From: Nitrospirae bacterium JdFR-85
GTDB lineage: Bacteria > Nitrospirota > Thermodesulfovibrionia > Thermodesulfovibrionales > JdFR-85
DNA length: 58,536 nt
Direction of reading: 5' to 3'
NCBI GenBank assembly: GCA_002011745.1
Contig: MTOU01000037.1
Location: 1 to 58,536, forward strand
Below are positions 1 to 58,536 of the stretch, in pieces (positions within the stretch are counted from its first letter, which is position 1; every line of letters starts with the position of its first letter). Below the pieces are notes generated by a model. The model saw nothing but the letters and a program-made list of their open reading frames with translations. It was not told the origin of the DNA and made no database searches. The position numbers and the translations under genes are program-made.

Positions 1-133
1 TTGAACACAGAGACTGTGAAACCTTGTTTAATTTCTTTTTATCATGGTGTTTTTAAACCTTAAACGCAGTGTGCGAAAATTGTTTAACAAGGGGAGCCAT
101 TTAAAGTTTTCTTCCCCCATTCAATGGACTTGA

Positions 134-221
134 TCCTACCATTAGAAATTTTTCGACCATTTAAGAATCCTCAATTATGATGTCAGGCCAAGGCCTTTGT
201 ATTAAAATTTCAATGGTAGGA
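134..221. repeat. imperfect inverted repeat in the upstream non-coding region
   Basis: Bases 134-151 and 205-221 form an inverted repeat of about 17 bp with one bulged A; its core is CCTACCATT against AATGGTAGG. About 53 bp separate the arms. It lies in the 1-367 stretch, where I see no convincing gene. The arms could be protein-binding sites or the end of a mobile-element remnant; nothing in the sequence decides this. Confidence 0.4.
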
Positions 222-367
222 ATGAATGTTACTTTGGTGGTATAATTGATTTTAAATATCTTAAGAGGTGACCAATGAACCCCCGAGGAAAAGGCTTATT
301 ATCCATTTATTCTAAATTTCTAGAAAATCTTGTAAAAACAAAAATCTTTCAAGGGAGGAGTAAAGTC

Positions 368-1738
368 ATGATTTTTATTCTAATTCTGATCATAACTCTC
401 TTTATATCAACTGATGCACTGGCAATGGATGTGATTGACAGCAGCAACAGAGACAGGATATCCCTTTCTGCAACCATCTACAATACTGACATTGCCCTCA
501 TAAAAGAAACCAGACAACTGAGACTTGCAGAAGAAAGAGGAAGACTCATATTTAAGGATGTGCCCTCAATGATTGTACCCGAATCTATCACTGTGAGCGG
601 TCTAAAGGTCCTGCAACAGAGCTACAATCCCAGCCTCCTTAACAAAAAGGCACTCCTTGATGCATATACAGGCAAAAAGGTGAAGCTTGTCGTCTGGGAC
701 AAAGAGAAGCTAAAAAAGCGTGTTACTGAAGCCATTCTTTTGCGTACCATGGATGGATATATCTTTGATATTGATGGAGAGATATACTTAGACCATCCTG
801 GCAGTATAGTAGTTTCCGGAATTCCTGAGGATCTCCATAGAGAACCCTATATTGAATGGTTATATGAGGGGCCTTCCCAGAACATAGAAGTATCCTATCT
901 CACAAGGGGCATAGGCTGGCAAGCTGACTATGTTATGATATTGGGGAAGAACTCGAGACTGAGAATTAATGCCTGGGCAAGCATTAAAAATCAGAGTGGA
1001 ATATCACTGAAAAATGTGAGAATTATGCTTGTTGCCGGAAGTCCCCATATGGAAAGGGAAAGACCTCATGTATATGAGTACCTGGCAAAGGCAAAGAAGC
1101 AGTCAGCCACAGTAACTGAAAGACCCTTATTTGAGTATCATCTTTATGACTTTAGATTCAGGACAGACCTGGCCCAGGGGCAGACCAAACAACTGAACCT
1201 CTTTTCTGCAGAGGATGTAGCTGCTGAAATAGAGTATATACTCTCATCTTCTAATTTCAATGTCTTTGGCCCCTTCAGTGGCAAGAGTACCCTGCGGGTC
1301 AAGACTTATATTTTGTTTAAGAACGTAAAAGAGAACAACTTGGGCAAACCGTTACCTGCTGGAACTGTAAGAATGTATAAAGAAGAAACTAATGGAGCCA
1401 TGATATTTATTGGAGAAGCAAGGCTTCCACATACACCTTCTGGAGAAAAAGTAAGGCTTCTCACAGGCTATGCCTTTGATATTGTGGCAGAAAGAATCCA
1501 GAAGGACTACAAGAAGGTAGGTTCCAATCAGTTTGAATCAGAATGGGAGATCATACTCAGAAACCACAAACAGAAAGAGGTTGTTGTTGCAGTGGAAGAG
1601 AAAATTCAGGGAGACTGGAGGATTATTGAGAGTAACTATCCCTATAAAAGAACCGATGTATCCACCCTCAGGTTCAACGTGAGAATAAAGCCAAAATCTG
1701 AGGAAAGGGTAAGATACAGGATATGGGTTAGACCCTGA
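368..1738 (+). CDS. DUF4139 domain-containing secreted protein
   Basis: This looks like an exported DUF4139-family protein, a family of beta-rich proteins with no settled biochemical role. From the chosen start the protein opens with a clear signal peptide (MIFILILIITLFISTDALA) and is 456 residues long. The ATG at 368 sits 7 nt after a strong ribosome-binding site (GGGAGGAG). An in-frame ATG at 275 with its own weaker AGGTG site would add 31 basic residues in front of the hydrophobic segment, so 368 is preferred. The middle part (GIGWQADYVM, then a region on unmodified peptide-bond framework and SSSNFNVFGPF) and the beta-strand C-terminus ending RVRYRIWVRP are typical of the family. The gene is followed 28 bp later by the LysE-type gene. 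Function is not known. Confidence 0.75.
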   Translation: MIFILILIITLFISTDALAMDVIDSSNRDRISLSATIYNTDIALIKETRQLRLAEERGRLIFKDVPSMIVPESITVSGLKVLQQSYNPSLLNKKALLDAYTGKKVKLVVWDKEKLKKRVTEAILLRTMDGYIFDIDGEIYLDHPGSIVVSGIPEDLHREPYIEWLYEGPSQNIEVSYLTRGIGWQADYVMILGKNSRLRINAWASIKNQSGISLKNVRIMLVAGSPHMERERPHVYEYLAKAKKQSATVTERPLFEYHLYDFRFRTDLAQGQTKQLNLFSAEDVAAEIEYILSSSNFNVFGPFSGKSTLRVKTYILFKNVKENNLGKPLPAGTVRMYKEETNGAMIFIGEARLPHTPSGEKVRLLTGYAFDIVAERIQKDYKKVGSNQFESEWEIILRNHKQKEVVVAVEEKIQGDWRIIESNYPYKRTDVSTLRFNVRIKPKSEERVRYRIWVRP

Positions 1739-1766
1739 GGTATAAAAATGCTATAATTACCTGTCA

Positions 1767-2408
1767 ATGAAAAACTTTCTGTTTCTCCTAACCTCTTATA
1801 TTCTTGGATTTATCAGTGCCATTCCTATAGGTGCTGTCCAACTTGAGGTGGCTCGACGTGCACTGCATGGACATCTCAGGTCAGCCCTTATGGTATCTGT
1901 TGGTGCAGTGATGGTAGATATACTCTACGGGACGGTAGCATTTTTTGGGCTGCTACCCGTGTTGAAGCAGAAAGAAACAATGGCATGGTTCTGGCTTATG
2001 GGAGGAACACTATTAATATTCCTTGGGTTGTCTGTGGTTAAACGTTCTCTGGATTACCATGACTTCAGCAGAGTCTCATACAGACTCAAAAACAGAAGTA
2101 TCTCCTTTGTCACAGGAGCCTCTATAGCACTAACCAACCCCATGATGATTCTATGGTGGCTACTTGGAGAAAGGATAGTTGTTGAACTCGGTCTCGTACC
2201 CCATTTCACCCATGTAAAAGGGGTTGAGTTTCTGCTCGCAGGAGGCGTAGGTATGTTCAGTTATCCAGGACTCCTCGCATTAACACTCTACTGGTTAAAG
2301 AGGTTTATACCCCAGAAGACCATAATGAAGATCACCTTTCTTTCAGGTATATTTGTTCTCTTCTTTGCCCTTTACTTGATTATAAAATCATTGATATATC
2401 TGTTTTAG
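1767..2408 (+). CDS. LysE-family translocator (amino-acid exporter-like membrane protein)
   Basis: The 213-residue protein has six hydrophobic segments and the N-terminal signature of LysE/RhtB exporters: a helix followed by a glycine/proline-rich turn (residues 14-24, GFISAIPIGAVQ). A second conserved patch, TGASIALTNPMM, lies near residue 117. Members of the family export amino acids or other small solutes across the inner membrane; the substrate cannot be read from sequence. The gene starts 28 bp after the DUF4139 gene and is followed 17 bp later by the phosphoesterase gene, so the three may be cotranscribed. No Shine-Dalgarno is obvious before this ATG. Confidence 0.8.
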   Translation: MKNFLFLLTSYILGFISAIPIGAVQLEVARRALHGHLRSALMVSVGAVMVDILYGTVAFFGLLPVLKQKETMAWFWLMGGTLLIFLGLSVVKRSLDYHDFSRVSYRLKNRSISFVTGASIALTNPMMILWWLLGERIVVELGLVPHFTHVKGVEFLLAGGVGMFSYPGLLALTLYWLKRFIPQKTIMKITFLSGIFVLFFALYLIIKSLIYLF

Positions 2409-2425
2409 ATGGTTTAGATTATGGT

Positions 2426-2893
2426 ATGCCCTACTTTGTGGTACATGAACATCATTCAAAAAAGCTGCACTATGACTTCAGGCTTGAAATAGACGGTGTG
2501 CTTAAATCATGGGCAGTCCCTAAAGGACCATCCATGTCTGCAAAGGACAAAAGGCTGGCGATCCAGGTTGATGACCATCCCTTAGAGTATGGAACCTTTG
2601 AAGGAATAATTCCTGAAGGGCATTACGGAGCAGGACCTGTAGTTATATGGGACTCTGGAGAGTTTGAACTTAAGGAAGGCTCCTTAAAGGAAGGAAAGAT
2701 TGAATTTGTACTTCACGGAAAAAAACTGAAGGGTCTTTTTGTGCTCTTGAAAATGAAAGGCAAAGAGAAGGAGTGGCTCCTTATAAAGAAAAAGGACTCT
2801 TATGCAGCGGACAGATTCAGTCTCAAACAGGAGCTTACTCCTCAAAAATTGAAAACTCTCAAGGAGAAAGTGCCTCCCTGCGAGACAGATTAA
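2426..2893 (+). CDS. stand-alone DNA ligase D-type 3'-phosphoesterase (LigD PE domain)
   Basis: At 155 residues this is only the 3'-phosphoesterase (PE) domain found at the N-terminus of bacterial LigD, which trims 3'-phosphate and 3'-ribonucleotide ends during end joining. The expected active-site residues are present: H9, the LHYDFRLE block (H15, D17, R19), H51 in DDHPLEYGTFEG and the DSGEFE strand near residue 76. No ligase or polymerase domain follows, and no Ku gene is in the window. Free PE proteins are known in bacteria and archaea. It is convergent with rsmA, only 1 bp apart. With RtcA, RtcB and EndoQ it adds to an unusual set of nucleic-acid end-processing enzymes here. Confidence 0.88.
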   Translation: MPYFVVHEHHSKKLHYDFRLEIDGVLKSWAVPKGPSMSAKDKRLAIQVDDHPLEYGTFEGIIPEGHYGAGPVVIWDSGEFELKEGSLKEGKIEFVLHGKKLKGLFVLLKMKGKEKEWLLIKKKDSYAADRFSLKQELTPQKLKTLKEKVPPCETD

Positions 2894-2894
2894 T

Positions 2895-3665
2895 TCATTG
2901 AGACCCTGACTTAACAGCCTCTGTTATAAGGGCAAAATCCTCTAAGGTGAGTGTCTCTGCTCTGCGGTCAGGTGAGACCCCCACCTCCAAAAGAAGGTCT
3001 TTTATATCAGATCTGATCGGTTTCAGGGAATTTGCAATCGTTTTTCTCCTCTGTCTGAATGCGGTCTTGACTATCTTTCTGAAAAGCCTTCTATCAGACA
3101 CAGAAACCCTGGGTACAGACAGCCTCTTTATAAACACCACAGCCGAGTCCACCTTGGGAGGTGGAGCAAATGCTCCTTTTGGTATATAAAAAAGTACCTC
3201 AACATCTGCAACAAACTGGACCATTACTGAAAGAACACCGTACTTTTTTGTCCCTGCAGAGGCAACAATCCTCTCGGCCACCTCCTTCTGAACAGTAAGG
3301 GTGGCTGTTATGAGAGGAACAGAGTCTTCAAGGAGGCGGAAGAGTATAGGAGTTGTAATATAATAGGGGATGTTGGCAATCACCTTGAAAGGAGGAAGAG
3401 CGGTGAAATCAAATTTAAGCACATCTCCACAGACTATCTCTACCTCTTCTCTGCCACTGAACTTTTCCATCAACTCTCTACACAATCTCCTGTCCACCTC
3501 TATAGCCAGCACCTTTGAGACTTTTTCGGCAATAAACTCTGTAAGTCTTCCCTTGCCAGCACCAATCTCCACAACCAGGTCATCCTCTTTCAGTGCTGAC
3601 ATGGATACAATTCTCTGTAGAATATCGGGATGGTGAAGGAAGTGCTGCCCTAAGGGTCTTCTCAA
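2895..3665 (-). CDS. rsmA: 16S rRNA (adenine1518-N6/adenine1519-N6)-dimethyltransferase
   Basis: This KsgA/RsmA enzyme dimethylates two adjacent adenines in the 3'-terminal hairpin of 16S rRNA using S-adenosylmethionine. The 256-residue protein begins RRPLGQHFLHHPDIL, the usual start, and has the SAM motif VEIGAGKGRLTEFIA near residue 33. It also has the catalytic NIPYYITTPI motif near residue 98 and the FRQRRKTIANSL patch of the C-terminal domain. It begins 1 bp after pyk and is the last gene of a nadB-pyk-rsmA operon. Confidence 0.96.
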   Translation of the reverse strand: MRRPLGQHFLHHPDILQRIVSMSALKEDDLVVEIGAGKGRLTEFIAEKVSKVLAIEVDRRLCRELMEKFSGREEVEIVCGDVLKFDFTALPPFKVIANIPYYITTPILFRLLEDSVPLITATLTVQKEVAERIVASAGTKKYGVLSVMVQFVADVEVLFYIPKGAFAPPPKVDSAVVFIKRLSVPRVSVSDRRLFRKIVKTAFRQRRKTIANSLKPIRSDIKDLLLEVGVSPDRRAETLTLEDFALITEAVKSGSQ

Positions 3666-3666
3666 C

Positions 3667-5085
3667 TCAACTACCTATGGTAAGAATCTTCAGCATGTTT
3701 GTCATACCCTGTCCAGGTGGGTCACCACCAATAACCACAACAGTATCTCCTCTTCTGAGTAATCTCCTCTCGATAAGTATCTCCACTGACCTCTGAAGCA
3801 TCTCTGGTGCAGTCTGAAGTCTCTCCATCATGAAAGGAGTTACACCCCAGTAAAGGCTCATCCTCCTTAACACTGACTCATCAGGACTGAACGCAATTAT
3901 GGGCACTTTTGGCCGCAGTTTTGATACAAGCCTCGCAGTGTATCCTGACTTTGTAAGTGCTACTATATACCGTGCCTTCACATCCTCTGCTGCCCTTACT
4001 GCTGCATCTGCTACCGCAAAGCTTACCTTGTTCTCCTTATGTATCTGAAAACTTGTATCAACAATCCTCTTCTTAAGAATAATATCCTCCTCAGTAACCC
4101 TAATAATCCTCTTCATCATCCTGACAGCCTTCACAGGATACTGGCCTGTTGAGGTTTCAGCAGAAAGCATCAAAGCATCACTACCATCAATCACTGCATT
4201 GGCAACATCTGTCGCCTCTGCTCTTGTTGGTCTCGTATGATGACGCATTGACTCCAGCATCTGGGTGGCTGTGATAACTATCTTCCCGTTCTCATTCGCC
4301 TTTTTTATAAGCTCCTTCTGAATCAGTGGAACCTCCTCAGGCGACATCTCTACCCCAAGGTCCCCCCTTGCAACCATTATCCCATCTACTACATCCACTA
4401 TCCTGTCAATATCTGCCACTGCCTCTGGTCTTTCTATCTTTGCTATAATAGGAACATCATATCCCCTCTGTTGCATCCAGTTTCTTAGTGCTTTCACCTC
4501 TTTGTGGGAGGTCACAAATGAGAGGGCTACATAGTCTATACCCAGATGGAGTCCAAAGCTGAGGTCATCCCTGTCTTTGTCTGTAAAGGGAGACAAGGAT
4601 ACAGAGGAGTCAGGAAGATTAACCCCTTTTCTGCTGCTTATTGTGCCTCCCTCCTTTACCAGTGCCACAAGGCTGTCCTTCATCCTCTTTTTTACCACAA
4701 GGGTTATGAGCCCATCATCTATCAATATTCTATGTCCTTTTCTCACATCTTTAAGAAGGGCAGGATAGTCAATAAAGATGCTCTCTGGAGATGTCTTCTC
4801 CCTACCTGCTTTTACAATAATCTCCTTACCTTTTGAGAGCCTAAAAGGCGCCTCCACATCTGTAATCCTTATCTTAATCCCCTGCAGATCCTGGATAACT
4901 GCTACTGGTGTATCAAGCTCCTTGGAGAGACTTCTCACCCTGTTGAATACCTTCTCATGGGTCTGATGTGTACCATGGGAGAAGTTCAACCTCGCCACAT
5001 CCATCCCAGCACGTATCATTGCCCTCAGTGTTTTGACATCCTCACTTGAAGGGCCTATGGTACATATAATCTTTGCCTTCGTCAA
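3667..5085 (-). CDS. pyk: pyruvate kinase
   Basis: Pyruvate kinase converts phosphoenolpyruvate and ADP to pyruvate and ATP. The 472-residue protein contains KIICTIGPSS at the N-terminus, the catalytic segment PIIAKIERPEAV with its essential lysine, MVARGDLGVEM, and the TATQMLESM motif. A C-terminal allosteric domain of normal size follows, ending in the CGDTVVVIGG-like segment RGDTVVVIGGDPPGQG. It overlaps the nadB stop by 4 bp (ATGA), so the two are probably translationally coupled, although their pathways are unrelated. No truncation or missing key residue is seen. Confidence 0.96.
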   Translation of the reverse strand: MTKAKIICTIGPSSEDVKTLRAMIRAGMDVARLNFSHGTHQTHEKVFNRVRSLSKELDTPVAVIQDLQGIKIRITDVEAPFRLSKGKEIIVKAGREKTSPESIFIDYPALLKDVRKGHRILIDDGLITLVVKKRMKDSLVALVKEGGTISSRKGVNLPDSSVSLSPFTDKDRDDLSFGLHLGIDYVALSFVTSHKEVKALRNWMQQRGYDVPIIAKIERPEAVADIDRIVDVVDGIMVARGDLGVEMSPEEVPLIQKELIKKANENGKIVITATQMLESMRHHTRPTRAEATDVANAVIDGSDALMLSAETSTGQYPVKAVRMMKRIIRVTEEDIILKKRIVDTSFQIHKENKVSFAVADAAVRAAEDVKARYIVALTKSGYTARLVSKLRPKVPIIAFSPDESVLRRMSLYWGVTPFMMERLQTAPEMLQRSVEILIERRLLRRGDTVVVIGGDPPGQGMTNMLKILTIGS

Positions 5086-6692
5086 TTTCTGCCCCCAGGA
5101 GACTCTCGGTCAGTTCTTGTTATAATCAACTCATCCTCTCTCCAGGTACAACTCTGGTGATAGAGACACCCTGCCTTCTGGGGAAAATCTGAACGGTAAT
5201 GTGCACCAATGGAACACTCTCTATGGTAGGCAGTCTCTGTGATCATCATTGCTGTTATAAACATATTTCTTAGCTCAATCTCCTCTCTTGTAGCATAGGT
5301 GCCCTTTATTATCCCTCTATGCCTCAGTATAAATTCTCTTGCTATGCCAAGAGACTCTTTACACCTAATTATACCAACCCTCTCCCACATAATCCTCCTC
5401 AGAGTATCCCTCAATAAAGGGGCATCCTTAATTCTGGCTACTGATGAGAGCACCACATCAGGTACCCCTTTTGGCATCTCCAGGCCATCCTCAGCAGAAC
5501 TCCTTCCAGCCCTCGCACCAAATACGAGTCCCTCAAGAAGGCTGTTACTGGCGAGTCTGTTTGCTCCATGTACACCTGTACATGCCACCTCACCCGCAGC
5601 ATATAGCCCTCTTATTGTGGTCCTGCCTTCAGTGTCAGTCTTTACTCCTCCCATTGTATAGTGGGCTGCAGGAGAGATAGGTATCCTCTGGGAAGTGATA
5701 TCCACATTATAAAGCAGACAGGTTTTGTATATCCTCGGGAATCTCCTTTTTATAAAATCACTGTCAAGGTGGGTAAGATCAAGATAGACATGGGTGCTCT
5801 TTGTTCTTACCATCTCTGAGATTATGGCCCTTGAGACCACATCACGAGGGGCAAGTTCACCTAAGGGATGATAATTTCTCATAAATGCCTCTCCATGTAC
5901 ATTCCTGAGGATACCTCCTTCTCCTCTCATTGCCTCACTTAGCAGAAACTGAGGGGCACCAGGTATGTATAGGGCTGTGGGATGAAACTGTACAAACTCC
6001 ATATCCTCAAGCACGGCTCCAGCCCTTAATGCCATTGCCATCCCATCAGAGGTAGCTACAGGAGGGTTTGTTGTACGGGCAAATATCTGACCACCTCCTC
6101 CTGTGGCAAGCACTGTTGCCCTTGCTGTTACAAGAGTGAACCTGCCTTCTTTTAGAAGCACTATCCCATAACACCTTCCATCTTCCACCAAGAGGTCTAC
6201 TGTCATTGTATGGGTGAGTCTCTTTATATTCTCAAATGATTTCACCTTATCGACCAGGACCCTTTCAATCTCCTTTCCAGTAGAGTCTCCATGGGCATGA
6301 AGTATTCTCTTTCTAGAATGGGCCCCCTCAATGGCGAAATCGAGTTTAGAGTCTTTCTTGTCAAACTCAGCCCCCCATCTTATCAGCTCCATTATCCTCT
6401 CAGGCCCTTCCTCAACCAGTATCTTCACCGCATTCTCACGACAGAGGCCATCTCCTGCCCTAATAGTATCCTCAAAATGTATTCCCACCTCATCCTCATC
6501 ACTAAGTGCCACAGCCACTCCACCCTGTGCATATTCTGTACTCGACTCTGTGAGTATATCTTTGGTAACAACAAGAACCTCACCCTGGCTGCCGAGCTCA
6601 ATAGCAGCCCTCAGGCCAGCAACCCCGCTGCCTATGACAAGAAAATCCGTATTTATTCTATCCTCTACAGTGCTCACCTTGAGATAGTCCAA
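5082..6692 (-). CDS. nadB: L-aspartate oxidase
   Basis: NadB oxidises L-aspartate to iminoaspartate, the first step of de novo NAD synthesis, using FAD and either oxygen or fumarate as acceptor. The 536-residue protein has the Rossmann FAD motif VIGSGVAGLRAAIELG (residue 19 on) and the family blocks EYAQGGVAV, HPTALY and SEAMRGEGGILRN. It also has HYTMGGVKTD and the C-terminal ASNSLLEGLVFG. These separate it from succinate dehydrogenase flavoprotein, with which it shares its fold, and no sdh partners are nearby. First gene of the nadB-pyk-rsmA operon; other nad genes are not in this window. Confidence 0.94.
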   Translation of the reverse strand: MDYLKVSTVEDRINTDFLVIGSGVAGLRAAIELGSQGEVLVVTKDILTESSTEYAQGGVAVALSDEDEVGIHFEDTIRAGDGLCRENAVKILVEEGPERIMELIRWGAEFDKKDSKLDFAIEGAHSRKRILHAHGDSTGKEIERVLVDKVKSFENIKRLTHTMTVDLLVEDGRCYGIVLLKEGRFTLVTARATVLATGGGGQIFARTTNPPVATSDGMAMALRAGAVLEDMEFVQFHPTALYIPGAPQFLLSEAMRGEGGILRNVHGEAFMRNYHPLGELAPRDVVSRAIISEMVRTKSTHVYLDLTHLDSDFIKRRFPRIYKTCLLYNVDITSQRIPISPAAHYTMGGVKTDTEGRTTIRGLYAAGEVACTGVHGANRLASNSLLEGLVFGARAGRSSAEDGLEMPKGVPDVVLSSVARIKDAPLLRDTLRRIMWERVGIIRCKESLGIAREFILRHRGIIKGTYATREEIELRNMFITAMMITETAYHRECSIGAHYRSDFPQKAGCLYHQSCTWREDELIITRTDRESPGGRN

Positions 6693-6874
6693 ACAATATG
6701 TCCTATATTTTACAAACTTCGGCTCTAAAATTAAACCTGAATTGGCCTTAAATAGACAAAAATTAGTATCTTATTCATAGAGGAAGGCTTTTCTACAATA
6801 ATACAAATTAAGATTATGCTTCCAGTAATATCCAAACAACTCTGTAGCGTATGATGAGACCCTTAAGGAGATAT

Positions 6875-6910
6875 AGGGAGAGATTATGAGGGCTATAGAG
6901 AACTCTCCCT
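6875..6910. repeat. hairpin-forming inverted repeat upstream of the DUF3842 gene
   Basis: Arms AGGGAGAG (6875-6882) and CTCTCCCT (6903-6910) are perfect 8-bp complements around a 20-nt loop. The motif CCCTTAAGG also occurs on both sides (about 6860 and 6907). It lies in the 280-bp gap between the divergent nadB and DUF3842 genes, which otherwise shows no clear gene. It could be an operator or leader structure; I do not recognise a known riboswitch. Confidence 0.4.
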
Positions 6911-6972
6911 TAAGGTACAGACAGTACATCCCAGCTTGAGTTTTCACTCATATTACTGTTAAAGTATTTTTA

Positions 6973-7395
6973 ATGTTTAAGATAGCTGTTGTGGATGGCC
7001 AGGGAGGCGGTATAGGTAGCCTTATTGTAAGGAGGCTGAGAGAGGCTTTCGGTGACAGAGTTGAGATATATGCCCTTGGAACAAACTCTGCTGCCACAAC
7101 AGCGATGATGAAAGCACGGGCCAACAAGGGAGCAACAGGAGAGAATGCGATTCTGGTGAATGCCCCAAAGATGGATGTGATAATCGGTCCATTGAGTATT
7201 GTACTGGCAAACTCCATGCTTGGTGAGCTGACAGCCAGAATGGCTGAGGCTATTGCAGCAACAGAGGCAAAGAAGATTCTTCTACCAATAAACCAAGAAG
7301 GCATAGAGATAGTGGGGGTAGAGGGAGAACCCCTTCCACATCTGGTAGACAAGGTTATAGAAAGACTGAAAGAAATTATAAACAGAGCGGAATAA
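6973..7395 (+). CDS. DUF3842 family protein
   Basis: A 140-residue protein that begins with a nucleotide-binding-like turn (VVDGQGGGIGSLIV) and continues as an alternating alpha/beta fold. It matches my memory of the DUF3842 family, found in anaerobic Firmicutes, Nitrospirota and deltaproteobacteria and often placed next to a CooT gene, as here (26 bp downstream). Its role is not established; the pairing with CooT suggests a link to metal or one-carbon metabolism, which is inference. No strong Shine-Dalgarno is visible before the ATG. Confidence 0.8.
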   Translation: MFKIAVVDGQGGGIGSLIVRRLREAFGDRVEIYALGTNSAATTAMMKARANKGATGENAILVNAPKMDVIIGPLSIVLANSMLGELTARMAEAIAATEAKKILLPINQEGIEIVGVEGEPLPHLVDKVIERLKEIINRAE

Positions 7396-7421
7396 TCATT
7401 CTGTTCAAAGGAGGTATTTCA

Positions 7422-7616
7422 ATGTGTGAGGCAAACGCCTATATATATGAAAATGGAGAGGAGAAGCTCTATCTTGAGAGTGTGGATATCCTGAAACCAG
7501 AGGGTGACATAATATACCTACGAAACCTCTTTGGAGAACAGAAGGAATTTAAGGGGAAGATAAGGGAAATATCTCTGTTGAGCCACAAGATAGTACTTGA
7601 GAGGACTGAGGACTAA
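7422..7616 (+). CDS. cooT: CooT-like small nickel-binding protein
   Basis: This 64-residue protein begins MCEANAYIY and contains VDILKPEGD and IREISLLSHKIVLE, the pattern of the CooT family. Rhodospirillum CooT is a small dimer that binds Ni2+ through its N-terminal cysteine (Cys2) and helps mature carbon monoxide dehydrogenase. Cys2 is present. A strong AAGGAGG site precedes the ATG. No CODH genes are in the window, so the client enzyme is unknown. It probably shares a transcript with the DUF3842 gene. Confidence 0.8.
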   Translation: MCEANAYIYENGEEKLYLESVDILKPEGDIIYLRNLFGEQKEFKGKIREISLLSHKIVLERTED

Positions 7617-7680
7617 TTGCCTTTTTAAAAAACAATATGATATTTTAACAAAATTCAACTAACAACAAAGTGAGGTTGTA

Positions 7681-8487
7681 ATGAGAAAAGAATTTGTTTT
7701 TTTGTTAATACTTCTGTGGGGAGTGTTGGTTTTCCAGACCAATGCCTTCTCCTTTGGTGGATGTGAACCTGACTGCCAGAAGTGCCACACCCTGAGCAGT
7801 GAGGAGGCCAGAGACCTGCTAAAAGAGCTTATCCCAGACCTAAAGGTAATAGGGGTGAGAATAGCACCTGCAAAGGGACTGTGGGAGATTGCTGTTGAAT
7901 CCAGAGGGAAGAAGGGTATAGCCTATGTGGATTTTGCCAAAGAGAATGTGATAATCGGACAGATTGTGAAGATCAAGACAAGGGAAAACCTCACTAGGGA
8001 GAGGTTTGAAGAGCTCAACAGAATTGATTTCTCCCAGATCCCTCTTGATAATGCCATTGTGATGGGCAATCCTAAGGCAGAGAACAAGGTGGTCATCTTT
8101 GACGACCCTGATTGACCCTTCTGTGCCAAACTTCACCAGGAGGTGAAGAAGATACTCTCTGAGAGGAACGATATCGCTTTTTATATTAAACTATATCCAT
8201 TGAAGATGCACGAGGATGCATATAGGAAATCACAGGCGATTCAGTGTGAGAAGTCACTGCAACTACTGGAGGATGCCTTCGCTAAAAAGGAGATACCTGA
8301 CCCTACCTGCGACACTGATGAGATTGACAAGAACATAGCCCTTGCACAGAAACTGGGTATTACAGGCACTCCTACAATTATTCTTGAAGATGGAAGAATA
8401 CTTAGAGGGCTGGTAAAGGCAGAAAAACTCCTGAAATACATTGATTCAATAAAGGCAGAAAAGGGAAAGAAGACTTCAGAGAAATAA
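7681..8487 (+). CDS. DsbC/thioredoxin-fold periplasmic selenoprotein with UPFC active site (UGA read as selenocysteine)
   Basis: The frame runs from the ATG at 7681 to the stop at 8485-8487 with one internal TGA at 8113-8115 (codon 145), giving 268 residues if UGA is read as selenocysteine. The UGA falls in IFDDPD-U-PFC, exactly where DsbC-type disulfide isomerases have the first cysteine of CPFC. The frame is unchanged after it, and the rest of the thioredoxin fold (TGTPTIILEDG with the cis-proline) is intact, so a nonsense mutation is unlikely. A perfect hairpin follows (8131-8148). A signal peptide covers about residues 1-22. The mature N-terminus has C28, C32 and C35 in a CxxxCxxCH pattern; CQKCH could bind haem c or form a disulfide. 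A GAGG site precedes the start. Likely role: periplasmic thiol-disulfide exchange. A separate start at the GTG at 8143 is possible in principle but would lack the active site. Confidence 0.9.
8131..8148 (+). promoter_or_regulatory. SECIS-like hairpin of the DsbC-like selenoprotein
   Basis: Arms CTTCACC (8131-8137) and GGTGAAG (8142-8148) pair perfectly around the loop AGGA. The loop begins 22 nt after the UGA, within the spacing usual for bacterial SECIS elements (about 16-37 nt), and has a G among its first two bases as the bacterial consensus requires. It lies inside the coding sequence, as bacterial SECIS elements do, and would bind SelB. Confidence 0.8.
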
Positions 8488-8500
8488 AAAGTTTTTCTGG

Positions 8501-9433
8501 TTGCAGGCCTTTTATATCTATAGAGACTTAATTCCTGAGTTCGACAAATTTCTGATGGCCCTCGAAAGGCCTCATCCCTCTCATCTCAGGGTAAATATAT
8601 TGAAAACGGATGAAGAGAGCCTGAAAAAGTATTTAAAGAAGTATGGCTGCCATCTGGAACCACTCCCGGTGAGGCACTGTTATAGTTTCTCAGGACTACA
8701 GAATCCAGGTGCCACTGTGGAGTACTTTCTTGGATACTACCATATGCAGGGGCTGAGCTCAGTACTGCCCTCTCTTGTGCTGGAGCCCTCACCTCAGCAC
8801 AGGGTGCTTGATATGTGTGCATCTCCTGGCAGTAAAACCACACATATTGCAGCAATAATGGACAACCGTGGTCTCGTTATCGCCAATGAACTGAATAGAA
8901 GAAGATTAAGCATTCTGAAGTTTCACTTAGAAAGACTCGGTATAACCAATACCTTGGTAACCACATTTCAGGCGCAGAACTTCCCTACAAGGTATCCTGA
9001 CAGGTCTGAGATAAGGTTTGACAGGGTACTGCTTGATGCACCCTGCTCTGGAGAGGGAAGATACAGAAAAGTAATGAGACCAGATGAGCTGAAGAAGATG
9101 CAACCTTATGGTGAAGAACACTCCCTCAAGATGTCAAACTACCAGAGACAGATGATACTCAGAGGTTTTGATCTCCTCAAAAATGGTGGCATCATGGTCT
9201 ATTCCACCTGCACCTATTCACCCTATGAGAATGAGGCGGTTGTGGATTATCTTCTCAAAACGAGAGAGAATGCCGTTTTAGAACCCATAAGGTTTGAAGA
9301 GTTACACCTTGTGGAAGGTGTAACAGAATGGAAGGGCATCAGATTCAGTGAAGAATTAAAAAAGGCTGTCAGAATATATCCACACTTTCTGGACTCCTGG
9401 GGTTTCTTCATAGCAAAGATACGTAAGCTCTGA
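8501..9433 (+). CDS. RsmB/NOP2-family RNA (cytosine-C5)-methyltransferase
   Basis: The enzyme should methylate C5 of a cytosine in rRNA or tRNA with SAM. Its 310 residues include LRVNILKTD near the N-terminus, the SAM motif VLDMCASPGSKTTHIA and DRVLLDAPCSGEGR with the PC catalytic-release cysteine. The nucleophilic cysteine is in YSTCTYSPYENE. The C-terminal extension of RsmB/RsmF is absent, so the exact target base is open. The only usable start is TTG at 8501, with no clear Shine-Dalgarno, 13 bp after the selenoprotein stop; coupling to that gene is likely. Confidence 0.88.
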   Translation: MQAFYIYRDLIPEFDKFLMALERPHPSHLRVNILKTDEESLKKYLKKYGCHLEPLPVRHCYSFSGLQNPGATVEYFLGYYHMQGLSSVLPSLVLEPSPQHRVLDMCASPGSKTTHIAAIMDNRGLVIANELNRRRLSILKFHLERLGITNTLVTTFQAQNFPTRYPDRSEIRFDRVLLDAPCSGEGRYRKVMRPDELKKMQPYGEEHSLKMSNYQRQMILRGFDLLKNGGIMVYSTCTYSPYENEAVVDYLLKTRENAVLEPIRFEELHLVEGVTEWKGIRFSEELKKAVRIYPHFLDSWGFFIAKIRKL

Positions 9434-9446
9434 TGCAACAAGCAAA

Positions 9447-9469
9447 AGGGTCAGGTCTTGAATCTTGAA
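9447..9469 (+). repeat. left terminal inverted repeat of the RAYT element
   Basis: A 23-bp sequence beginning AGGGTCAGGTCTTGAA that is the exact reverse complement of 10337-10359. The two copies flank the transposase gene and mark the element's probable ends. Confidence 0.85.
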
Positions 9470-9494
9470 AAACACACATAGTAAAATTTATTCC

Positions 9495-10355
9495 ATGGCA
9501 AGACCACTCAGAATAGAGTTTGAAGGAGCCCTTTATCATGTTACTTCACGAGGCAATGAAAAGAAAGATATATTTCTGGATAACAAAGACAGAGGGATGT
9601 TTCTTGACATACTGGCAGATGTAACAGCAAAGTACAATTGGCTGTGCCATGCCTACTGTTTAATGAATAACCATTATCATCTGTTGATAGAGACGCCCGA
9701 AGGTAATCTATCAAGAGGTATGAGGCAGTTAAATGGGATATACACACAGAGATTCAACAAGAGGCACGGAAGAGTTGGGCATCTATTTCAGGGTAGATAC
9801 AAAGCAATTCTGGTAGATAAGGAAGGTTATTTATTGGAAGTAGCAAGGTATATAGTGTTAAATCCGGTAAGGGCAGGGATTGTAGATAAACCAGGCAAGT
9901 GGGAGTGGAGCAGTTTCAGGGCTACGGGGTTTAATAAAAGACCTCATTCATGTTTGACAGTACAGTGGATATTGAATCAATTTTCAGAAGACATAGGGAT
10001 AGCCAAGAGGGAATATGTGAAATTTGTATTAGCAGGGATAGGTAAGGAGAGTATTTGGAAAGAACTAAAGGCTCAGGTAATACTTGGTGGTGAAGGGTTT
10101 ATAGAGATGGTCAAAACCATGTTACAACAGAGGGGAAGGAATAAAGAGGTTCCAAAGACACAGAGGTATGTATGGAGACCGTCTCTGGAGGAGATATTTA
10201 CAGAGCAAGTGCAAAGAAACAGAGAACTAAGAAACAAAAAGATAACTGAAGCAGTATATAAATATGGATATACACAGGCTGAGGTAGCAGATTATCTGGG
10301 AGTACATTATTCCACGATAAGTAAAGTGTTGAATAATTCAAGATTCAAGACCTGA
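9495..10355 (+). CDS. REP-associated tyrosine transposase (RAYT, Y1_Tnp family) with C-terminal HTH
   Basis: A 286-residue single-domain Y1 transposase. The N-terminus MARPLRIEFEGALYHVTSRGNE, the HUH motif in NNHYHLLIE (His-hydrophobic-His) and GHLFQGRYKAILVD are the classic RAYT blocks. The catalytic tyrosine region ARYIVLNPVRAGIV also matches. The last 40 residues (TQAEVADYLGVHYSTISKVL) form a helix-turn-helix that may read the terminal repeats. The ATG at 9495 is chosen because homologues start at MARPLR; an upstream TTG at 9465 lies within the inverted repeat. The stop codon lies inside the right inverted repeat. All key residues are present, so the gene may be active. Confidence 0.92.
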   Translation: MARPLRIEFEGALYHVTSRGNEKKDIFLDNKDRGMFLDILADVTAKYNWLCHAYCLMNNHYHLLIETPEGNLSRGMRQLNGIYTQRFNKRHGRVGHLFQGRYKAILVDKEGYLLEVARYIVLNPVRAGIVDKPGKWEWSSFRATGFNKRPHSCLTVQWILNQFSEDIGIAKREYVKFVLAGIGKESIWKELKAQVILGGEGFIEMVKTMLQQRGRNKEVPKTQRYVWRPSLEEIFTEQVQRNRELRNKKITEAVYKYGYTQAEVADYLGVHYSTISKVLNNSRFKT

Positions 10356-10443
10356 CCCTTAAATTTCTTAAATTTTATTCCACGATAAGTAAAGTGTTGA
10401 ATAATTCAAGATTCAAGACCTGACCCTTAAATTTCTTAAATTT
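10307..10443 (+). repeat. 68-bp tandem duplication covering the 3' end of the RAYT gene and right terminal repeat
   Basis: Bases 10307-10375 recur identically at 10375-10443 (period 68). Each copy carries the last codons of the transposase, the 23-bp terminal repeat and the AAATTTCTTAAATTT tail. The second copy is non-coding. The right end of the element is therefore doubled, leaving three terminal-repeat copies in total. Replication slippage or abortive transposition could have produced it. Confidence 0.95.
10337..10359 (-). repeat. right terminal inverted repeat of the RAYT element
   Basis: Exact 23-bp reverse complement of 9447-9469, containing the transposase stop codon. A further identical copy lies at 10405-10427 within the tandem duplication. 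Confidence 0.85.
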
Positions 10444-10456
10444 GGAAGAAAAGAGG

Positions 10457-12892
10457 CTAAAAAAGGGACCCTCCTTTGCTCTGCAGTATCTCTTCCTCCT
10501 TTACCCCTACAACCCTTAGAATTCTCAAAGCTGCTGGTAGGATCTGGTTCTCAATATAATAATCCACATCCACATCTTTTACTTCTGCAAACTCCACAGG
10601 CTCTGCCCTCTGGCTCAGACTCCCCTCACCCTTACATATCACATAACCAATAACACTGCCGGGATTGAGGGTTATACCTTTTTTCTTCAGTTTCTTTGCT
10701 GCCTCCACATGGGGAGAAGTCTGTTTGTACTCCTCAAGAGGCTTTGAGAGCTGTTCATAAACCACAAGGTCGCTGATGGATACCCTGTAGGCCTTGAGAT
10801 CCTCTATGGTCTGCCTGAGGAGCCTTACTGCTCCCACTATGTCTCTATCTGCCATCACCATCCTTAGCACTCTCTCCTGTGTTCTCTTTGCTATCTGAGA
10901 CCAGTCCCTGCGGACCTTCTCCAGACCCCTAATTTTTAGATTGCCCTCCTTGTCAATCAGGGCGTATCTCTTTTTGGCTGTACCTCCGCCAATCTCCCGA
11001 GGGATAAATATACCCCTTTTGTAGAAGCCTTCGAGTTCTACCTTCATAATACCAGGCAGTTCAGAGTTGAGACTGTCAAGAAAGTCTAAAAGCTCTTTCT
11101 CTTTTCTGCTGCCAAGCATGAGAAAGGCAGAGTCCGTGTCTCCATAAACTGGAGGGAAACCTTCTTTCTCTGCCCTCTCCATTATCGTCTTAATCCAGTG
11201 CCTGCCATAGGCAGTGATTGACTCGGCACACTCTCTGCTGTACCACTTACTTGCTGCAAAGGCGTAGTATCCATAACTCGCATTTGCTATCGTCTTCACA
11301 GCCTTCTGCCTTGTGTCATACCAGTGATACTCAGGGGTATCAGGCCGGTATTTTTTCATCTCCTTCTTCAACTGCTCGCGTTCCACGAGAAGGTCTTTTA
11401 TTATGCTCGACTCAAAGCCTGCCCTCTTTTTACAAAACCAGTACTTAAGACCAGGGACCTTATGTCCATCCCCCTTACAGCAGCCACAGTTAATCGTCTC
11501 TACAGAGATATTGAATGTGGAAATTATGGAGGGATACAGAGAAGCGAAATCCACCACTGCGATATTCTCATGCAGCCCTGCCACAGGTTCCTTAACATAG
11601 CCACCTGTGTATGTCTCCTTCTGTCGTCTCTTTATCTCATCAAACTTTGGCTGATTGGGTATCACCCTTGAAGACTGCTTAGCCTTTTTAGAATAAAACC
11701 ACTCAACCAACTGGCTATAGGTCATCCTTGAGGTATCAAACAGGCTCTGACCTATCAGTCTCGTGAGCTGGTAGATCTGGGGTAGAATAACCTCTGAAAG
11801 CCTGAATGTGAGTTCTGAGTCTTTAAGACAGTAAGTGGCAAGCCTTGAGAGCTCCTTCCCCTTCTGCCATGCCTCCACGATCTCATGATACTCCATCTCT
11901 ATCTTCTCATCTCCGAGAACCTCTGATGAGACCGCATCCAGACTTAAAACCTCTGTCTGTAGCATTGGTGCAAGAATGTTGTTTATAAAATTAAATATAT
12001 CTATATGGACCCTGCCCTTAAGACGGGCTGTGGAAAAACGTGCTCTCTTTGCAATGCTCACTCCAGAACCATCCCTCGACAGAGGACCGAGGGATACCTT
12101 CAGCTTATTTGCTCTCTCTCTAAGCACATCAAAGTCATAGAGGTCAGAGTTGTACCCCACCACAATGTCAGGGTCATACTCCTTTAAAGTCTCCACAAAC
12201 CTCTCTATGAGTGACTTTTCATCATTTACTACCTCCACATAATCAGGAAAGGAACTCTTCTGGTAGGTGAGAACCTTCCTCAGGTCTTTACCATATAGAG
12301 AAACCATTACCAGAGACCTCTCACCTCTCCTCTGCTCCACCACCTCTGTATCAAAGGCAACCACCTTCAACTGTAAGGGTCTCTCTTCTAAAGGCTTCAC
12401 CTCTTTGGCCTTAAGAATCACCTCTGTGTCAAGGTCTGCCGTGGTCTCTTCTGCATCCACCCCAATCCAGTTCATGCAGGAGACACCCTTGTCAAGGAGA
12501 TAGTTCCTGTAAAAACCCATCTGATACTCATACTCATCTTCTACTACTCCAGAGCCTCCCCTCGCCTTCTCCAGCATCTTTATAATATCTCTTGCCTTTG
12601 TGGTATCCTGGGGTTTAAGACAGAAGACTTTTAGAAAATCCCTTTCTACTCCGTTATGGATGAGTCTACACCTCTGGATATCTTCTATGGAGAATTTCTT
12701 CTTTTTGAGGAGATTCATGATATCTTTTTCTGCCCTATCTATATCAGTGGGCAGGACATAAAAATAGGGCTTATAGGATGGATCGTATATGGAAACTGTA
12801 CGGCCCTCCTCTGTACGGCCATAGAGGAGAATGCTTACTCTGTCCTCAAATGCCCTGTAATCAATATCATAGATAAAAACCTTTGCATTCAT
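10457..12892 (-). CDS. family B DNA polymerase with 3'-5' exonuclease (archaeal PolB type)
   Basis: A full-length 811-residue family B polymerase. The N-terminus ([20 protein letters not shown] near residue 131) resembles the uracil-sensing domain of archaeal PolB. Exonuclease motifs are complete: ExoI FDTE (D181, E183), Exo[12 protein letters not shown] (about 247-255) and ExoIII YCLKD (about 354-358). Polymerase motifs are complete: [11 protein letters not shown] (D448), [12 protein letters not shown] (from K533) and C YGDTDS (583-588). Cysteines at 469, 471, 472 and 487 match the region of archaeal disulfides. The end, QSKGGSLF, resembles a beta-clamp binding tail. It overlaps proA by 4 bp in an rtcA-proA-polB operon. 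Likely an accessory repair or lesion-bypass polymerase. Confidence 0.95.
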
Positions 12893-14145
12893 TCCCTCAA
12901 CTGGCCACTCCCAAGCACGATAAACTTAGTGCATGTCAGTTCTTCAAGACCCATAGGACCTCTTGCATGAATCTTGTCAGTAGAGATGCCTATCTCGGCA
13001 CCAAGCCCAAACTGTCCTCCGTCGTTGAGTCTTGTTGAGGCATTCACCATTACAGCAGATGAGTCCACCTCCCTCAGAAATCTCATTGCTCTCTCATAAT
13101 TGTCTGTCACAATAGTTTCAGTATGGGAGGAGCCGTACCTGGCGATATGCTCCATCGCCTCATCCATGTCCTTCACCACCTTGACATTCAGCACTAAGTC
13201 AAGGTACTCCTCATAGAAGTCATCTTCTTTTACCTCTTCAACCTCGGCAAACAGTGTCCTCGTCTTCTCACACCCCTTCAGCCTCACCCCTGCCTCTCTG
13301 AATCTCCTGAGCATTACTGGGAGAAACCTATCTGCCACTGGCTCATCAACAAGCATCGTCTCCATTGCATTACAGGTTCCAGGTCTCTGGACCTTCGCAT
13401 TGAAGCATATCTCTTCTGCCATCTTAAGGTCTGCGTCCCTGTCAACAAACACATGGCATACCCCTTTGTAGTGCTTAAGAACAGGCACTCTCGCATTCTC
13501 TGTTACTGTTCTGATCAAACCCTCACCACCCCTGGGTATGATAAGGTCTACTATGCCCTCAAGTTTAATCATCTCCATGATGGCTGCCCTGTCAGGCACG
13601 TCTATAAATGTGATAGCCCCTTCGGGTATACCCTCCTCTGAGGCAGCCTTTCTCAGTATGCTTACAATTGCCCTGTTTGAGTTGATAGCCTCGGAACCAC
13701 CCCTCAGAAGTACTGCATTGCCAGCCTTAAGACACAGGCTGGTTGCATCTGCTGTAACATTGGGCCTTGACTCATAAATGATTCCTATCACCCCAATAGG
13801 GACCCTCATCCTCCCGACCACCATCCCATTCGGCCTCTGCCACATCTTCGTGATCTCACCCACAGGGTCTGGAAGCTGTGCCACCTCTCTGAGCCCTTCT
13901 GCCATCTCATGAATACGCTTGTCAGTAAGGGTGAGTCTGTCAACAAGGGCTGAACTCAGCCCTTTTGCCTTCGCATACTCCACATCCTTCTGATTCTCTT
14001 CCTTAAGTACCGCTGCATTTGCAACAATCTCCTCAGCCATCCTCACGAGGGCACGGTTTTTCTGCTCGGTGTTTACTGCCAATAGCCTCCTTGCCGCCTC
14101 CTTCGCCTCTGTGGCCTTCTCAAGAACAAATCCTCTTATATCCAT
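12889..14145 (-). CDS. proA: gamma-glutamyl phosphate reductase
   Basis: ProA reduces gamma-glutamyl phosphate to glutamate semialdehyde with NADPH, the second step of proline synthesis. The protein has the family blocks [31 protein letters not shown], and the catalytic cysteine in [14 protein letters not shown]. It also has the C-terminal [18 protein letters not shown] and [11 protein letters not shown]. The ATG at 14145 follows a GGGAGG site by 4 nt; an in-frame TTG 12 bp upstream would place that site inside the gene. proB is not in the window. The stop overlaps the polB start by 4 bp. Confidence 0.96.
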
Positions 14146-14211
14146 GCTACCTCCCAAATGATTTTTATATTAACTCCTTATCCTTGCGACATATCTTGAA
14201 TTCTTTAAATT

Positions 14212-15252
14212 TTAAAACTTTATTCCTCCTGTTTTCAATTTTACAATACCCTTTTTGCCCAGCTCACCCTCAACAGTGTATTCCATATCAACAAATCTAC
14301 CTATCACCCAGAGATTTGTGAGTAGATGCTTTGTAACACAGGATGTAGAAAAGGTGGATGATCCTTCTGATACAGCAAGATAGAGAAGTATCTGATCAGA
14401 CAGATGAGGATCAAGACAGGCATTGCTTCTGTAATACTCCAGAAGTGCTTTCACAGCCTCCTGCCCTACCCTCTCTGCCCTTTTACCCCTTTCACCAAGA
14501 GCTGAAAATCCGGCAATCGCGCTGTTTGAAACCACCCTCAAAAATATAAAGGAGCCTTCACTCAAAGAGGAGACCTTCACAGTTTCTATCTCTGCCTTTA
14601 AACCCTCTGAAAGTAACAGCTTATAGGCGCTGTCCCTCTGTCTTTCTGCAATATGCATGGGAAGATTACCAACCCCAGATATCCCCTTAATCTCCCTTAT
14701 AGTTCCTCTCTCAATACACTCCAGAGGAGTGCTCTCTGTTGCAGGTTCCACAGTTATATTAACAATCCCTCCACCTTTTGGATAGAAACCATATCTCTCC
14801 ACTTCTGTCTCTATATTGATACCAAGTCTTTTAAGAAAGGCCAGAAAGACCTCCTTCAGATAATGATATGGAGGACTGAAAGGCACATGGGTTCCACCCT
14901 TAAGGACTAATCGACTTTTACTTGAAGAGTATACAAGGGGAGGCATTATCGCCTGTAGCAGGAGAGTGATCGAGCCTGCTGTACCAATATCAAAAGAGTA
15001 GTTGCCGGGAGTCGTTTGCTGAGGTTCAAATACCAGTTCTGTGGAACCCTTTCTGCAGCCCTCAACTCTTGCTCCTGTAATCTTCTTCAGTGCCTGGACA
15101 CACATCAGGTGCTGCGGCCTTAGTCCTGGATTTTTACGATTTTTTCTTATGTTATATATCCTGAAGGGCTTCCTGAGGATGGCAGACAAACCCAATGCTG
15201 TTCTCAGTATCTGCCCCCCACCCTCGCCATAGCTGCCATCTATCTCTATCAT
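14212..15252 (-). CDS. rtcA: RNA 3'-terminal phosphate cyclase
   Basis: RtcA converts RNA 3'-phosphates to 2',3'-cyclic phosphates with ATP, through a covalent His-AMP intermediate. The 346-residue protein has the N-terminal [21 protein letters not shown], the [14 protein letters not shown] block, HIAERQRD, and the active-site histidine in [12 protein letters not shown] near the C-terminus. It differs from the Rcl1 group, which lacks that histidine. An ATG at 15276 would add eight residues not seen in relatives. It leads the rtcA-proA-polB operon. Its products are substrates for RtcB, whose gene is 10 kb away. Confidence 0.94.
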
Positions 15253-15283
15253 AAATTTAGTATAACAATAATCCAAAACAGGA

Positions 15284-15312
15284 TTGTGTGAGATAGAAGA
15301 AAATGATATAAT
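15284..15312 (+). promoter_or_regulatory. sigma70-type promoter for the aminotransferase gene
   Basis: TTGTGT (15284-15289), a 17-bp spacer and TATAAT (15307-15312). It lies in the 81-bp gap between the divergent rtcA and aminotransferase genes. Confidence 0.6.
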
Positions 15313-15335
15313 CTTCAGAAGGGTTTTCTGAAGAT
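15311..15335 (+). promoter_or_regulatory. palindrome overlapping promoter end and start codon of the aminotransferase gene
   Basis: ATCTTCAGAA (15311-15320) and TTCTGAAGAT (15326-15335) are perfect 10-bp complements around GGGTT. The left arm begins in the -10 box and the right arm includes the first two bases of the ATG. It could be a repressor operator, or an RNA hairpin that hides the start codon. Confidence 0.6.
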
Positions 15336-16458
15336 GAGAAGGTTACTTGAGAAGATAAGCCCCTTTAGGGTGATGGATATCCTGAAAGAGGCAAGGTCTC
15401 TACCCGGAGCAGTACATATGGAGGTAGGAGAGCCTGATCTTCCTCCCTCAGAAAAGGTCAGAGAAGCACTGCTTAGGGCAGTAAGTGACCATAAGTTTTA
15501 CTATACTCCTGCAAAGGGGCTTGTAGAGTTGAGGGAGAAAATATCAGATTACTATAACAAGAGATACAGTGTGAAGGTCTCCCCTGAGAGGATCATAATC
15601 ACCCCTGGTACCTCAGGTGCCTTTTTAGTGGTCTTTGCACTTGTTACTGATGAACAGAGGGGACTTGTGCTATCAGACCCCTCCTATCCCTGCTATAAAA
15701 ACTTCTCCTATTTCCTTCAAACCAGACCTCTGTTTATCCCTGTTGACAGTAGCTCCAATTATCAGATCACACCAGAGATGCTTGAGGACATAAAAGGTGC
15801 TGGAGCAGTAATGGTCTCCTCTCCTTCAAACCCTACAGGTACTGTTTATGATCCTCCAGTCTTTGAAAGACTTATTGAGGTAGCAGAGAAAAAGGGAATA
15901 TGGTTTATATCTGATGAGATATATCACGGGCTTGAGTATGAAGACAGGGTCCGTTCAGCATTGGAGTTTTCAGACAGGGCAATAGTAATTAATGGATTCT
16001 CCAAGTATTTCTGTATGCCAGGTTTCAGGGTAGGCTGGATGATACTGCCTGAAGAACTGGTAAGAAAGGCAGAGATTATAGTACAGAACATCTTCATTGC
16101 TGCCAATACTCCTGCACAGTATGCAGCTACTGAGGCATTTGATGAGGATTATCTGAGCACTGTCAGAGAGACATTCAGGCAGAGGAGGGATTTCCTCTAT
16201 AGCCGTCTGAAGGAACTTTTCAGGATCGATGCCATACCAGAGGGAGCCTTTTATATCTGGGTGGATATAAGTGACTACAGTGATAATTCAGTGGAGTTCT
16301 GCAGAAGGCTTCTCAAACAAAAGGCAGTAGCAATCACTCCAGGTGTGGATTTTGGGGAGAACAACACCATAAGATATGTGAGATTTGCCTACACAAGGAA
16401 TATGGATGAACTTGAGGAGGGAGTAAAAAGGATAAAGGAATTTTTAAGGGAGGGCTAA
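15334..16458 (+). CDS. PLP-dependent aminotransferase, class I/II
   Basis: A 374-residue fold-type I aminotransferase similar to the aspartate aminotransferase I-gamma group. It contains MEVGEPDLPP, the cofactor-binding YTPAKGLVELREKI, SPSNPTGTVYD, ISDEIYHGLEYED, and the Schiff-base lysine in INGFSKYFCMPGFRVGWM. The C-terminal arginine that grips the substrate carboxylate is in RYVRFAYTRN. The substrate is not resolved by sequence; aspartate, alanine or a branched-chain or aromatic amino acid is possible. The upstream palindrome suggests regulation. The nitroreductase gene follows after 1 bp. Confidence 0.9.
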   Translation: MRRLLEKISPFRVMDILKEARSLPGAVHMEVGEPDLPPSEKVREALLRAVSDHKFYYTPAKGLVELREKISDYYNKRYSVKVSPERIIITPGTSGAFLVVFALVTDEQRGLVLSDPSYPCYKNFSYFLQTRPLFIPVDSSSNYQITPEMLEDIKGAGAVMVSSPSNPTGTVYDPPVFERLIEVAEKKGIWFISDEIYHGLEYEDRVRSALEFSDRAIVINGFSKYFCMPGFRVGWMILPEELVRKAEIIVQNIFIAANTPAQYAATEAFDEDYLSTVRETFRQRRDFLYSRLKELFRIDAIPEGAFYIWVDISDYSDNSVEFCRRLLKQKAVAITPGVDFGENNTIRYVRFAYTRNMDELEEGVKRIKEFLREG

Positions 16459-16459
16459 T

Positions 16460-16984
16460 ATGACAGTACTTGAAGCAGTAAAGGAGAGGAGAAGTATAAG
16501 AAACTTCCTCCAGAAGGATATACCTCCTGAGCTGATTGAGAAACTGATTGAGGCGATAATCTGGGCACCGAGTGCTGGCAATCTTCAAGCGAGAAAGTTC
16601 TACTTTATTGAAGACTTTGATGTAAAGAAGGCATTGGCAGATGCGGCATTGAGACAGAACTTTATAGCCAGGGCTCCTCTTGTGATAGTGGGCTGTACCA
16701 ACTCTCTGATCAGAAATGTCTATGGTGAAAGGGGAGTACATCTGTATAGCATCCAAGATGTGTCCTGTAGCATCATGAATCTTATGCTTGTGGCTCATGA
16801 ACTTGGGCTTGGTACAGTCTGGGTTGGTGCATTCTACGAGGACGAGGTATCTAGCATCTTGAGACTTCCCCCAAATCTGAGACCTGTTGCTATTGTACCG
16901 GTTGGGTATCCAGAAAAGGTTCCATCTCCCCCACCGAGGGTCTCTCCAGATGAGGCTATAGTCTGGATCAGAAAAAGACAATAA
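16460..16984 (+). CDS. nitroreductase-family FMN oxidoreductase
   Basis: At 174 residues the protein has the family's VKERRSIRNFLQKDIPPEL start, the APSAGNLQARKFYFIED FMN-binding block, and GLGTVWVGAFYEDEV with VPVGYPEK near the C-terminus. These flavoproteins reduce nitro compounds, quinones or flavins with NAD(P)H; the physiological substrate is unknown. The ATG follows a GGAGGG site and lies 1 bp after the aminotransferase stop. Its 3' end overlaps the convergent CPBP gene by 17 bp. Confidence 0.88.
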   Translation: MTVLEAVKERRSIRNFLQKDIPPELIEKLIEAIIWAPSAGNLQARKFYFIEDFDVKKALADAALRQNFIARAPLVIVGCTNSLIRNVYGERGVHLYSIQDVSCSIMNLMLVAHELGLGTVWVGAFYEDEVSSILRLPPNLRPVAIVPVGYPEKVPSPPPRVSPDEAIVWIRKRQ

Positions 16985-17549
16985 ACAACAGATTGGCAAA
17001 GAGGTGAAAGACCACAGGATAAAGGAGATTATGTGTTTTCATATAGAGATAACCCATAACAACAGAAGGGAAAAATGTGAGGAGACTCGAATAATCTCCT
17101 GAGAAAATAAATCTTGGAGAGTGGGCAAGGCTGAACATAAGGCTAACCAGAACCACGGCAGTATAGGTATTGCCAAAGAGCTCCTGGAGATAACCTCGAA
17201 AGTAGACCTCTTCAGGTATTGATGCAAGCATGAGATGGAAAAAGAAGGCTGAAAGTCCTGGAATGAGTGGCTGACCTCCAAGTAGAATGAAGATAATAAA
17301 AAAGGGTGAAAGAATAAGAATAGACAATGCAGATGCATGCCAGAGGTCTTTGATTGAGATCCTAAATCTCAACTTCGGACCCTTTAGTACAGGAAGAAAA
17401 AGCATATACAGAGGTATGAGATAACCGATCAGGGTATATCCTCTGTATCCATAAACAAAGGTGCCTGCGAGCAAGAAGAGATAACTACAGATTGGGAAAA
17501 AGAGTCTTCTGCCGGGCACTATACTATCTTCTCCCTTTTGAGTCTCCAA
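16968..17549 (-). CDS. CPBP-family intramembrane metalloprotease (Abi/Rce1-like)
   Basis: A 193-residue membrane protein with about six hydrophobic segments. It carries the CPBP active-site motifs EEVYFRGYLQELF (EExxxR), FSLAHSPRF (second histidine motif) and HLFANLLF near the C-terminus. Family members cleave prenylated proteins or act in bacteriocin immunity and protein sorting; the substrate here is unknown. The frame opens at TTG 17549, overlapping the hisD stop by 26 bp. A GTG at 17519 after GGGAG is an equally plausible start. It is the last gene of a long minus-strand operon. Confidence 0.85.
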   Translation of the reverse strand: METQKGEDSIVPGRRLFFPICSYLFLLAGTFVYGYRGYTLIGYLIPLYMLFLPVLKGPKLRFRISIKDLWHASALSILILSPFFIIFILLGGQPLIPGLSAFFFHLMLASIPEEVYFRGYLQELFGNTYTAVVLVSLMFSLAHSPRFIFSGDYSSLLTFFPSVVMGYLYMKTHNLLYPVVFHLFANLLFIVFF

Positions 17550-18819
17550 GCCTTATACTCACTGTTTTCCCATGTGCATCAAGCCCTTCTGTCTCTGACA
17601 GTACAATCACTGATGGAGCCAGCCTTCTGAATGCGGTCTCTGAAAGCATTATAACTGATGTCCTTTTTATAAAATCATACACACCAAGAGGAGAAAAGAA
17701 CCTTGCAGTGCCTGATGTGGGCAATGTATGATTAGGCCCTGCAACATAGTCACCCATCGGTTCTGGAGACCACTGTCCAAGAAATACTGCACCTGCATTC
17801 TCTATATCTTTAACTAATGCCTCAGGGTCTCTGGTCATTATCTCAAGATGCTCCGGTGCTATAGAGTTTGCGATCTCTACAGCCTTCCTCAGGGTCTTCA
17901 CTAAGATAATAGCCCCATAGTTTCTGAGAGATGCCTCTGCGATCTGTCTCTTTGGCAAAAGTCTGAGCTGTCTTTTTAGCTCTCTTATTACTTCTATGGC
18001 AAGGATTTCAGAAGTGGTTATAAATACTGATGAGGCGAGTTCATCATGCTCTGCCTGGGACAGCAGATCTGCAGCCACAAGGTCTGCTCTTGCAGAGTTG
18101 TCTCCTATAACCAGAACCTCTGAAGGACCTGCAAACATATCAATATCAACTGTACCAAAGACCATCTTCTTTGCAAGCGCCACATATATATTTCCAGGGC
18201 CAACAATCTTGTCCACCTTGGGTATGCTCTCTGTTCCATATGCAAGGGCAGCTATTGCCTGGGCACCTCCAACTCTGTAAACCTCCTTTACTCCCACAAT
18301 CTCTATGGCAGCCATAAGTGCGGGGTTAACCTCACCCTTGGGGGTTGGAACACAGAGGGCTATCTCCTTAACCCCTGCCACCTGTGCTGGAATCACATTC
18401 ATCAGTACAGTTGAGGGATATGATGCCTTACCCCCTGGAACATAAACACCCACCCTGTTAAGAGGTCTTATGAGCTGACCGAGTGTCACACCTCTTTCAG
18501 TGTATTTCCATGATCTTTCAATCTGGTGCTGGTGATATTGCCTAATTCTTTCTGCTGCAAGCCTGAGTGCAGAGTATACCTCTTGAGAAACCTTTCTCGC
18601 CTGTTTCTTTATCTCTGAGGGCAGAAGTCTAAACCTTTTCAGTTCTATGCCATCAAGCTTTTTTGTGTAATAAAGGAGTGCCTTGTCTCCCCTCTTCTTT
18701 ACTTTCCTCAGTATCTCCTCTACAGCCTTTGTCTTTTCCTCATCCACACCTTCAGCCCTCTTTCTCAAAAGAGAAAGAAACCTCCTGATGCCTTCTTCAG
18801 TCTTTATAAATCTGATCAT
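17524..18819 (-). CDS. hisD: histidinol dehydrogenase
   Basis: HisD performs the last two steps of histidine synthesis, oxidising L-histidinol to histidine with two NAD+ and a bound Zn2+. The 431-residue protein shows PLNRVGVYVPGGKASYPSTVLMN and VYRVGGAQAIAALAYGTES, then KIVGPGNIYVALAKK and the zinc and catalytic region LLSQAEHDELASS. It also has APEHLEI and GPNHTLPTSGTARF. It overlaps the M29 peptidase stop by 4 bp. The only other histidine gene here is hisA, 12 kb away, so the pathway is dispersed. Confidence 0.96.
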   Translation of the reverse strand: MIRFIKTEEGIRRFLSLLRKRAEGVDEEKTKAVEEILRKVKKRGDKALLYYTKKLDGIELKRFRLLPSEIKKQARKVSQEVYSALRLAAERIRQYHQHQIERSWKYTERGVTLGQLIRPLNRVGVYVPGGKASYPSTVLMNVIPAQVAGVKEIALCVPTPKGEVNPALMAAIEIVGVKEVYRVGGAQAIAALAYGTESIPKVDKIVGPGNIYVALAKKMVFGTVDIDMFAGPSEVLVIGDNSARADLVAADLLSQAEHDELASSVFITTSEILAIEVIRELKRQLRLLPKRQIAEASLRNYGAIILVKTLRKAVEIANSIAPEHLEIMTRDPEALVKDIENAGAVFLGQWSPEPMGDYVAGPNHTLPTSGTARFFSPLGVYDFIKRTSVIMLSETAFRRLAPSVIVLSETEGLDAHGKTVSIRLGDSKGRR

Positions 18820-19961
18820 TGTCTCCTCCTGTCTTCAATCATCAGTTTTCCCTCTTCTATAATCTTTATTATTTCTCCATCTCTTAATCTCAGAACCACA
18901 GTAGGCTTAAAAAATACAAAATCCTGATGGAATGGTGTCTTCACCCTTCCTCCAAAGGAGCTATTGTCACCCAGAGCAATATGGACAGTACCAAGGATCT
19001 TCTCTGATTCAAGGATATTATCAGGTCTACGAGCACGATCATTGGTACCAAAACCGACCTCTGCGATGTTACGATTCTCTAACCTCTCCATAAGCTTATC
19101 TTTGAGTACTTCTAAAAAGGGCTCCTCTCCTTGAACCTCTTGGACTTCACCCTGGCTGATTATCAAGGTAACAGGAGAAAGCAACCGTCTCGTTGGTGCC
19201 CATTCAAGTACCATTCTGCCCTCTGCTGTGCCTTCCACAGGAGCAAAAAAGACCTCTCCTGCAGGTAGGTTACCGAAAGAACCCTTATGTCTCAGATTAC
19301 CGGAGTCAACAAAGACCCTCCGTCCTCTCTTTGAGACCCAAATATGTGTTCCATTAGGTGCGGTTATATGTACCTCTGTGGCCCTTCTTAGAACTCTTGC
19401 AAGCGCCTTTGATCTCCTCTCAAGGGCCCTCCAGTCAACATTCATTGCACCTTCAAACATGGCTATATCAAAAAGGGGCATACTCGCATACCTTGTACCA
19501 CATATGTTTGTGAGAAAGTCCCTGAAACGGGTATGGCTTGTAGAGTAGTTCGAAAGGGCAATCACTACATCCACAGCCTTTCTACAGTGTCTCTTTATTA
19601 CTGTCTCAGCCCTCTTCAGTCTCTCTTCTGATATCCTCTTCATTATTATTGCCCTCAGTAATCCCTCTCTCTTCAAGGCATCTACTGCCTTGTGACCAAA
19701 GGCGAGTCTCCATACTGCTTCTGGAGGCTCTTTGCCATGGGAACCCCTTGAGGGATAACAATGATAAAGCACCTCTTTGGCAAAGCCCCTGCCTGTCTCC
19801 ACAGTAAGCATCGCAATATCCCTAAGTTTGTTCCATCTTGAGAGTTCTTCTTCAGAGACACTGTCCTTCTTTGTGGGTCTGTCAGTGAATATTAAGACCC
19901 TTTCTGTCTTCTTTACACCAAGATTGGTACGGAATACCTCCCTTATTGAATGAGTAAGCAT
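18816..19961 (-). CDS. M29-family aminopeptidase-like protein
   Basis: A 381-residue protein of the thermophilic aminopeptidase (M29) fold. The expected metal ligands are recognisable: glutamates in NLPAGEVFFAPVEGTAEGRMV, a later glutamate in IAEVGFGTND, histidine in TVHIALGDNSSFGG, and the His/Asp pair in FHQDFVF. Known members are dinuclear-metal exopeptidases that remove N-terminal residues. The first 80 bp overlap the 3' end of the upstream nuclease gene in another frame. The gene ends 4 bp into hisD, so coupling is likely, though a link to histidine synthesis is not obvious. Confidence 0.82.
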   Translation of the reverse strand: MLTHSIREVFRTNLGVKKTERVLIFTDRPTKKDSVSEEELSRWNKLRDIAMLTVETGRGFAKEVLYHCYPSRGSHGKEPPEAVWRLAFGHKAVDALKREGLLRAIIMKRISEERLKRAETVIKRHCRKAVDVVIALSNYSTSHTRFRDFLTNICGTRYASMPLFDIAMFEGAMNVDWRALERRSKALARVLRRATEVHITAPNGTHIWVSKRGRRVFVDSGNLRHKGSFGNLPAGEVFFAPVEGTAEGRMVLEWAPTRRLLSPVTLIISQGEVQEVQGEEPFLEVLKDKLMERLENRNIAEVGFGTNDRARRPDNILESEKILGTVHIALGDNSSFGGRVKTPFHQDFVFFKPTVVLRLRDGEIIKIIEEGKLMIEDRRRQ

Positions 19962-21249
19962 CCTCTCCTCCTCCAGTATTTAATATCTTTATCTGTGAAG
20001 GACTCTTTACCAGTATCTCTGCAACTCCTTTAAACTTCTCTATTGTACCACTCACATCAATACTCTTCCACCAGTAATATATATGGGGGGGTGATGGAAA
20101 TGCTGATATATAATCTCTGCGTATTATTACATAGAATCCCTTCTCCTGCAGGGGATAGAGCCTGCTGTAAAGAAAGGAGTCTCCAAGAGGGTTTGCTTTT
20201 GTATCAATCACAAAAAACCTTACAGTGGTGTCTTTACCTATATACTTGTCTGCATCTTCAGGACATATTGTTGAACCTGTGCCGCAGGTCTCTGCATCTT
20301 TCATGGCTTTCAACAACCGGCTCATTCTTCTCTGCTCCTTCGTTTTGTCAGAGATTATCCTTATCTGAAGCGGATGTCTCAGGATTATCTCTGCCCTCCC
20401 TTCGTATTCCCTTATGATACCTGATACATCTACTGTCTCAAGTAGAAAAAAGTAAACAGGCTCCTCTGTAAACTTATATCTGTAACTATTAAAAATCACT
20501 ACTGTAAAATTATCTGGATCCTGATAGTTTTTTCGGCTATTCAGAAACACCGCCTTACCACTGTCATATGCCTTTCTAACAAAAAATCGGACTGTTTTAC
20601 ACTCTCCTTTAAATCTCTTAAGAAGATGTCTTCCTGCACAGACAGTACCTTCAGTGCCACAACTTTCTCTGGCAAGTGTCTCATTCCTCAGTCTCTTGTC
20701 CTCCCACCTCTTTCTTGCCTCCTCATTCCATACGCCAATCTTTCTGACTCTGGCCTTGGACTCCACCCTAAGGAATTCCTCAAGATATCTAAATTTGAAT
20801 CTCCTGTAAACTCTCGCATACCCCTCTTCCACAAGTAACTTGTTTATCATTGTATCATTCATCCATACATATCTGAGAAGTCTCCTATATTTGTCTTCAC
20901 TCTGGTAGGGGTCTCTCTGAAGACAGACCCTTCTGCCCTCAATAAGAGTCTTCAGCTTTCTCGAAGCCTCGATCCCGAAAAACTGCACCTCTTTCTTAGG
21001 ATGCACTGTTTCGGGGGCATCAATCCCCACCATTCTTACCTTTCTCTCCTCTCCTTTAAAATAGATCTTGAAGGTATCTCCATCGATCACCTTCACTACT
21101 CTGTAGTACTCACATTTATAGGGAGTCTTTGCATGAAGGTTTTCTAAAGAGAAAAGAAAAGAGACAATAAAGGCCCAGAGGAATAATCCTGCCCTCAGCC
21201 AATATATGGGAAGCACTCTCAGGCCTGGATTCTTAGAAGACATAAACAC
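19882..21249 (-). CDS. secreted staphylococcal-nuclease-like protein with two tandem C-terminal repeats
   Basis: The 455-residue protein starts with a signal peptide (to about residue 40) and a complete SNase domain at about 45-175. Active-site residues match staphylococcal nuclease: D56 and D58 (VIDGDTF), R72, D77 and E80 (VRMVGIDAPE), and R123 (DKYRRLLRY). Two diverged repeats follow, about 197-299 and 322-425. Each begins CGT(E/G)(G/S)T(V/I)C, contains a TVRFFV strand, then (V/I)DVSG-I, G-AEI and a final (L/S)QI+I strand. They may be OB-fold-like nucleic-acid binding modules, which is inference. The last 80 bp overlap the M29 gene. Likely a periplasmic or extracellular nuclease. Confidence 0.82.
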   Translation of the reverse strand: MFMSSKNPGLRVLPIYWLRAGLFLWAFIVSFLFSLENLHAKTPYKCEYYRVVKVIDGDTFKIYFKGEERKVRMVGIDAPETVHPKKEVQFFGIEASRKLKTLIEGRRVCLQRDPYQSEDKYRRLLRYVWMNDTMINKLLVEEGYARVYRRFKFRYLEEFLRVESKARVRKIGVWNEEARKRWEDKRLRNETLARESCGTEGTVCAGRHLLKRFKGECKTVRFFVRKAYDSGKAVFLNSRKNYQDPDNFTVVIFNSYRYKFTEEPVYFFLLETVDVSGIIREYEGRAEIILRHPLQIRIISDKTKEQRRMSRLLKAMKDAETCGTGSTICPEDADKYIGKDTTVRFFVIDTKANPLGDSFLYSRLYPLQEKGFYVIIRRDYISAFPSPPHIYYWWKSIDVSGTIEKFKGVAEILVKSPSQIKILNTGGGEDAYSFNKGGIPYQSWCKEDRKGLNIH

Positions 21250-21279
21250 TGGAGAGTATGCTCAGGCTAAAAGGCATTA

Positions 21280-22620
21280 TTATAATTCCCAGCAGGTCTT
21301 TCTCTCCCTTGATGCCTCTACCTCCTGTCTTTTGTGCTCAAAACCCTTTTTGCCCATCATACCGTAGGTAAAGTTCTTACCTTCCTCAACTCCTGGCTGG
21401 TTAAAGGGGTTTATGCCTATGAGAAAGCCTGTTAAAACTGTTACAATCTCAAAGAACATAAAGAGCTGTCCCATATAATAGGCATCTATCCTCGGGAGGA
21501 TAACCGTTACACTGGGGCGGCCTGCCTTTGCAAGGGCCAGTTCTGTGGATTCCTCCTCTGCCTTTATAAGCTCAGACAACAGATGTCCACTCAGATAACT
21601 AAGACCTTCCATATCCTGAAAAACGAAAGGAATCTTTATATCTTCACCATAATCCTCTATTCTCAAAAACAACAACACCTTATCCTCTGGTCCCTCCATC
21701 CAGAGCTGAAGTTGTGAGTGCTGATCAGTGGTGCCTACAGAAGGGTAAGGTGTAAGCCCAAGACCGAGTTTACCGAGACTCTCAGCCCACAACTGGCAGA
21801 ACCATTCACTGAAACGCCTGAGACCATCTGCATAGGGCATTAGTACATCAATGGTTCTACCATAGTTCTGTCCATATAGATAGAGAATTGCTGCCATAAG
21901 CAGGGCAGGATTCTTCCAAGGCTCCTCCTCCATTACTCTGTCTCTTATATCTGCAGCCCCTTTTAGGATCTCCCTACTATCTACTCCTATAACCTCTGCA
22001 AGCAAAAGTCCAACAGGACTCAGCACTGAGTATCTTCCCACAACACCCGGAGGTATACTTAGAGACAGCAGTCCCTTCTGCCGGACTATCTCTCTAAGGT
22101 TGCCCTTATGAGGATCTGTGGTGGCAACAAAGTGCTCTCCTGTAGCCTCACCAAGCACCTTCTCCATCATCTCCCAGAGTATCATAAAGGATGCCACTGT
22201 CTCTGCAGTGCTACCTGATTTTGTCACTACATTTACAGTGGTCTTCTTAAGGTCCACGATATCAAAAATACTGTGGAGTGTTATGGGATCCACATTGTCA
22301 TAGATAAAGACCTTTGGAGTCTTCTTAAGATTATGAAAGGGGCTCAGTGCCTCTATTATTGACCTAGGACCAAGGGCAGAGCCTCCTATACCGAGAAGAA
22401 GAAAATACTCTGAATCCTTCTTTATCTTCACCCCTATCTCTTTCACATCAGAGATATCTTGCTCCGGTAGATCAAGAAAAGCGAGTTCTTCCCAATTTCT
22501 CTGCTTTACCTGTAACACTGCCTTGGAAAGGACATCCCTTAAAGCCTCTATCTCTTTCTCAGCAAGTCCCTTCTCACCTATTACCTCCTCCATTGCATTT
22601 GCAATATTAAGTCTCAGCAT
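21280..22620 (-). CDS. pgi: glucose-6-phosphate isomerase
   Basis: Pgi interconverts glucose 6-phosphate and fructose 6-phosphate. The 446-residue protein belongs to the shorter bacterial type. It shows LLGIGGSALGPRSIIEAL, the sugar-phosphate SIS motif VVTKSGSTAETVASF, GVVGRYSVLSPVG, and AESLGKLG. The catalytic lysine region is FNQPGVEEGKNFTYGMMG. It sits 38 bp downstream of the TrxR-like gene and 30 bp upstream of the nuclease gene, in the same apparent operon. Confidence 0.96.
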   Translation of the reverse strand: MLRLNIANAMEEVIGEKGLAEKEIEALRDVLSKAVLQVKQRNWEELAFLDLPEQDISDVKEIGVKIKKDSEYFLLLGIGGSALGPRSIIEALSPFHNLKKTPKVFIYDNVDPITLHSIFDIVDLKKTTVNVVTKSGSTAETVASFMILWEMMEKVLGEATGEHFVATTDPHKGNLREIVRQKGLLSLSIPPGVVGRYSVLSPVGLLLAEVIGVDSREILKGAADIRDRVMEEEPWKNPALLMAAILYLYGQNYGRTIDVLMPYADGLRRFSEWFCQLWAESLGKLGLGLTPYPSVGTTDQHSQLQLWMEGPEDKVLLFLRIEDYGEDIKIPFVFQDMEGLSYLSGHLLSELIKAEEESTELALAKAGRPSVTVILPRIDAYYMGQLFMFFEIVTVLTGFLIGINPFNQPGVEEGKNFTYGMMGKKGFEHKRQEVEASRERKTCWEL

Positions 22621-22658
22621 CTCTGCCTCCTTATATTAAAAAGAGTTTGAAAATCTTC

Positions 22659-24278
22659 TTATCTCTCTTTCCAGTATGGATTGGAAAGGTCTTCAAAGGC
22701 TGTGATGGCAGCCACTGAACCCTGCCCTACAGCTGTCACAATCTGTTTGATGCCTCCTGTGATATCACCTGCTGCATACACCCCTGGCATGGATGTCCTC
22801 TGTCTGCTGTCCACCTTTATATAACCATCCTCTGTCAGCTCAAGCCCCAAATCCTTTGCAAGTGCATTCACAGGTTTGTATCCGATAGAGATAAAAACAC
22901 CATCCACCTGCATACTATAGGTTTTTTTCTTTTTAAGATCTTTAAGCCTTACACTCTTTACCACTTCCTCACCTATAATCTCCTCAACCACGGTACTCCA
23001 TAACACCTGAATTCCCCTTTCTTTAAGGCTATCCTGGAGCCTCTTCTCCGCCCTTAAGGCATCCCTTCTATGAACAAGGGTCACATCAACCCCTATACTG
23101 TTGAGATACAATGCCTCTGTGACTGCAGAGTTACCTCCACCAACTATAATCACCTTCTTGCCATCTTTGAAGAAATAGCCGTCACAGGTGGCACAATAAC
23201 TCACACCTCTGCCAAGGAACCTCTCCTCACCAGGGACACCAAGTTTTTTATGTGTTGCCCCAGTGGCGAGAATAATGCCTCTACAAAGGTATCTATTAGA
23301 GGTGGTTGTCACTCTGAATCGGTTCCTCCTTGTCTTTTTTATCTCTATAACCTCCTCACCCTGATGTATCTCTGTATACTGCAATGCCTGTTGTGCCATC
23401 ATATCCATCAAAGTCTTGCCAGGGATCCTACTGAATCCGGGATAATTCTCTACCACAGGTGTTACAGCCACCTGTCCTCCTATACCACCCTTTTCTATAA
23501 CTACACATTTAAGACCGGATCTTTCTGCATAAATAGCTGCAGTAAGCCCTGCTGGACCTGCTCCAACAATCACAAGGTCTTTTTTTATTACCTTTTCTGC
23601 TGCTGGAACTCTCTTCAGTTCCACTGGAGCCCCTGTAAAAAGCGCATCAATAAAGACTTCTTCAGGCTGTACCCCTACGGCAACCACATTACCATTAATC
23701 ACTGTCTGAGGCACAGATACTACAGAAAATCTCTCTGCAAGTCTTCTGTTCTCTAAGATCTCAACAATCCTTACAGATACCCTATGAGGCGCCTCTATCG
23801 CAGCAGATACAGCATACACCACCTGTTGAGGACAGTAAGGACATGTAGGGCTCACAAATACCATAACCTCTCTCTGGTCTTCAAGTTCCTTTAGCCTCTG
23901 TCTTGACTCCTTGGAGAGTAGCCCCCTGTTCTGAGACACCATAGTAATTGTAGTGATAAAGGCACGGCCCTCCTCTCCCACAGGTGCACCAAGGAACTGT
24001 ATATCATATTCGTCTGGATTGACAGCAACAACAGGTGATGTCTCTACTGCTATCTCCTTTGCCTTAAGGGAGGCAGCAGAATGGCGGTGACAGTGGATCT
24101 TTTTGCTCAATAAAGAGAGTTCCTTACAGAATTTTATAGTAAATTCATTGTGTCTGTCATTAAGGCCCTTTTTAATAAACAGATGCAGGTATATATCTCT
24201 CCTTAGCGATCTAAACTCCTTCTTCAACACATTCCGAATATCATCTCCTATAACCTTCCTCACAGCACCCTCCATCAT
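22659..24278 (-). CDS. AhpF-like thioredoxin reductase with N-terminal glutaredoxin-like (PDO) domain
   Basis: A 539-residue fusion. Residues 1-215 form a double thioredoxin-like region with a CPYC redox pair (C146, C149) and a SVPQTVINGN cis-proline strand. The remainder is thioredoxin reductase: FAD motif DLVIVGAGPAGLTAAIYAE, redox pair CATC in GVSYCATCDGYFF, NADPH motif VIIVGGGNSAVTEALYL, and C-terminal GVYAAGDITGG. This layout resembles AhpF, but no AhpC gene is nearby. It may feed electrons to other thiol proteins. The reading frame extends to 24407, only 2 bp from the divergent archease start. The ATG at 24278 leaves room for promoters and begins where homologues do. Confidence 0.88.
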   Translation of the reverse strand: MMEGAVRKVIGDDIRNVLKKEFRSLRRDIYLHLFIKKGLNDRHNEFTIKFCKELSLLSKKIHCHRHSAASLKAKEIAVETSPVVAVNPDEYDIQFLGAPVGEEGRAFITTITMVSQNRGLLSKESRQRLKELEDQREVMVFVSPTCPYCPQQVVYAVSAAIEAPHRVSVRIVEILENRRLAERFSVVSVPQTVINGNVVAVGVQPEEVFIDALFTGAPVELKRVPAAEKVIKKDLVIVGAGPAGLTAAIYAERSGLKCVVIEKGGIGGQVAVTPVVENYPGFSRIPGKTLMDMMAQQALQYTEIHQGEEVIEIKKTRRNRFRVTTTSNRYLCRGIILATGATHKKLGVPGEERFLGRGVSYCATCDGYFFKDGKKVIIVGGGNSAVTEALYLNSIGVDVTLVHRRDALRAEKRLQDSLKERGIQVLWSTVVEEIIGEEVVKSVRLKDLKKKKTYSMQVDGVFISIGYKPVNALAKDLGLELTEDGYIKVDSRQRTSMPGVYAAGDITGGIKQIVTAVGQGSVAAITAFEDLSNPYWKER

Positions 24279-24350
24279 AATAGCTGGTTTTATTATACTC
24301 GGCAATGAGGTTATTTTTCTATAATTTTTCAGACTCAGTGAGAAACATAT

Positions 24351-24379
24351 TTGACAATCTTTAACAGTAATGATATTAT
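24351..24379 (+). promoter_or_regulatory. near-consensus sigma70 promoter of the archease-rtcB-kinase operon
   Basis: TTGACA (24351-24356), a 17-bp spacer and TATTAT (24374-24379), giving a transcription start near 24386 and a leader of about 24 nt before the archease ATG at 24410. The match suggests sigma70 transcription rather than the sigma54/RtcR control known for rtcBA in E. coli. Confidence 0.75.
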
Positions 24380-24409
24380 TATTTATAGATACTCTGATAA
24401 ACCACACAT

Positions 24410-24829
24410 ATGCAAAAAGACTTTGATATACTGGATGTCTCTGGTGATATAGGACTCAAGGTTTATGGAGAGAACCTTGAAGAAGTCTTTCGTAATGGTG
24501 CATTCGGTCTTTACAGCCTGATCACAGACATATCCAAGGTTAATCCTGTAGAACAGACAAAGATAAATGTTTATGGTGAATCACTCCATGGGCTTTATAT
24601 TGGCTGGCTGAATGAACTCATCTTCCAGTTCGATACTTATGGTTTCATAGGCTCAGATATAGTAATAGAGAACCTTACAGAAAGGAGGATAGAGGCCACT
24701 ATAAAGGGTGAAAAGTTTGATCCAGAAAGACATGAGAAGGGACTACTTGTTAAGGCGGCTACATATCACAATTTTAAGATTGAGAAGAAAGATGGTATAT
24801 GGACAGTTGAGGTAATATTCGATATCTAA
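24410..24829 (+). CDS. archease (RtcB activator)
   Basis: Archease lets RtcB turn over many times by promoting its guanylylation. This 139-residue protein has the family's N-terminal [19 protein letters not shown]. The central [19 protein letters not shown] and the C-terminal calcium-site block [16 protein letters not shown] also fit. It is 13 bp upstream of rtcB, and its linkage supports the RtcB call. No clear Shine-Dalgarno precedes its ATG. Confidence 0.93.
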
Positions 24830-24842
24830 GGGAGGTGAGAGA

Positions 24843-26285
24843 ATGATTAAAGGCATAAAAAGGATTGATGAGTACAGGTTAGAGGTTCCTATTGGATATA
24901 CAGAAGGCATGAAAGTAAAAGGGATAATATATGTTGATAAAGAGCTGGAGGGCCTCCTTGAGGAGGGTTCTGTAAAGCAGGTGGCTAATGTTGCCACTCT
25001 TCCAGGCATTATAAAGGCATCTCTTGCAATGCCAGATATCCATACTGGATATGGCTTTGCAATCGGTGGAGTGGCAGCTTTTGAGACAAGAGAGGGTGTA
25101 GTATCTCCTGGAGGAGTAGGTTATGATATTAATTGAGGAGTGAGACTCCTGAGAAGCAACCTCCGGCGCGAGGAGGTGCTTCCCAGGATAAGGGACCTCG
25201 TGGAGGTCCTGTATCAAGAAATACCCTCAGGGGTCGGCTCAAAGGGAAAATTAAGGCTATCAAGAGAGGATGAAAGGCGTCTTCTATTGAAAGGTGCACA
25301 ATGGGCTGTAGAAAGGGGCTTTGGAGAACCTGAAGACCTTGAACGGATTGAGTCAGGAGGAGTATTGGAAGGGGCAGACCCTTCTGTAATAAGCAATAAG
25401 GCTTTTGAGAGGGGAATGTCCCAACAGGGCACCCTTGGTTCTGGAAACCACTTTCTTGAAATCCAGTATGTAGAAGAGATCTATGATCATAAGACTGCAG
25501 ATGCCTTTGGTCTGTTTCCGGGACAGGTAACAATTATGATTCATACAGGCTCAAGGGGGTTTGGACACCAAGTCTGTACAGACTTTCTCGAAGTAATGGA
25601 GAGGGCTGTGAAGAAGTATGGAATAAAACTTCCTGACAGAGAACTCGCCTGTGCACCAGTAAACTCTCCTGAGGCTCAGGATTATATGGCTGCAATGAAG
25701 GCTGCTGCCAATTATGCATGGGCAAACAGGCAGTGTATTATGCACTGGTGTAGAGAGGCTATCACCAAAGCACTAAGAATATCTCCAAAAGAGCTGGGTC
25801 TTATGCTTGTCTATGATGTGGCACATAACATCGCCAAGGTAGAAATACATACAGTTAATGGAAGAAAGCAGGAGGTTGTGGTACATAGAAAAGGAGCAAC
25901 AAGGGCCTTCCCACCTGGACATCCTGAACTTCCAGAGGTCTACAGACAGGTGGGACAGCCAGTACTTATACCTGGAGATATGGGAAGGGCATCTTATGTG
26001 CTTGTAGGAACAGAAAGGGCGATGGAGGAGACATTTGGGTCTACCTGCCATGGAGCAGGCAGGGTGCTTTCAAGACATCAAGCGATAAAGAGAGCAAAAG
26101 GACGCTCAATTGCCCGTGAGATGGAGGAAGCTGGTATAACAGTAAGAAGCGCTGGCAAAAGAACCCTTGCTGAGGAGATGTCCGAAGCATATAAGGATAT
26201 ATCTAATGTAGTTGAGGTAGTAGACAGGGCAGGCCTGTCCAAGAAAGTGGCTAAACTGAAACCTATTGGTGTTGTTAAAGGATGA
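24843..26285 (+). CDS. rtcB: RtcB RNA ligase, selenocysteine-containing (in-frame UGA at codon 98)
   Basis: RtcB joins RNA 2',3'-cyclic phosphate or 3'-phosphate ends to 5'-OH ends using GTP and Mn2+. The frame from ATG 24843 (after GGGAGGTG) to the stop at 26283-26285 holds 480 residues with one TGA, at 25134-25136. That codon is number 98, in GVGYDIN-U-GVRLL, where all RtcB proteins have the Mn2+-ligating cysteine (C98 in P. horikoshii). Other active-site residues align by number: D95, H203 (GNHFLE), H234 (HTGSRG), H328 (DVAHN) and the guanylylated H403 (STCHGAGR). The length equals the archaeal enzyme and the frame is unbroken, so I read UGA as selenocysteine. A SECIS-like hairpin begins 17 nt downstream. 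If UGA were a stop, neither fragment (97 or 381 residues) could form the metal site. The stop overlaps the kinase ATG. Confidence 0.92.
25153..25182 (+). promoter_or_regulatory. SECIS-like hairpin of the rtcB selenocysteine codon
   Basis: The 5' arm is GAAGCA (25153-25158), a bulged A (25159) and CCTCC (25160-25164). The loop is GGCGCGA (25165-25171) and the 3' arm is GGAGG (25172-25176) then TGCTTC (25177-25182). That makes 11 base pairs with one bulge. The loop begins 28 nt after the UGA and starts with GG, fitting the bacterial SECIS pattern. Confidence 0.8.
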
Positions 26286-27502
26286 ATGAGCCTGTAATCT
26301 TCACTCTTATTCTTTTCCCGCTGATACTTCTCCTTTTTTTTCTCCTTTTTATAAGAGTGCTTAAAGAAAAAAGAAAGGAAAAGACCAAAAAAAAGACCGA
26401 GATGTCCTTTGTGGTAGATACCTTTCATGAGCTTGTAAGACAGTTAAAGGAAAAGGAACAGGCACTTGAAGAACTAAAGAAGAAGGCAGAACAGAAGGCT
26501 GAGGATATAGAGAGCTATAGTGAAAATATTATACAGAGTGTGCCCAGTGGAGTGGTAAGCTTTGATAACAATCTTGTGATCACTAAAACCAACACTGCTG
26601 CTACAAGAATCCTGAGAATGGAACCAGAGGAAATGATAGGCAAACCCTATTACGAGGTTTTCTCCTCCCCACTTAGAGAGATTATTGAATCGGATGAAAA
26701 AACAAAGAGGGCTGAATGTCTCTACAGAGACAGCAGGGGACAGGAAATCTGGTTGGGTCTTACAAAGACAGATCTGCTTAACAGTAAAGGAGAAAGGATC
26801 GGATATATACTTATTTTCACAGATATTACAGAAATCAAATCCTTAGAAGGGCAGGTGCGTCTTAAAGAGCATCTATCATCCATTGGAGAGATATCTCTTG
26901 GTATTGCTCATGAACTGAGGAATCCGATGGGGGTAATCTCAGGCTATACAAAAATTCTGATGAAGGACAGCCAACTGGCTGAAAGGCCCGAGATAAAGGC
27001 TATATATAAAGAGATACAGATAATGGACAGAATAATAAGTGACTTCATGTCATTTGCAAAGCCTGTAACACCTACTCTTACAGATGTAAATCTCGAAGAG
27101 ATGGTGAAAGGAATTGTTCAACAGTTTATAAATCGATCACCAAATATCTCTGTAGAGTATCTTTTCAAAGAGAAGAATATCAAAACAGATGATGTTCTAT
27201 TACGTCAGGCATTAGCCAATCTCATCCAGAATGCGATTGAGGCGATGCCAAATGGCGGGAAGTTATCCATATTAACAGAGAAAATAAACAATAGCTTTGT
27301 CCTTAAAATATCGGATACAGGTTATGGAATCCCTGAAGAGATGCGAGACAGGGTTTTCCAGCCATTCTTCTCAAAAAAGGAGAAAGGTACAGGTCTGGGT
27401 CTTGCAATTGTTCAGAAGAATATTACCATGCTTGATGGTACAGTAGAGTTCACTTCTTCTCCAAAAGGTACCACTTTCACAGTGACTTTACCTCAAAAAT
27501 AG
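26282..27502 (+). CDS. PAS-domain sensor histidine kinase (NtrB-like)
   Basis: The 406-residue protein has one transmembrane helix (about 5-25), a charged coiled coil (about 28-80), and a PAS domain (about 80-188). A HisKA domain with the phosphorylated H210 in GIAHELRNPMGVIS follows. The HATPase domain contains the N-box NLIQNAIEAMPNGG, the G1 motif DTGYGIPEEM and the G2 motif KEKGTGLGLAIVQK. No periplasmic sensor domain is present, so the signal is probably cytoplasmic or membrane-borne. It overlaps the rtcB stop (ATGA), so it is cotranscribed with the RNA-repair genes. No response regulator is adjacent, and its partner is unknown. Confidence 0.92.
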   Translation: MNEPVIFTLILFPLILLLFFLLFIRVLKEKRKEKTKKKTEMSFVVDTFHELVRQLKEKEQALEELKKKAEQKAEDIESYSENIIQSVPSGVVSFDNNLVITKTNTAATRILRMEPEEMIGKPYYEVFSSPLREIIESDEKTKRAECLYRDSRGQEIWLGLTKTDLLNSKGERIGYILIFTDITEIKSLEGQVRLKEHLSSIGEISLGIAHELRNPMGVISGYTKILMKDSQLAERPEIKAIYKEIQIMDRIISDFMSFAKPVTPTLTDVNLEEMVKGIVQQFINRSPNISVEYLFKEKNIKTDDVLLRQALANLIQNAIEAMPNGGKLSILTEKINNSFVLKISDTGYGIPEEMRDRVFQPFFSKKEKGTGLGLAIVQKNITMLDGTVEFTSSPKGTTFTVTLPQK

Positions 27503-27536
27503 AGTTTGCTGAAAGAGTATAATATAATTCAGTACT

Positions 27537-27633
<97 letters not shown>

Positions 27634-27922
27634 CTTTTAAAATCAAACAGTTGTCCATGGTTTCACCTCTTTAAATCTCCTATTTGAAGTGCCTGTCTTT
27701 ACCTAAAAATGCCATGATTGTAACGAAACTGTCACGGTTTCATCTCAGGTTTTAGACTTAATAAAAAAAGGGTTTTATAATCTCTGCCAATTTACAGAAA
27801 CCAATGGAGGAGAAGCGCTGGTCAGGTCACAGAACTTTTGATAGGGGGAGGGATAAAAAACATCAAAAACCTTTAAGCCTGAATTGTGACAATCCAGTTA
27901 CAACCTGAAATTTTTTCTTTTT

Positions 27923-27992
27923 AAATCAAGAAGTTAGTTATACACTGTCGGTTTTTTATACTTATGGCACAAAACAACTAACTTGTTGATTT
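27923..27992. repeat. inverted repeat in the non-coding part of the island
   Basis: Arms at 27923-27939 and 27976-27992 are complementary at 16 of 17 positions (AAATCAA-AAGTTAGTT core), separated by 36 nt. The phrase TCGGTTTTTTA occurs inside the loop (about 27949) and again at about 28013. The stretch 27634-28126 otherwise shows no gene I can support. The repeat may be a recombinase or replication site, or a mobile-element end. Confidence 0.5.
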
Positions 27993-28126
27993 TTAAAGAT
28001 TATTCAAAATTTCGGTTTTTTAGGTTCGTTTTCAACCTTTTGATTTCAAATCCATGCCTGCCTCACTGCAGATATCCAACAAAAAATCTTAAATATCAAA
28101 CACTTACTAACAGATAACAAACTATT

Positions 28127-28276
28127 TTAAAAACTTATGAAAATTTCATTTTTCTCATGCCTGATAAAAATCAACTTAGCTAATCTCTCAGGAAACACAC
28201 AGCCCAACAGCCTTTCAAGATTTTGCCAGTCACTTTCTATAAAGCGTGATTCTAATGTTTCTATTTCAACATTCAT
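28127..28276 (-). CDS. possible small protein of 49 residues, unknown
   Basis: An ATG frame of 49 codons beginning MNVEIETLESRF and ending RHEKNEIFISF, with plausible charged and hydrophobic periodicity. It is 48 bp downstream of the DUF2283 stop on the same strand and could be the fourth gene of that operon. There is no clear Shine-Dalgarno and I do not recognise the family. It could be a chance frame. Confidence 0.35.
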   Translation of the reverse strand: MNVEIETLESRFIESDWQNLERLLGCVFPERLAKLIFIRHEKNEIFISF

Positions 28277-28324
28277 AATTATAAGTGCTTAAGAAGAGGA
28301 CACTTTCTCTATTAAATTGGAAAT

Positions 28325-28501
28325 CTATTTTTTATCCATCACCTCAGATGCCTTAAGCACCTCAAGACCTATCAGTTTTCCATCTCCATCAAAGTCTGCA
28401 AAGACTCCAAGAGCCACTGTCTCAGTCCTTGCTACCTTTATGTCTGTTTCTTTGAAGTAAATATAGAGGGCATCTGCTATTGGGTCATATGTTATTTTCA
28501 T
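28325..28501 (-). CDS. DUF2283 domain-containing small protein
   Basis: A 58-residue protein beginning MKITYDPIADALYIYF and continuing GVFADFDGDGKLIGLEVLKAS, the clear DUF2283 pattern. Its ATG overlaps the toxin's stop codon (ATGA), so it is translated with the toxin operon. DUF2283 genes often sit beside DUF4258 or RelE-type toxins and are suspected antitoxin-like proteins; here it would be a third member of the module, which is inference. Confidence 0.85.
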   Translation of the reverse strand: MKITYDPIADALYIYFKETDIKVARTETVALGVFADFDGDGKLIGLEVLKASEVMDKK

Positions 28502-28764
28502 TTCAAACCCCTGTAAATTTCCTTTCTGTGACCTATCCTATGGATGGTAATAACTCTTTGTACATAGTCAATATCATAAATTACTCTCCAGTCACCAATT
28601 CTCATTTTAAATAAACCGGCAAAAGGTCCCTTTAAAGGGTAGTGAGTTATTTTTTCCACATTTTCAGCAAGCCAGGAAAGTCTATCTGCAACTCTTTGAG
28701 CAAATCTTTTGTTTAGAGCTTTAAAATCTTTCAGTGCTGCAGGAAGAATTATTACCCTGTACAT
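28498..28764 (-). CDS. RelE/ParE-family toxin
   Basis: An 88-residue RelE/ParE-fold protein: YRVIILPAALKDFKALNKR, helix LSWLAENVEK, then strands LKGPFAGLFKMRIGDWRVIYDID and ITIHRIGHRKEIYR. The basic patch and terminal HRKEIYR are typical of the mRNA-interferase (RelE) branch. Its ATG overlaps the antitoxin's stop (TAATG). RelE toxins cut mRNA in the ribosomal A site, whereas ParE toxins inhibit gyrase; sequence favours RelE but does not prove it. Confidence 0.88.
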   Translation of the reverse strand: MYRVIILPAALKDFKALNKRFAQRVADRLSWLAENVEKITHYPLKGPFAGLFKMRIGDWRVIYDIDYVQRVITIHRIGHRKEIYRGLK

Positions 28765-28979
28765 TACTTTAGTCCAAGAACTTTTTTGGCTTCTTCAAAT
28801 GTAATCCCTTCCCCCCTTTCCTTCTGTTTCATCGTCTCTTTCAGAGATTCCTCAAAATCAGGATTTAACTGAAGGCCATAATCAGGGTCTAAGAATTCAT
28901 AGATTACTTCTCTTATAAGTTGCTGAAGTTCGCTTCTCGTCATCTCTCCTACCTTTTTATCCTTTGTTTTTGTACCCAT
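28764..28979 (-). CDS. antitoxin of the RelE-type toxin
   Basis: A 71-residue acidic protein with EMTRSELQQLIREVIYEFLDPD and a C-terminal TFEEAKKVLGLK. This matches a group of small antitoxins seen upstream of RelE-type toxins. Its position (first gene, overlapping the toxin by one base) supports the role. A GGAGGAGA site lies just upstream of the ATG at 28979. By analogy it would neutralise the toxin and autoregulate the operon. Confidence 0.8.
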   Translation of the reverse strand: MGTKTKDKKVGEMTRSELQQLIREVIYEFLDPDYGLQLNPDFEESLKETMKQKERGEGITFEEAKKVLGLK

Positions 28980-29138
28980 GTCTCCTCCTTATCATCTTCG
29001 GATCATTGTAACCTTTTTGTCACATTTGATTGCTTCTAATGCTTCTATTATGTGTAATATATTATAATCATTATAACCTAAAATCCTTGATTTTTAAACA
29101 TATTGGACATAATAGAGATAATCAAATAAAAAAAGAGG

Positions 29139-29206
<68 letters not shown>

Positions 29207-29214
29207 ATAAAAGA

Positions 29215-29244
29215 TTGACATGACTAAAAGGGCTTAAATAGAAT
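29215..29244 (+). promoter_or_regulatory. probable sigma70 promoter of the H-NOX gene
   Basis: TTGACA (29215-29220), an 18-bp spacer and TAGAAT (29239-29244), 74 bp before the ATG. The -35 box starts 9 bp beyond the island's right repeat. Confidence 0.55.
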
Positions 29245-29317
29245 AGAGGAAAAATTGGGAGGGGCGAAGTTTTCAGATTTATGAGAGATTAAACTTATAA
29301 TCTGAGGGAGGTGTATT

Positions 29318-29839
29318 ATGAAAGGAGTAATTGTTAATTGTCTTTCAGAACTCGTAAAAGAAAAATTTGGAGAAGATAAATGGGAAGAGGCTCTTGAAAA
29401 GGCAGGGCTGAATAAAAGAACAGCCTTCTTAGCCACAGAGGATGTGGATGACCAACTGGTACTAAAGGTTATTAATGCAGTGTGCGAGACCTTAAACATA
29501 TCACTTCAACAGGCTGCAGATGCCTTTGGAGAATACTGGATGTGTAATTTTGCTCCGAAGATCTACAGCGTCTATTATGATGGTGTAAACTCTGCAAAGG
29601 ATTTTTTAATGAGAATGGATTATGTTCACCAGGTATCTACAAAGAATATCCCTGATGCAAGACCTCCAAGGTTTGAATACGAATGGATAGACGAGAAAAC
29701 TCTCATTATGAAGTACAATTCAAAAAGGGGGTTGATCGATTTTATGATAGGACTCATAAAAGGAGTAGGTAAATACTACAAAGAAGACCTCAAAGTTACA
29801 AAACTGAGTAACGAGAGTGTAAAAATAGTATTTCCTTAA
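29318..29839 (+). CDS. H-NOX haem-NO/O2-binding sensor protein
   Basis: A 173-residue stand-alone haem-nitric oxide binding domain. The N-terminal MKGVIVNCLSELVKEKFG, the haem-ligating H104 in MDYVHQVSTKN, PPRFEYEW, and the haem-propionate motif YxSxR (Y133, S135, R137 in MKYNSKRGL) are all present. Bacterial H-NOX proteins sense NO or O2 and usually regulate a neighbouring histidine kinase or cyclic-di-GMP enzyme. The nearest kinase gene ends at 27502, across the island. Before insertion the two would have been about 240 bp apart with only the tRNA between them. A strong GGGAGG site precedes the ATG. Confidence 0.92.
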   Translation: MKGVIVNCLSELVKEKFGEDKWEEALEKAGLNKRTAFLATEDVDDQLVLKVINAVCETLNISLQQAADAFGEYWMCNFAPKIYSVYYDGVNSAKDFLMRMDYVHQVSTKNIPDARPPRFEYEWIDEKTLIMKYNSKRGLIDFMIGLIKGVGKYYKEDLKVTKLSNESVKIVFP

Positions 29840-29872
29840 CTCTCTTTTTCTAAACCTCCAAAACCAGAGGAG

Positions 29873-29901
29873 GAATAATCTCCTTTCAAGCAAGATTATT
29901 C
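29873..29901 (+). terminator. possible terminator or hairpin after the H-NOX gene
   Basis: GAATAATCT (29873-29881) pairs perfectly with AGATTATTC (29893-29901) around an 11-nt loop, 34 nt after the H-NOX stop. Only a short T run (CTTTG) follows, so it is a weak intrinsic terminator at best. Confidence 0.4.
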
Positions 29902-29972
29902 TTTGCCTTTGAATTCAAGAGGAAGGAGGGCAAGTTGAAGAATTCTCATAATGTGTAATAATATAACAGACC

Positions 29973-30692
29973 ATGATAGTGATACCTGCCATTGATTTAA
30001 AAAATGGACAGTGCGTAAGGCTTAAACAAGGTAAAGCAGAGGATGTAACCTTCTACAGTAATGAACCTGTCTCTGTAGCAAAGCAGTGGGCAGAGGAAGG
30101 CGCCACTTTTATACACATTGTAGACCTTGATGGTGCCTTCTCAGGTAACCAGAGGAACCTTGAAAGTATAAAGGCTATCAGAGAAGCAGTGGATGTTAAA
30201 CTACAGGTGGGTGGTGGAATAAGAGACATGGAGAGAATAGACTTATTAATCAGCATTGGTATTGATAGGGTAATCCTTGGCACCTCTGCTATTACAAACC
30301 CCCGGATAGTTAGGGAGGCATCAGAAAGATATCCTGGTAGAATACTTATTGGAATAGACGCAAAGGAGAGAAAGATTGCGATAAAGGGATGGCAGGAGGT
30401 AACAGATATAGATGCGCTTGATTTTGCACGAAAGGTAGAGGGTATGGGAGCAGCAGGAATTATCTATACTGATATTGTGAGAGATGGGATGCTTACAGGG
30501 CCCAATCTCAAAACAACGGAGGAGATGGTAAAGGCTCTCAACATACCGGTTATTGCATCAGGTGGTGTCTCCTCTGTTGAGGATATTATAAAGCTAAAGC
30601 ACATCAGAGGGCTCTGGGGAGTTATAACAGGCAAAGCCCTTTACTCAGGCAGACTGAAATTGAAAGAGGCGATAGAGATAGCCTCTAAGTGA
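29973..30692 (+). CDS. hisA: phosphoribosylformimino-5-aminoimidazole carboxamide ribotide isomerase
   Basis: HisA carries out an Amadori rearrangement in histidine synthesis on a (beta/alpha)8 barrel. The 239-residue protein starts VIPAIDLKNGQCVRL with the catalytic aspartate. It continues with FIHIVDLDGAF, LQVGGGIRDMERI, IYTDIVRDGMLTGPN (second catalytic aspartate) and VIASGGVSSVEDI, the two phosphate-binding halves of the barrel. HisF is similar but has different strand motifs. The gene stands alone among non-histidine genes; its stop is 2 bp from the convergent ftsZ stop. Confidence 0.96.
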   Translation: MIVIPAIDLKNGQCVRLKQGKAEDVTFYSNEPVSVAKQWAEEGATFIHIVDLDGAFSGNQRNLESIKAIREAVDVKLQVGGGIRDMERIDLLISIGIDRVILGTSAITNPRIVREASERYPGRILIGIDAKERKIAIKGWQEVTDIDALDFARKVEGMGAAGIIYTDIVRDGMLTGPNLKTTEEMVKALNIPVIASGGVSSVEDIIKLKHIRGLWGVITGKALYSGRLKLKEAIEIASK

Positions 30693-30694
30693 GA

Positions 30695-31906
30695 TCACCT
30701 CCTTGCTGTCTCTCTTCTTCCCTTAAAAATGGCTGCCTTTCTCATAAATGCCGGCATATCATAAGGGTCATCATAGTTAACCAGTTCTTTTGGTAGAGAT
30801 TCCTTCTCAGGCACACTCATAGACTTTGATAAAACCTTCTCCTTTTCTTTAATCTTAACCTCTACAGCCTCCTCTTTTATTCTTGAAACTTCACTATAAG
30901 AGCCTGCCCTCCATCTCTTTGCATCCTCCAACTCTATCCTCTCCTTTCTCTGTTCAAAACCAGTGGCAATCACAGTTATTCTCACCTCATCTTTTATATC
31001 AGGATTTATAACAGCACCAAAGAGTATATTGGCATCATCATGGGCTGAATCGTATATAAGTGCAGTCGCCTCCTGAACAGCATCAAGAGACAGGTCCATA
31101 CCACCAGTAATATTTATAAGTATTCCCCTGGCACCATCTATTGAGGAGTCCTCAAGCAGTGGGTTTGAGATCGCCTTTTTGGCAGCCATAACAGCGCTGC
31201 CTTCGCCTGAACCAATACCCATTCCCATCACAGCTCTACCTGAGTTTTCCATCACTGTCTTTACATCGGCAAAGTCCAGATTTATAAGCCCCGGAGTAAG
31301 AATAAGGTCTGATATGCCCTGGATAGCCTGCCTCAGCACATCATTTGCTACAGAGAAGGCATTCAAAAGAGGAGTACCTTTCTCTACCACTAAGGATATC
31401 CTGTCATTGGGAATCACTATCAGGGTATCCACATGTTCCTTCAGCCTCTTTATCCCTTCCTCTGCGTTCATTTTTCTCTTCTTACCCTCATAGAAAAATG
31501 GTTTTGTCACCACTGCCACAGTAAGGGCGCCTTTGTCCTTTGCAATAGATGCCACTATAGGGGCTGCTCCTGTACCTGTACCGCCACCCATTCCAGCTGT
31601 TATAAAAACCATATCTGCGCCTTCTAAGTGCTCGGCTATCGCATCCTGATCCTGCAGAGCCGCCTCCATTCCTATCTCAGGGTTTGAGCCTGCACCAAGC
31701 CCTTTTGTTATCTCCTTGCCAATCTGAATCTTCTTCCCAGCAAGTGATTGCTCAAGGGCCTGAACATCTGTATTTACAGCTATAAACTCCACTCCAGAGA
31801 GGTTTGCTCCAATCATATAATTGATAGCATTGCCTCCACCCCCACCAATACCAACAACCTTGATTACTGCTGAGGAGTTCCTTACTTCTTCAATCTCGAA
31901 TACCAT
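30695..31906 (-). CDS. ftsZ: cell division protein FtsZ
   Basis: FtsZ is the tubulin-like GTPase that forms the Z-ring. The 403-residue protein has the GTP-binding [14 protein letters not shown], the tubulin signature [25 protein letters not shown] and the T7 loop region [12 protein letters not shown] flexible linker from about residue 320 ends in DMPAFMRK, the conserved tail that binds FtsA. It is the last gene of the dcw cluster and follows ftsA by 49 bp with its own GGAGG site. Confidence 0.98.
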
Positions 31907-31955
31907 AATAACCTCCTTGTCTTTTTATTTTCTTCATAAATTGGGCAATCTATTT

Positions 31956-33167
31956 CTAACTTCCAAACCATCCTTTTACCCATTGTTTCATCCTTTTCAG
32001 GATATTACTAAAGACATCACCATAGTTAACAGGTAGTACTTCTGTCTCAGCACCATACAGAAGGAGTCCCACTCCTGTAGAGTACTTGGGGTCTGATAAC
32101 ACATCCTTAAGTAGCCCTCTGTTATAGGGTATCCCCTTTCTCACAGGCATCCCAAGCACAGCCTCGGCAAGTCTCTCCATCCCATTTAATAAAGAAGCCC
32201 CTCCTGTGATCACCACCCCATATACTGCCTCTTCATAGGCACCTGTGTTGATAAGTTCGGTCTTTATCAGCTCAAATAGTTCCTCACATCTTGGGTATAT
32301 GATCTCTGTAAGATAGCTCTTTGGGATACTCTGTTGCTGTCTGCCAGCAACCATTATCTTTATCTCTTCATTCTCACCCTCTGGCAGTACAGAGCCATAG
32401 GTCTTTTTCAATCGTTCAGCCTCATCCACAGGTAATCTCAGACCTATAGCAATGTCATTAGTGATATGATTCCCTCCTATTGCTATAACGGATGTATAGG
32501 ATAGAACCCCGTTTTTATAAAAGGCTATATCTGTAGTACCCCCTCCTATGTCTATCATAACAACCCCATGCTCCCTCTCCTGATCTGTTAGTGTGGCGAG
32601 AGAGGATGCAAGAGGCTCTAATACAATATCAATCACTTCTAAACCCGCCTTCTCACAACACTTAAGGAGATTCTGCACTGCTGATACAGAACCTGTAACG
32701 ATCTGGACCTTTGCCTCAAGCCTGATCCCATTCATTCCTACAGGATTGATTATCCCTTCCTCACCATCTACAACAAACTCCTTTGGAATCACATGTAAGA
32801 CCTCCCTATCAAGAGGCACATATACTGCCTTTGCTGCCTCAAGAGCCCTGTCAATATCCTCTTTTGTAATCTCGGACCCTTTAACAGGTGCTGTACCATA
32901 ACTCTCAAAGCTCTTTATATGTCCTCCTGCAATGCCCACATATACAGACTCCACTTCTAAGGATGCCTGTTCCTCAAGTCTTCTAACAGCCTCTGATATA
33001 GACTCCACAGTGGCCTCTATATTTACTACTATCCCCTTTCTCAATCCCCTCGACTCAGAGGTGCCAATCCCAATAACCTCAAAATCTGAATCCTTCAGTT
33101 CAGCAGCAATGGCACATATCTTTGTTGTGCCCACATCAAGTCCAACTATAATAGACCCCCTTTTCAG
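31956..33167 (-). CDS. ftsA: cell division protein FtsA (apparent CTG start)
   Basis: FtsA is the actin-like ATPase that ties FtsZ to the membrane. The first nucleotide-binding strand, IIVGLDVGTTK, is needed for ATP binding. The only ATG/GTG/TTG in frame is the GTG of that strand (33134), which would remove half of it. The frame is closed by TGA upstream, leaving CTG at 33167 as the best start: it follows AGGGAGG by 6 nt and gives (M)KRGSIIVGLDVGTTK, the usual N-terminus. It lies 1 nt after the ftsQ stop. The rest is intact: IDIGGGTTDIAFY, VVITGGASLLNGM, and a C-terminal amphipathic helix (ILKRMKQWVKGWFGS) for membrane binding. Confidence 0.93.
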   Translation of the reverse strand: MKRGSIIVGLDVGTTKICAIAAELKDSDFEVIGIGTSESRGLRKGIVVNIEATVESISEAVRRLEEQASLEVESVYVGIAGGHIKSFESYGTAPVKGSEITKEDIDRALEAAKAVYVPLDREVLHVIPKEFVVDGEEGIINPVGMNGIRLEAKVQIVTGSVSAVQNLLKCCEKAGLEVIDIVLEPLASSLATLTDQEREHGVVMIDIGGGTTDIAFYKNGVLSYTSVIAIGGNHITNDIAIGLRLPVDEAERLKKTYGSVLPEGENEEIKIMVAGRQQQSIPKSYLTEIIYPRCEELFELIKTELINTGAYEEAVYGVVITGGASLLNGMERLAEAVLGMPVRKGIPYNRGLLKDVLSDPKYSTGVGLLLYGAETEVLPVNYGDVFSNILKRMKQWVKGWFGS

Positions 33168-33168
33168 T

Positions 33169-33930
33169 TCAACCCTCCCTTTTCACCCTGACAATAACCC
33201 TCTTATCAAACCTCAGGTCAACAAACTCCACTGGTATCGCCTTATTCTCGATCTTCTTCTCAACCTGTACCAGCCTTATGAGCTTGTCCCTGTACTTTCC
33301 CTTACCAATCTTTATAATTCTTCCATCAACCACAATAGTAAGGTCTTCTGGTTTTGTCCCTTCAATCTTTATCTCACTTTCTGGGAAAAAGCCCTCCTTT
33401 CTTATCACTCTCGCAAGAAGCAATGCCTCCCTCAACAGGCCCTTATGATTTCTACTTATCCTGATCACAGGAAGAAAAGAGACCTTCTCCTTTATCTCCT
33501 CAAGTATATTACCTTCACGATCAATCATATAGAACCTCTTACCCCTCTGAAGGAGTGCCACAGGCTTTACCTCCTGCACATAGACCAGAACCCTGTGAGG
33601 CAACTCCTTTCTTATATATGCCTCTTTTATCCAGGAAGACTGAATAAGTCTCTTTCTCACCTCAGAGGTCTTCAAGCTTAGAATACTCTCACCTTTTTTT
33701 AAACCACCCATGGAGAGTATCTCTCTGTCAGAAAGGAGGTGATTACCTATAACCTGTATCTGTCTAACTGTAAGTCTCTCGGAAATCTCCATATAGAGGA
33801 GTTTCAGAATAAAGACAAAAGACAGAAGTAAAACCATTAGGGCAGACACCTTCCACAGTCCTCTCTTCTTCAGAAGAGAAAGTATTCTACTTCTTTTTTG
33901 TACCCTATTTATCCTCCGTCTCCTGTTCAT
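33169..33930 (-). CDS. ftsQ: cell division protein FtsQ
   Basis: FtsQ is a bitopic divisome scaffold. The 253-residue protein has a basic cytoplasmic tail (about 1-28), one membrane helix (about 29-47), and a POTRA domain beginning [20 protein letters not shown]. The FtsQ beta domain with [20 protein letters not shown] follows. It overlaps the ddl stop by 4 bp and ends 1 nt before the proposed ftsA start. Confidence 0.93.
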
Positions 33931-34829
33931 GATCTCTTTAAGGCATCCTCCAGAATCGCCTCTATAAGCGATGGAAAATCGTATCCTGCTTCCTTTGCTA
34001 TCTTCGGAAGAAGGGATGTTTCTGTCATCCCAGGGATTGTATTTACTTCAAGGACATACACTTCTCCTCCTGCTACAAGTAGGTCAACCCTGGTTGCACC
34101 AGTACACCCAAGAGCCAGATGGGCCTTCAAGGCTGTGGTCTTCACTTCTTCATAAACATCCTTATCAAGCTCAGGGGGCAGTATATACTCTGTCTCTCCT
34201 GGAGTGTATTTTGCTGTGTAATCATAAAATCTCCTCTTTGGCCTCACCTCCACTGCACCAAGCACCTCCTCACCAAGGATTCCTACATGTACTTCCTTCG
34301 CCTCTATATACCTCTCTACAATAACTCTCTTACCAAACCTTGCTGCCTCTTTTACTCCTTTCATAAAATCCTCTTCTCCCTCCACAATACTTACTCCCAC
34401 ACTTGAACCCTCTCTTGCAGGTTTGATTACCCATGGAAGGGGAAACTCTGGTTTGCAAGGCTTCTCTGGATTTATTACCATAAAGGGAGGAATCTTTAAA
34501 CCTTCTGCCATAAATAGCTTCTTTGATGCAACCTTGTCCATTGCTACTGCAGAGGCTAATACACCTGAACCAGTATAGGGAATCCCCATCACCTCAAGCA
34601 TACCCTGCACAGAGCCATCCTCTCCCCAGCCACCATGAAGAACAAGAAAGGCTACATCAATGGCCTCGCTTCTGAGAACTTCAGGCAGTCTGGGGTCTGC
34701 ATCAATAAAAACCACATTGTATCCCTTCTGTTTTAGGGCATTAAAAACCGCCTCTCCGCTTCTCAAGGAAACCTCCCTCTCTGCAGACACTCCTCCTGCT
34801 ATTACTCCTATCTTCTTATTAGTGAGCAT
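33927..34829 (-). CDS. ddl: D-alanine--D-alanine ligase
   Basis: Ddl joins two D-alanines with ATP for the peptidoglycan stem. The 300-residue protein has the ATP-grasp blocks [63 protein letters not shown] and the C-terminal [19 protein letters not shown]. Three residues that select D-Ala at the second position are in the expected context. It overlaps murB by 11 bp. Confidence 0.96.
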
Positions 34830-35739
34830 TTATTCCCTGTCCAATCATTTTTATCTCTGGTTCAAGCATTATTGAGAATCTTCTATCCACCTCTTCCTGC
34901 ACCTTTCTCATTAAACCAATAAAGTCCCTTGAGGTGCCTCTACCGAGATTTATAAAGAAATTCGCATGCTTTCTGCTTATCTCTATATCGCCTATTCTGA
35001 AACCCTTAAGACCTGCCTCTTCTATCAGTCTACCTGCGTAATCACCTTCTGGATTCTTGAATACACAGCCTGCAGAATGTTCATTCAATGGCTGAGTACC
35101 CTTTTTTATCTCAAGAAATTCTCTCATTCTATTTTTTATACTCTCTGTATCATCTCTGTACAACCTGAGATGCACCGCCAGTACAATTCCCTTCACTGCC
35201 CCGTTTCTGTAACCTGGGGTAAGAGTATCTCTTTTGATCACCTCCATTCTGTCTTTATCCATTATTGTTATCCTGTCCACACGGTCCATAATCTCGTATC
35301 CGAATGCCCCTGCATTACCCGAAACAGCACCCCCAAGTGTTCCAGGAATACCTACGAGACCTTCCAGTCCTGAGAATCCTTTCTCAGCACAGAAATTTAA
35401 TAGTGTCTGAAGGGGTATACCTGACTCTGCAAATACCACTACTTCATCACGATAAGTCTCCACAATCTCTACCTTCCTCCAGTTCCTGAGCCTTACCACC
35501 ACCTCATCAACCCCTTCATCGCTCACAAGGAGATTGGTCCCTCCCCCAATCACCACCATTGACTGCCCTTCTGAGTTCAACAACTCAACAAGCAGCTTAA
35601 GACTGTAAGGGTCGAAGGGCTCAACCATTAATCTACATATACCTCCTATCCTTAAAGAAGTATAATCTCTCATAAGGATGTCTTCTTTTATCTCACCCTC
35701 AAACCCCATACCCCTGAGTTCTTCAGTAATTCTCTCCAT
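34819..35739 (-). CDS. murB: UDP-N-acetylenolpyruvoylglucosamine reductase
   Basis: MurB reduces the enolpyruvyl group to form UDP-MurNAc, using FAD and NADPH. The 306-residue protein has the FAD-binding [22 protein letters not shown] and [20 protein letters not shown], then the active-site segment [26 protein letters not shown]. The proton donor, serine in E. coli, is a cysteine here, which is common in the short (type II) MurB group. The C-terminus has the expected [15 protein letters not shown] motif. Confidence 0.96.
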
Positions 35740-35742
35740 CTT

Positions 35743-37143
35743 TTATTCCTTTAGCCTCTCTGCCAATGCATCTGAAATCTTGTATACATCACCTGCACCA
35801 AGGGTAAGCACAACATCGCCCTCCCTTAAAGTTTTAAGCAACTCTTCAACAAATCCTGATATATCGTTCTTTTCAGACCCTCTATCAGAAAAGTAGTACA
35901 CCTCTTTACCCTTTGCCCTTATTGCATCAGCAAGCAGGGCAGAACTGACACCATCGATGGGTTTTTCACCTGCTGGATATATATCCAGTAGAAACAGGAT
36001 ATCTGCATCAGAGAATGCAGTGGAAAACTCACTAAACAGGTCATAGGTTCTGCTGTACCGATGTGGTTGAAATATAACAATGAGTCTACCACGGAATGCC
36101 TCTTTAACCGCCCTGAGGGTATTCCTTATTTCTGTAGGATGGTGTCCATAATCATCATAGACCCTTATACCTGATACTGATACCTTCAGTTCAAATCTCC
36201 GCTGAATCCCTCTGAAACCTGAAAGTGCCTTTCTCACCACCTCTGTATTAACCCTTAGTTCCTTTGCAACAGCAACAGATGCAAGGGCATTAAGCACATT
36301 GTGTCTGCCTATCATTGGAAGGGTGAACCTTCCAAGGTCCTCATCTCTGTATTCCACTTCAAAGGATGTACTCATCCCAGACTGTCTAATATCCTTTGCC
36401 CTGATCATCGCCTCTTCTGAAAAACCATAGGATATGTATCGTCTGTTCAGTTCATTCATGATATTTCTGAGATATATATCTTCATAACAGACCACAGAAA
36501 TGCCATAAAAGGGCACTTTGTCCAGAAACTGGCGGAATGCAGCACAGAGGTTATCCATTGTCTTGAAGTAATTCATATGTTCTCTATCAATATTTGTGGC
36601 CACAGCAATGGTAGGCGACAGTTTTAAAAATGAACCATCACTCTCATCTGCCTCTGCTACTAAAAACTCACCTTTGCCAAGGGATGCACCTGTGCCTGTA
36701 GCCTTCAGCTTCCCTCCTATCACTACAGTAGGATCAAGTCCTGCCTCTGTCAGGATTGTGGATATCAGTGATGTAGTGGTTGTTTTGCCGTGGGCTCCAG
36801 CAACAAGGATACTGTACTTAAGTCTGCCTATCTCGGCAAGCATCTCTGCCCTTGGTATTACTGGAATAGATCTCCGCCTCGCCTCTATGACTTCAGGATT
36901 GTCTTCAGAGACCGCAGATGATATAACAACCACGTGGGCATCCCCTATGTTGTCTGGTTTATGACCAATAAGAACCTTTATACCCATAGACTTCAGTCTC
37001 TTAACCGTGGCAGAGTTTTTAATATCAGAGCCTGTAACTTCATAGCCAAGGTTGTGTAACACCTCGGCTATACCGCTCATTCCTACTCCTCCAATGCCCA
37101 CAAAATGAACCTTTCTATAGTGCTCAAACATGCCCAAAATCAC
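35743..37143 (-). CDS. murC: UDP-N-acetylmuramate--L-alanine ligase
   Basis: MurC adds L-alanine to UDP-MurNAc. The 466-residue protein begins with a Rossmann motif (HFVGIGGVGMSGIAEVL) and carries the ATP loop VAGAHGKTTTTSLIS. The Mur ligase middle domain has DREHMNYF, and YDDYGHHPTEI and IFQPHRYSRT in the C-terminal domain are diagnostic of MurC. The first codons (MILG) may be replaced by a start at the nearby ATG of MFEHYRK. It overlaps murG by 4 bp. Confidence 0.97.
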   Translation of the reverse strand: MILGMFEHYRKVHFVGIGGVGMSGIAEVLHNLGYEVTGSDIKNSATVKRLKSMGIKVLIGHKPDNIGDAHVVVISSAVSEDNPEVIEARRRSIPVIPRAEMLAEIGRLKYSILVAGAHGKTTTTSLISTILTEAGLDPTVVIGGKLKATGTGASLGKGEFLVAEADESDGSFLKLSPTIAVATNIDREHMNYFKTMDNLCAAFRQFLDKVPFYGISVVCYEDIYLRNIMNELNRRYISYGFSEEAMIRAKDIRQSGMSTSFEVEYRDEDLGRFTLPMIGRHNVLNALASVAVAKELRVNTEVVRKALSGFRGIQRRFELKVSVSGIRVYDDYGHHPTEIRNTLRAVKEAFRGRLIVIFQPHRYSRTYDLFSEFSTAFSDADILFLLDIYPAGEKPIDGVSSALLADAIRAKGKEVYYFSDRGSEKNDISGFVEELLKTLREGDVVLTLGAGDVYKISDALAERLKE

Positions 37144-38312
37144 CCTCTCATATGTCCTGCCTTCTGCTGTAAAGGGGTCTCTACCGTCTGCTGTTCTGGT
37201 GCATTCTTTAAAATGCTCACGACCAGGTCTACAATCCTCTCTGTCGCATCCACCTTTGCCGATGCCAAGGCCCTATGCCTCATGTCTGCCCTACGATCCT
37301 CATCCAGAATAAGCTTTTTAATCTCCCCTGCAAGCCTCTCACCACTTAGTTCCCTGTCCTGTATAACCACTGATGCTCCTATTGCCTCAAGCCTTAAAGC
37401 ATTCCTCAGCTGGTGCGATGAGGTTGCATAGGGATAAGGGATAAGGATTGAGGGCTTGCCTGTGGCACAGAGTTCCGATATTGTGGAGGCACCAGCTCTA
37501 CAGATCACAAGGTCCGCCACTGCATAGGCCTCTGGCATCTGATATATAAAGGGAGTCACTGTTCCATAAAATCCATAGCTTCTGTAGGCATCCCTCACAA
37601 ACTCATAATCATCACTGCCTGTCTGGTGTAGAAACTGGATATTGTCCTTCAGATCAAGCAGCCACTGTAAGGCTTCCACCATTGCAGTATTTATAGAATG
37701 GGCACCTGAACTTCCACCAAAAACAAAGACTGTAAAGAGTCCCTCCCTTAGAGAGAAGATCTTCAATGCAGACTTTTTGCTGCCTTTCAAAATCTTCTTT
37801 CTCACGGGACTACCTGTAAGGTATGTCTTATGCCTCGGGAAGTATTTTATAGCATCCTGATTGGATACACATACTGCATTGGCAATCTTCCCAAGCACCC
37901 TATTTGCTACACCTGGCATTGTATCCTGTTCCATTATCAATGTGGGAATCTTTAGCAACCAGGCACTCAGTACAGGAGGAAAGGATACATATCCACCAGA
38001 GCCGATCACGATCTGGGGCTGCAGTTCCTGCAGATACCTGTAACTCTGCTTTATTGATTTTGTCAGTTTCCAGAGTGCTCTTAACTTTTTGAAAAAGGGC
38101 TTACCTACAAAACCCTCCACATCTATTATTCTTAGGGGATATCCCTCTTTTGGGATAACCCTTGACTCTATTCCTCTATCACTGCCCATGAAAGAGACCT
38201 CTATCTGGGGATACCTTTCTTTCAGTTCTTCTATCAAGGCAAGAGCAGGGTATAAGTGCCCACCTGTGCCACCACCAGCAACCACCACTCTCCTCAGAAT
38301 ATCATCCTTCAT
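37140..38312 (-). CDS. murG: lipid II synthase MurG (UDP-GlcNAc transferase)
   Basis: MurG transfers GlcNAc from UDP-GlcNAc to lipid I on the inner face of the membrane. The 390-residue GT-B protein shows VVAGGGTGGHLYPALALIEEL, IGSGGYVSFPPVLSAWLLKIPTLIMEQ, FGGSSGAHSINTAM and LVICRAGASTISELCATGKPSILIPYP, the standard family blocks. It overlaps ftsW by 4 bp and murC by 4 bp. Confidence 0.97.
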   Translation of the reverse strand: MKDDILRRVVVAGGGTGGHLYPALALIEELKERYPQIEVSFMGSDRGIESRVIPKEGYPLRIIDVEGFVGKPFFKKLRALWKLTKSIKQSYRYLQELQPQIVIGSGGYVSFPPVLSAWLLKIPTLIMEQDTMPGVANRVLGKIANAVCVSNQDAIKYFPRHKTYLTGSPVRKKILKGSKKSALKIFSLREGLFTVFVFGGSSGAHSINTAMVEALQWLLDLKDNIQFLHQTGSDDYEFVRDAYRSYGFYGTVTPFIYQMPEAYAVADLVICRAGASTISELCATGKPSILIPYPYATSSHQLRNALRLEAIGASVVIQDRELSGERLAGEIKKLILDEDRRADMRHRALASAKVDATERIVDLVVSILKNAPEQQTVETPLQQKAGHMRG

Positions 38313-39520
38313 GAGACAGCTACTCCCCTATGTCTCATTCTTTTAATCTTAAGTCTTGCCCTCTTTCTCATAATCATATCAGTAGTGAGCACATTGACCG
38401 CCTGTTCAGGCTCACCTGTTGATAGCCTTAGAAGAATACCAACAGCCATAAAATTCACAAGCAGAGAAGAACCTCCATAACTTATAAAGGGTAAAGGAAG
38501 ACCCTTTGTGGGCAAAAGTCCTGAGACTACTCCAAAGTTTATCAATGCCTGCAGTGTTAACATCAGTGTAAACCCCATTGCAAGGTATCTTGAAAAGGGA
38601 AGACTTCTCTCTGATGCGATTTTGACACCCCTCAGAAACAGTAGAAAGAAAAGCCCTATCACAACAGTAGCTCCCAGAAACCCTAACTCTTCACCTATCA
38701 ATGAGAATATAAAATCTGTATTAGCCTCAGGAAGAAAATTCAGCTTCTGCTGACTGTTGCCAAGACCCACTCCCATCAATCCGCCCCTTCCGAGAGCGAT
38801 AAGCGACTGTACAAGCTGGAAACCACTCCCTTGAGGATCACTCCAAGGATCCAGAAATACTATTATCCTTTTGAGTCTATAAGGCTGCATAAGTAGTACC
38901 ACTGTAACCGGTATGAGAGCTATCAGCAGGCTCAATAGATACCTGATAGGGGTGCCTGCAATATAAAGCATTCCTACAGTAATAAGTCCGAGAGTTACTG
39001 CTCCTCCAAAATCAGGCTGCAGTATCAACACCGTCTGAAAAAGGAGCATAACAGACACTGGTACAAGAAACCTTTTAATACTATGTGCTGCTGCCTCGGT
39101 ATCTGACAGGTACTTTGCAAGAAACAGGATCATTGAGAACTTCACAAGCTCTGATGGCTGGAATGTAGAGGGCCATAGACGAAGCCATCTCTTTGCGCCA
39201 TTAATCTTCACCCCGAGGTGGGGTACAAACACGGCAAGCAGCAGTAGTAAAGAGACTGCCAGCAGTGGATATGCCACTGCCTTAAGCTTGGCAGGTTTTA
39301 TCCTGTAAAGTATCATCATAAATACCATTGAAAGCAGAAGAGTAATTAGATGTTTCTTCAGGTAAAATAGATTTATCTTTGTATTGAGTTCTTCTGTATC
39401 CCCAATCCTTGGCACAGAAGTAGAACTATATACCATCACCACCCCAATGGCGCTTAGGGCAAGCACTGAAAACAGTAACCATATATCCATGGTATTTCTA
39501 TTTTCTTGTAACACTCTCAA
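38309..39520 (-). CDS. ftsW: lipid II polymerase FtsW (SEDS family)
   Basis: FtsW is the SEDS glycosyltransferase that polymerises lipid II at the septum. The 403-residue protein has about ten membrane helices and the family motifs KRWLRLWPSTFQPSELVKFSMILFLA (residues about 108-133). It also has QPDFGGAVTL with the catalytic aspartate, GLGNSQQKLNFLPEANTDFIFS and LPFISYGGSSLLVN near the C-terminus. RodA is similar, but the position in the dcw cluster supports FtsW. It overlaps murD by 23 bp. Confidence 0.96.
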   Translation of the reverse strand: MRVLQENRNTMDIWLLFSVLALSAIGVVMVYSSTSVPRIGDTEELNTKINLFYLKKHLITLLLSMVFMMILYRIKPAKLKAVAYPLLAVSLLLLLAVFVPHLGVKINGAKRWLRLWPSTFQPSELVKFSMILFLAKYLSDTEAAAHSIKRFLVPVSVMLLFQTVLILQPDFGGAVTLGLITVGMLYIAGTPIRYLLSLLIALIPVTVVLLMQPYRLKRIIVFLDPWSDPQGSGFQLVQSLIALGRGGLMGVGLGNSQQKLNFLPEANTDFIFSLIGEELGFLGATVVIGLFFLLFLRGVKIASERSLPFSRYLAMGFTLMLTLQALINFGVVSGLLPTKGLPLPFISYGGSSLLVNFMAVGILLRLSTGEPEQAVNVLTTDMIMRKRARLKIKRMRHRGVAVS

Positions 39521-40877
39521 GCTCCTTTACAGCCCTCTTGAAGGCCTCTCCCCTTTCTTCAAAGTTCTGAAACATATCAAAACTGGCACATCCAGGGCTG
39601 AGCAGCACTACCCCGCCTCCTGAAGCAGCAGTAAATGCCTTCTGTACAGCCTCATCCATGTCTGAGGCATCCTCAGTGGGCAGCACCCCACTGAGTTGAG
39701 CCTTTATCTTATCTTTTGCCTCACCAATACAGATCACCTTTCTGATCGTTCTTCTAAACATACCGAGTATTGAGAAATCAGCCCCTTTGTCCCTACCCCC
39801 AAGTATAAGGATTACTGGACACCTGAAGCCCTCAACGGATTTTATAACTGCATCAATGTTTGTCCCTTTTGAGTCGTTGTAAAAAGATATCCCGTCTATC
39901 TCAGCCACAAACTCCATCCTGTGGGGAAGTCCTCTGAACTCTTTAAGGACAGCTGTTATATTCTCAGGGCTGACCCCACAGAGATATGCAATCAGAGAGG
40001 CCACCATTGCATTCTCTATATTATGTACACCCTTAAGCCCCATCTGTGAGGTATTAATTAGAGGAATTGGCTTACCGTCTCTGTTGAGCACTATATAATT
40101 GTCCTCCAGATAAACACCTTTTACAGGGCCTCTCCTTGAAAAATAAAAGACCTCTGAAGTACACTCTCTGCAAAGGTCTTTTATCACTGGCTGGTCACTA
40201 TTCAGTACCAGGTAGTCTTCTTTGCCCTGATTCTGAAAAATCTTCATCTTTGCCCCAAGGTATTCCCTTATATCGCTGTATCTATCCTGGTGATCTGGAG
40301 TGATATTTAGAATTGTAGAAATATGGGAATGAAATCTCTTGATCTTCTCCAGTTGAAATGAGGACAGCTCTGCCACAAGAAAGTCTGAACTACGCTGGGT
40401 TTTAGTGAGAAGCATCTCGAGGACCAGCTCAGTCATGGGAGTCCCGATGTTTCCACCAGCTATAATCTTCAATCCCTGCCGTCTCATCATCATCTCTACA
40501 AGGGTGGTGGTAGTTGATTTTCCGTTTGTCCCTGTTATCCCTATCCATGGGACCTCGAACTCTTCAGTACATCTGTAGGCAAGTTCAATCTCAGAAATAA
40601 CCTCTACTCCTCTGTTTTCTGCCTCCTTTATAATCTCAATCCAAGGAGGTACTCCTGGACTTATAACCACAAGCTCTGCTCCATCAAGAATCTCTTTGCT
40701 GTGTCCTCCGGTCTCAATTACCACATCCTCTGGGAGGTTAAGACTCTTTGTATTTAGTATCCTCGAGTCTGTGGCCTTCACCTTAGAACCGAGGAAATGG
40801 AGGAGCCTTGTGGCGGCTATGCCGCTTCTACCAAGCCCTACCACAACTGCATTTATGTCTCTGAATTCATCCAACAT
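39498..40877 (-). CDS. murD: UDP-N-acetylmuramoylalanine--D-glutamate ligase
   Basis: MurD adds D-glutamate to UDP-MurNAc-L-Ala. The 459-residue protein has an N-terminal Rossmann motif (VVGLGRSGIAATRLL), the ATP loop GITGTNGKSTTTTLVEMM and NITPDHQDRY. The C-terminal domain carries LPHRMEFV, FYNDSKGTNIDAVIKSVE and LILGGRDKGADFSIL. It starts 3 bp after the mraY stop. Confidence 0.97.
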   Translation of the reverse strand: MLDEFRDINAVVVGLGRSGIAATRLLHFLGSKVKATDSRILNTKSLNLPEDVVIETGGHSKEILDGAELVVISPGVPPWIEIIKEAENRGVEVISEIELAYRCTEEFEVPWIGITGTNGKSTTTTLVEMMMRRQGLKIIAGGNIGTPMTELVLEMLLTKTQRSSDFLVAELSSFQLEKIKRFHSHISTILNITPDHQDRYSDIREYLGAKMKIFQNQGKEDYLVLNSDQPVIKDLCRECTSEVFYFSRRGPVKGVYLEDNYIVLNRDGKPIPLINTSQMGLKGVHNIENAMVASLIAYLCGVSPENITAVLKEFRGLPHRMEFVAEIDGISFYNDSKGTNIDAVIKSVEGFRCPVILILGGRDKGADFSILGMFRRTIRKVICIGEAKDKIKAQLSGVLPTEDASDMDEAVQKAFTAASGGGVVLLSPGCASFDMFQNFEERGEAFKRAVKELESVTRK

Positions 40878-40880
40878 TCC

Positions 40881-41966
40881 TTACCTCAACTTGAGTGTGG
40901 AAAGACTCAGAAGTGCAAGGAGTATACCCACAATCCAGAACCTTACAACTGTCTTCGACTCTGCCCATCCCTTAACCTCAAAGTGATGATGTATTGGGGC
41001 CATCTTAAAGACTCTTCTTCCGGTCAATTTGTATGATGCAACCTGCAGTATCACTGACACTGTCTCCACAACAAATATACCACCCACCACGGCAAGCACT
41101 ATCTCGTGTTTTGTGATCACTGCCAGTATACCCAAGGCACCTCCAAGACCAAGAGAGCCCACATCACCCATAAATATCTCGGCAGGATAGGCATTGTACC
41201 AGAGAAAACCGAGGGCAGCTCCAAATATGGCTCCACAGAATATGGTCAACTCTCCTGTCTTGGGAAGATAAAGAACCTGTAGATATTTGGCCAGACCCGC
41301 ATGTCCACTTATGTAGACAAGTGCTCCATTTGCAAGCACCGCTATAGCCACAAGCCCGATTGCGAGACCATCAATCCCATCAGTCAGATTTACTGCATTA
41401 CTTGAGCCAACTATCACAAAAATAGAAAAGGGAATATAAAACATCCCGAGGTCTATAAGCCATTTTTTAAAAAAGGGCACGCTCAGTTTGGTACTATAAG
41501 GGTCGAGGGGATTGTAATAGAGGAAAAGACTTATACCCGTGGCTACCAATATCTGAAGGCCGAATTTCTGGCAAGCCCTGAGGCCTTTATGATTCTTCCT
41601 TACAATCTTCAAATAATCATCTAAAAGACCTATTATGCCAAAACATACTGTTCCCGCAGTTATAACCCACATATAGGGATTCTTCAGATCCATCCAGAGC
41701 AGTGCAGTCACAACTATGCTACCCAGAATAAGAATTCCTCCCATTGTGGGTGTACCCGCCTTTTTCAGATGACTCTGGGGTCCATCGTCTCTCACCTGTT
41801 GTATCATATTGAGTCTCTTGAGCATTCTTATTAGATAGGGGAGCAGGAAAAAGGTAAGAATAAACGCTGTGATTACAGCCATAGCAGTCCTGAATGTGAT
41901 ATATCTGAACACATTAAAAGGGAAATAATACTCGTGAAGACTATACAGCAACCAGTACAGCATCAC
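40881..41966 (-). CDS. mraY: phospho-N-acetylmuramoyl-pentapeptide-transferase MraY
   Basis: MraY transfers phospho-MurNAc-pentapeptide to undecaprenyl phosphate to form lipid I. The 361-residue protein has ten predicted membrane helices. It has the catalytic DD motif in [17 protein letters not shown], the [12 protein letters not shown] segment, [15 protein letters not shown] and the cytoplasmic [15 protein letters not shown] signature. It overlaps murF by 4 bp. Confidence 0.98.
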
Positions 41967-43312
41967 TCCTCCAGTATCTTTTCCAGTCTCATTCCTCTGG
42001 ATCCCTTTATCAAGACAGTGTCATTCTCTCTGAGCAGGTCCATCAAAAGCTCTTTTGCCTCCTTAGGGTTTTTAACCGAGAATGCCAGCCTGTTATTGGA
42101 ATTCGCATCTCTGAACTCCTCATATGCGAGACGCATCAATGGTCCTACAGCAACAAAAATGTCAACAGGCAGAGAAGCAATCCATCTGCCAAGCTTTCTA
42201 TGGGCAACCTCTGAATAGGCACCCAGCTCAAGCATATCACCGAGAACAGCTATTGCACGGGTCTTTTTCAGACTTAAGAGTTCCTTTATAGCCTCCTCCA
42301 TTGAGGCAGGATTTGCATTATAAAGGTCACTTATCACAGTAGCGCCTTTCAGGGTCTTTAGTTCAAGTCTCATTGGGACACCTCTGAACTCCTTAAGTGT
42401 ATCTGCAAAGGTGTTCATACAGTCAAAGATCCTACAGACTGATGCTGCAGCAAGGGCATTGTATACATTGAACCTTCCAAAAAGTCTCAGACTCACCCTC
42501 TTTCTCGTACCATCACTAACAAGAGAAAAACTCACTCCAGAGGCACTATAAGAGATATCCTCTGCTCTTACAGAGGCCTTCTCTGACAGGCCATAAGTAA
42601 TCACCTCTTTGCCCTTAAGTAGTTCACTACCCATCAATGGTGACAACATCGGATCATCAACATTCAATACCACCTTTTTCACAAACTCCAGCATCTCCAG
42701 TTTTGTCTGCCTCACCTGCTGGATCGAACCAAAACCCTCTAAGTGGGCAGGCCCAATATTTGTTATCACTCCTATCTGAGGCAGTGCTATCTCACATAGC
42801 TGTCTTATATCACCCACTGCTGATGCCCCCATCTCCAGAACCGCAATATCCTGTCCATTGAGTTCAGCAAGACAGAGAGGCAGTCCTATATGATTGTTCA
42901 GATTTCCCTTGCTCCGGAGTACCCGGTGGTTTCTGCTCAGTACAGTGGCAATCATCTCCTTTGTTGTGGTCTTCCCATTTGTACCCGTTACTGCAATTAC
43001 ATTCACACTCCTTTTGAGACGCCTATATCGGGCTATACTCTGCAACGCCTTGAGAGTATTGTCTACATGTATAATACTCTTGCCCCTTACAGGCAGCACC
43101 GGAGGATAACTTACTATTGCACCATGGGCTTTCTTCAGCGCCTCCTCCACAAATGTATGTCCATCAAAACGCTCTCCTCTGAGGGCGATAAAGAGTTCAC
43201 CCTCTTTGATGGTTCTTGAATCAATGGATATTCCCCTAAAATAATCTACCCCTTTAATGAGGAGCTTTCCTCCTGTTGCTTCCAGTATCTCAACAAGTGA
43301 ATACCTCAACAA
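41963..43312 (-). CDS. murF: UDP-N-acetylmuramoyl-tripeptide--D-alanyl-D-alanine ligase
   Basis: MurF adds the D-Ala-D-Ala dipeptide made by Ddl. The 449-residue protein has [25 protein letters not shown] at the N-terminus and the ATP loop [19 protein letters not shown]. It also has [12 protein letters not shown] and [14 protein letters not shown], then VLGDMLELG, which together separate MurF from MurE. Its start overlaps the murE stop by 7 bp. Confidence 0.97.
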
Positions 43313-44790
43313 TTCACTGCCTCCAGCCTGTTCTTTATTGCCTCCACAACAGTGGCCCTGTCTGAAAATGGATACTTTACTCCTTCAATCTCCTGATATT
43401 CCTCATGCCCCTTGCCTGCCACTATCACCATATCACCAGAAGATGCAATACTTATGGCCTTGAAAATTGCCTCACGCCGGTCTTCAATGATCATATAATT
43501 CTTTTTCTTGATGCCTCCTACTATATCCTTAATAATCTCACCTGGGGGTTCATTCCTCGGATTGTCAGAAGTAACAATCACCAGGTCACTCAATTCTGTG
43601 GCAATCTCACCCATGATAGGTCTTTTACCCCTATCCCTGTTTCCTCCACAGCCAAAGACTATGATCAACTTCCCCTTTGTAAGGGGTCTCATCGCGAGAA
43701 TCACATTCTGGAGGGCATCTGGTGTATGGGCATAGTCAATAACCACTGAGAAATCCTGACCCAGTTTTATCATCTGTAGCCTTCCTTCTACTGGTTGAAA
43801 CCTCCTGACAGCCTCCTGAATTATATGGGGCTTTATCTCCATCTGAAGGGCTGCTGCCACGGCAAGGGCTATGTTGTATACATTTGGCATTCCCACCAGC
43901 TCAGACCTGAGGCTTATCTCTTCAGTAGAGGTTCTTATAGAAAACTCAACTCCCTCTTTTTTCAGGCATATATTAGATACCTTGAAGACTGCATCCTCAG
44001 AGGTACCACAAGTTATAATCTTCAGTCCTGAGGAGAGAGTCTCCTTTGCTGCCCTACGGCAGTAGGGATCGTCTGTATTGAATATTGCTACACAGCGGGT
44101 CAGTTTTCTGAAGAGCCTCATCTTACTCTGGTAGTAGCTCTCCATATCTCCGTGGAAATCGAGGTGGTCTCTCGAAAGGTTTGTAAAGATGGAGAGATGA
44201 AACTCTGTATAATCAACCCTTCTAAGTGCCAAGGCATGAGATGAGACTTCAGAAACCACCATCTTGACCCCTTCAGCCTTCATCATCCTGAGAAGTTCCT
44301 GCCAGTGTATGGCATCAGGTGTAGTATGGAGAGGTAGTTTCTTTACTTCCACGGTCCTATTGTTATCCCTAATAAGATACTTTACTGTACCGATAAGACC
44401 AGTCTTATATCCTGCAGCAGTTAAGATATGAGAGAGCAGAGAAGAGGTGGTTGTCTTTCCATTTGTACCGGTTACCCCTATCACCTTTAGTTCTGACGAG
44501 GGATGTCCATAGAATCTATCCGAGACAAAGGCTATAGCCTCATGTATATCCCTAACCACAACCAAGGGCACTGAAAGTGACTTCTCCAGAGGCGTATCTG
44601 TCACCACAGCTGCTGCACCTTTGGCTATTGCGTCTGAGATAAATCTCCTGCCGTCATGATGCTCTCCTTTAATAGCAAAGAAGAGGTCTCCCTTCTTCAG
44701 GGTCCTTGAATCACTGCTCAGTCCTTGGACTTCTGCATCACCTATTACTACAAGGGGGTTAAGACCATTAATCAATCTGCTCAATCTCAT
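43306..44790 (-). CDS. murE: UDP-N-acetylmuramoyl-tripeptide synthetase (meso-diaminopimelate type)
   Basis: MurE adds the third stem residue. The 494-residue protein has LSSDSRTLKKGDLFFAIKG, the ATP loop [19 protein letters not shown], and FTNLSRDHLDFHG with the carbamylated-lysine context. It also has DYAHTPDALQNVI and the specificity motif DNPRNEPPGEII. DNPR with the following arginine marks enzymes using meso-diaminopimelate rather than lysine. The start overlaps the ftsI stop by 23 bp. Confidence 0.97.
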   Translation of the reverse strand: MRLSRLINGLNPLVVIGDAEVQGLSSDSRTLKKGDLFFAIKGEHHDGRRFISDAIAKGAAAVVTDTPLEKSLSVPLVVVRDIHEAIAFVSDRFYGHPSSELKVIGVTGTNGKTTTSSLLSHILTAAGYKTGLIGTVKYLIRDNNRTVEVKKLPLHTTPDAIHWQELLRMMKAEGVKMVVSEVSSHALALRRVDYTEFHLSIFTNLSRDHLDFHGDMESYYQSKMRLFRKLTRCVAIFNTDDPYCRRAAKETLSSGLKIITCGTSEDAVFKVSNICLKKEGVEFSIRTSTEEISLRSELVGMPNVYNIALAVAAALQMEIKPHIIQEAVRRFQPVEGRLQMIKLGQDFSVVIDYAHTPDALQNVILAMRPLTKGKLIIVFGCGGNRDRGKRPIMGEIATELSDLVIVTSDNPRNEPPGEIIKDIVGGIKKKNYMIIEDRREAIFKAISIASSGDMVIVAGKGHEEYQEIEGVKYPFSDRATVVEAIKNRLEAVNC

Positions 44791-46558
44791 CTTTATATAC
44801 TCCTTTTAATCTGAGCAAGGGCATTTTACCTGTATATTTCTGGACAACCAGTATCTGTTCCTTAATGGTATCCTCCCTTGGAATCATCATGTATGAGAGT
44901 GCCCTTTTGGCAATAGCACTGAAGACCGGAGCAGCCACTTCTCCACCATAGTATTTACCCTTAGGATTCCAGAGGACTACTATAATAACAAAAATGGGAC
45001 GGTCTGCTGGGACCATCCCCACAAAGGAACTTACGAAGTGTTTGTTTGAATAACGGCCAGTCTTAGGATCAACAAGTCTCGTTGTGCCTGTTTTACCTGC
45101 AACGGTATTCCCTTCCACAGCGGCCTTCCCTCCTGTACCCTCTTCTGATATTACGGCTTTCAGGGCCTCCTTCAGCAGCATAGCGGTCCTCTCTGATATT
45201 ATTCTCTTCTTCTCTGTTCTTACCCGTTTCAGAATTCCTCCCTCTGCTGATATAACAGTCTTCAAAAGATGAGGTCTTACAAGATAACCACCATTGGCAA
45301 TAGCTGCATAGGCTCTTAAAGCCTGAAGAGGTGTAACCATCACCTCATATCCTATAGCCATAGCAGCCAGGGTGGTGCCAGAGAATCTATCGGGTGATTT
45401 CACAATACCAGGGCTTTCTCCAATGAGGTCTATCCCTGTCTTTTCTCCAAAGCCAAATCTCTTCACATACTTATAAAATCGTTCTGGTCCGAGCCTGAGA
45501 GCGATCTTTACCGCCCCTACATTTGAGGACTTCTGAATAACCTCTTTAAGTGTGAGTATGCCGAGAGGGTGTATGTCTCTGATGCGCTTGCCAGCTATCT
45601 CTATTACACCCGAAGAACAGTCAACCTTGGTATTCAGGGTTGCAATACCCTCCTCAAGTGCAGCAGCTGCCATAATGATCTTGAAGGTCGAGCCTGGTTC
45701 ATACAGGTCTGTAATGGCCCTGTTTCTTCTCGAAGAAGCTTTATATTTGCCGGGGCTGTTTGGATCAAAGGTAGGTCTGTTTGCAAGAGCAAGGATCTCT
45801 CCTGTATGAGGATTCATTATTATAGAGGTAGCAGCAGAAGGACTCCACTGCTCTACAGCTCTGTCCAGTTCATCCTCCACAATCACCTGAAGACCCTCAT
45901 CTATTGTGAGCACAATGCTGTTACCCTCAGTCTCGAGTTCTGCCCCTGTGTAAAGGATATTACCCTTTGCATCTGTCCTTATTGTCACCTTTGATGAGTC
46001 TCTGCTCAGCAAGGAATTGTAAACCCTCTCTATACCTTCGAGTCCTCTGTTGTCAATATCCACAAACCCAAGTATATGTGAAGCGAGAGACCTCTTTGGA
46101 TAGACCCTTTTTGTGTCAGGCAGTATCCCGATCCCTTTTATCTGTAAGTCCTTCAACAGTGTCTTCTTTTCAATACTCACCTTTCTGGCAACCCATACAA
46201 AGTTCCTCTTGGTATGTATACTCTTCAGGAGAGTGTGCTTCTTTAGTCTTAGGGCAGTGCTCAGGAGCTCTGCTGTTGACTCAGGGGTCTCTACTAAGGA
46301 AGGTCTACAATAAACAGAAAAGCTCTCTGTATTGAGGGCAAGAATTCTTCCTTTACGGTCATAGATATTACCTCTGTTTACAAGTATCTCTGTTATTCTT
46401 GTATACTGGTTTGAGGCCATCTGTTGATAGGTGGAATGTCGAAGGAGCATAAGATCAAACAACCTAAAAAAGACCATTATAAAGGCGGAACCGATCAGAG
46501 ATATAACTATTATACCTCTCCTCGTTAACCTCTGTCTATTTATTTTATCTCTGTTCAT
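44768..46558 (-). CDS. ftsI: peptidoglycan D,D-transpeptidase FtsI (PBP3, class B)
   Basis: FtsI crosslinks septal peptidoglycan together with FtsW. The 596-residue protein has a short cytoplasmic tail, a membrane helix (about 14-35), and a dimerisation domain with GRILALNTESFSVYC and HILGFVDIDNRGLEGIE. The transpeptidase domain has SxxK in YEPGSTFKIIMA (nucleophile serine), SxN in QKSSNVGAVKI and KTGT in VAGKTGTTRLVD. No PASTA domain is present at the C-terminus. It lies 10 bp after ftsL. Confidence 0.97.
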   Translation of the reverse strand: MNRDKINRQRLTRRGIIVISLIGSAFIMVFFRLFDLMLLRHSTYQQMASNQYTRITEILVNRGNIYDRKGRILALNTESFSVYCRPSLVETPESTAELLSTALRLKKHTLLKSIHTKRNFVWVARKVSIEKKTLLKDLQIKGIGILPDTKRVYPKRSLASHILGFVDIDNRGLEGIERVYNSLLSRDSSKVTIRTDAKGNILYTGAELETEGNSIVLTIDEGLQVIVEDELDRAVEQWSPSAATSIIMNPHTGEILALANRPTFDPNSPGKYKASSRRNRAITDLYEPGSTFKIIMAAAALEEGIATLNTKVDCSSGVIEIAGKRIRDIHPLGILTLKEVIQKSSNVGAVKIALRLGPERFYKYVKRFGFGEKTGIDLIGESPGIVKSPDRFSGTTLAAMAIGYEVMVTPLQALRAYAAIANGGYLVRPHLLKTVISAEGGILKRVRTEKKRIISERTAMLLKEALKAVISEEGTGGKAAVEGNTVAGKTGTTRLVDPKTGRYSNKHFVSSFVGMVPADRPIFVIIVVLWNPKGKYYGGEVAAPVFSAIAKRALSYMMIPREDTIKEQILVVQKYTGKMPLLRLKGVYKDEIEQID

Positions 46559-46568
46559 TATTGTTTAT

Positions 46569-46895
46569 CTAATATTTTTCAAAACCTGTAACAAAGGGTT
46601 TTGGAGATTCTGTAATCTTCACATAGAAAACTTTTTTTCTTTCGGTGGTAGAAAGGTGGAGTCTGTTTATGGCTATACGCTCTATGTTCTGTAGAGAGGT
46701 AAGCTTCTCCCTCTCCAGTATCAGCCTTCTTTTTTCATCCAACAGTGTCTCCTTAAGCCTCTGATACTGGCCAAGTTCATACTCCATCTTGACAAGATTA
46801 GAGCGGAGCCATACAAGCATAAAGATAAGGATTACTGTTATTAAGGAAAGAAATACTATAGAGAGTTTTGGTAGAAAACCTCCTCTGTACATCAT
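46569..46895 (-). CDS. ftsL: FtsL-like division protein
   Basis: A 108-residue bitopic protein with one membrane helix (about 10-28), then a leucine-rich coiled coil (NLVKMEYELGQYQRLKETLLDEKRRLILEREKL split over residues 31-64). A short tail with AINRLHLSTTERKKVFYVKI follows, the region homologous to FtsL/LtD ends. Sequence conservation in this family is weak; the call rests on size, topology and position between rsmH and ftsI. Its start overlaps the rsmH stop by 4 bp. Confidence 0.85.
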   Translation of the reverse strand: MMYRGGFLPKLSIVFLSLITVILIFMLVWLRSNLVKMEYELGQYQRLKETLLDEKRRLILEREKLTSLQNIERIAINRLHLSTTERKKVFYVKITESPKPFVTGFEKY

Positions 46896-47761
46896 AATCT
46901 CTCCCCTACCCTTAATTTAGCACTCCTGGATGAAGGATTCTCCCTTGTCTCCAGGTGTGAGGGTTTTATGGGCTTTCTGGTAATCCTTTTTAAAATCCCT
47001 CTCTTCTCCATTGAAAGCATAAAGTTCTTCACGATTCTGTCCTCAATGGAATGATAGGAGATGACGCATAACCTCCCACCCTCTTTCAGGACACTCAGAG
47101 CAGCCTCTAACCCCCTCTCAAGTTCCCTTATTTCATCATTTACTACTATTCTCAATGCCTGAAATGTCTTTGTAGCAGGATGTATTCTGCCTCTCCGTCT
47201 GTAAACTCTCTCCACTATTGAAGCAAGTTCTCTACATGTCCTTATTGGTGAACCTTTTCTCTGTGTGACAATAGCCCTTGCTATCGAGGATGCCCTTTTC
47301 TCTTCTCCATATTTTCTAAGGATATCCTCAAGATTTCTCTGACTCCAATGGTTTACTATCTCAAAGGCTGTCAAAGGCTCTTCCCTGTCCATACGCATAT
47401 CCAACGGTGCATCAGAAGAGAAACTAAATCCCCTCTCTTCTGTCTTCAACTGCTCCAACGACACTCCAAGGTCCATCAATACACCATTCACCTTCTCTAC
47501 TCCTCTCTCCATCAAAAGAGACACCATCTCTGAGAATCTACCATGAACCAGTTCTAACCTTTTGTCCTTTACCTCTTCCCGTAGGGACTGCAGTGCCAAA
47601 ACATCCCGATCTATCCCAATCACTCTACAGCCTTCTCCACACCTTTTCAGTATCTCTCTTGTATGCCCGCCTCTTCCAACTGTTGCATCTACATATATCC
47701 CTTCCTTAGCAGTAATTAAATATTCCATCACCTCCTTAAGTAGAACAGGTCTATGTCTCAG
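46892..47761 (-). CDS. rsmH: 16S rRNA (cytosine1402-N4)-methyltransferase (non-AUG start)
   Basis: RsmH methylates N4 of C1402 in 16S rRNA. Conserved blocks are VDATVGRGGHTREIL, GVLMDLGVSLEQL, GFSFSSDAPLDMRMD, PATKTFQALRIVVNDE, and LCVISYHSIEDRIVK. The family's N-terminal HxPVLLKEV is encoded, but upstream of the first GTG/ATG (47731), and no ATG, GTG or TTG precedes it in frame. The frame gives HRPVLLKEVMEYL from CTG at 47761, which overlaps the mraZ stop as CTGA. A rival start is ATT at 47773, 7 nt after GAGGAGG. With CTG the protein has 289 residues. Confidence 0.93.
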   Translation of the reverse strand: MRHRPVLLKEVMEYLITAKEGIYVDATVGRGGHTREILKRCGEGCRVIGIDRDVLALQSLREEVKDKRLELVHGRFSEMVSLLMERGVEKVNGVLMDLGVSLEQLKTEERGFSFSSDAPLDMRMDREEPLTAFEIVNHWSQRNLEDILRKYGEEKRASSIARAIVTQRKGSPIRTCRELASIVERVYRRRGRIHPATKTFQALRIVVNDEIRELERGLEAALSVLKEGGRLCVISYHSIEDRIVKNFMLSMEKRGILKRITRKPIKPSHLETRENPSSRSAKLRVGERL

Positions 47762-48210
47762 AGACCCAGTAATGCAAGTTCCTCCTCATAACTCTCCCTG
47801 TCAACCTTTGCAAGATCCATCTCTTTGTCCCACTCCTCTCTGCTCCAGAGCTCTATCTTGTCGATCTGTCCTACCACAACAATCTCTCCATTGAGACCCG
47901 CATCCTCTCGTAAGGCTGAAGGAACAAGAAGCCTCCCTTGTTTGTCCAGCTCACATTCGTGGGCAGAGGCAACCACCCTCCTCATAACCCACCTTACTGA
48001 TCTTTTCATCTGGGGCAGTTGTCTTACCTTCTCAACAAACCTCTGCCATTCCTCTGCTGGATAAATGAGTAGACATTTATCAAAAGCTGCATTAGTAACA
48101 AATAGCCTTGTGCTGTAGTTGCTCAGTAGGATATTACGAAAGGGGGCTGGTATAATTACCCTGCCCTTGCTATCCACTGAATTATAGTACTTACCCGAAA
48201 ATCCTGGCAC
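47758..48210 (-). CDS. mraZ: transcriptional regulator MraZ
   Basis: MraZ is an AbrB-fold DNA-binding protein that regulates its own operon. The 150-residue protein has two repeats of the family's swapped-hairpin domain: NSVDSKGRVIIPAPFR near the start and CELDKQGRLLVPSALRED near residue 95. The GTG at 48210 is chosen because it follows GTGGAGG by 6 nt and gives the normal N-terminus. A GTG at 48243 would add 11 residues and lie inside the MraZ boxes. It is the first gene of the dcw operon and overlaps rsmH. Confidence 0.95.
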   Translation of the reverse strand: MPGFSGKYYNSVDSKGRVIIPAPFRNILLSNYSTRLFVTNAAFDKCLLIYPAEEWQRFVEKVRQLPQMKRSVRWVMRRVVASAHECELDKQGRLLVPSALREDAGLNGEIVVVGQIDKIELWSREEWDKEMDLAKVDRESYEEELALLGL

Positions 48211-48219
48211 CAGTGCCCT

Positions 48220-48243
48220 CCACTTTCTACCACCTTTTACCAC
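48220..48243 (-). promoter_or_regulatory. three MraZ-box repeats (GTGG every 10 bp) upstream of mraZ
   Basis: On the minus strand GTGG occurs at 48243-48240, 48233-48230 and 48223-48220, exactly 10 bp apart, within the longer repeats GGTGGTAAAA, GGTGGTAGAA and AGTGGAGGGC. MraZ proteins bind three or four direct repeats with this spacing just upstream of their own gene. The last repeat overlaps the Shine-Dalgarno, and the first lies at the predicted transcription start. Confidence 0.8.
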
Positions 48244-48246
48244 CTA

Positions 48247-48275
48247 ATGATAAACCAAAATCGCTTAAAAGTCAA
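48247..48275 (-). promoter_or_regulatory. sigma70 promoter of the dcw operon
   Basis: Reading the minus strand: TTGACT (48275-48270), a 17-bp spacer and TATCAT (48252-48247), placing transcription start near 48240, immediately before the MraZ boxes. This is the only strong promoter I see upstream of the roughly 17.5-kb division cluster. Confidence 0.75.
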
Positions 48276-48278
48276 GAA

Positions 48279-48304
48279 AAAAATTGCTCTCTCGAGCGAT
48301 TTTT
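48279..48304 (-). terminator. intrinsic terminator after gspN
   Basis: On the minus strand AAAAATCGCTC (48304-48294) pairs with GAGCAATTTTT (48289-48279), with one G-U-type mismatch, around a 4-nt loop and followed by further T residues. It separates the gsp operon from the dcw promoter immediately downstream. Confidence 0.7.
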
Positions 48305-48366
48305 CAATATATTGCTGTATGCAGAAGAAGAAACACAATATATTGTGGAGGAATATTAGGACATGC

Positions 48367-49224
48367 CTAATTAATTCTATTAGAGAGGTCTATGTTAAGG
48401 GGTATTACATAGTAACTTTCAGAAATCTTGTATCTTTTAAGAGGATATAGCCCAATCTTGGGGAAATCCTCCTCAGGCATAATCTCAAGCCTCCCTCTAA
48501 ACACACTCCTTTGAATACTGCCTTTCAGCCTACTGTAGATATTTTTACCCTTCATGCTGAGGGAGGTGACCTCAACACCTCTGTCATGTATTTGTAAAAC
48601 ACCCTTCAGTTCCCTGAAAAGACTAAGAGGTATATAGAGATTCTGTTGAATGATGTCTGAAAGTCTCATATCTTTTATCTGTAGAAGCACTATCGCATCT
48701 GATTTTCTATCTCTACCTACACTTAATACTCCCTCAATATCGGCAACTCCTTCTCCCTTCAATCCAATAACCCTGAGTATAGGGAGCCTACCGAGCTGGA
48801 CATCCTCTGCTTCAAACTCCATCTTATAGCCCTCCTTGTCTGCCAGAATGCAAAGCTCTATTTCCCCTTTTTTAGATGGTGTTACAAATCCATTAGTCTC
48901 TATCTCCAATTTCCCAATCAACAGCCTATCCAGTCTTAGTCGGCCTGTTAAATGATAAACACTAAGCAGAACCTTATCTGAAGAAGTATTCTCTCTGAAG
49001 AGCTCAAGCTCTTTTATATAAAATCCAAAAAATAACTTTTTTCTGAATCCTGAGATCTTCAGTACCACATCAACAGGCCTGCTACTAATAGATAATTCTT
49101 TCAATGATACCGCTTTTTCTATTTTATCTGTTATATACTCCTCAGGCACACCTATGTACCAGAGGAGTACCAGCAGAAGTGGCAAAACCATGATAAAAAG
49201 AAGCAATCTAATTAACCACTTCAT
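48367..49224 (-). CDS. gspN: type II secretion system protein GspN-like
   Basis: A 285-residue protein with one N-terminal membrane helix (about 4-25) and a beta-rich periplasmic domain. It ends in a GspN-type segment: LKGVLQIHDRGVEVTSLSMKG and a final IMPEEDFPKIGLYPLKRY. Motif evidence is weak, and the call relies on the position after gspK, gspL and gspM and on overall architecture. It would be an inner-membrane accessory subunit of the secretion machine. Transcription ends at the hairpin 63 bp downstream. Confidence 0.7.
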   Translation of the reverse strand: MKWLIRLLLFIMVLPLLLVLLWYIGVPEEYITDKIEKAVSLKELSISSRPVDVVLKISGFRKKLFFGFYIKELELFRENTSSDKVLLSVYHLTGRLRLDRLLIGKLEIETNGFVTPSKKGEIELCILADKEGYKMEFEAEDVQLGRLPILRVIGLKGEGVADIEGVLSVGRDRKSDAIVLLQIKDMRLSDIIQQNLYIPLSLFRELKGVLQIHDRGVEVTSLSMKGKNIYSRLKGSIQRSVFRGRLEIMPEEDFPKIGLYPLKRYKISESYYVIPLNIDLSNRIN

Positions 49225-49278
49225 GGTTATACCACCACCTCACTTAAAGTAAATATAGTGGTCTCCCTTATAATAATC

Positions 49279-49788
49279 CTATCTATCCTCAACAGTCTCC
49301 AATGCTACAAGTTCTGCCACAACCGAAAGTCTCTGGGGTGAGGAAAACTCTCTACTGAGTCTCAGGTTTCTCACAATAAAGTTCCTATCCTCTGAGTCAA
49401 TATGATAAAGAAGTCTTACCAACTCAGAGATGGTAACCTTCTTCAGTTTCACCTCAAAAGGATAGAGTTTAAAACTACCAGAGTTCCTCAAAGGAAGAGG
49501 CTTTATCAAAAGCACCCTGTCTTTGAGTCCAATACTCTGCAGGACCTCCTCAAGGGCCACAGAAGGGGGGTCCTTTTTTTTGTAAACCCTTTGTCTGTAA
49601 TAATCAAGTCTTTTTTTAATGTTAAGGAACTCTCCAGATAGTTCTTTCATCTCATATAGTCTCTTCTCAAAAACCTCTATTTCGGCCCTTAGGGCCTTAT
49701 AATTAAAAAAAATATAGACATCAAAAAGCAGAATCAAAAGACAGGGGATCAGGAAAATTATTAGTCTTTTATCTAAAACCTTCCTCAT
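49279..49788 (-). CDS. gspM: type II secretion system protein GspM-like (PilO-like)
   Basis: A 169-residue protein with one membrane helix (about 10-28), a coiled coil (ALRAEIEVFEKRLYEMKEL, about 33-51), and a small ferredoxin-like domain. The coil-plus-alpha/beta layout is that of GspM and PilO. It overlaps gspL by 4 bp. In the secretion apparatus GspM partners GspL in the inner-membrane platform. Confidence 0.72.
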   Translation of the reverse strand: MRKVLDKRLIIFLIPCLLILLFDVYIFFNYKALRAEIEVFEKRLYEMKELSGEFLNIKKRLDYYRQRVYKKKDPPSVALEEVLQSIGLKDRVLLIKPLPLRNSGSFKLYPFEVKLKKVTISELVRLLYHIDSEDRNFIVRNLRLSREFSSPQRLSVVAELVALETVEDR

Positions 49789-50822
49789 TCCTTAATCTCC
49801 ATTGTGAATCTAAACAACTCATTTACTCCCTTCTCTGTCTCCATAACTCTAACACTGGGAAACCCCTTCTGCAGAAGGCTCTTTAAATCTTCAAGGTCTT
49901 TTAGTTCTCTGGTCTCACCTTTAATTATAGTTCTTTCTGGTTTTATCTCTATGGAGTTTACCTTCACCGTATCTGTCCAGTTTTTGCTCAACTTTAGAAG
50001 TATATCCAGTGTATCAGGTGAATCTATCGTCCTAAGTGTCTCTCTCATCTGTTTAAGGGTTGCCTTCATCTGATACAGAGGAGCTACCACCTTTGAGGAA
50101 GGCATCAACTCTTTATAGGTCTTGGTAATATGGCTGTTAAGGGAATCTCTGTATCTCGACTCTTTATAGTAGAGGATGAAGAGATTAATTCCTATAAAGA
50201 AGAGGACCAAAAATACCAATATCAGGGCACGGGCCATAAACTTAAGAAGTGATTCTCTCTTCTGCTGCATACCCACAGAGGCTGCCAGAAAATCTATATC
50301 CCCTTCTTTCATCTCTTTCATCATTAGCCTCTTCCTCTCCTCCTCCAGCACCTTACCTTCAGAAAGGGGCATCTTGTCTGGATTCTCTGAAAGATATCTA
50401 AACACCAGAGAGGTGACTCTCGAGACCTCTATACCTCTCTGCTTGAGCCACTGAACCTTCTGCAGAAGGTCTTCCTTCTTCAGAAAGCCTACAAGGACTG
50501 CGCTATCTTCAGACATCTCATCCTTCTGTAATACTCTTGCCTGAAACACAAACTCCTCTGGTTTCAAAAGTGTAAACCCACTTAATTCAAAGGGGACAAC
50601 CCTGTCTATTTTATCTTTATCCTTGAAGGGGAGTTTTAGAATCCTGAAACTGAGCATCCAGGAAGGCAGATTCAGGATAAACTCCTTCACATCTGGTGGC
50701 TTCTTGAATTCTCTTTTATGGAAAGTATGCTCACCCTCGAGGATGATCTCTCCTCTTTTATGGCTCAATATAGAGAGTCTTATAGTATCTTCGTCTATCT
50801 CTTCTATAAATCCTGTCTTCAT
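49785..50822 (-). CDS. gspL: type II secretion system protein GspL-like (PilM/PilN-like)
   Basis: A 345-residue protein with an N-terminal actin-like domain that is shorter than usual (about 1-190; LPSWMLSFRILKLPFKDKDKIDRVVPFEL is split over residues 51-79). A membrane helix follows (about 198-220), then a periplasmic PilN-like domain with TDTVKVNSIEIKPERTIIKGETRELKDLE. GspL links the secretion ATPase GspE to the membrane platform. It overlaps gspK by 1 bp and gspM by 4 bp. gspE and the secretin are not in the window. Confidence 0.75.
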   Translation of the reverse strand: MKTGFIEEIDEDTIRLSILSHKRGEIILEGEHTFHKREFKKPPDVKEFILNLPSWMLSFRILKLPFKDKDKIDRVVPFELSGFTLLKPEEFVFQARVLQKDEMSEDSAVLVGFLKKEDLLQKVQWLKQRGIEVSRVTSLVFRYLSENPDKMPLSEGKVLEEERKRLMMKEMKEGDIDFLAASVGMQQKRESLLKFMARALILVFLVLFFIGINLFILYYKESRYRDSLNSHITKTYKELMPSSKVVAPLYQMKATLKQMRETLRTIDSPDTLDILLKLSKNWTDTVKVNSIEIKPERTIIKGETRELKDLEDLKSLLQKGFPSVRVMETEKGVNELFRFTMEIKE

Positions 50823-51715
50823 CAGTTTACCCTGTAAAATAATACTCTGCTGTTGTCAATATCTACAATCTCCTCTACAGTAGATTTAAGACTCCCATTT
50901 GTAGCAGTAACAATAATCCTGAAAAACCCGCTTCTCACAGCTATAAGAGGCGATATCTCTGCATATACCTTCTCAAATCCTGAAATATTCTTTATCTGTT
51001 CAGGTCTCTCAAAGGGTGATTCTTTTCTGTAAAGGATAACATTTTCAGCCATTGAACTGTCTATCTCCTCATGAAGGGCCATTATCACCTCTTTGGGGGC
51101 CGTATTTATGTTAATCTTGTCAGATACTCCAGATCTATCATAGTATGCACTTAAATAGGGAATCAGCTTTTGAAGTGTCTCTGGAGTTATACCTTTTATA
51201 TACTGTAGTTCTCCAATACTATAAAGAGGGGCGTTTTTTGCCCCTTCTTCAGAACCTGTTAGCCTTTCTGTAGAGTCCCTGTCTATCCAATCAAGTACCC
51301 TGTCCACAATGCTCTCCTCCACCTGAAGCACATCACAGAGCCTTCTGAAGAGAGAGATAACCCTTTGATTGTCTGAACCATTTGGATATATGAGACGATT
51401 AAGATTTATCTTTGCCTGTTCATCTCTGATTCTTATCAAGATACTCTCTTCATCAGACACAGGCACGGGAAATGACAGTTCCTCTGGATAGGTATATGTC
51501 TGAGACTCATGTAGAGACGAGACTGCATGAACCGCCACATCTGTTGCCGATTCTGCCATTACTGTGAGTGCTTGCATCTCTTTCCAGTTTTCTGTCATTG
51601 ATACTGACGTGTAGGTCTCATAGGCAAATTCACTAACTAAGGCCACAAGAAGTACAAGTATCAGCAAGACTACTACAAGCACAAGGCCGCTGTCTCTTCT
51701 ATCACAAAATGACAT
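50822..51715 (-). CDS. gspK: type II secretion system minor pseudopilin GspK
   Basis: GspK is the large minor pseudopilin that caps the pseudopilus. The 297-residue protein has a pseudopilin N-terminus (RRDSGLVLVVVLLILVLLVALVSEFAYE) in which the processing glycine is followed by a hydrophobic helix. The two-part globular domain includes EQAKINLNRL, DWIDRDST, and DKININTAPKEVIMALH (a helix-hairpin-helix-like patch). It starts the gspK-L-M-N operon, 2 bp after the EndoQ-like gene, so the secretion genes may share its transcript. Confidence 0.85.
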   Translation of the reverse strand: MSFCDRRDSGLVLVVVLLILVLLVALVSEFAYETYTSVSMTENWKEMQALTVMAESATDVAVHAVSSLHESQTYTYPEELSFPVPVSDEESILIRIRDEQAKINLNRLIYPNGSDNQRVISLFRRLCDVLQVEESIVDRVLDWIDRDSTERLTGSEEGAKNAPLYSIGELQYIKGITPETLQKLIPYLSAYYDRSGVSDKININTAPKEVIMALHEEIDSSMAENVILYRKESPFERPEQIKNISGFEKVYAEISPLIAVRSGFFRIIVTATNGSLKSTVEEIVDIDNSRVLFYRVN

Positions 51716-51717
51716 TT

Positions 51718-52983
51718 TCAGAACAACAGCGTTTGACCCTTAATCTCTGCAACCTCCAGGGGCTCGAAGATGCTGATCTTTCCGTACTCTCCGTCATAAC
51801 CAGGACTTATATTCACCTTTCCATCCCTCACCCTCTTTATCCCCTCTGCCACTATCTCCCCTGCTGTATTCCTTATCATCTCAATATCGGCATCCATTAA
51901 AACACTAAACTCTGTTCCAAGCTCTGAGAGAATCTTCATATACAACTCCGAAACTTTCTTTGTATTAACACCCACTTTAAGTGCCTCTGCCAGTATCTCC
52001 TGCAACGGTATCAGTGAATAGAATGGTTTTGCAGAGGGTGGTCTGCTGGTGTCAGGCCTGTCAGCAAGGGATATCACTCTGTGCATCACTCCCACGGTAA
52101 TCTCTCCACCACAGACAGGACATCTATAGTTGTGTTTCATTGATTCCTCTGGAGACAGACAGACCTTACATGCCCTATGCCCATCATAGTGGTATTTCCC
52201 CTCTTCAGGAAAGAACTCTATAGTGCCAAATAGCCCATTCCCTGTCTTTATAGCATTGAACAGTCCCTTGTAGGAGAACTCAGCCTCAAAGATGTTTGCC
52301 TCTCTACCGATCTTTGAGGGTGAATGGGCATCAGAGTTGGAGACCAGTCTAACAGTATCCAGCTCACTCAATCGCCAGTTCATAGGTGGGTCTGAACTGA
52401 GACCTGTCTCAATTGCATACACCCTATCAGTGAGTTCTTCAAAACACTCACTTAGGCTATCAAATCCAGAGAATGCTCCATACAGGGAGAAGTGGGGAGT
52501 CCATGCATGGGCAGGAATGACAATCGCCTCTTCAGATGTATCAAGCACCATCCTGAGAAGTTCTTTTGCATCAAGGCCAATGATTGGTCTACCATCGGCG
52601 CTGATGTTACCAATCTGGGAGAGTCTCCTATTAAGGATGGCAGCATCCTCAAGGGTTGGAACAATCACAAGCAGATGAATCTTTCTGGTCTTTTTGTTCT
52701 TTGAATAGATACAACTTATTTCTGTAGTTGGTACAAAGTACACATCAGACTCACAACTCAAGGGTACCCCCTCTACTTCTGAGTTCAGTCTATAAAAGCC
52801 ATTGTCCGTAAGCTCCAGTTTTTCTCTCAACTCCTTGAACCATGCAGGATGGGTGAAGTCTCCAGTGCCTATCAGTTTTATACCCTTCAGTTGTGACCAG
52901 TAGGATATCCCCTCAAGGGTCATATCCTTGCTTGTTGCCCTTGAGTAAGGAGAATGAATATGCAGATCAGCAATATACCTCAT
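51718..52983 (-). CDS. endonuclease Q-family protein (PHP domain plus zinc ribbon)
   Basis: The 421-residue protein has an N-terminal PHP metallo-hydrolase domain: DLHIHSPYSRATS, GTGDFTHPAWF, PTTEISCIYS, and NSDAHSPSKIGREAN. A zinc ribbon (CKVCLSPEES and CPVCGG, about residues 265-285) and a C-terminal extension follow. This is the architecture of EndoQ, first described in Pyrococcus, which cuts DNA 5' to uracil, hypoxanthine or abasic sites. The length matches (about 424 in Pyrococcus). Its presence with an archaeal-type PolB suggests shared handling of deaminated bases. It is 2 bp upstream of gspK. Confidence 0.85.
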   Translation of the reverse strand: MRYIADLHIHSPYSRATSKDMTLEGISYWSQLKGIKLIGTGDFTHPAWFKELREKLELTDNGFYRLNSEVEGVPLSCESDVYFVPTTEISCIYSKNKKTRKIHLLVIVPTLEDAAILNRRLSQIGNISADGRPIIGLDAKELLRMVLDTSEEAIVIPAHAWTPHFSLYGAFSGFDSLSECFEELTDRVYAIETGLSSDPPMNWRLSELDTVRLVSNSDAHSPSKIGREANIFEAEFSYKGLFNAIKTGNGLFGTIEFFPEEGKYHYDGHRACKVCLSPEESMKHNYRCPVCGGEITVGVMHRVISLADRPDTSRPPSAKPFYSLIPLQEILAEALKVGVNTKKVSELYMKILSELGTEFSVLMDADIEMIRNTAGEIVAEGIKRVRDGKVNISPGYDGEYGKISIFEPLEVAEIKGQTLLF

Positions 52984-53498
52984 CCTCCAAACCTCTCTCT
53001 ATGTATCTTTGATTCATCATATTCAGTATCAGAATGTTCAGGCAACTGATGGGCAGGATATCCTATAGGCATCATACACTGAATCCTATAACCTTCAGGG
53101 ACTCCGAGGAGTTCTTTTACATAGGCCTCTGCATTACCGTGGGGCCCCTCTGCATCCGCTATCTGGACAAAACAACTACCGAGGCCTTGATTGACAGCCT
53201 CAAGATGGATATGCTCGGCACAGATAGAGGAGTCCTCTTTGAATCGTCTTCCCTTTGTTGTATCATAGACTATCACAATCACCACAGGTGCATTCTTCAC
53301 AAATGTAGCATAGGGGGTTGCCTCAGAAAGAGCAGTCTTTGTCTTAGGGTCTTTTACTATTATAAACTCCCAGGGTCTTCTCCCCCATGAGGTAGGAGCA
53401 AACATTGCTGCTTTAAGGATCTCTTTTAGTTTTTCCTCCTCTACCTCTCTACTTAGATAAGCTCTAATACTTCTTCTCTTTCTGATCACCTCGATCAT
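52980..53498 (-). CDS. nitroreductase-family FMN oxidoreductase
   Basis: A 172-residue member of the nitroreductase superfamily: EVIRKRRSIRAYLSREVEEE, the FMN-binding APTSWGRRPWEFIIVKD, and the C-terminal GLGSCFVQI and MMPIGYPAHQLPEH. It is distinct from the other family member at 16460. The substrate is unknown. It overlaps the EndoQ-like gene by 4 bp, which may reflect cotranscription rather than a shared pathway. Confidence 0.87.
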   Translation of the reverse strand: MIEVIRKRRSIRAYLSREVEEEKLKEILKAAMFAPTSWGRRPWEFIIVKDPKTKTALSEATPYATFVKNAPVVIVIVYDTTKGRRFKEDSSICAEHIHLEAVNQGLGSCFVQIADAEGPHGNAEAYVKELLGVPEGYRIQCMMPIGYPAHQLPEHSDTEYDESKIHRERFGG

Positions 53499-53567
53499 AA
53501 TAAACTCCTCCCATCCAGAATTTATCCTAAATAGTTTCGTACATCAAGGGGGTATTTTTCAACTACA

Positions 53568-54668
53568 CTAAGACTGCAACAGATGTATATTACCTATACG
53601 CACATTCCTCAAACCCTCTTCTTTTGCCACCTGTAGACACCTGTAGGCAAGGGCTCTGGATGTAAGAGGAAGATCATCCATATAGAAGTGTCGATAAAAT
53701 GCAAGGAGGCTGTAAGGTATATTGGGATTAAGTGAAGCAATAAAGCGGGCAATCCCTCTAACCTCTTCCTCATCAATATACCCCGGAACTAAGAGCGTAC
53801 TTGCCACAAGAAGGGGAGGTTCAGTTCTTTGAGAAATCTTCTCTGCAACAAGGGCAAAATTTTCAAGAGTTCTCTGGTTAGTGACACCTGTAAGGGCAAT
53901 ATGCAACCTCTCATCCCATGCCTTGAGATCAAACTTTATAGTACCTCCTGTAGTGAGGGATAGTTCTATCATCTCTTTAAGGAGTGTCTTATTCATTGTA
54001 CCATTTGTCTCCCAGCAAACCCTCAGGACCCTGTCGGGATTATTTTTTAGTGCCATTCTTGATGCCTTCAGGGCGAAGGGTAGTTGAGGAGTAGGGTCAC
54101 CACCAAAATAACATATACAGGTTGTACTTTTATCTACGGCTTTGACCAGGGACTCTACAGGAATGGTGATATCTACAAGGGTCTGTTCTCTGAAGTGCCA
54201 GTTCTGACAATAGAGACAATTGAAGGTACAGGCATGGAAAAATACAGCAAGATTAGTGTGTCCATACTCGGGTCCTCTCCTGCATGCATACAGGGGATAG
54301 CCTGAGCCGGTTCCACCAGCACAGACCCAGTCTGCCACACAGTTTGTAGGTAGAGGATCATGATACCAAGAAAGTTTACCCCTCTCGGAACTTACTCCAA
54401 CAATCTGACCATTCAGATTCTTCCGCAATCCACAGTATCCAAGGCCACCCTCAGGGATAACACATTCATTCACACATATATTACACCTCTTTCCATCTTC
54501 TGCCTTGGGAGGTATTTCAGGGAGTCCAAAGGCCCTTCTGCTTCTTTTGTGTGCCTGAAGAGCAAAATCCAGGGCTTTCTCAGGGGTCCTTCTTATACAC
54601 TCAAGACATACTCCAATCTGTTGAGAAATAAACAGAGAAGTAGTCTTACAAACACTGCATGTAGCCAT
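53568..54668 (-). CDS. radical SAM protein with N-terminal cysteine-rich domain (PflA-like)
   Basis: The 366-residue protein opens with a zinc-ribbon-like CSVC...CLEC pair. A second cysteine set follows (CNICVNECVIPEGGLGYCGLRKN, about residues 62-84), then the radical SAM cluster motif CTFNCLYC in FFHACTFNCLYCQNWHFR. It also shows FGGDPTPQ and a C-terminal barrel. It resembles pyruvate-formate-lyase activating-enzyme relatives of unknown target. The ATG at 54668 is preferred; a TTG at 54692 would run into the upstream terminator. Confidence 0.85.
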   Translation of the reverse strand: MATCSVCKTTSLFISQQIGVCLECIRRTPEKALDFALQAHKRSRRAFGLPEIPPKAEDGKRCNICVNECVIPEGGLGYCGLRKNLNGQIVGVSSERGKLSWYHDPLPTNCVADWVCAGGTGSGYPLYACRRGPEYGHTNLAVFFHACTFNCLYCQNWHFREQTLVDITIPVESLVKAVDKSTTCICYFGGDPTPQLPFALKASRMALKNNPDRVLRVCWETNGTMNKTLLKEMIELSLTTGGTIKFDLKAWDERLHIALTGVTNQRTLENFALVAEKISQRTEPPLLVASTLLVPGYIDEEEVRGIARFIASLNPNIPYSLLAFYRHFYMDDLPLTSRALAYRCLQVAKEEGLRNVRIGNIHLLQS

Positions 54669-54690
54669 TGTCCTGACTACATTATCTAAC

Positions 54691-54718
54691 AAAAAAAGAG
54701 GGGTTGTAAAGACCCCTC
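54691..54718 (-). terminator. intrinsic terminator after the carbonic anhydrase gene
   Basis: On the minus strand GAGGGGT (54718-54712) pairs with ACCCCTC (54704-54698) around a 7-nt loop and is followed by seven T residues. It ends carbonic anhydrase transcription just before the radical SAM start. Confidence 0.85.
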
Positions 54719-54746
54719 AACACTTGATTACTATAATATTAATTTC

Positions 54747-55514
54747 TTACTCGCTCACCTTTATAACTCTTCCATACAATGGCTGTGTGGGTCTTGCATT
54801 CATCTTAAAGATAAGAGCAAACTTTTTGACCTGTGCCTCTGATACCTCTACAGGTGTCTTCAGCACAAGCCACTTTACTCCTTCTGTACATGGGGGTGTA
54901 GTAAGAGAACCATCAAAGGCATAGTAGGCTTTATTCTTGGGCAAGAAATCTGCTACATTAATTTTTATAGAACTCACTATCTTCTCACTACCTCCGTGCA
55001 CTGGTAGATGCCTCCATATGGTTTTTATAAAACTGTTCTCCTTACCCTTTTTCATAAAAACAGCTACTACAGCCAGCTGGCCATCTTCACTTTTGTGGAC
55101 GAGATGTGCCTCCATATCATAGGGTTTCCCATTGACTGTATTTTCACTGGGTGTATGGAAATGGAACTGAAGTAGATCGTACCTCTTGCCATTAACCACT
55201 ATATAACTGCCCCTTTCATAGTCTACTTTGATAGTATGTCCATTGTTTATAACCTTCAGAGGAGTGGTTTTATAGTGGAATTCAATGGGCTTCAGAGCCG
55301 CCTTAACAGGATTTCTGATATCCACAGGAGACTGGCTCTTTCCCTCTTTACATGCCTTAAACTCAGGGGACAGATCACCCCAGTGTGCGGGTCCTATATC
55401 ACCCTCATAGCCCCAGTGTGTAGAATGCCCTGCTGCACCAGCATACAAAGGAGCAATAATTAAAATAAAGACCAGAGAAACCATAAGACCAATAAAGACA
55501 GACCTCCTTTTCAT
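54747..55514 (-). CDS. alpha-type carbonic anhydrase (periplasmic)
   Basis: The enzyme hydrates CO2 with a zinc-bound hydroxide. The 255-residue protein has a signal peptide (about 1-27), then THWGYEGDIGPAHWG and KSQSPVDI. The zinc histidines are in LLQFHFHTPSEN and MEAHLVHKSE, with the C-terminal TTPPCTEGVKWLVLK. Two cysteines (near residues 53 and 207) could form the family's disulfide. It is transcribed alone and ends in its own terminator. Confidence 0.95.
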   Translation of the reverse strand: MKRRSVFIGLMVSLVFILIIAPLYAGAAGHSTHWGYEGDIGPAHWGDLSPEFKACKEGKSQSPVDIRNPVKAALKPIEFHYKTTPLKVINNGHTIKVDYERGSYIVVNGKRYDLLQFHFHTPSENTVNGKPYDMEAHLVHKSEDGQLAVVAVFMKKGKENSFIKTIWRHLPVHGGSEKIVSSIKINVADFLPKNKAYYAFDGSLTTPPCTEGVKWLVLKTPVEVSEAQVKKFALIFKMNARPTQPLYGRVIKVSE

Positions 55515-55691
55515 GGTAAGCCTCCTTGTTTTGTGATTTTATGGCCAATGGCCATCAAAGGATATTTTAAAGCTTAAATTTTATATTACATTATAATTAG
55601 AATTGTCAAGATAAGCCCTCCTTGAAAAAGCAGGTTTACAATATTTAAGGAAAAGAAATTTACTAAGCCTTCGATAAAGGCTTGTAGGAGT

Positions 55692-56516
55692 TTACGATCG
55701 CTCTCTCAGCCTTCTTACACTCTCATATAGCACTACTGCTGATGCAGCAGCCACATTTAGGCTCTCTGCCTTCCCATAAATAGGCACTTTTATTGTATGA
55801 TGGGATGTCTCTTTAATAGCTCTACTTATACCTGATGCCTCATTGCCAAATACTATAGCCATAGGAGGATAAGGCGTCCAATGGAATACATCTGTCTCTG
55901 CCTCTGCCATTGTGGAGACAATTGATATACTATGCTGGTGGCACCACTTGATAAATTCTTCCCTCTCTGCAAGTACAATTCTTATATGAAAGTGACTGCC
56001 TGCAGCAGCCCTGATCGCCTTTGGATTAAAAGGACTTACAGAACCCTTAAGCACCACAAACCACCCGAGACCTACTGCATCCACAGTCCTCACTATTGTG
56101 CCCATATTGCCAGGGTCTTGAATTTCATCAGAAACAGTGATTATCTTCTCCCCTTGCGGGATATCCTCAAGGAGATAGTGCTTCATCTCTGCAATGGCTA
56201 CTATCCCCTGAGGAGTCACTGTCTCTGATAGTCTTATCATCAAACTTTTCTCGATAACACTTACAGGAACCTCTCTGCTAAGGAGTCTGTCCAACATAGG
56301 CCTAACCTTTTCAGTATTAACCAATTCTTCGGTTACAGCAACAGATTTTATTCTGCCTCCTGCATCAAGAGCTGTCATCAGCACCTTTGGCCCTTCGATG
56401 AGAACCTCTCCAGTCCTTCTGCCTACCTTTGGCAGAAACTTCTCAGGTGTCCTCTTCAGTTTTAGTATCTTCTTTACTAATGGATTCTCTCGCGAGCTTA
56501 TCCTCTTCATTCTCAT
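55692..56516 (-). CDS. TrmH/SpoU-family RNA 2'-O-methyltransferase
   Basis: A 274-residue SPOUT methyltransferase. It starts ISSRENPLVKKILKLK (the N-terminal substrate-binding part of the 23S rRNA subgroup). It has the knotted SAM-binding domain with EIQDPGNMGTIVRTVDA, MAIVFGNEASGIS and VPIYGKAESLNVAAASAVVLYE. The target is probably a ribose in 23S rRNA, but the exact position is not resolved. It lies alone between the carbonic anhydrase and the divergent SYLF gene. Confidence 0.9.
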   Translation of the reverse strand: MRMKRISSRENPLVKKILKLKRTPEKFLPKVGRRTGEVLIEGPKVLMTALDAGGRIKSVAVTEELVNTEKVRPMLDRLLSREVPVSVIEKSLMIRLSETVTPQGIVAIAEMKHYLLEDIPQGEKIITVSDEIQDPGNMGTIVRTVDAVGLGWFVVLKGSVSPFNPKAIRAAAGSHFHIRIVLAEREEFIKWCHQHSISIVSTMAEAETDVFHWTPYPPMAIVFGNEASGISRAIKETSHHTIKVPIYGKAESLNVAAASAVVLYESVRRLRERS

Positions 56517-56582
56517 AAATCCTCAGAAGTATTTTATTCCTTTTTAGTATAATAGAAAAAAACTTATTCTGGAGGACACAAG

Positions 56583-57254
56583 ATGAGAATGGTATTAGTT
56601 CTTATACTGTTTTATGTTTTGGTCTTTACAAACACTTCAGATGCCCAGGTTGTAAAGAGGGTTGAAGAGGCTACAGAGGTATTAAATGAGATAATGGCCA
56701 TCCCAGAGAAAGGTATCCCACCAGCACTTCTTAGAGATGCAGAAGGCATAGCTATAATTCCCCGGGTAATCAAGGTAGGATTTGTAATAGGCGGCAGACA
56801 CGGAAAGGGAATAATGGTGGTAAAGAATGATAAAGGCGAGTGGAGTTATCCCTTCTTCATCTCTTTTACAGGAGGCAGTATAGGTTGGCAGATTGGTGCA
56901 CAGTCCACAGATATTATTCTTGTATTCAGGACAAAAAGAAGCGTGGATGGAATAATCAGAGGAAAATTCACCCTTGGGGCAGATGCCTCTATAGCGGCTG
57001 GTCCTGTAGGCAGGCATGCCGAGGCAGGCACTGATATAGAATTGAAGGCAGAGATCCTGTCCTACTCAAGAAGCAGGGGGATTTTTGCAGGTGTCTCCCT
57101 GGAAGGCTCCACACTCCAGATGGATTATGATTCAAATGAGGAGTTCTATCGGAGAAGTGGTATAAGCCTGACCGAGATAATAAACAGAAAGACAGGTGTA
57201 TTGCCGGAGCCAGCCAGAGTATTTTTAAATACCTTGAAAAAATATATCAAATAG
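56583..57254 (+). CDS. SYLF-domain lipid-binding exported protein
   Basis: A 223-residue protein with a signal peptide (about 1-22) and a SYLF (DUF500/Ysc84-type) domain. Characteristic pieces are EATEVLNEIMAIPEKGIPPALLRDAEGIAIIPRVIKVGF split over residues 29-67, GKGIMVVKNDKGEWSYPFFISFTGGSIGWQIGAQ and IRGKFTLGADASIAAGPVGR. The family binds phosphoinositides in eukaryotes; the bacterial role is unclear. Its stop is 1 bp from the convergent cytochrome stop. Confidence 0.88.
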   Translation: MRMVLVLILFYVLVFTNTSDAQVVKRVEEATEVLNEIMAIPEKGIPPALLRDAEGIAIIPRVIKVGFVIGGRHGKGIMVVKNDKGEWSYPFFISFTGGSIGWQIGAQSTDIILVFRTKRSVDGIIRGKFTLGADASIAAGPVGRHAEAGTDIELKAEILSYSRSRGIFAGVSLEGSTLQMDYDSNEEFYRRSGISLTEIINRKTGVLPEPARVFLNTLKKYIK

Positions 57255-58097
57255 TTAGTATATAAAACTCAGTGGGTTCTTATATTCATGACAGCGGGTA
57301 CAAAGTGTCCGGGCCTGTTTCTCATCTACTACCCATGTATGAGGCTTATGACAATCAATACATTCAAGAGGTGTAAGGCGTAGATGCTCCCCATGGCGAC
57401 CAACCTTTGTCTCATTTCCATGGCATGTACCAAGACAGTCTTTGCTTTCTATTCTTAGCCTACCATGAGGTCTGTGGCAGTCAAAACACTTTACCCTTGC
57501 CATTACCCCTTCTGTGGGCACATCAGTATGACACTTAAAGCATCTCTCCTGAGTAACCATCTTCGCTTCCATCTCTGCAAAACTATGACAGTTAAGACAG
57601 TAAACCCCTGCCATGCCCATACCATGTACCAGTTTGTCTTTATGACATTTCTGGCATTTTCTGGAGTTTGCATCGAAGTTATGGATATTTCCCGTATGGC
57701 AGGCATCACAACTGATGTCCTGCATAAATACGTGTCTTGCATGCCCATAGGATGACCTTAGAGTTTTGGAGCCTTGTGCTGCCTCCTGCATATGACAGTC
57801 CAGACAGTTCTGCCAAGGTTTGATAGACCCGTGCTCCTGTGGTATATTCCAAGAACCTTTAAGAGCAAAGGCAATAAGTAGCTTGTTCTCCTCCAGAATA
57901 CTTAACTGATGACACTTCTGACAGATTATATGACTGTGTTTACTTCTCCGCCAGTCTCTGAAGCCCTCTTCCATCAGGTGGCAGGTGGAGCAGAAGGCAG
58001 GATCTGTCTTTGTATAGGAGTAAAATTGGTATCCTTTTACAAATATAATTATAGCAATAAGGAATACCAAGATCAAAATTGCTGGTTTTGTTCCCAT
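57255..58097 (-). CDS. membrane-anchored multihaem c-type cytochrome (11 haem motifs, NapC/NrfH-like start)
   Basis: The 280-residue protein has an N-terminal membrane anchor (about 5-27) and then eleven haem-attachment sites. Ten are CxxCH (CSTCH, CQKCH, CLDCH, CDACH, CQKCH, CLNCH, CFKCH, CFDCH, CIDCH, CTRCH) and one is the rarer CxxxCH form (CLGTCH). The first part recalls NapC/NirT quinol-oxidising cytochromes, but most of those have four haems. Such proteins move electrons from the quinone pool across the periplasm to terminal reductases or external acceptors. The membrane protein gene 2 bp upstream is probably cotranscribed and may be part of the complex. Confidence 0.9.
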   Translation of the reverse strand: MGTKPAILILVFLIAIIIFVKGYQFYSYTKTDPAFCSTCHLMEEGFRDWRRSKHSHIICQKCHQLSILEENKLLIAFALKGSWNIPQEHGSIKPWQNCLDCHMQEAAQGSKTLRSSYGHARHVFMQDISCDACHTGNIHNFDANSRKCQKCHKDKLVHGMGMAGVYCLNCHSFAEMEAKMVTQERCFKCHTDVPTEGVMARVKCFDCHRPHGRLRIESKDCLGTCHGNETKVGRHGEHLRLTPLECIDCHKPHTWVVDEKQARTLCTRCHEYKNPLSFIY

Positions 58098-58099
58098 AA

Positions 58100-58414
58100 C
58101 TATTTCTCTGGACCCGTAAGAAACTGGAAAAATCTATATATGATCAAGGAGAAGAAGCTACCCATCAAAGCTCCTATCAAAAATAAAATTATGAGAATCA
58201 ACCCAAACACAAGATACACCAACAGACTATCTGGGGTGGTATTGATTGATAAACATCTATTCAGGTCATTACTTATTGTTGACCTCCATGTGCCTTGTAA
58301 TGCATCAGCGAAGAGAAAATCCATCAGAAAGGTGATAATAATACTTATGAGCCCACCACTCAAGGCTCCTATAAGGAGATACCTCTTGAGGATGTCTTTA
58401 CTTTTCTGCTGCAT
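58100..58414 (-). CDS. small membrane protein of unknown function upstream of the cytochrome
   Basis: A 104-residue protein with two hydrophobic helices (about 12-33 and 63-95) separated by a short loop containing one cysteine. I do not recognise the family. Its 2-bp distance to the multihaem cytochrome gene suggests a common transcript, and it may be a membrane partner of that electron carrier. The ATG at 58414 lies only 9 nt after a likely -10 box, so translation may be nearly leaderless. Confidence 0.65.
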   Translation of the reverse strand: MQQKSKDILKRYLLIGALSGGLISIIITFLMDFLFADALQGTWRSTISNDLNRCLSINTTPDSLLVYLVFGLILIILFLIGALMGSFFSLIIYRFFQFLTGPEK

Positions 58415-58423
58415 TGAGAATAT

Positions 58424-58452
58424 ATTATATCAACCTTTTTGCATTTCTGCAA
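58424..58452 (-). promoter_or_regulatory. probable sigma70 promoter of the membrane protein-cytochrome operon
   Basis: On the minus strand TTGCAG (58452-58447), a 17-bp spacer and TATAAT (58429-58424). Transcription would begin near 58417, a few bases before the ATG at 58414. Confidence 0.55.
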
Positions 58453-58536
58453 AAGGATTTGCCTTAATGCAATGGGCTGTGAGAGGAAAGTTATTTAGAA
58501 TCAATGGGTTAGGGCTCTGGCATGGTATGTGCTTAT

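Follow-up and report, generated by a model that had tools for sequence, protein, structure and literature searches.

An open reading frame on the forward strand of Nitrospirae bacterium JdFR-85 is interrupted by an in-frame TGA, which raises the question of whether this codon ends a truncated protein or is decoded, and if so as which amino acid. The frame lies at positions 7681-8487 of the window, by which we mean the whole 58,536-nucleotide stretch of contig MTOU01000037.1 that was analysed. It starts with the ATG at 7681, runs for 144 codons to the TGA at 8113-8115 (codon 145) and then continues for 123 open codons to a TAA at 8485-8487, so that its full length is 268 residues. Homologues align over this full length, and the in-frame UGA aligns with their conserved cysteine, at the first position of the active-site motif UPFC (codons at 8113-8124). 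Downstream, the cis-proline codon was located at 8371-8373 (Pro231, in a TGTPT segment), and G229, T230 and P231 are invariant in the aligned members. The original prediction had proposed that the TGA replaces the first cysteine of a CPFC motif and that the open frame beyond it carries the cis-proline strand; both points stand, since codon 145 is where the Sec forms line up with the Cys forms, and the frame and the TGTP segment were found.

To see how this codon is occupied in relatives, members of the family were taken from 149 genomes of the order Thermodesulfovibrionales and from GTDB contigs, which gave 115 distinct members to read. In 125 of the 149 genomes a DsbC-like relative reached E ≤ 1e-20. 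The first active-site position is TGA in 60 members, including the two genes of JdFR-85 itself, and Cys in 55; neither TAA or TAG nor any residue other than Cys occurs there among the 115. No gene with an ordinary stop and a lost downstream half, which the original prediction had named as evidence against it, was found among the family members examined. Nucleotide differences between the window gene and other members fall mostly at third codon positions after the TGA, just as before it (31, 9 and 64 differences at codon positions 1, 2 and 3 after the TGA in the comparison with L012), a pattern of protein-coding evolution in the codons downstream of the TGA.

The UGA is followed by a bacterial SECIS stem-loop at 8131-8148, in which CTTCACC (8131-8137) and GGTGAAG (8142-8148) form seven perfect pairs around the loop AGGA. 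The stem starts 15 nt past the UGA and the UGA-to-loop distance is 22 nt, exactly as first described. The hairpin agrees with all bSECIS criteria given in a review of prokaryotic selenoproteins (PMC13188914), namely a loop of 3-9 nt (here 4), a stem of 4-16 bp (7), a G in the first two loop positions (AGGA), a spacing of 16-37 nt (22) and a minimum free energy of at most -7.5 (-10.0 kcal/mol). Taken alone it is unremarkable in folding energy against shuffled sequences (z 0.13), and the case for a SECIS therefore rests on comparison. The stem arises in 1.6% of synonymous-codon samples of the window protein. An Rfam scan of the window returned tRNA only and no SECIS family, a result that carries no weight.

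The comparison separates the two forms clearly. A 7-bp Watson-Crick stem in identical register is present in 60/60 TGA members, where synonymous codon choice would give a mean expectation of 8.5% each, and in 2/55 Cys members (L055 and L067), where 0.47 would be expected from synonymous choice. Six of the seven pairs are invariant across the TGA set. Pair 6 is T-A in 57 members and C-G in three (the window gene, L013 and L054), which carry a His codon changed from CAT to CAC on one arm and Met changed to Val on the other. Because six pairs never vary, formal covariation is small, and the contrast between TGA and Cys forms carries the weight. The loop is AGGA in 44 TGA members and GGGA, TGGA, CGGA, AGGT, AGGC or AGTC in the rest. 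Within the stem, Leu is encoded by CTT and Lys by AAG in 60/60 TGA forms each, in contrast to the mixed codons of Cys forms. When only pairs of proteins with no more than 60% identity are compared, stem-loop identity is 96% among TGA forms, whose proteins are about 50% identical, and 66% among Cys forms. Over the 15 nt that follow, the values are 62% and 54%, respectively. One Cys-encoding member, L101, keeps 6 of the 7 SECIS pairs.

The genome of JdFR-85 encodes SelA (521 bits), SelB (395 bits), SelD (325 bits) and a tRNA-Sec with anticodon TCA (73.6 bits), so the check for sel genes that accompanied the original prediction came out positive throughout. Its broader claim, that this locus supports selenocysteine decoding in the genome, is upheld by the agreement of the machinery, the TGA/Cys alignment and the stem conservation. 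The SelD gene (L036; G000 C13, minus strand) has a TGA of its own, in AAGUAAKLGP. Behind it lies GGTCC-GTT-GGACC, which may be a SECIS but is quite unlike that of the DsbC-like gene in sequence. SelA was found in 132 of the 149 genomes of the order. SelA and SelB were not found in genomes G033 and G074, though both carry TGA forms with a perfect SECIS (L068 and L093 in G033, L148 in G074). Both genomes contain a tRNA-Sec match over the cut-off, and they are rated 99% and 96% complete, respectively; the missing genes are likely to be assembly gaps.

These data bear on two other ways to read the codon. If the TGA were a real stop, the gene would encode a 144-residue truncated protein or be a pseudogene, and TGA is indeed the commonest stop in the window, where it ends 21 of 40 long frames. 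Against this, 60 distinct genes hold TGA at the exact codon with the downstream half intact and none holds TAA or TAG, third-position-biased change goes on past the TGA, and conservation of the stem is confined to TGA forms. A pseudogene was rejected on the conservation of the downstream half as protein in the 60 TGA forms, and a genuine stop at this position is very improbable. The frame would also stay open if TGA were read as Trp, Cys or Arg, whether by a suppressor tRNA or because the code itself had changed. The 21 of 40 long frames ending in TGA indicate that the genetic code as a whole is normal, and a general code change would not conserve a SECIS; with the Sec machinery also present, a changed code was rejected. 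That Cys is the sole alternative residue seen at the site, and that tRNA-Sec (TCA), SelA, SelB and SelD are encoded, leaves decoding as another amino acid hardly credible. We conclude with high confidence that the product is an exported thiol/selenol-disulfide oxidoreductase of the DsbC type, with selenocysteine as its predicted attacking residue (U-P-F-C). Since TGA acts as a normal stop codon elsewhere in the window, insertion would follow the standard bacterial route.

The window also contains a gene for the ligase RtcB (24819-26282, plus strand; PF01139, E 1.8e-182), with a TGA at 25134-25136 at the conserved cysteine of GYDIN(C)GVR, a residue that we take to be a metal ligand. In 11 other RtcB genes of the order this codon is TGA in 7 and Cys in 4, and the RtcB call, which the DsbC-like case had been said to strengthen, gains support from these genes. 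A text search of the 2026 selenoprotein review (PMC13188914) gave no mention of RtcB.

The DsbC-like gene is flanked by DUF3842 and CooT genes upstream and by an RsmB/F-type methyltransferase gene downstream; L013 shows the same succession, with a DUF3842-like gene before the DsbC-like gene and a methyltransferase gene resembling that of the window after it, as judged by sequence resemblance. A second DsbC-like selenoprotein of JdFR-85 is encoded at C2:64993-65727 (L070; minus strand, about 2494-3312 of the piece G000 C2:62500-68000). It has the active site UPYC, is without a CXXCH motif and adjoins a HemH-like ferrochelatase gene, named from sequence only. Its stem, CTTCATC-AGGA-GATGAAG, makes a SECIS of the same kind as that of the UPFC gene.

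With the TGA translated as Cys, a Pfam scan identified DsbC_N (PF10411) at residues 40-105 (7798-7995, E 5.7e-9) and a thioredoxin-like domain (PF13098, Thioredoxin_2) at residues 134-253 (8080-8439, E 1.2e-22). Both exceed the Pfam cut-offs, and 9/9 scanned members match both. Inspection of the sequence points to a probable signal peptide at about residues 1-23 (7681-7749), with AxA before FGGC in relatives, and the protein should be periplasmic, as its N-terminus resembles a signal peptide. The AlphaFold2 model has a mean pLDDT of 80, and of about 95 across most of the thioredoxin domain. When it was searched with Foldseek, DsbC came first (4i5q, E 3.4e-14), and a profile of nine relatives compared with PDB sequences gave matches that include the DsbC chains 1eej, 4npb and 4i5q, of which 1eej and 4npb match across DsbC_N and the catalytic domain together. 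VIA-align superposed DsbC 1g0t with a Z-score of 18.3 (205 residues aligned, rmsd 8.5), the best Z-scores being common to DsbC, ScsC and other DsbA/DsbC-like proteins. The DsbC-like assignment made originally is thus shared by Pfam and structure searches. The NCBIfam DsbC equivalog model NF008129 gave 68 bits against a cut-off of 215, and the protein is therefore a divergent relative and not an E. coli DsbC orthologue by the NCBIfam rule.

Whether the selenoprotein acts as an isomerase is less certain than its decoding. It could instead be a ScsC/DsbA-like oxidase, a cytochrome c maturation reductase or a metal-stress enzyme, given that ScsC and DsbA-like chains score about equal to DsbC structurally; the protein could also be connected with heme or cytochrome maturation, as the UPYC paralogue lies beside the HemH-like gene and the UPFC protein has a CXXCH. 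Such roles seem unlikely, though worth keeping in view, in the face of DsbC_N, a domain typical of isomerases, in 9/9 scanned members and of the joint match of 1eej and 4npb to DsbC_N and the catalytic domain. A periplasmic isomerase/reductase of the DsbC type, with a predicted Sec nucleophile, is the likeliest identity of the product.

The N-terminal motif just mentioned is CQKCH at residues 32-36 (7774-7788), a candidate c-type heme site, with a further Cys at residue 28. CXXCH is present in 101/115 members, about 110 residues ahead of the active site, and both X positions vary; an extra preceding Cys (CxxxCxxCH) occurs in 53 of these 101. No cytochrome c domain was matched by Pfam in 9 members at E ≤ 1. 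This result, together with the extra Cys, would fit a redox or metal centre built on a second CXXC, in place of a heme site, an interpretation that we find doubtful: conservation of CXXCH including its His, with free X positions, is the pattern expected for c-type heme attachment. On this motif pattern, the mature N-terminus most probably carries a c-type heme site. As an extension of it, a heme-linked seleno-isomerase can be imagined, in which the N-terminal c-type heme would exchange electrons with the Sec-Cys site and so couple the respiratory chain to disulfide repair in the periplasm, and in whose family Sec would have arisen on one or a few occasions and given way to Cys on many; taken as a whole, we consider this scheme speculative and rather improbable.

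In DsbC chemistry, the first active-site residue attacks the substrate disulfide and the second resolves the intermediate; selenocysteine is a stronger nucleophile than cysteine and has a lower pKa. In the mechanism that we propose, SelB with Sec-tRNA and GTP would bind the hairpin and insert Sec at the UGA at 8113-8115, and the protein would be exported and dimerise via DsbC_N. The Sec selenolate would then attack wrong or oxidised disulfides, the product would be released by the resolving Cys148, and the active site may be re-reduced by a CcdA-type membrane protein. One DsbD_TM/CcdA-type protein is encoded in the genome (C1:33046-33693) and is a candidate reductant.

To place the exchange of Sec and Cys on the family's history, the label was mapped on a maximum-likelihood tree. 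Parsimony gave 22 changes, of which 10 are forced by branches with support of at least 95; a single origin of Sec would mean 22 losses, and Sec that is never lost would mean 32 gains. Sec and Cys have thus switched many times within the family. Because the tree was built quickly and many of its branches are weakly supported, it fixes neither the direction nor the exact number of changes. Few Sec gains with many losses are favoured by the near-identical SECIS across the tree, although the SECIS could also have stayed alike under strong constraint on the stem. If gains were few and losses many, the intact stems of L055 and L067 would be relics, the two observed against 0.47 expected being suggestive only; these two and L101 are possible relics of a recent Sec-to-Cys change. 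Relatives outside the order but in the same phylum are present, mostly without the TGA.

The protein shares with DsbC (E. coli 1eej and relatives; COG1651, PF10411 and PF13098) the DsbC_N and thioredoxin domains, a CXXC-type site, the cis-proline and export, and differs from it in the Sec for the first Cys, the extra N-terminal CXXCH and the sub-cut-off NCBIfam DsbC score. Cys forms, found both within the order and among Deltaproteobacteria (L010, L011, L014-L017), have the same domains, CXXCH and CPFC, but Cys in place of Sec and no SECIS stem save in L055 and L067. Like the DsbG-like family (NF041057, Rcas_1661_fam_Se; PMC1088965, PMC1794560, PMC13188914), the protein is a UxxC thioredoxin-fold selenoprotein of COG1651; the NF041057 model gave no match in the JdFR-85 genome at E ≤ 0.1. 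None of the seleno-specific NCBIfam models matched over its cut-off. In DsbA-like, thioredoxin-like and thiol-disulfide isomerase-like UxxC selenoproteins, Sec likewise attacks in a thioredoxin fold, but these are other families. The selenoprotein table of the 2026 review includes DsbG-like (NF041057), DsbA-like and other UxxC thioredoxin-fold families, and a text search of it returned no DsbC (PMC13188914). In the titles, abstracts and passages covered by our literature search, which lay mostly outside subscription journals, this protein was not reported.

We therefore class the protein as a new variant inside the known group of UxxC thioredoxin-fold selenoproteins; it adds a DsbC-type, CXXCH-bearing selenoprotein beside the listed DsbG- and DsbA-like ones. 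Three findings go beyond the original prediction: CXXCH is conserved, the genome has a second paralogue, and Sec and Cys have been exchanged repeatedly. Replacement of Sec by Cys is called rare in the 2026 review, and there mostly confined to FdhA and SelD (PMC13188914); on the tree built here the DsbC-like family would show about 22 losses, if the near-identical SECIS reflects a single origin. With 60 Sec and 55 Cys forms in one family of one bacterial order, the exchange can be traced with the SECIS as a molecular fossil.
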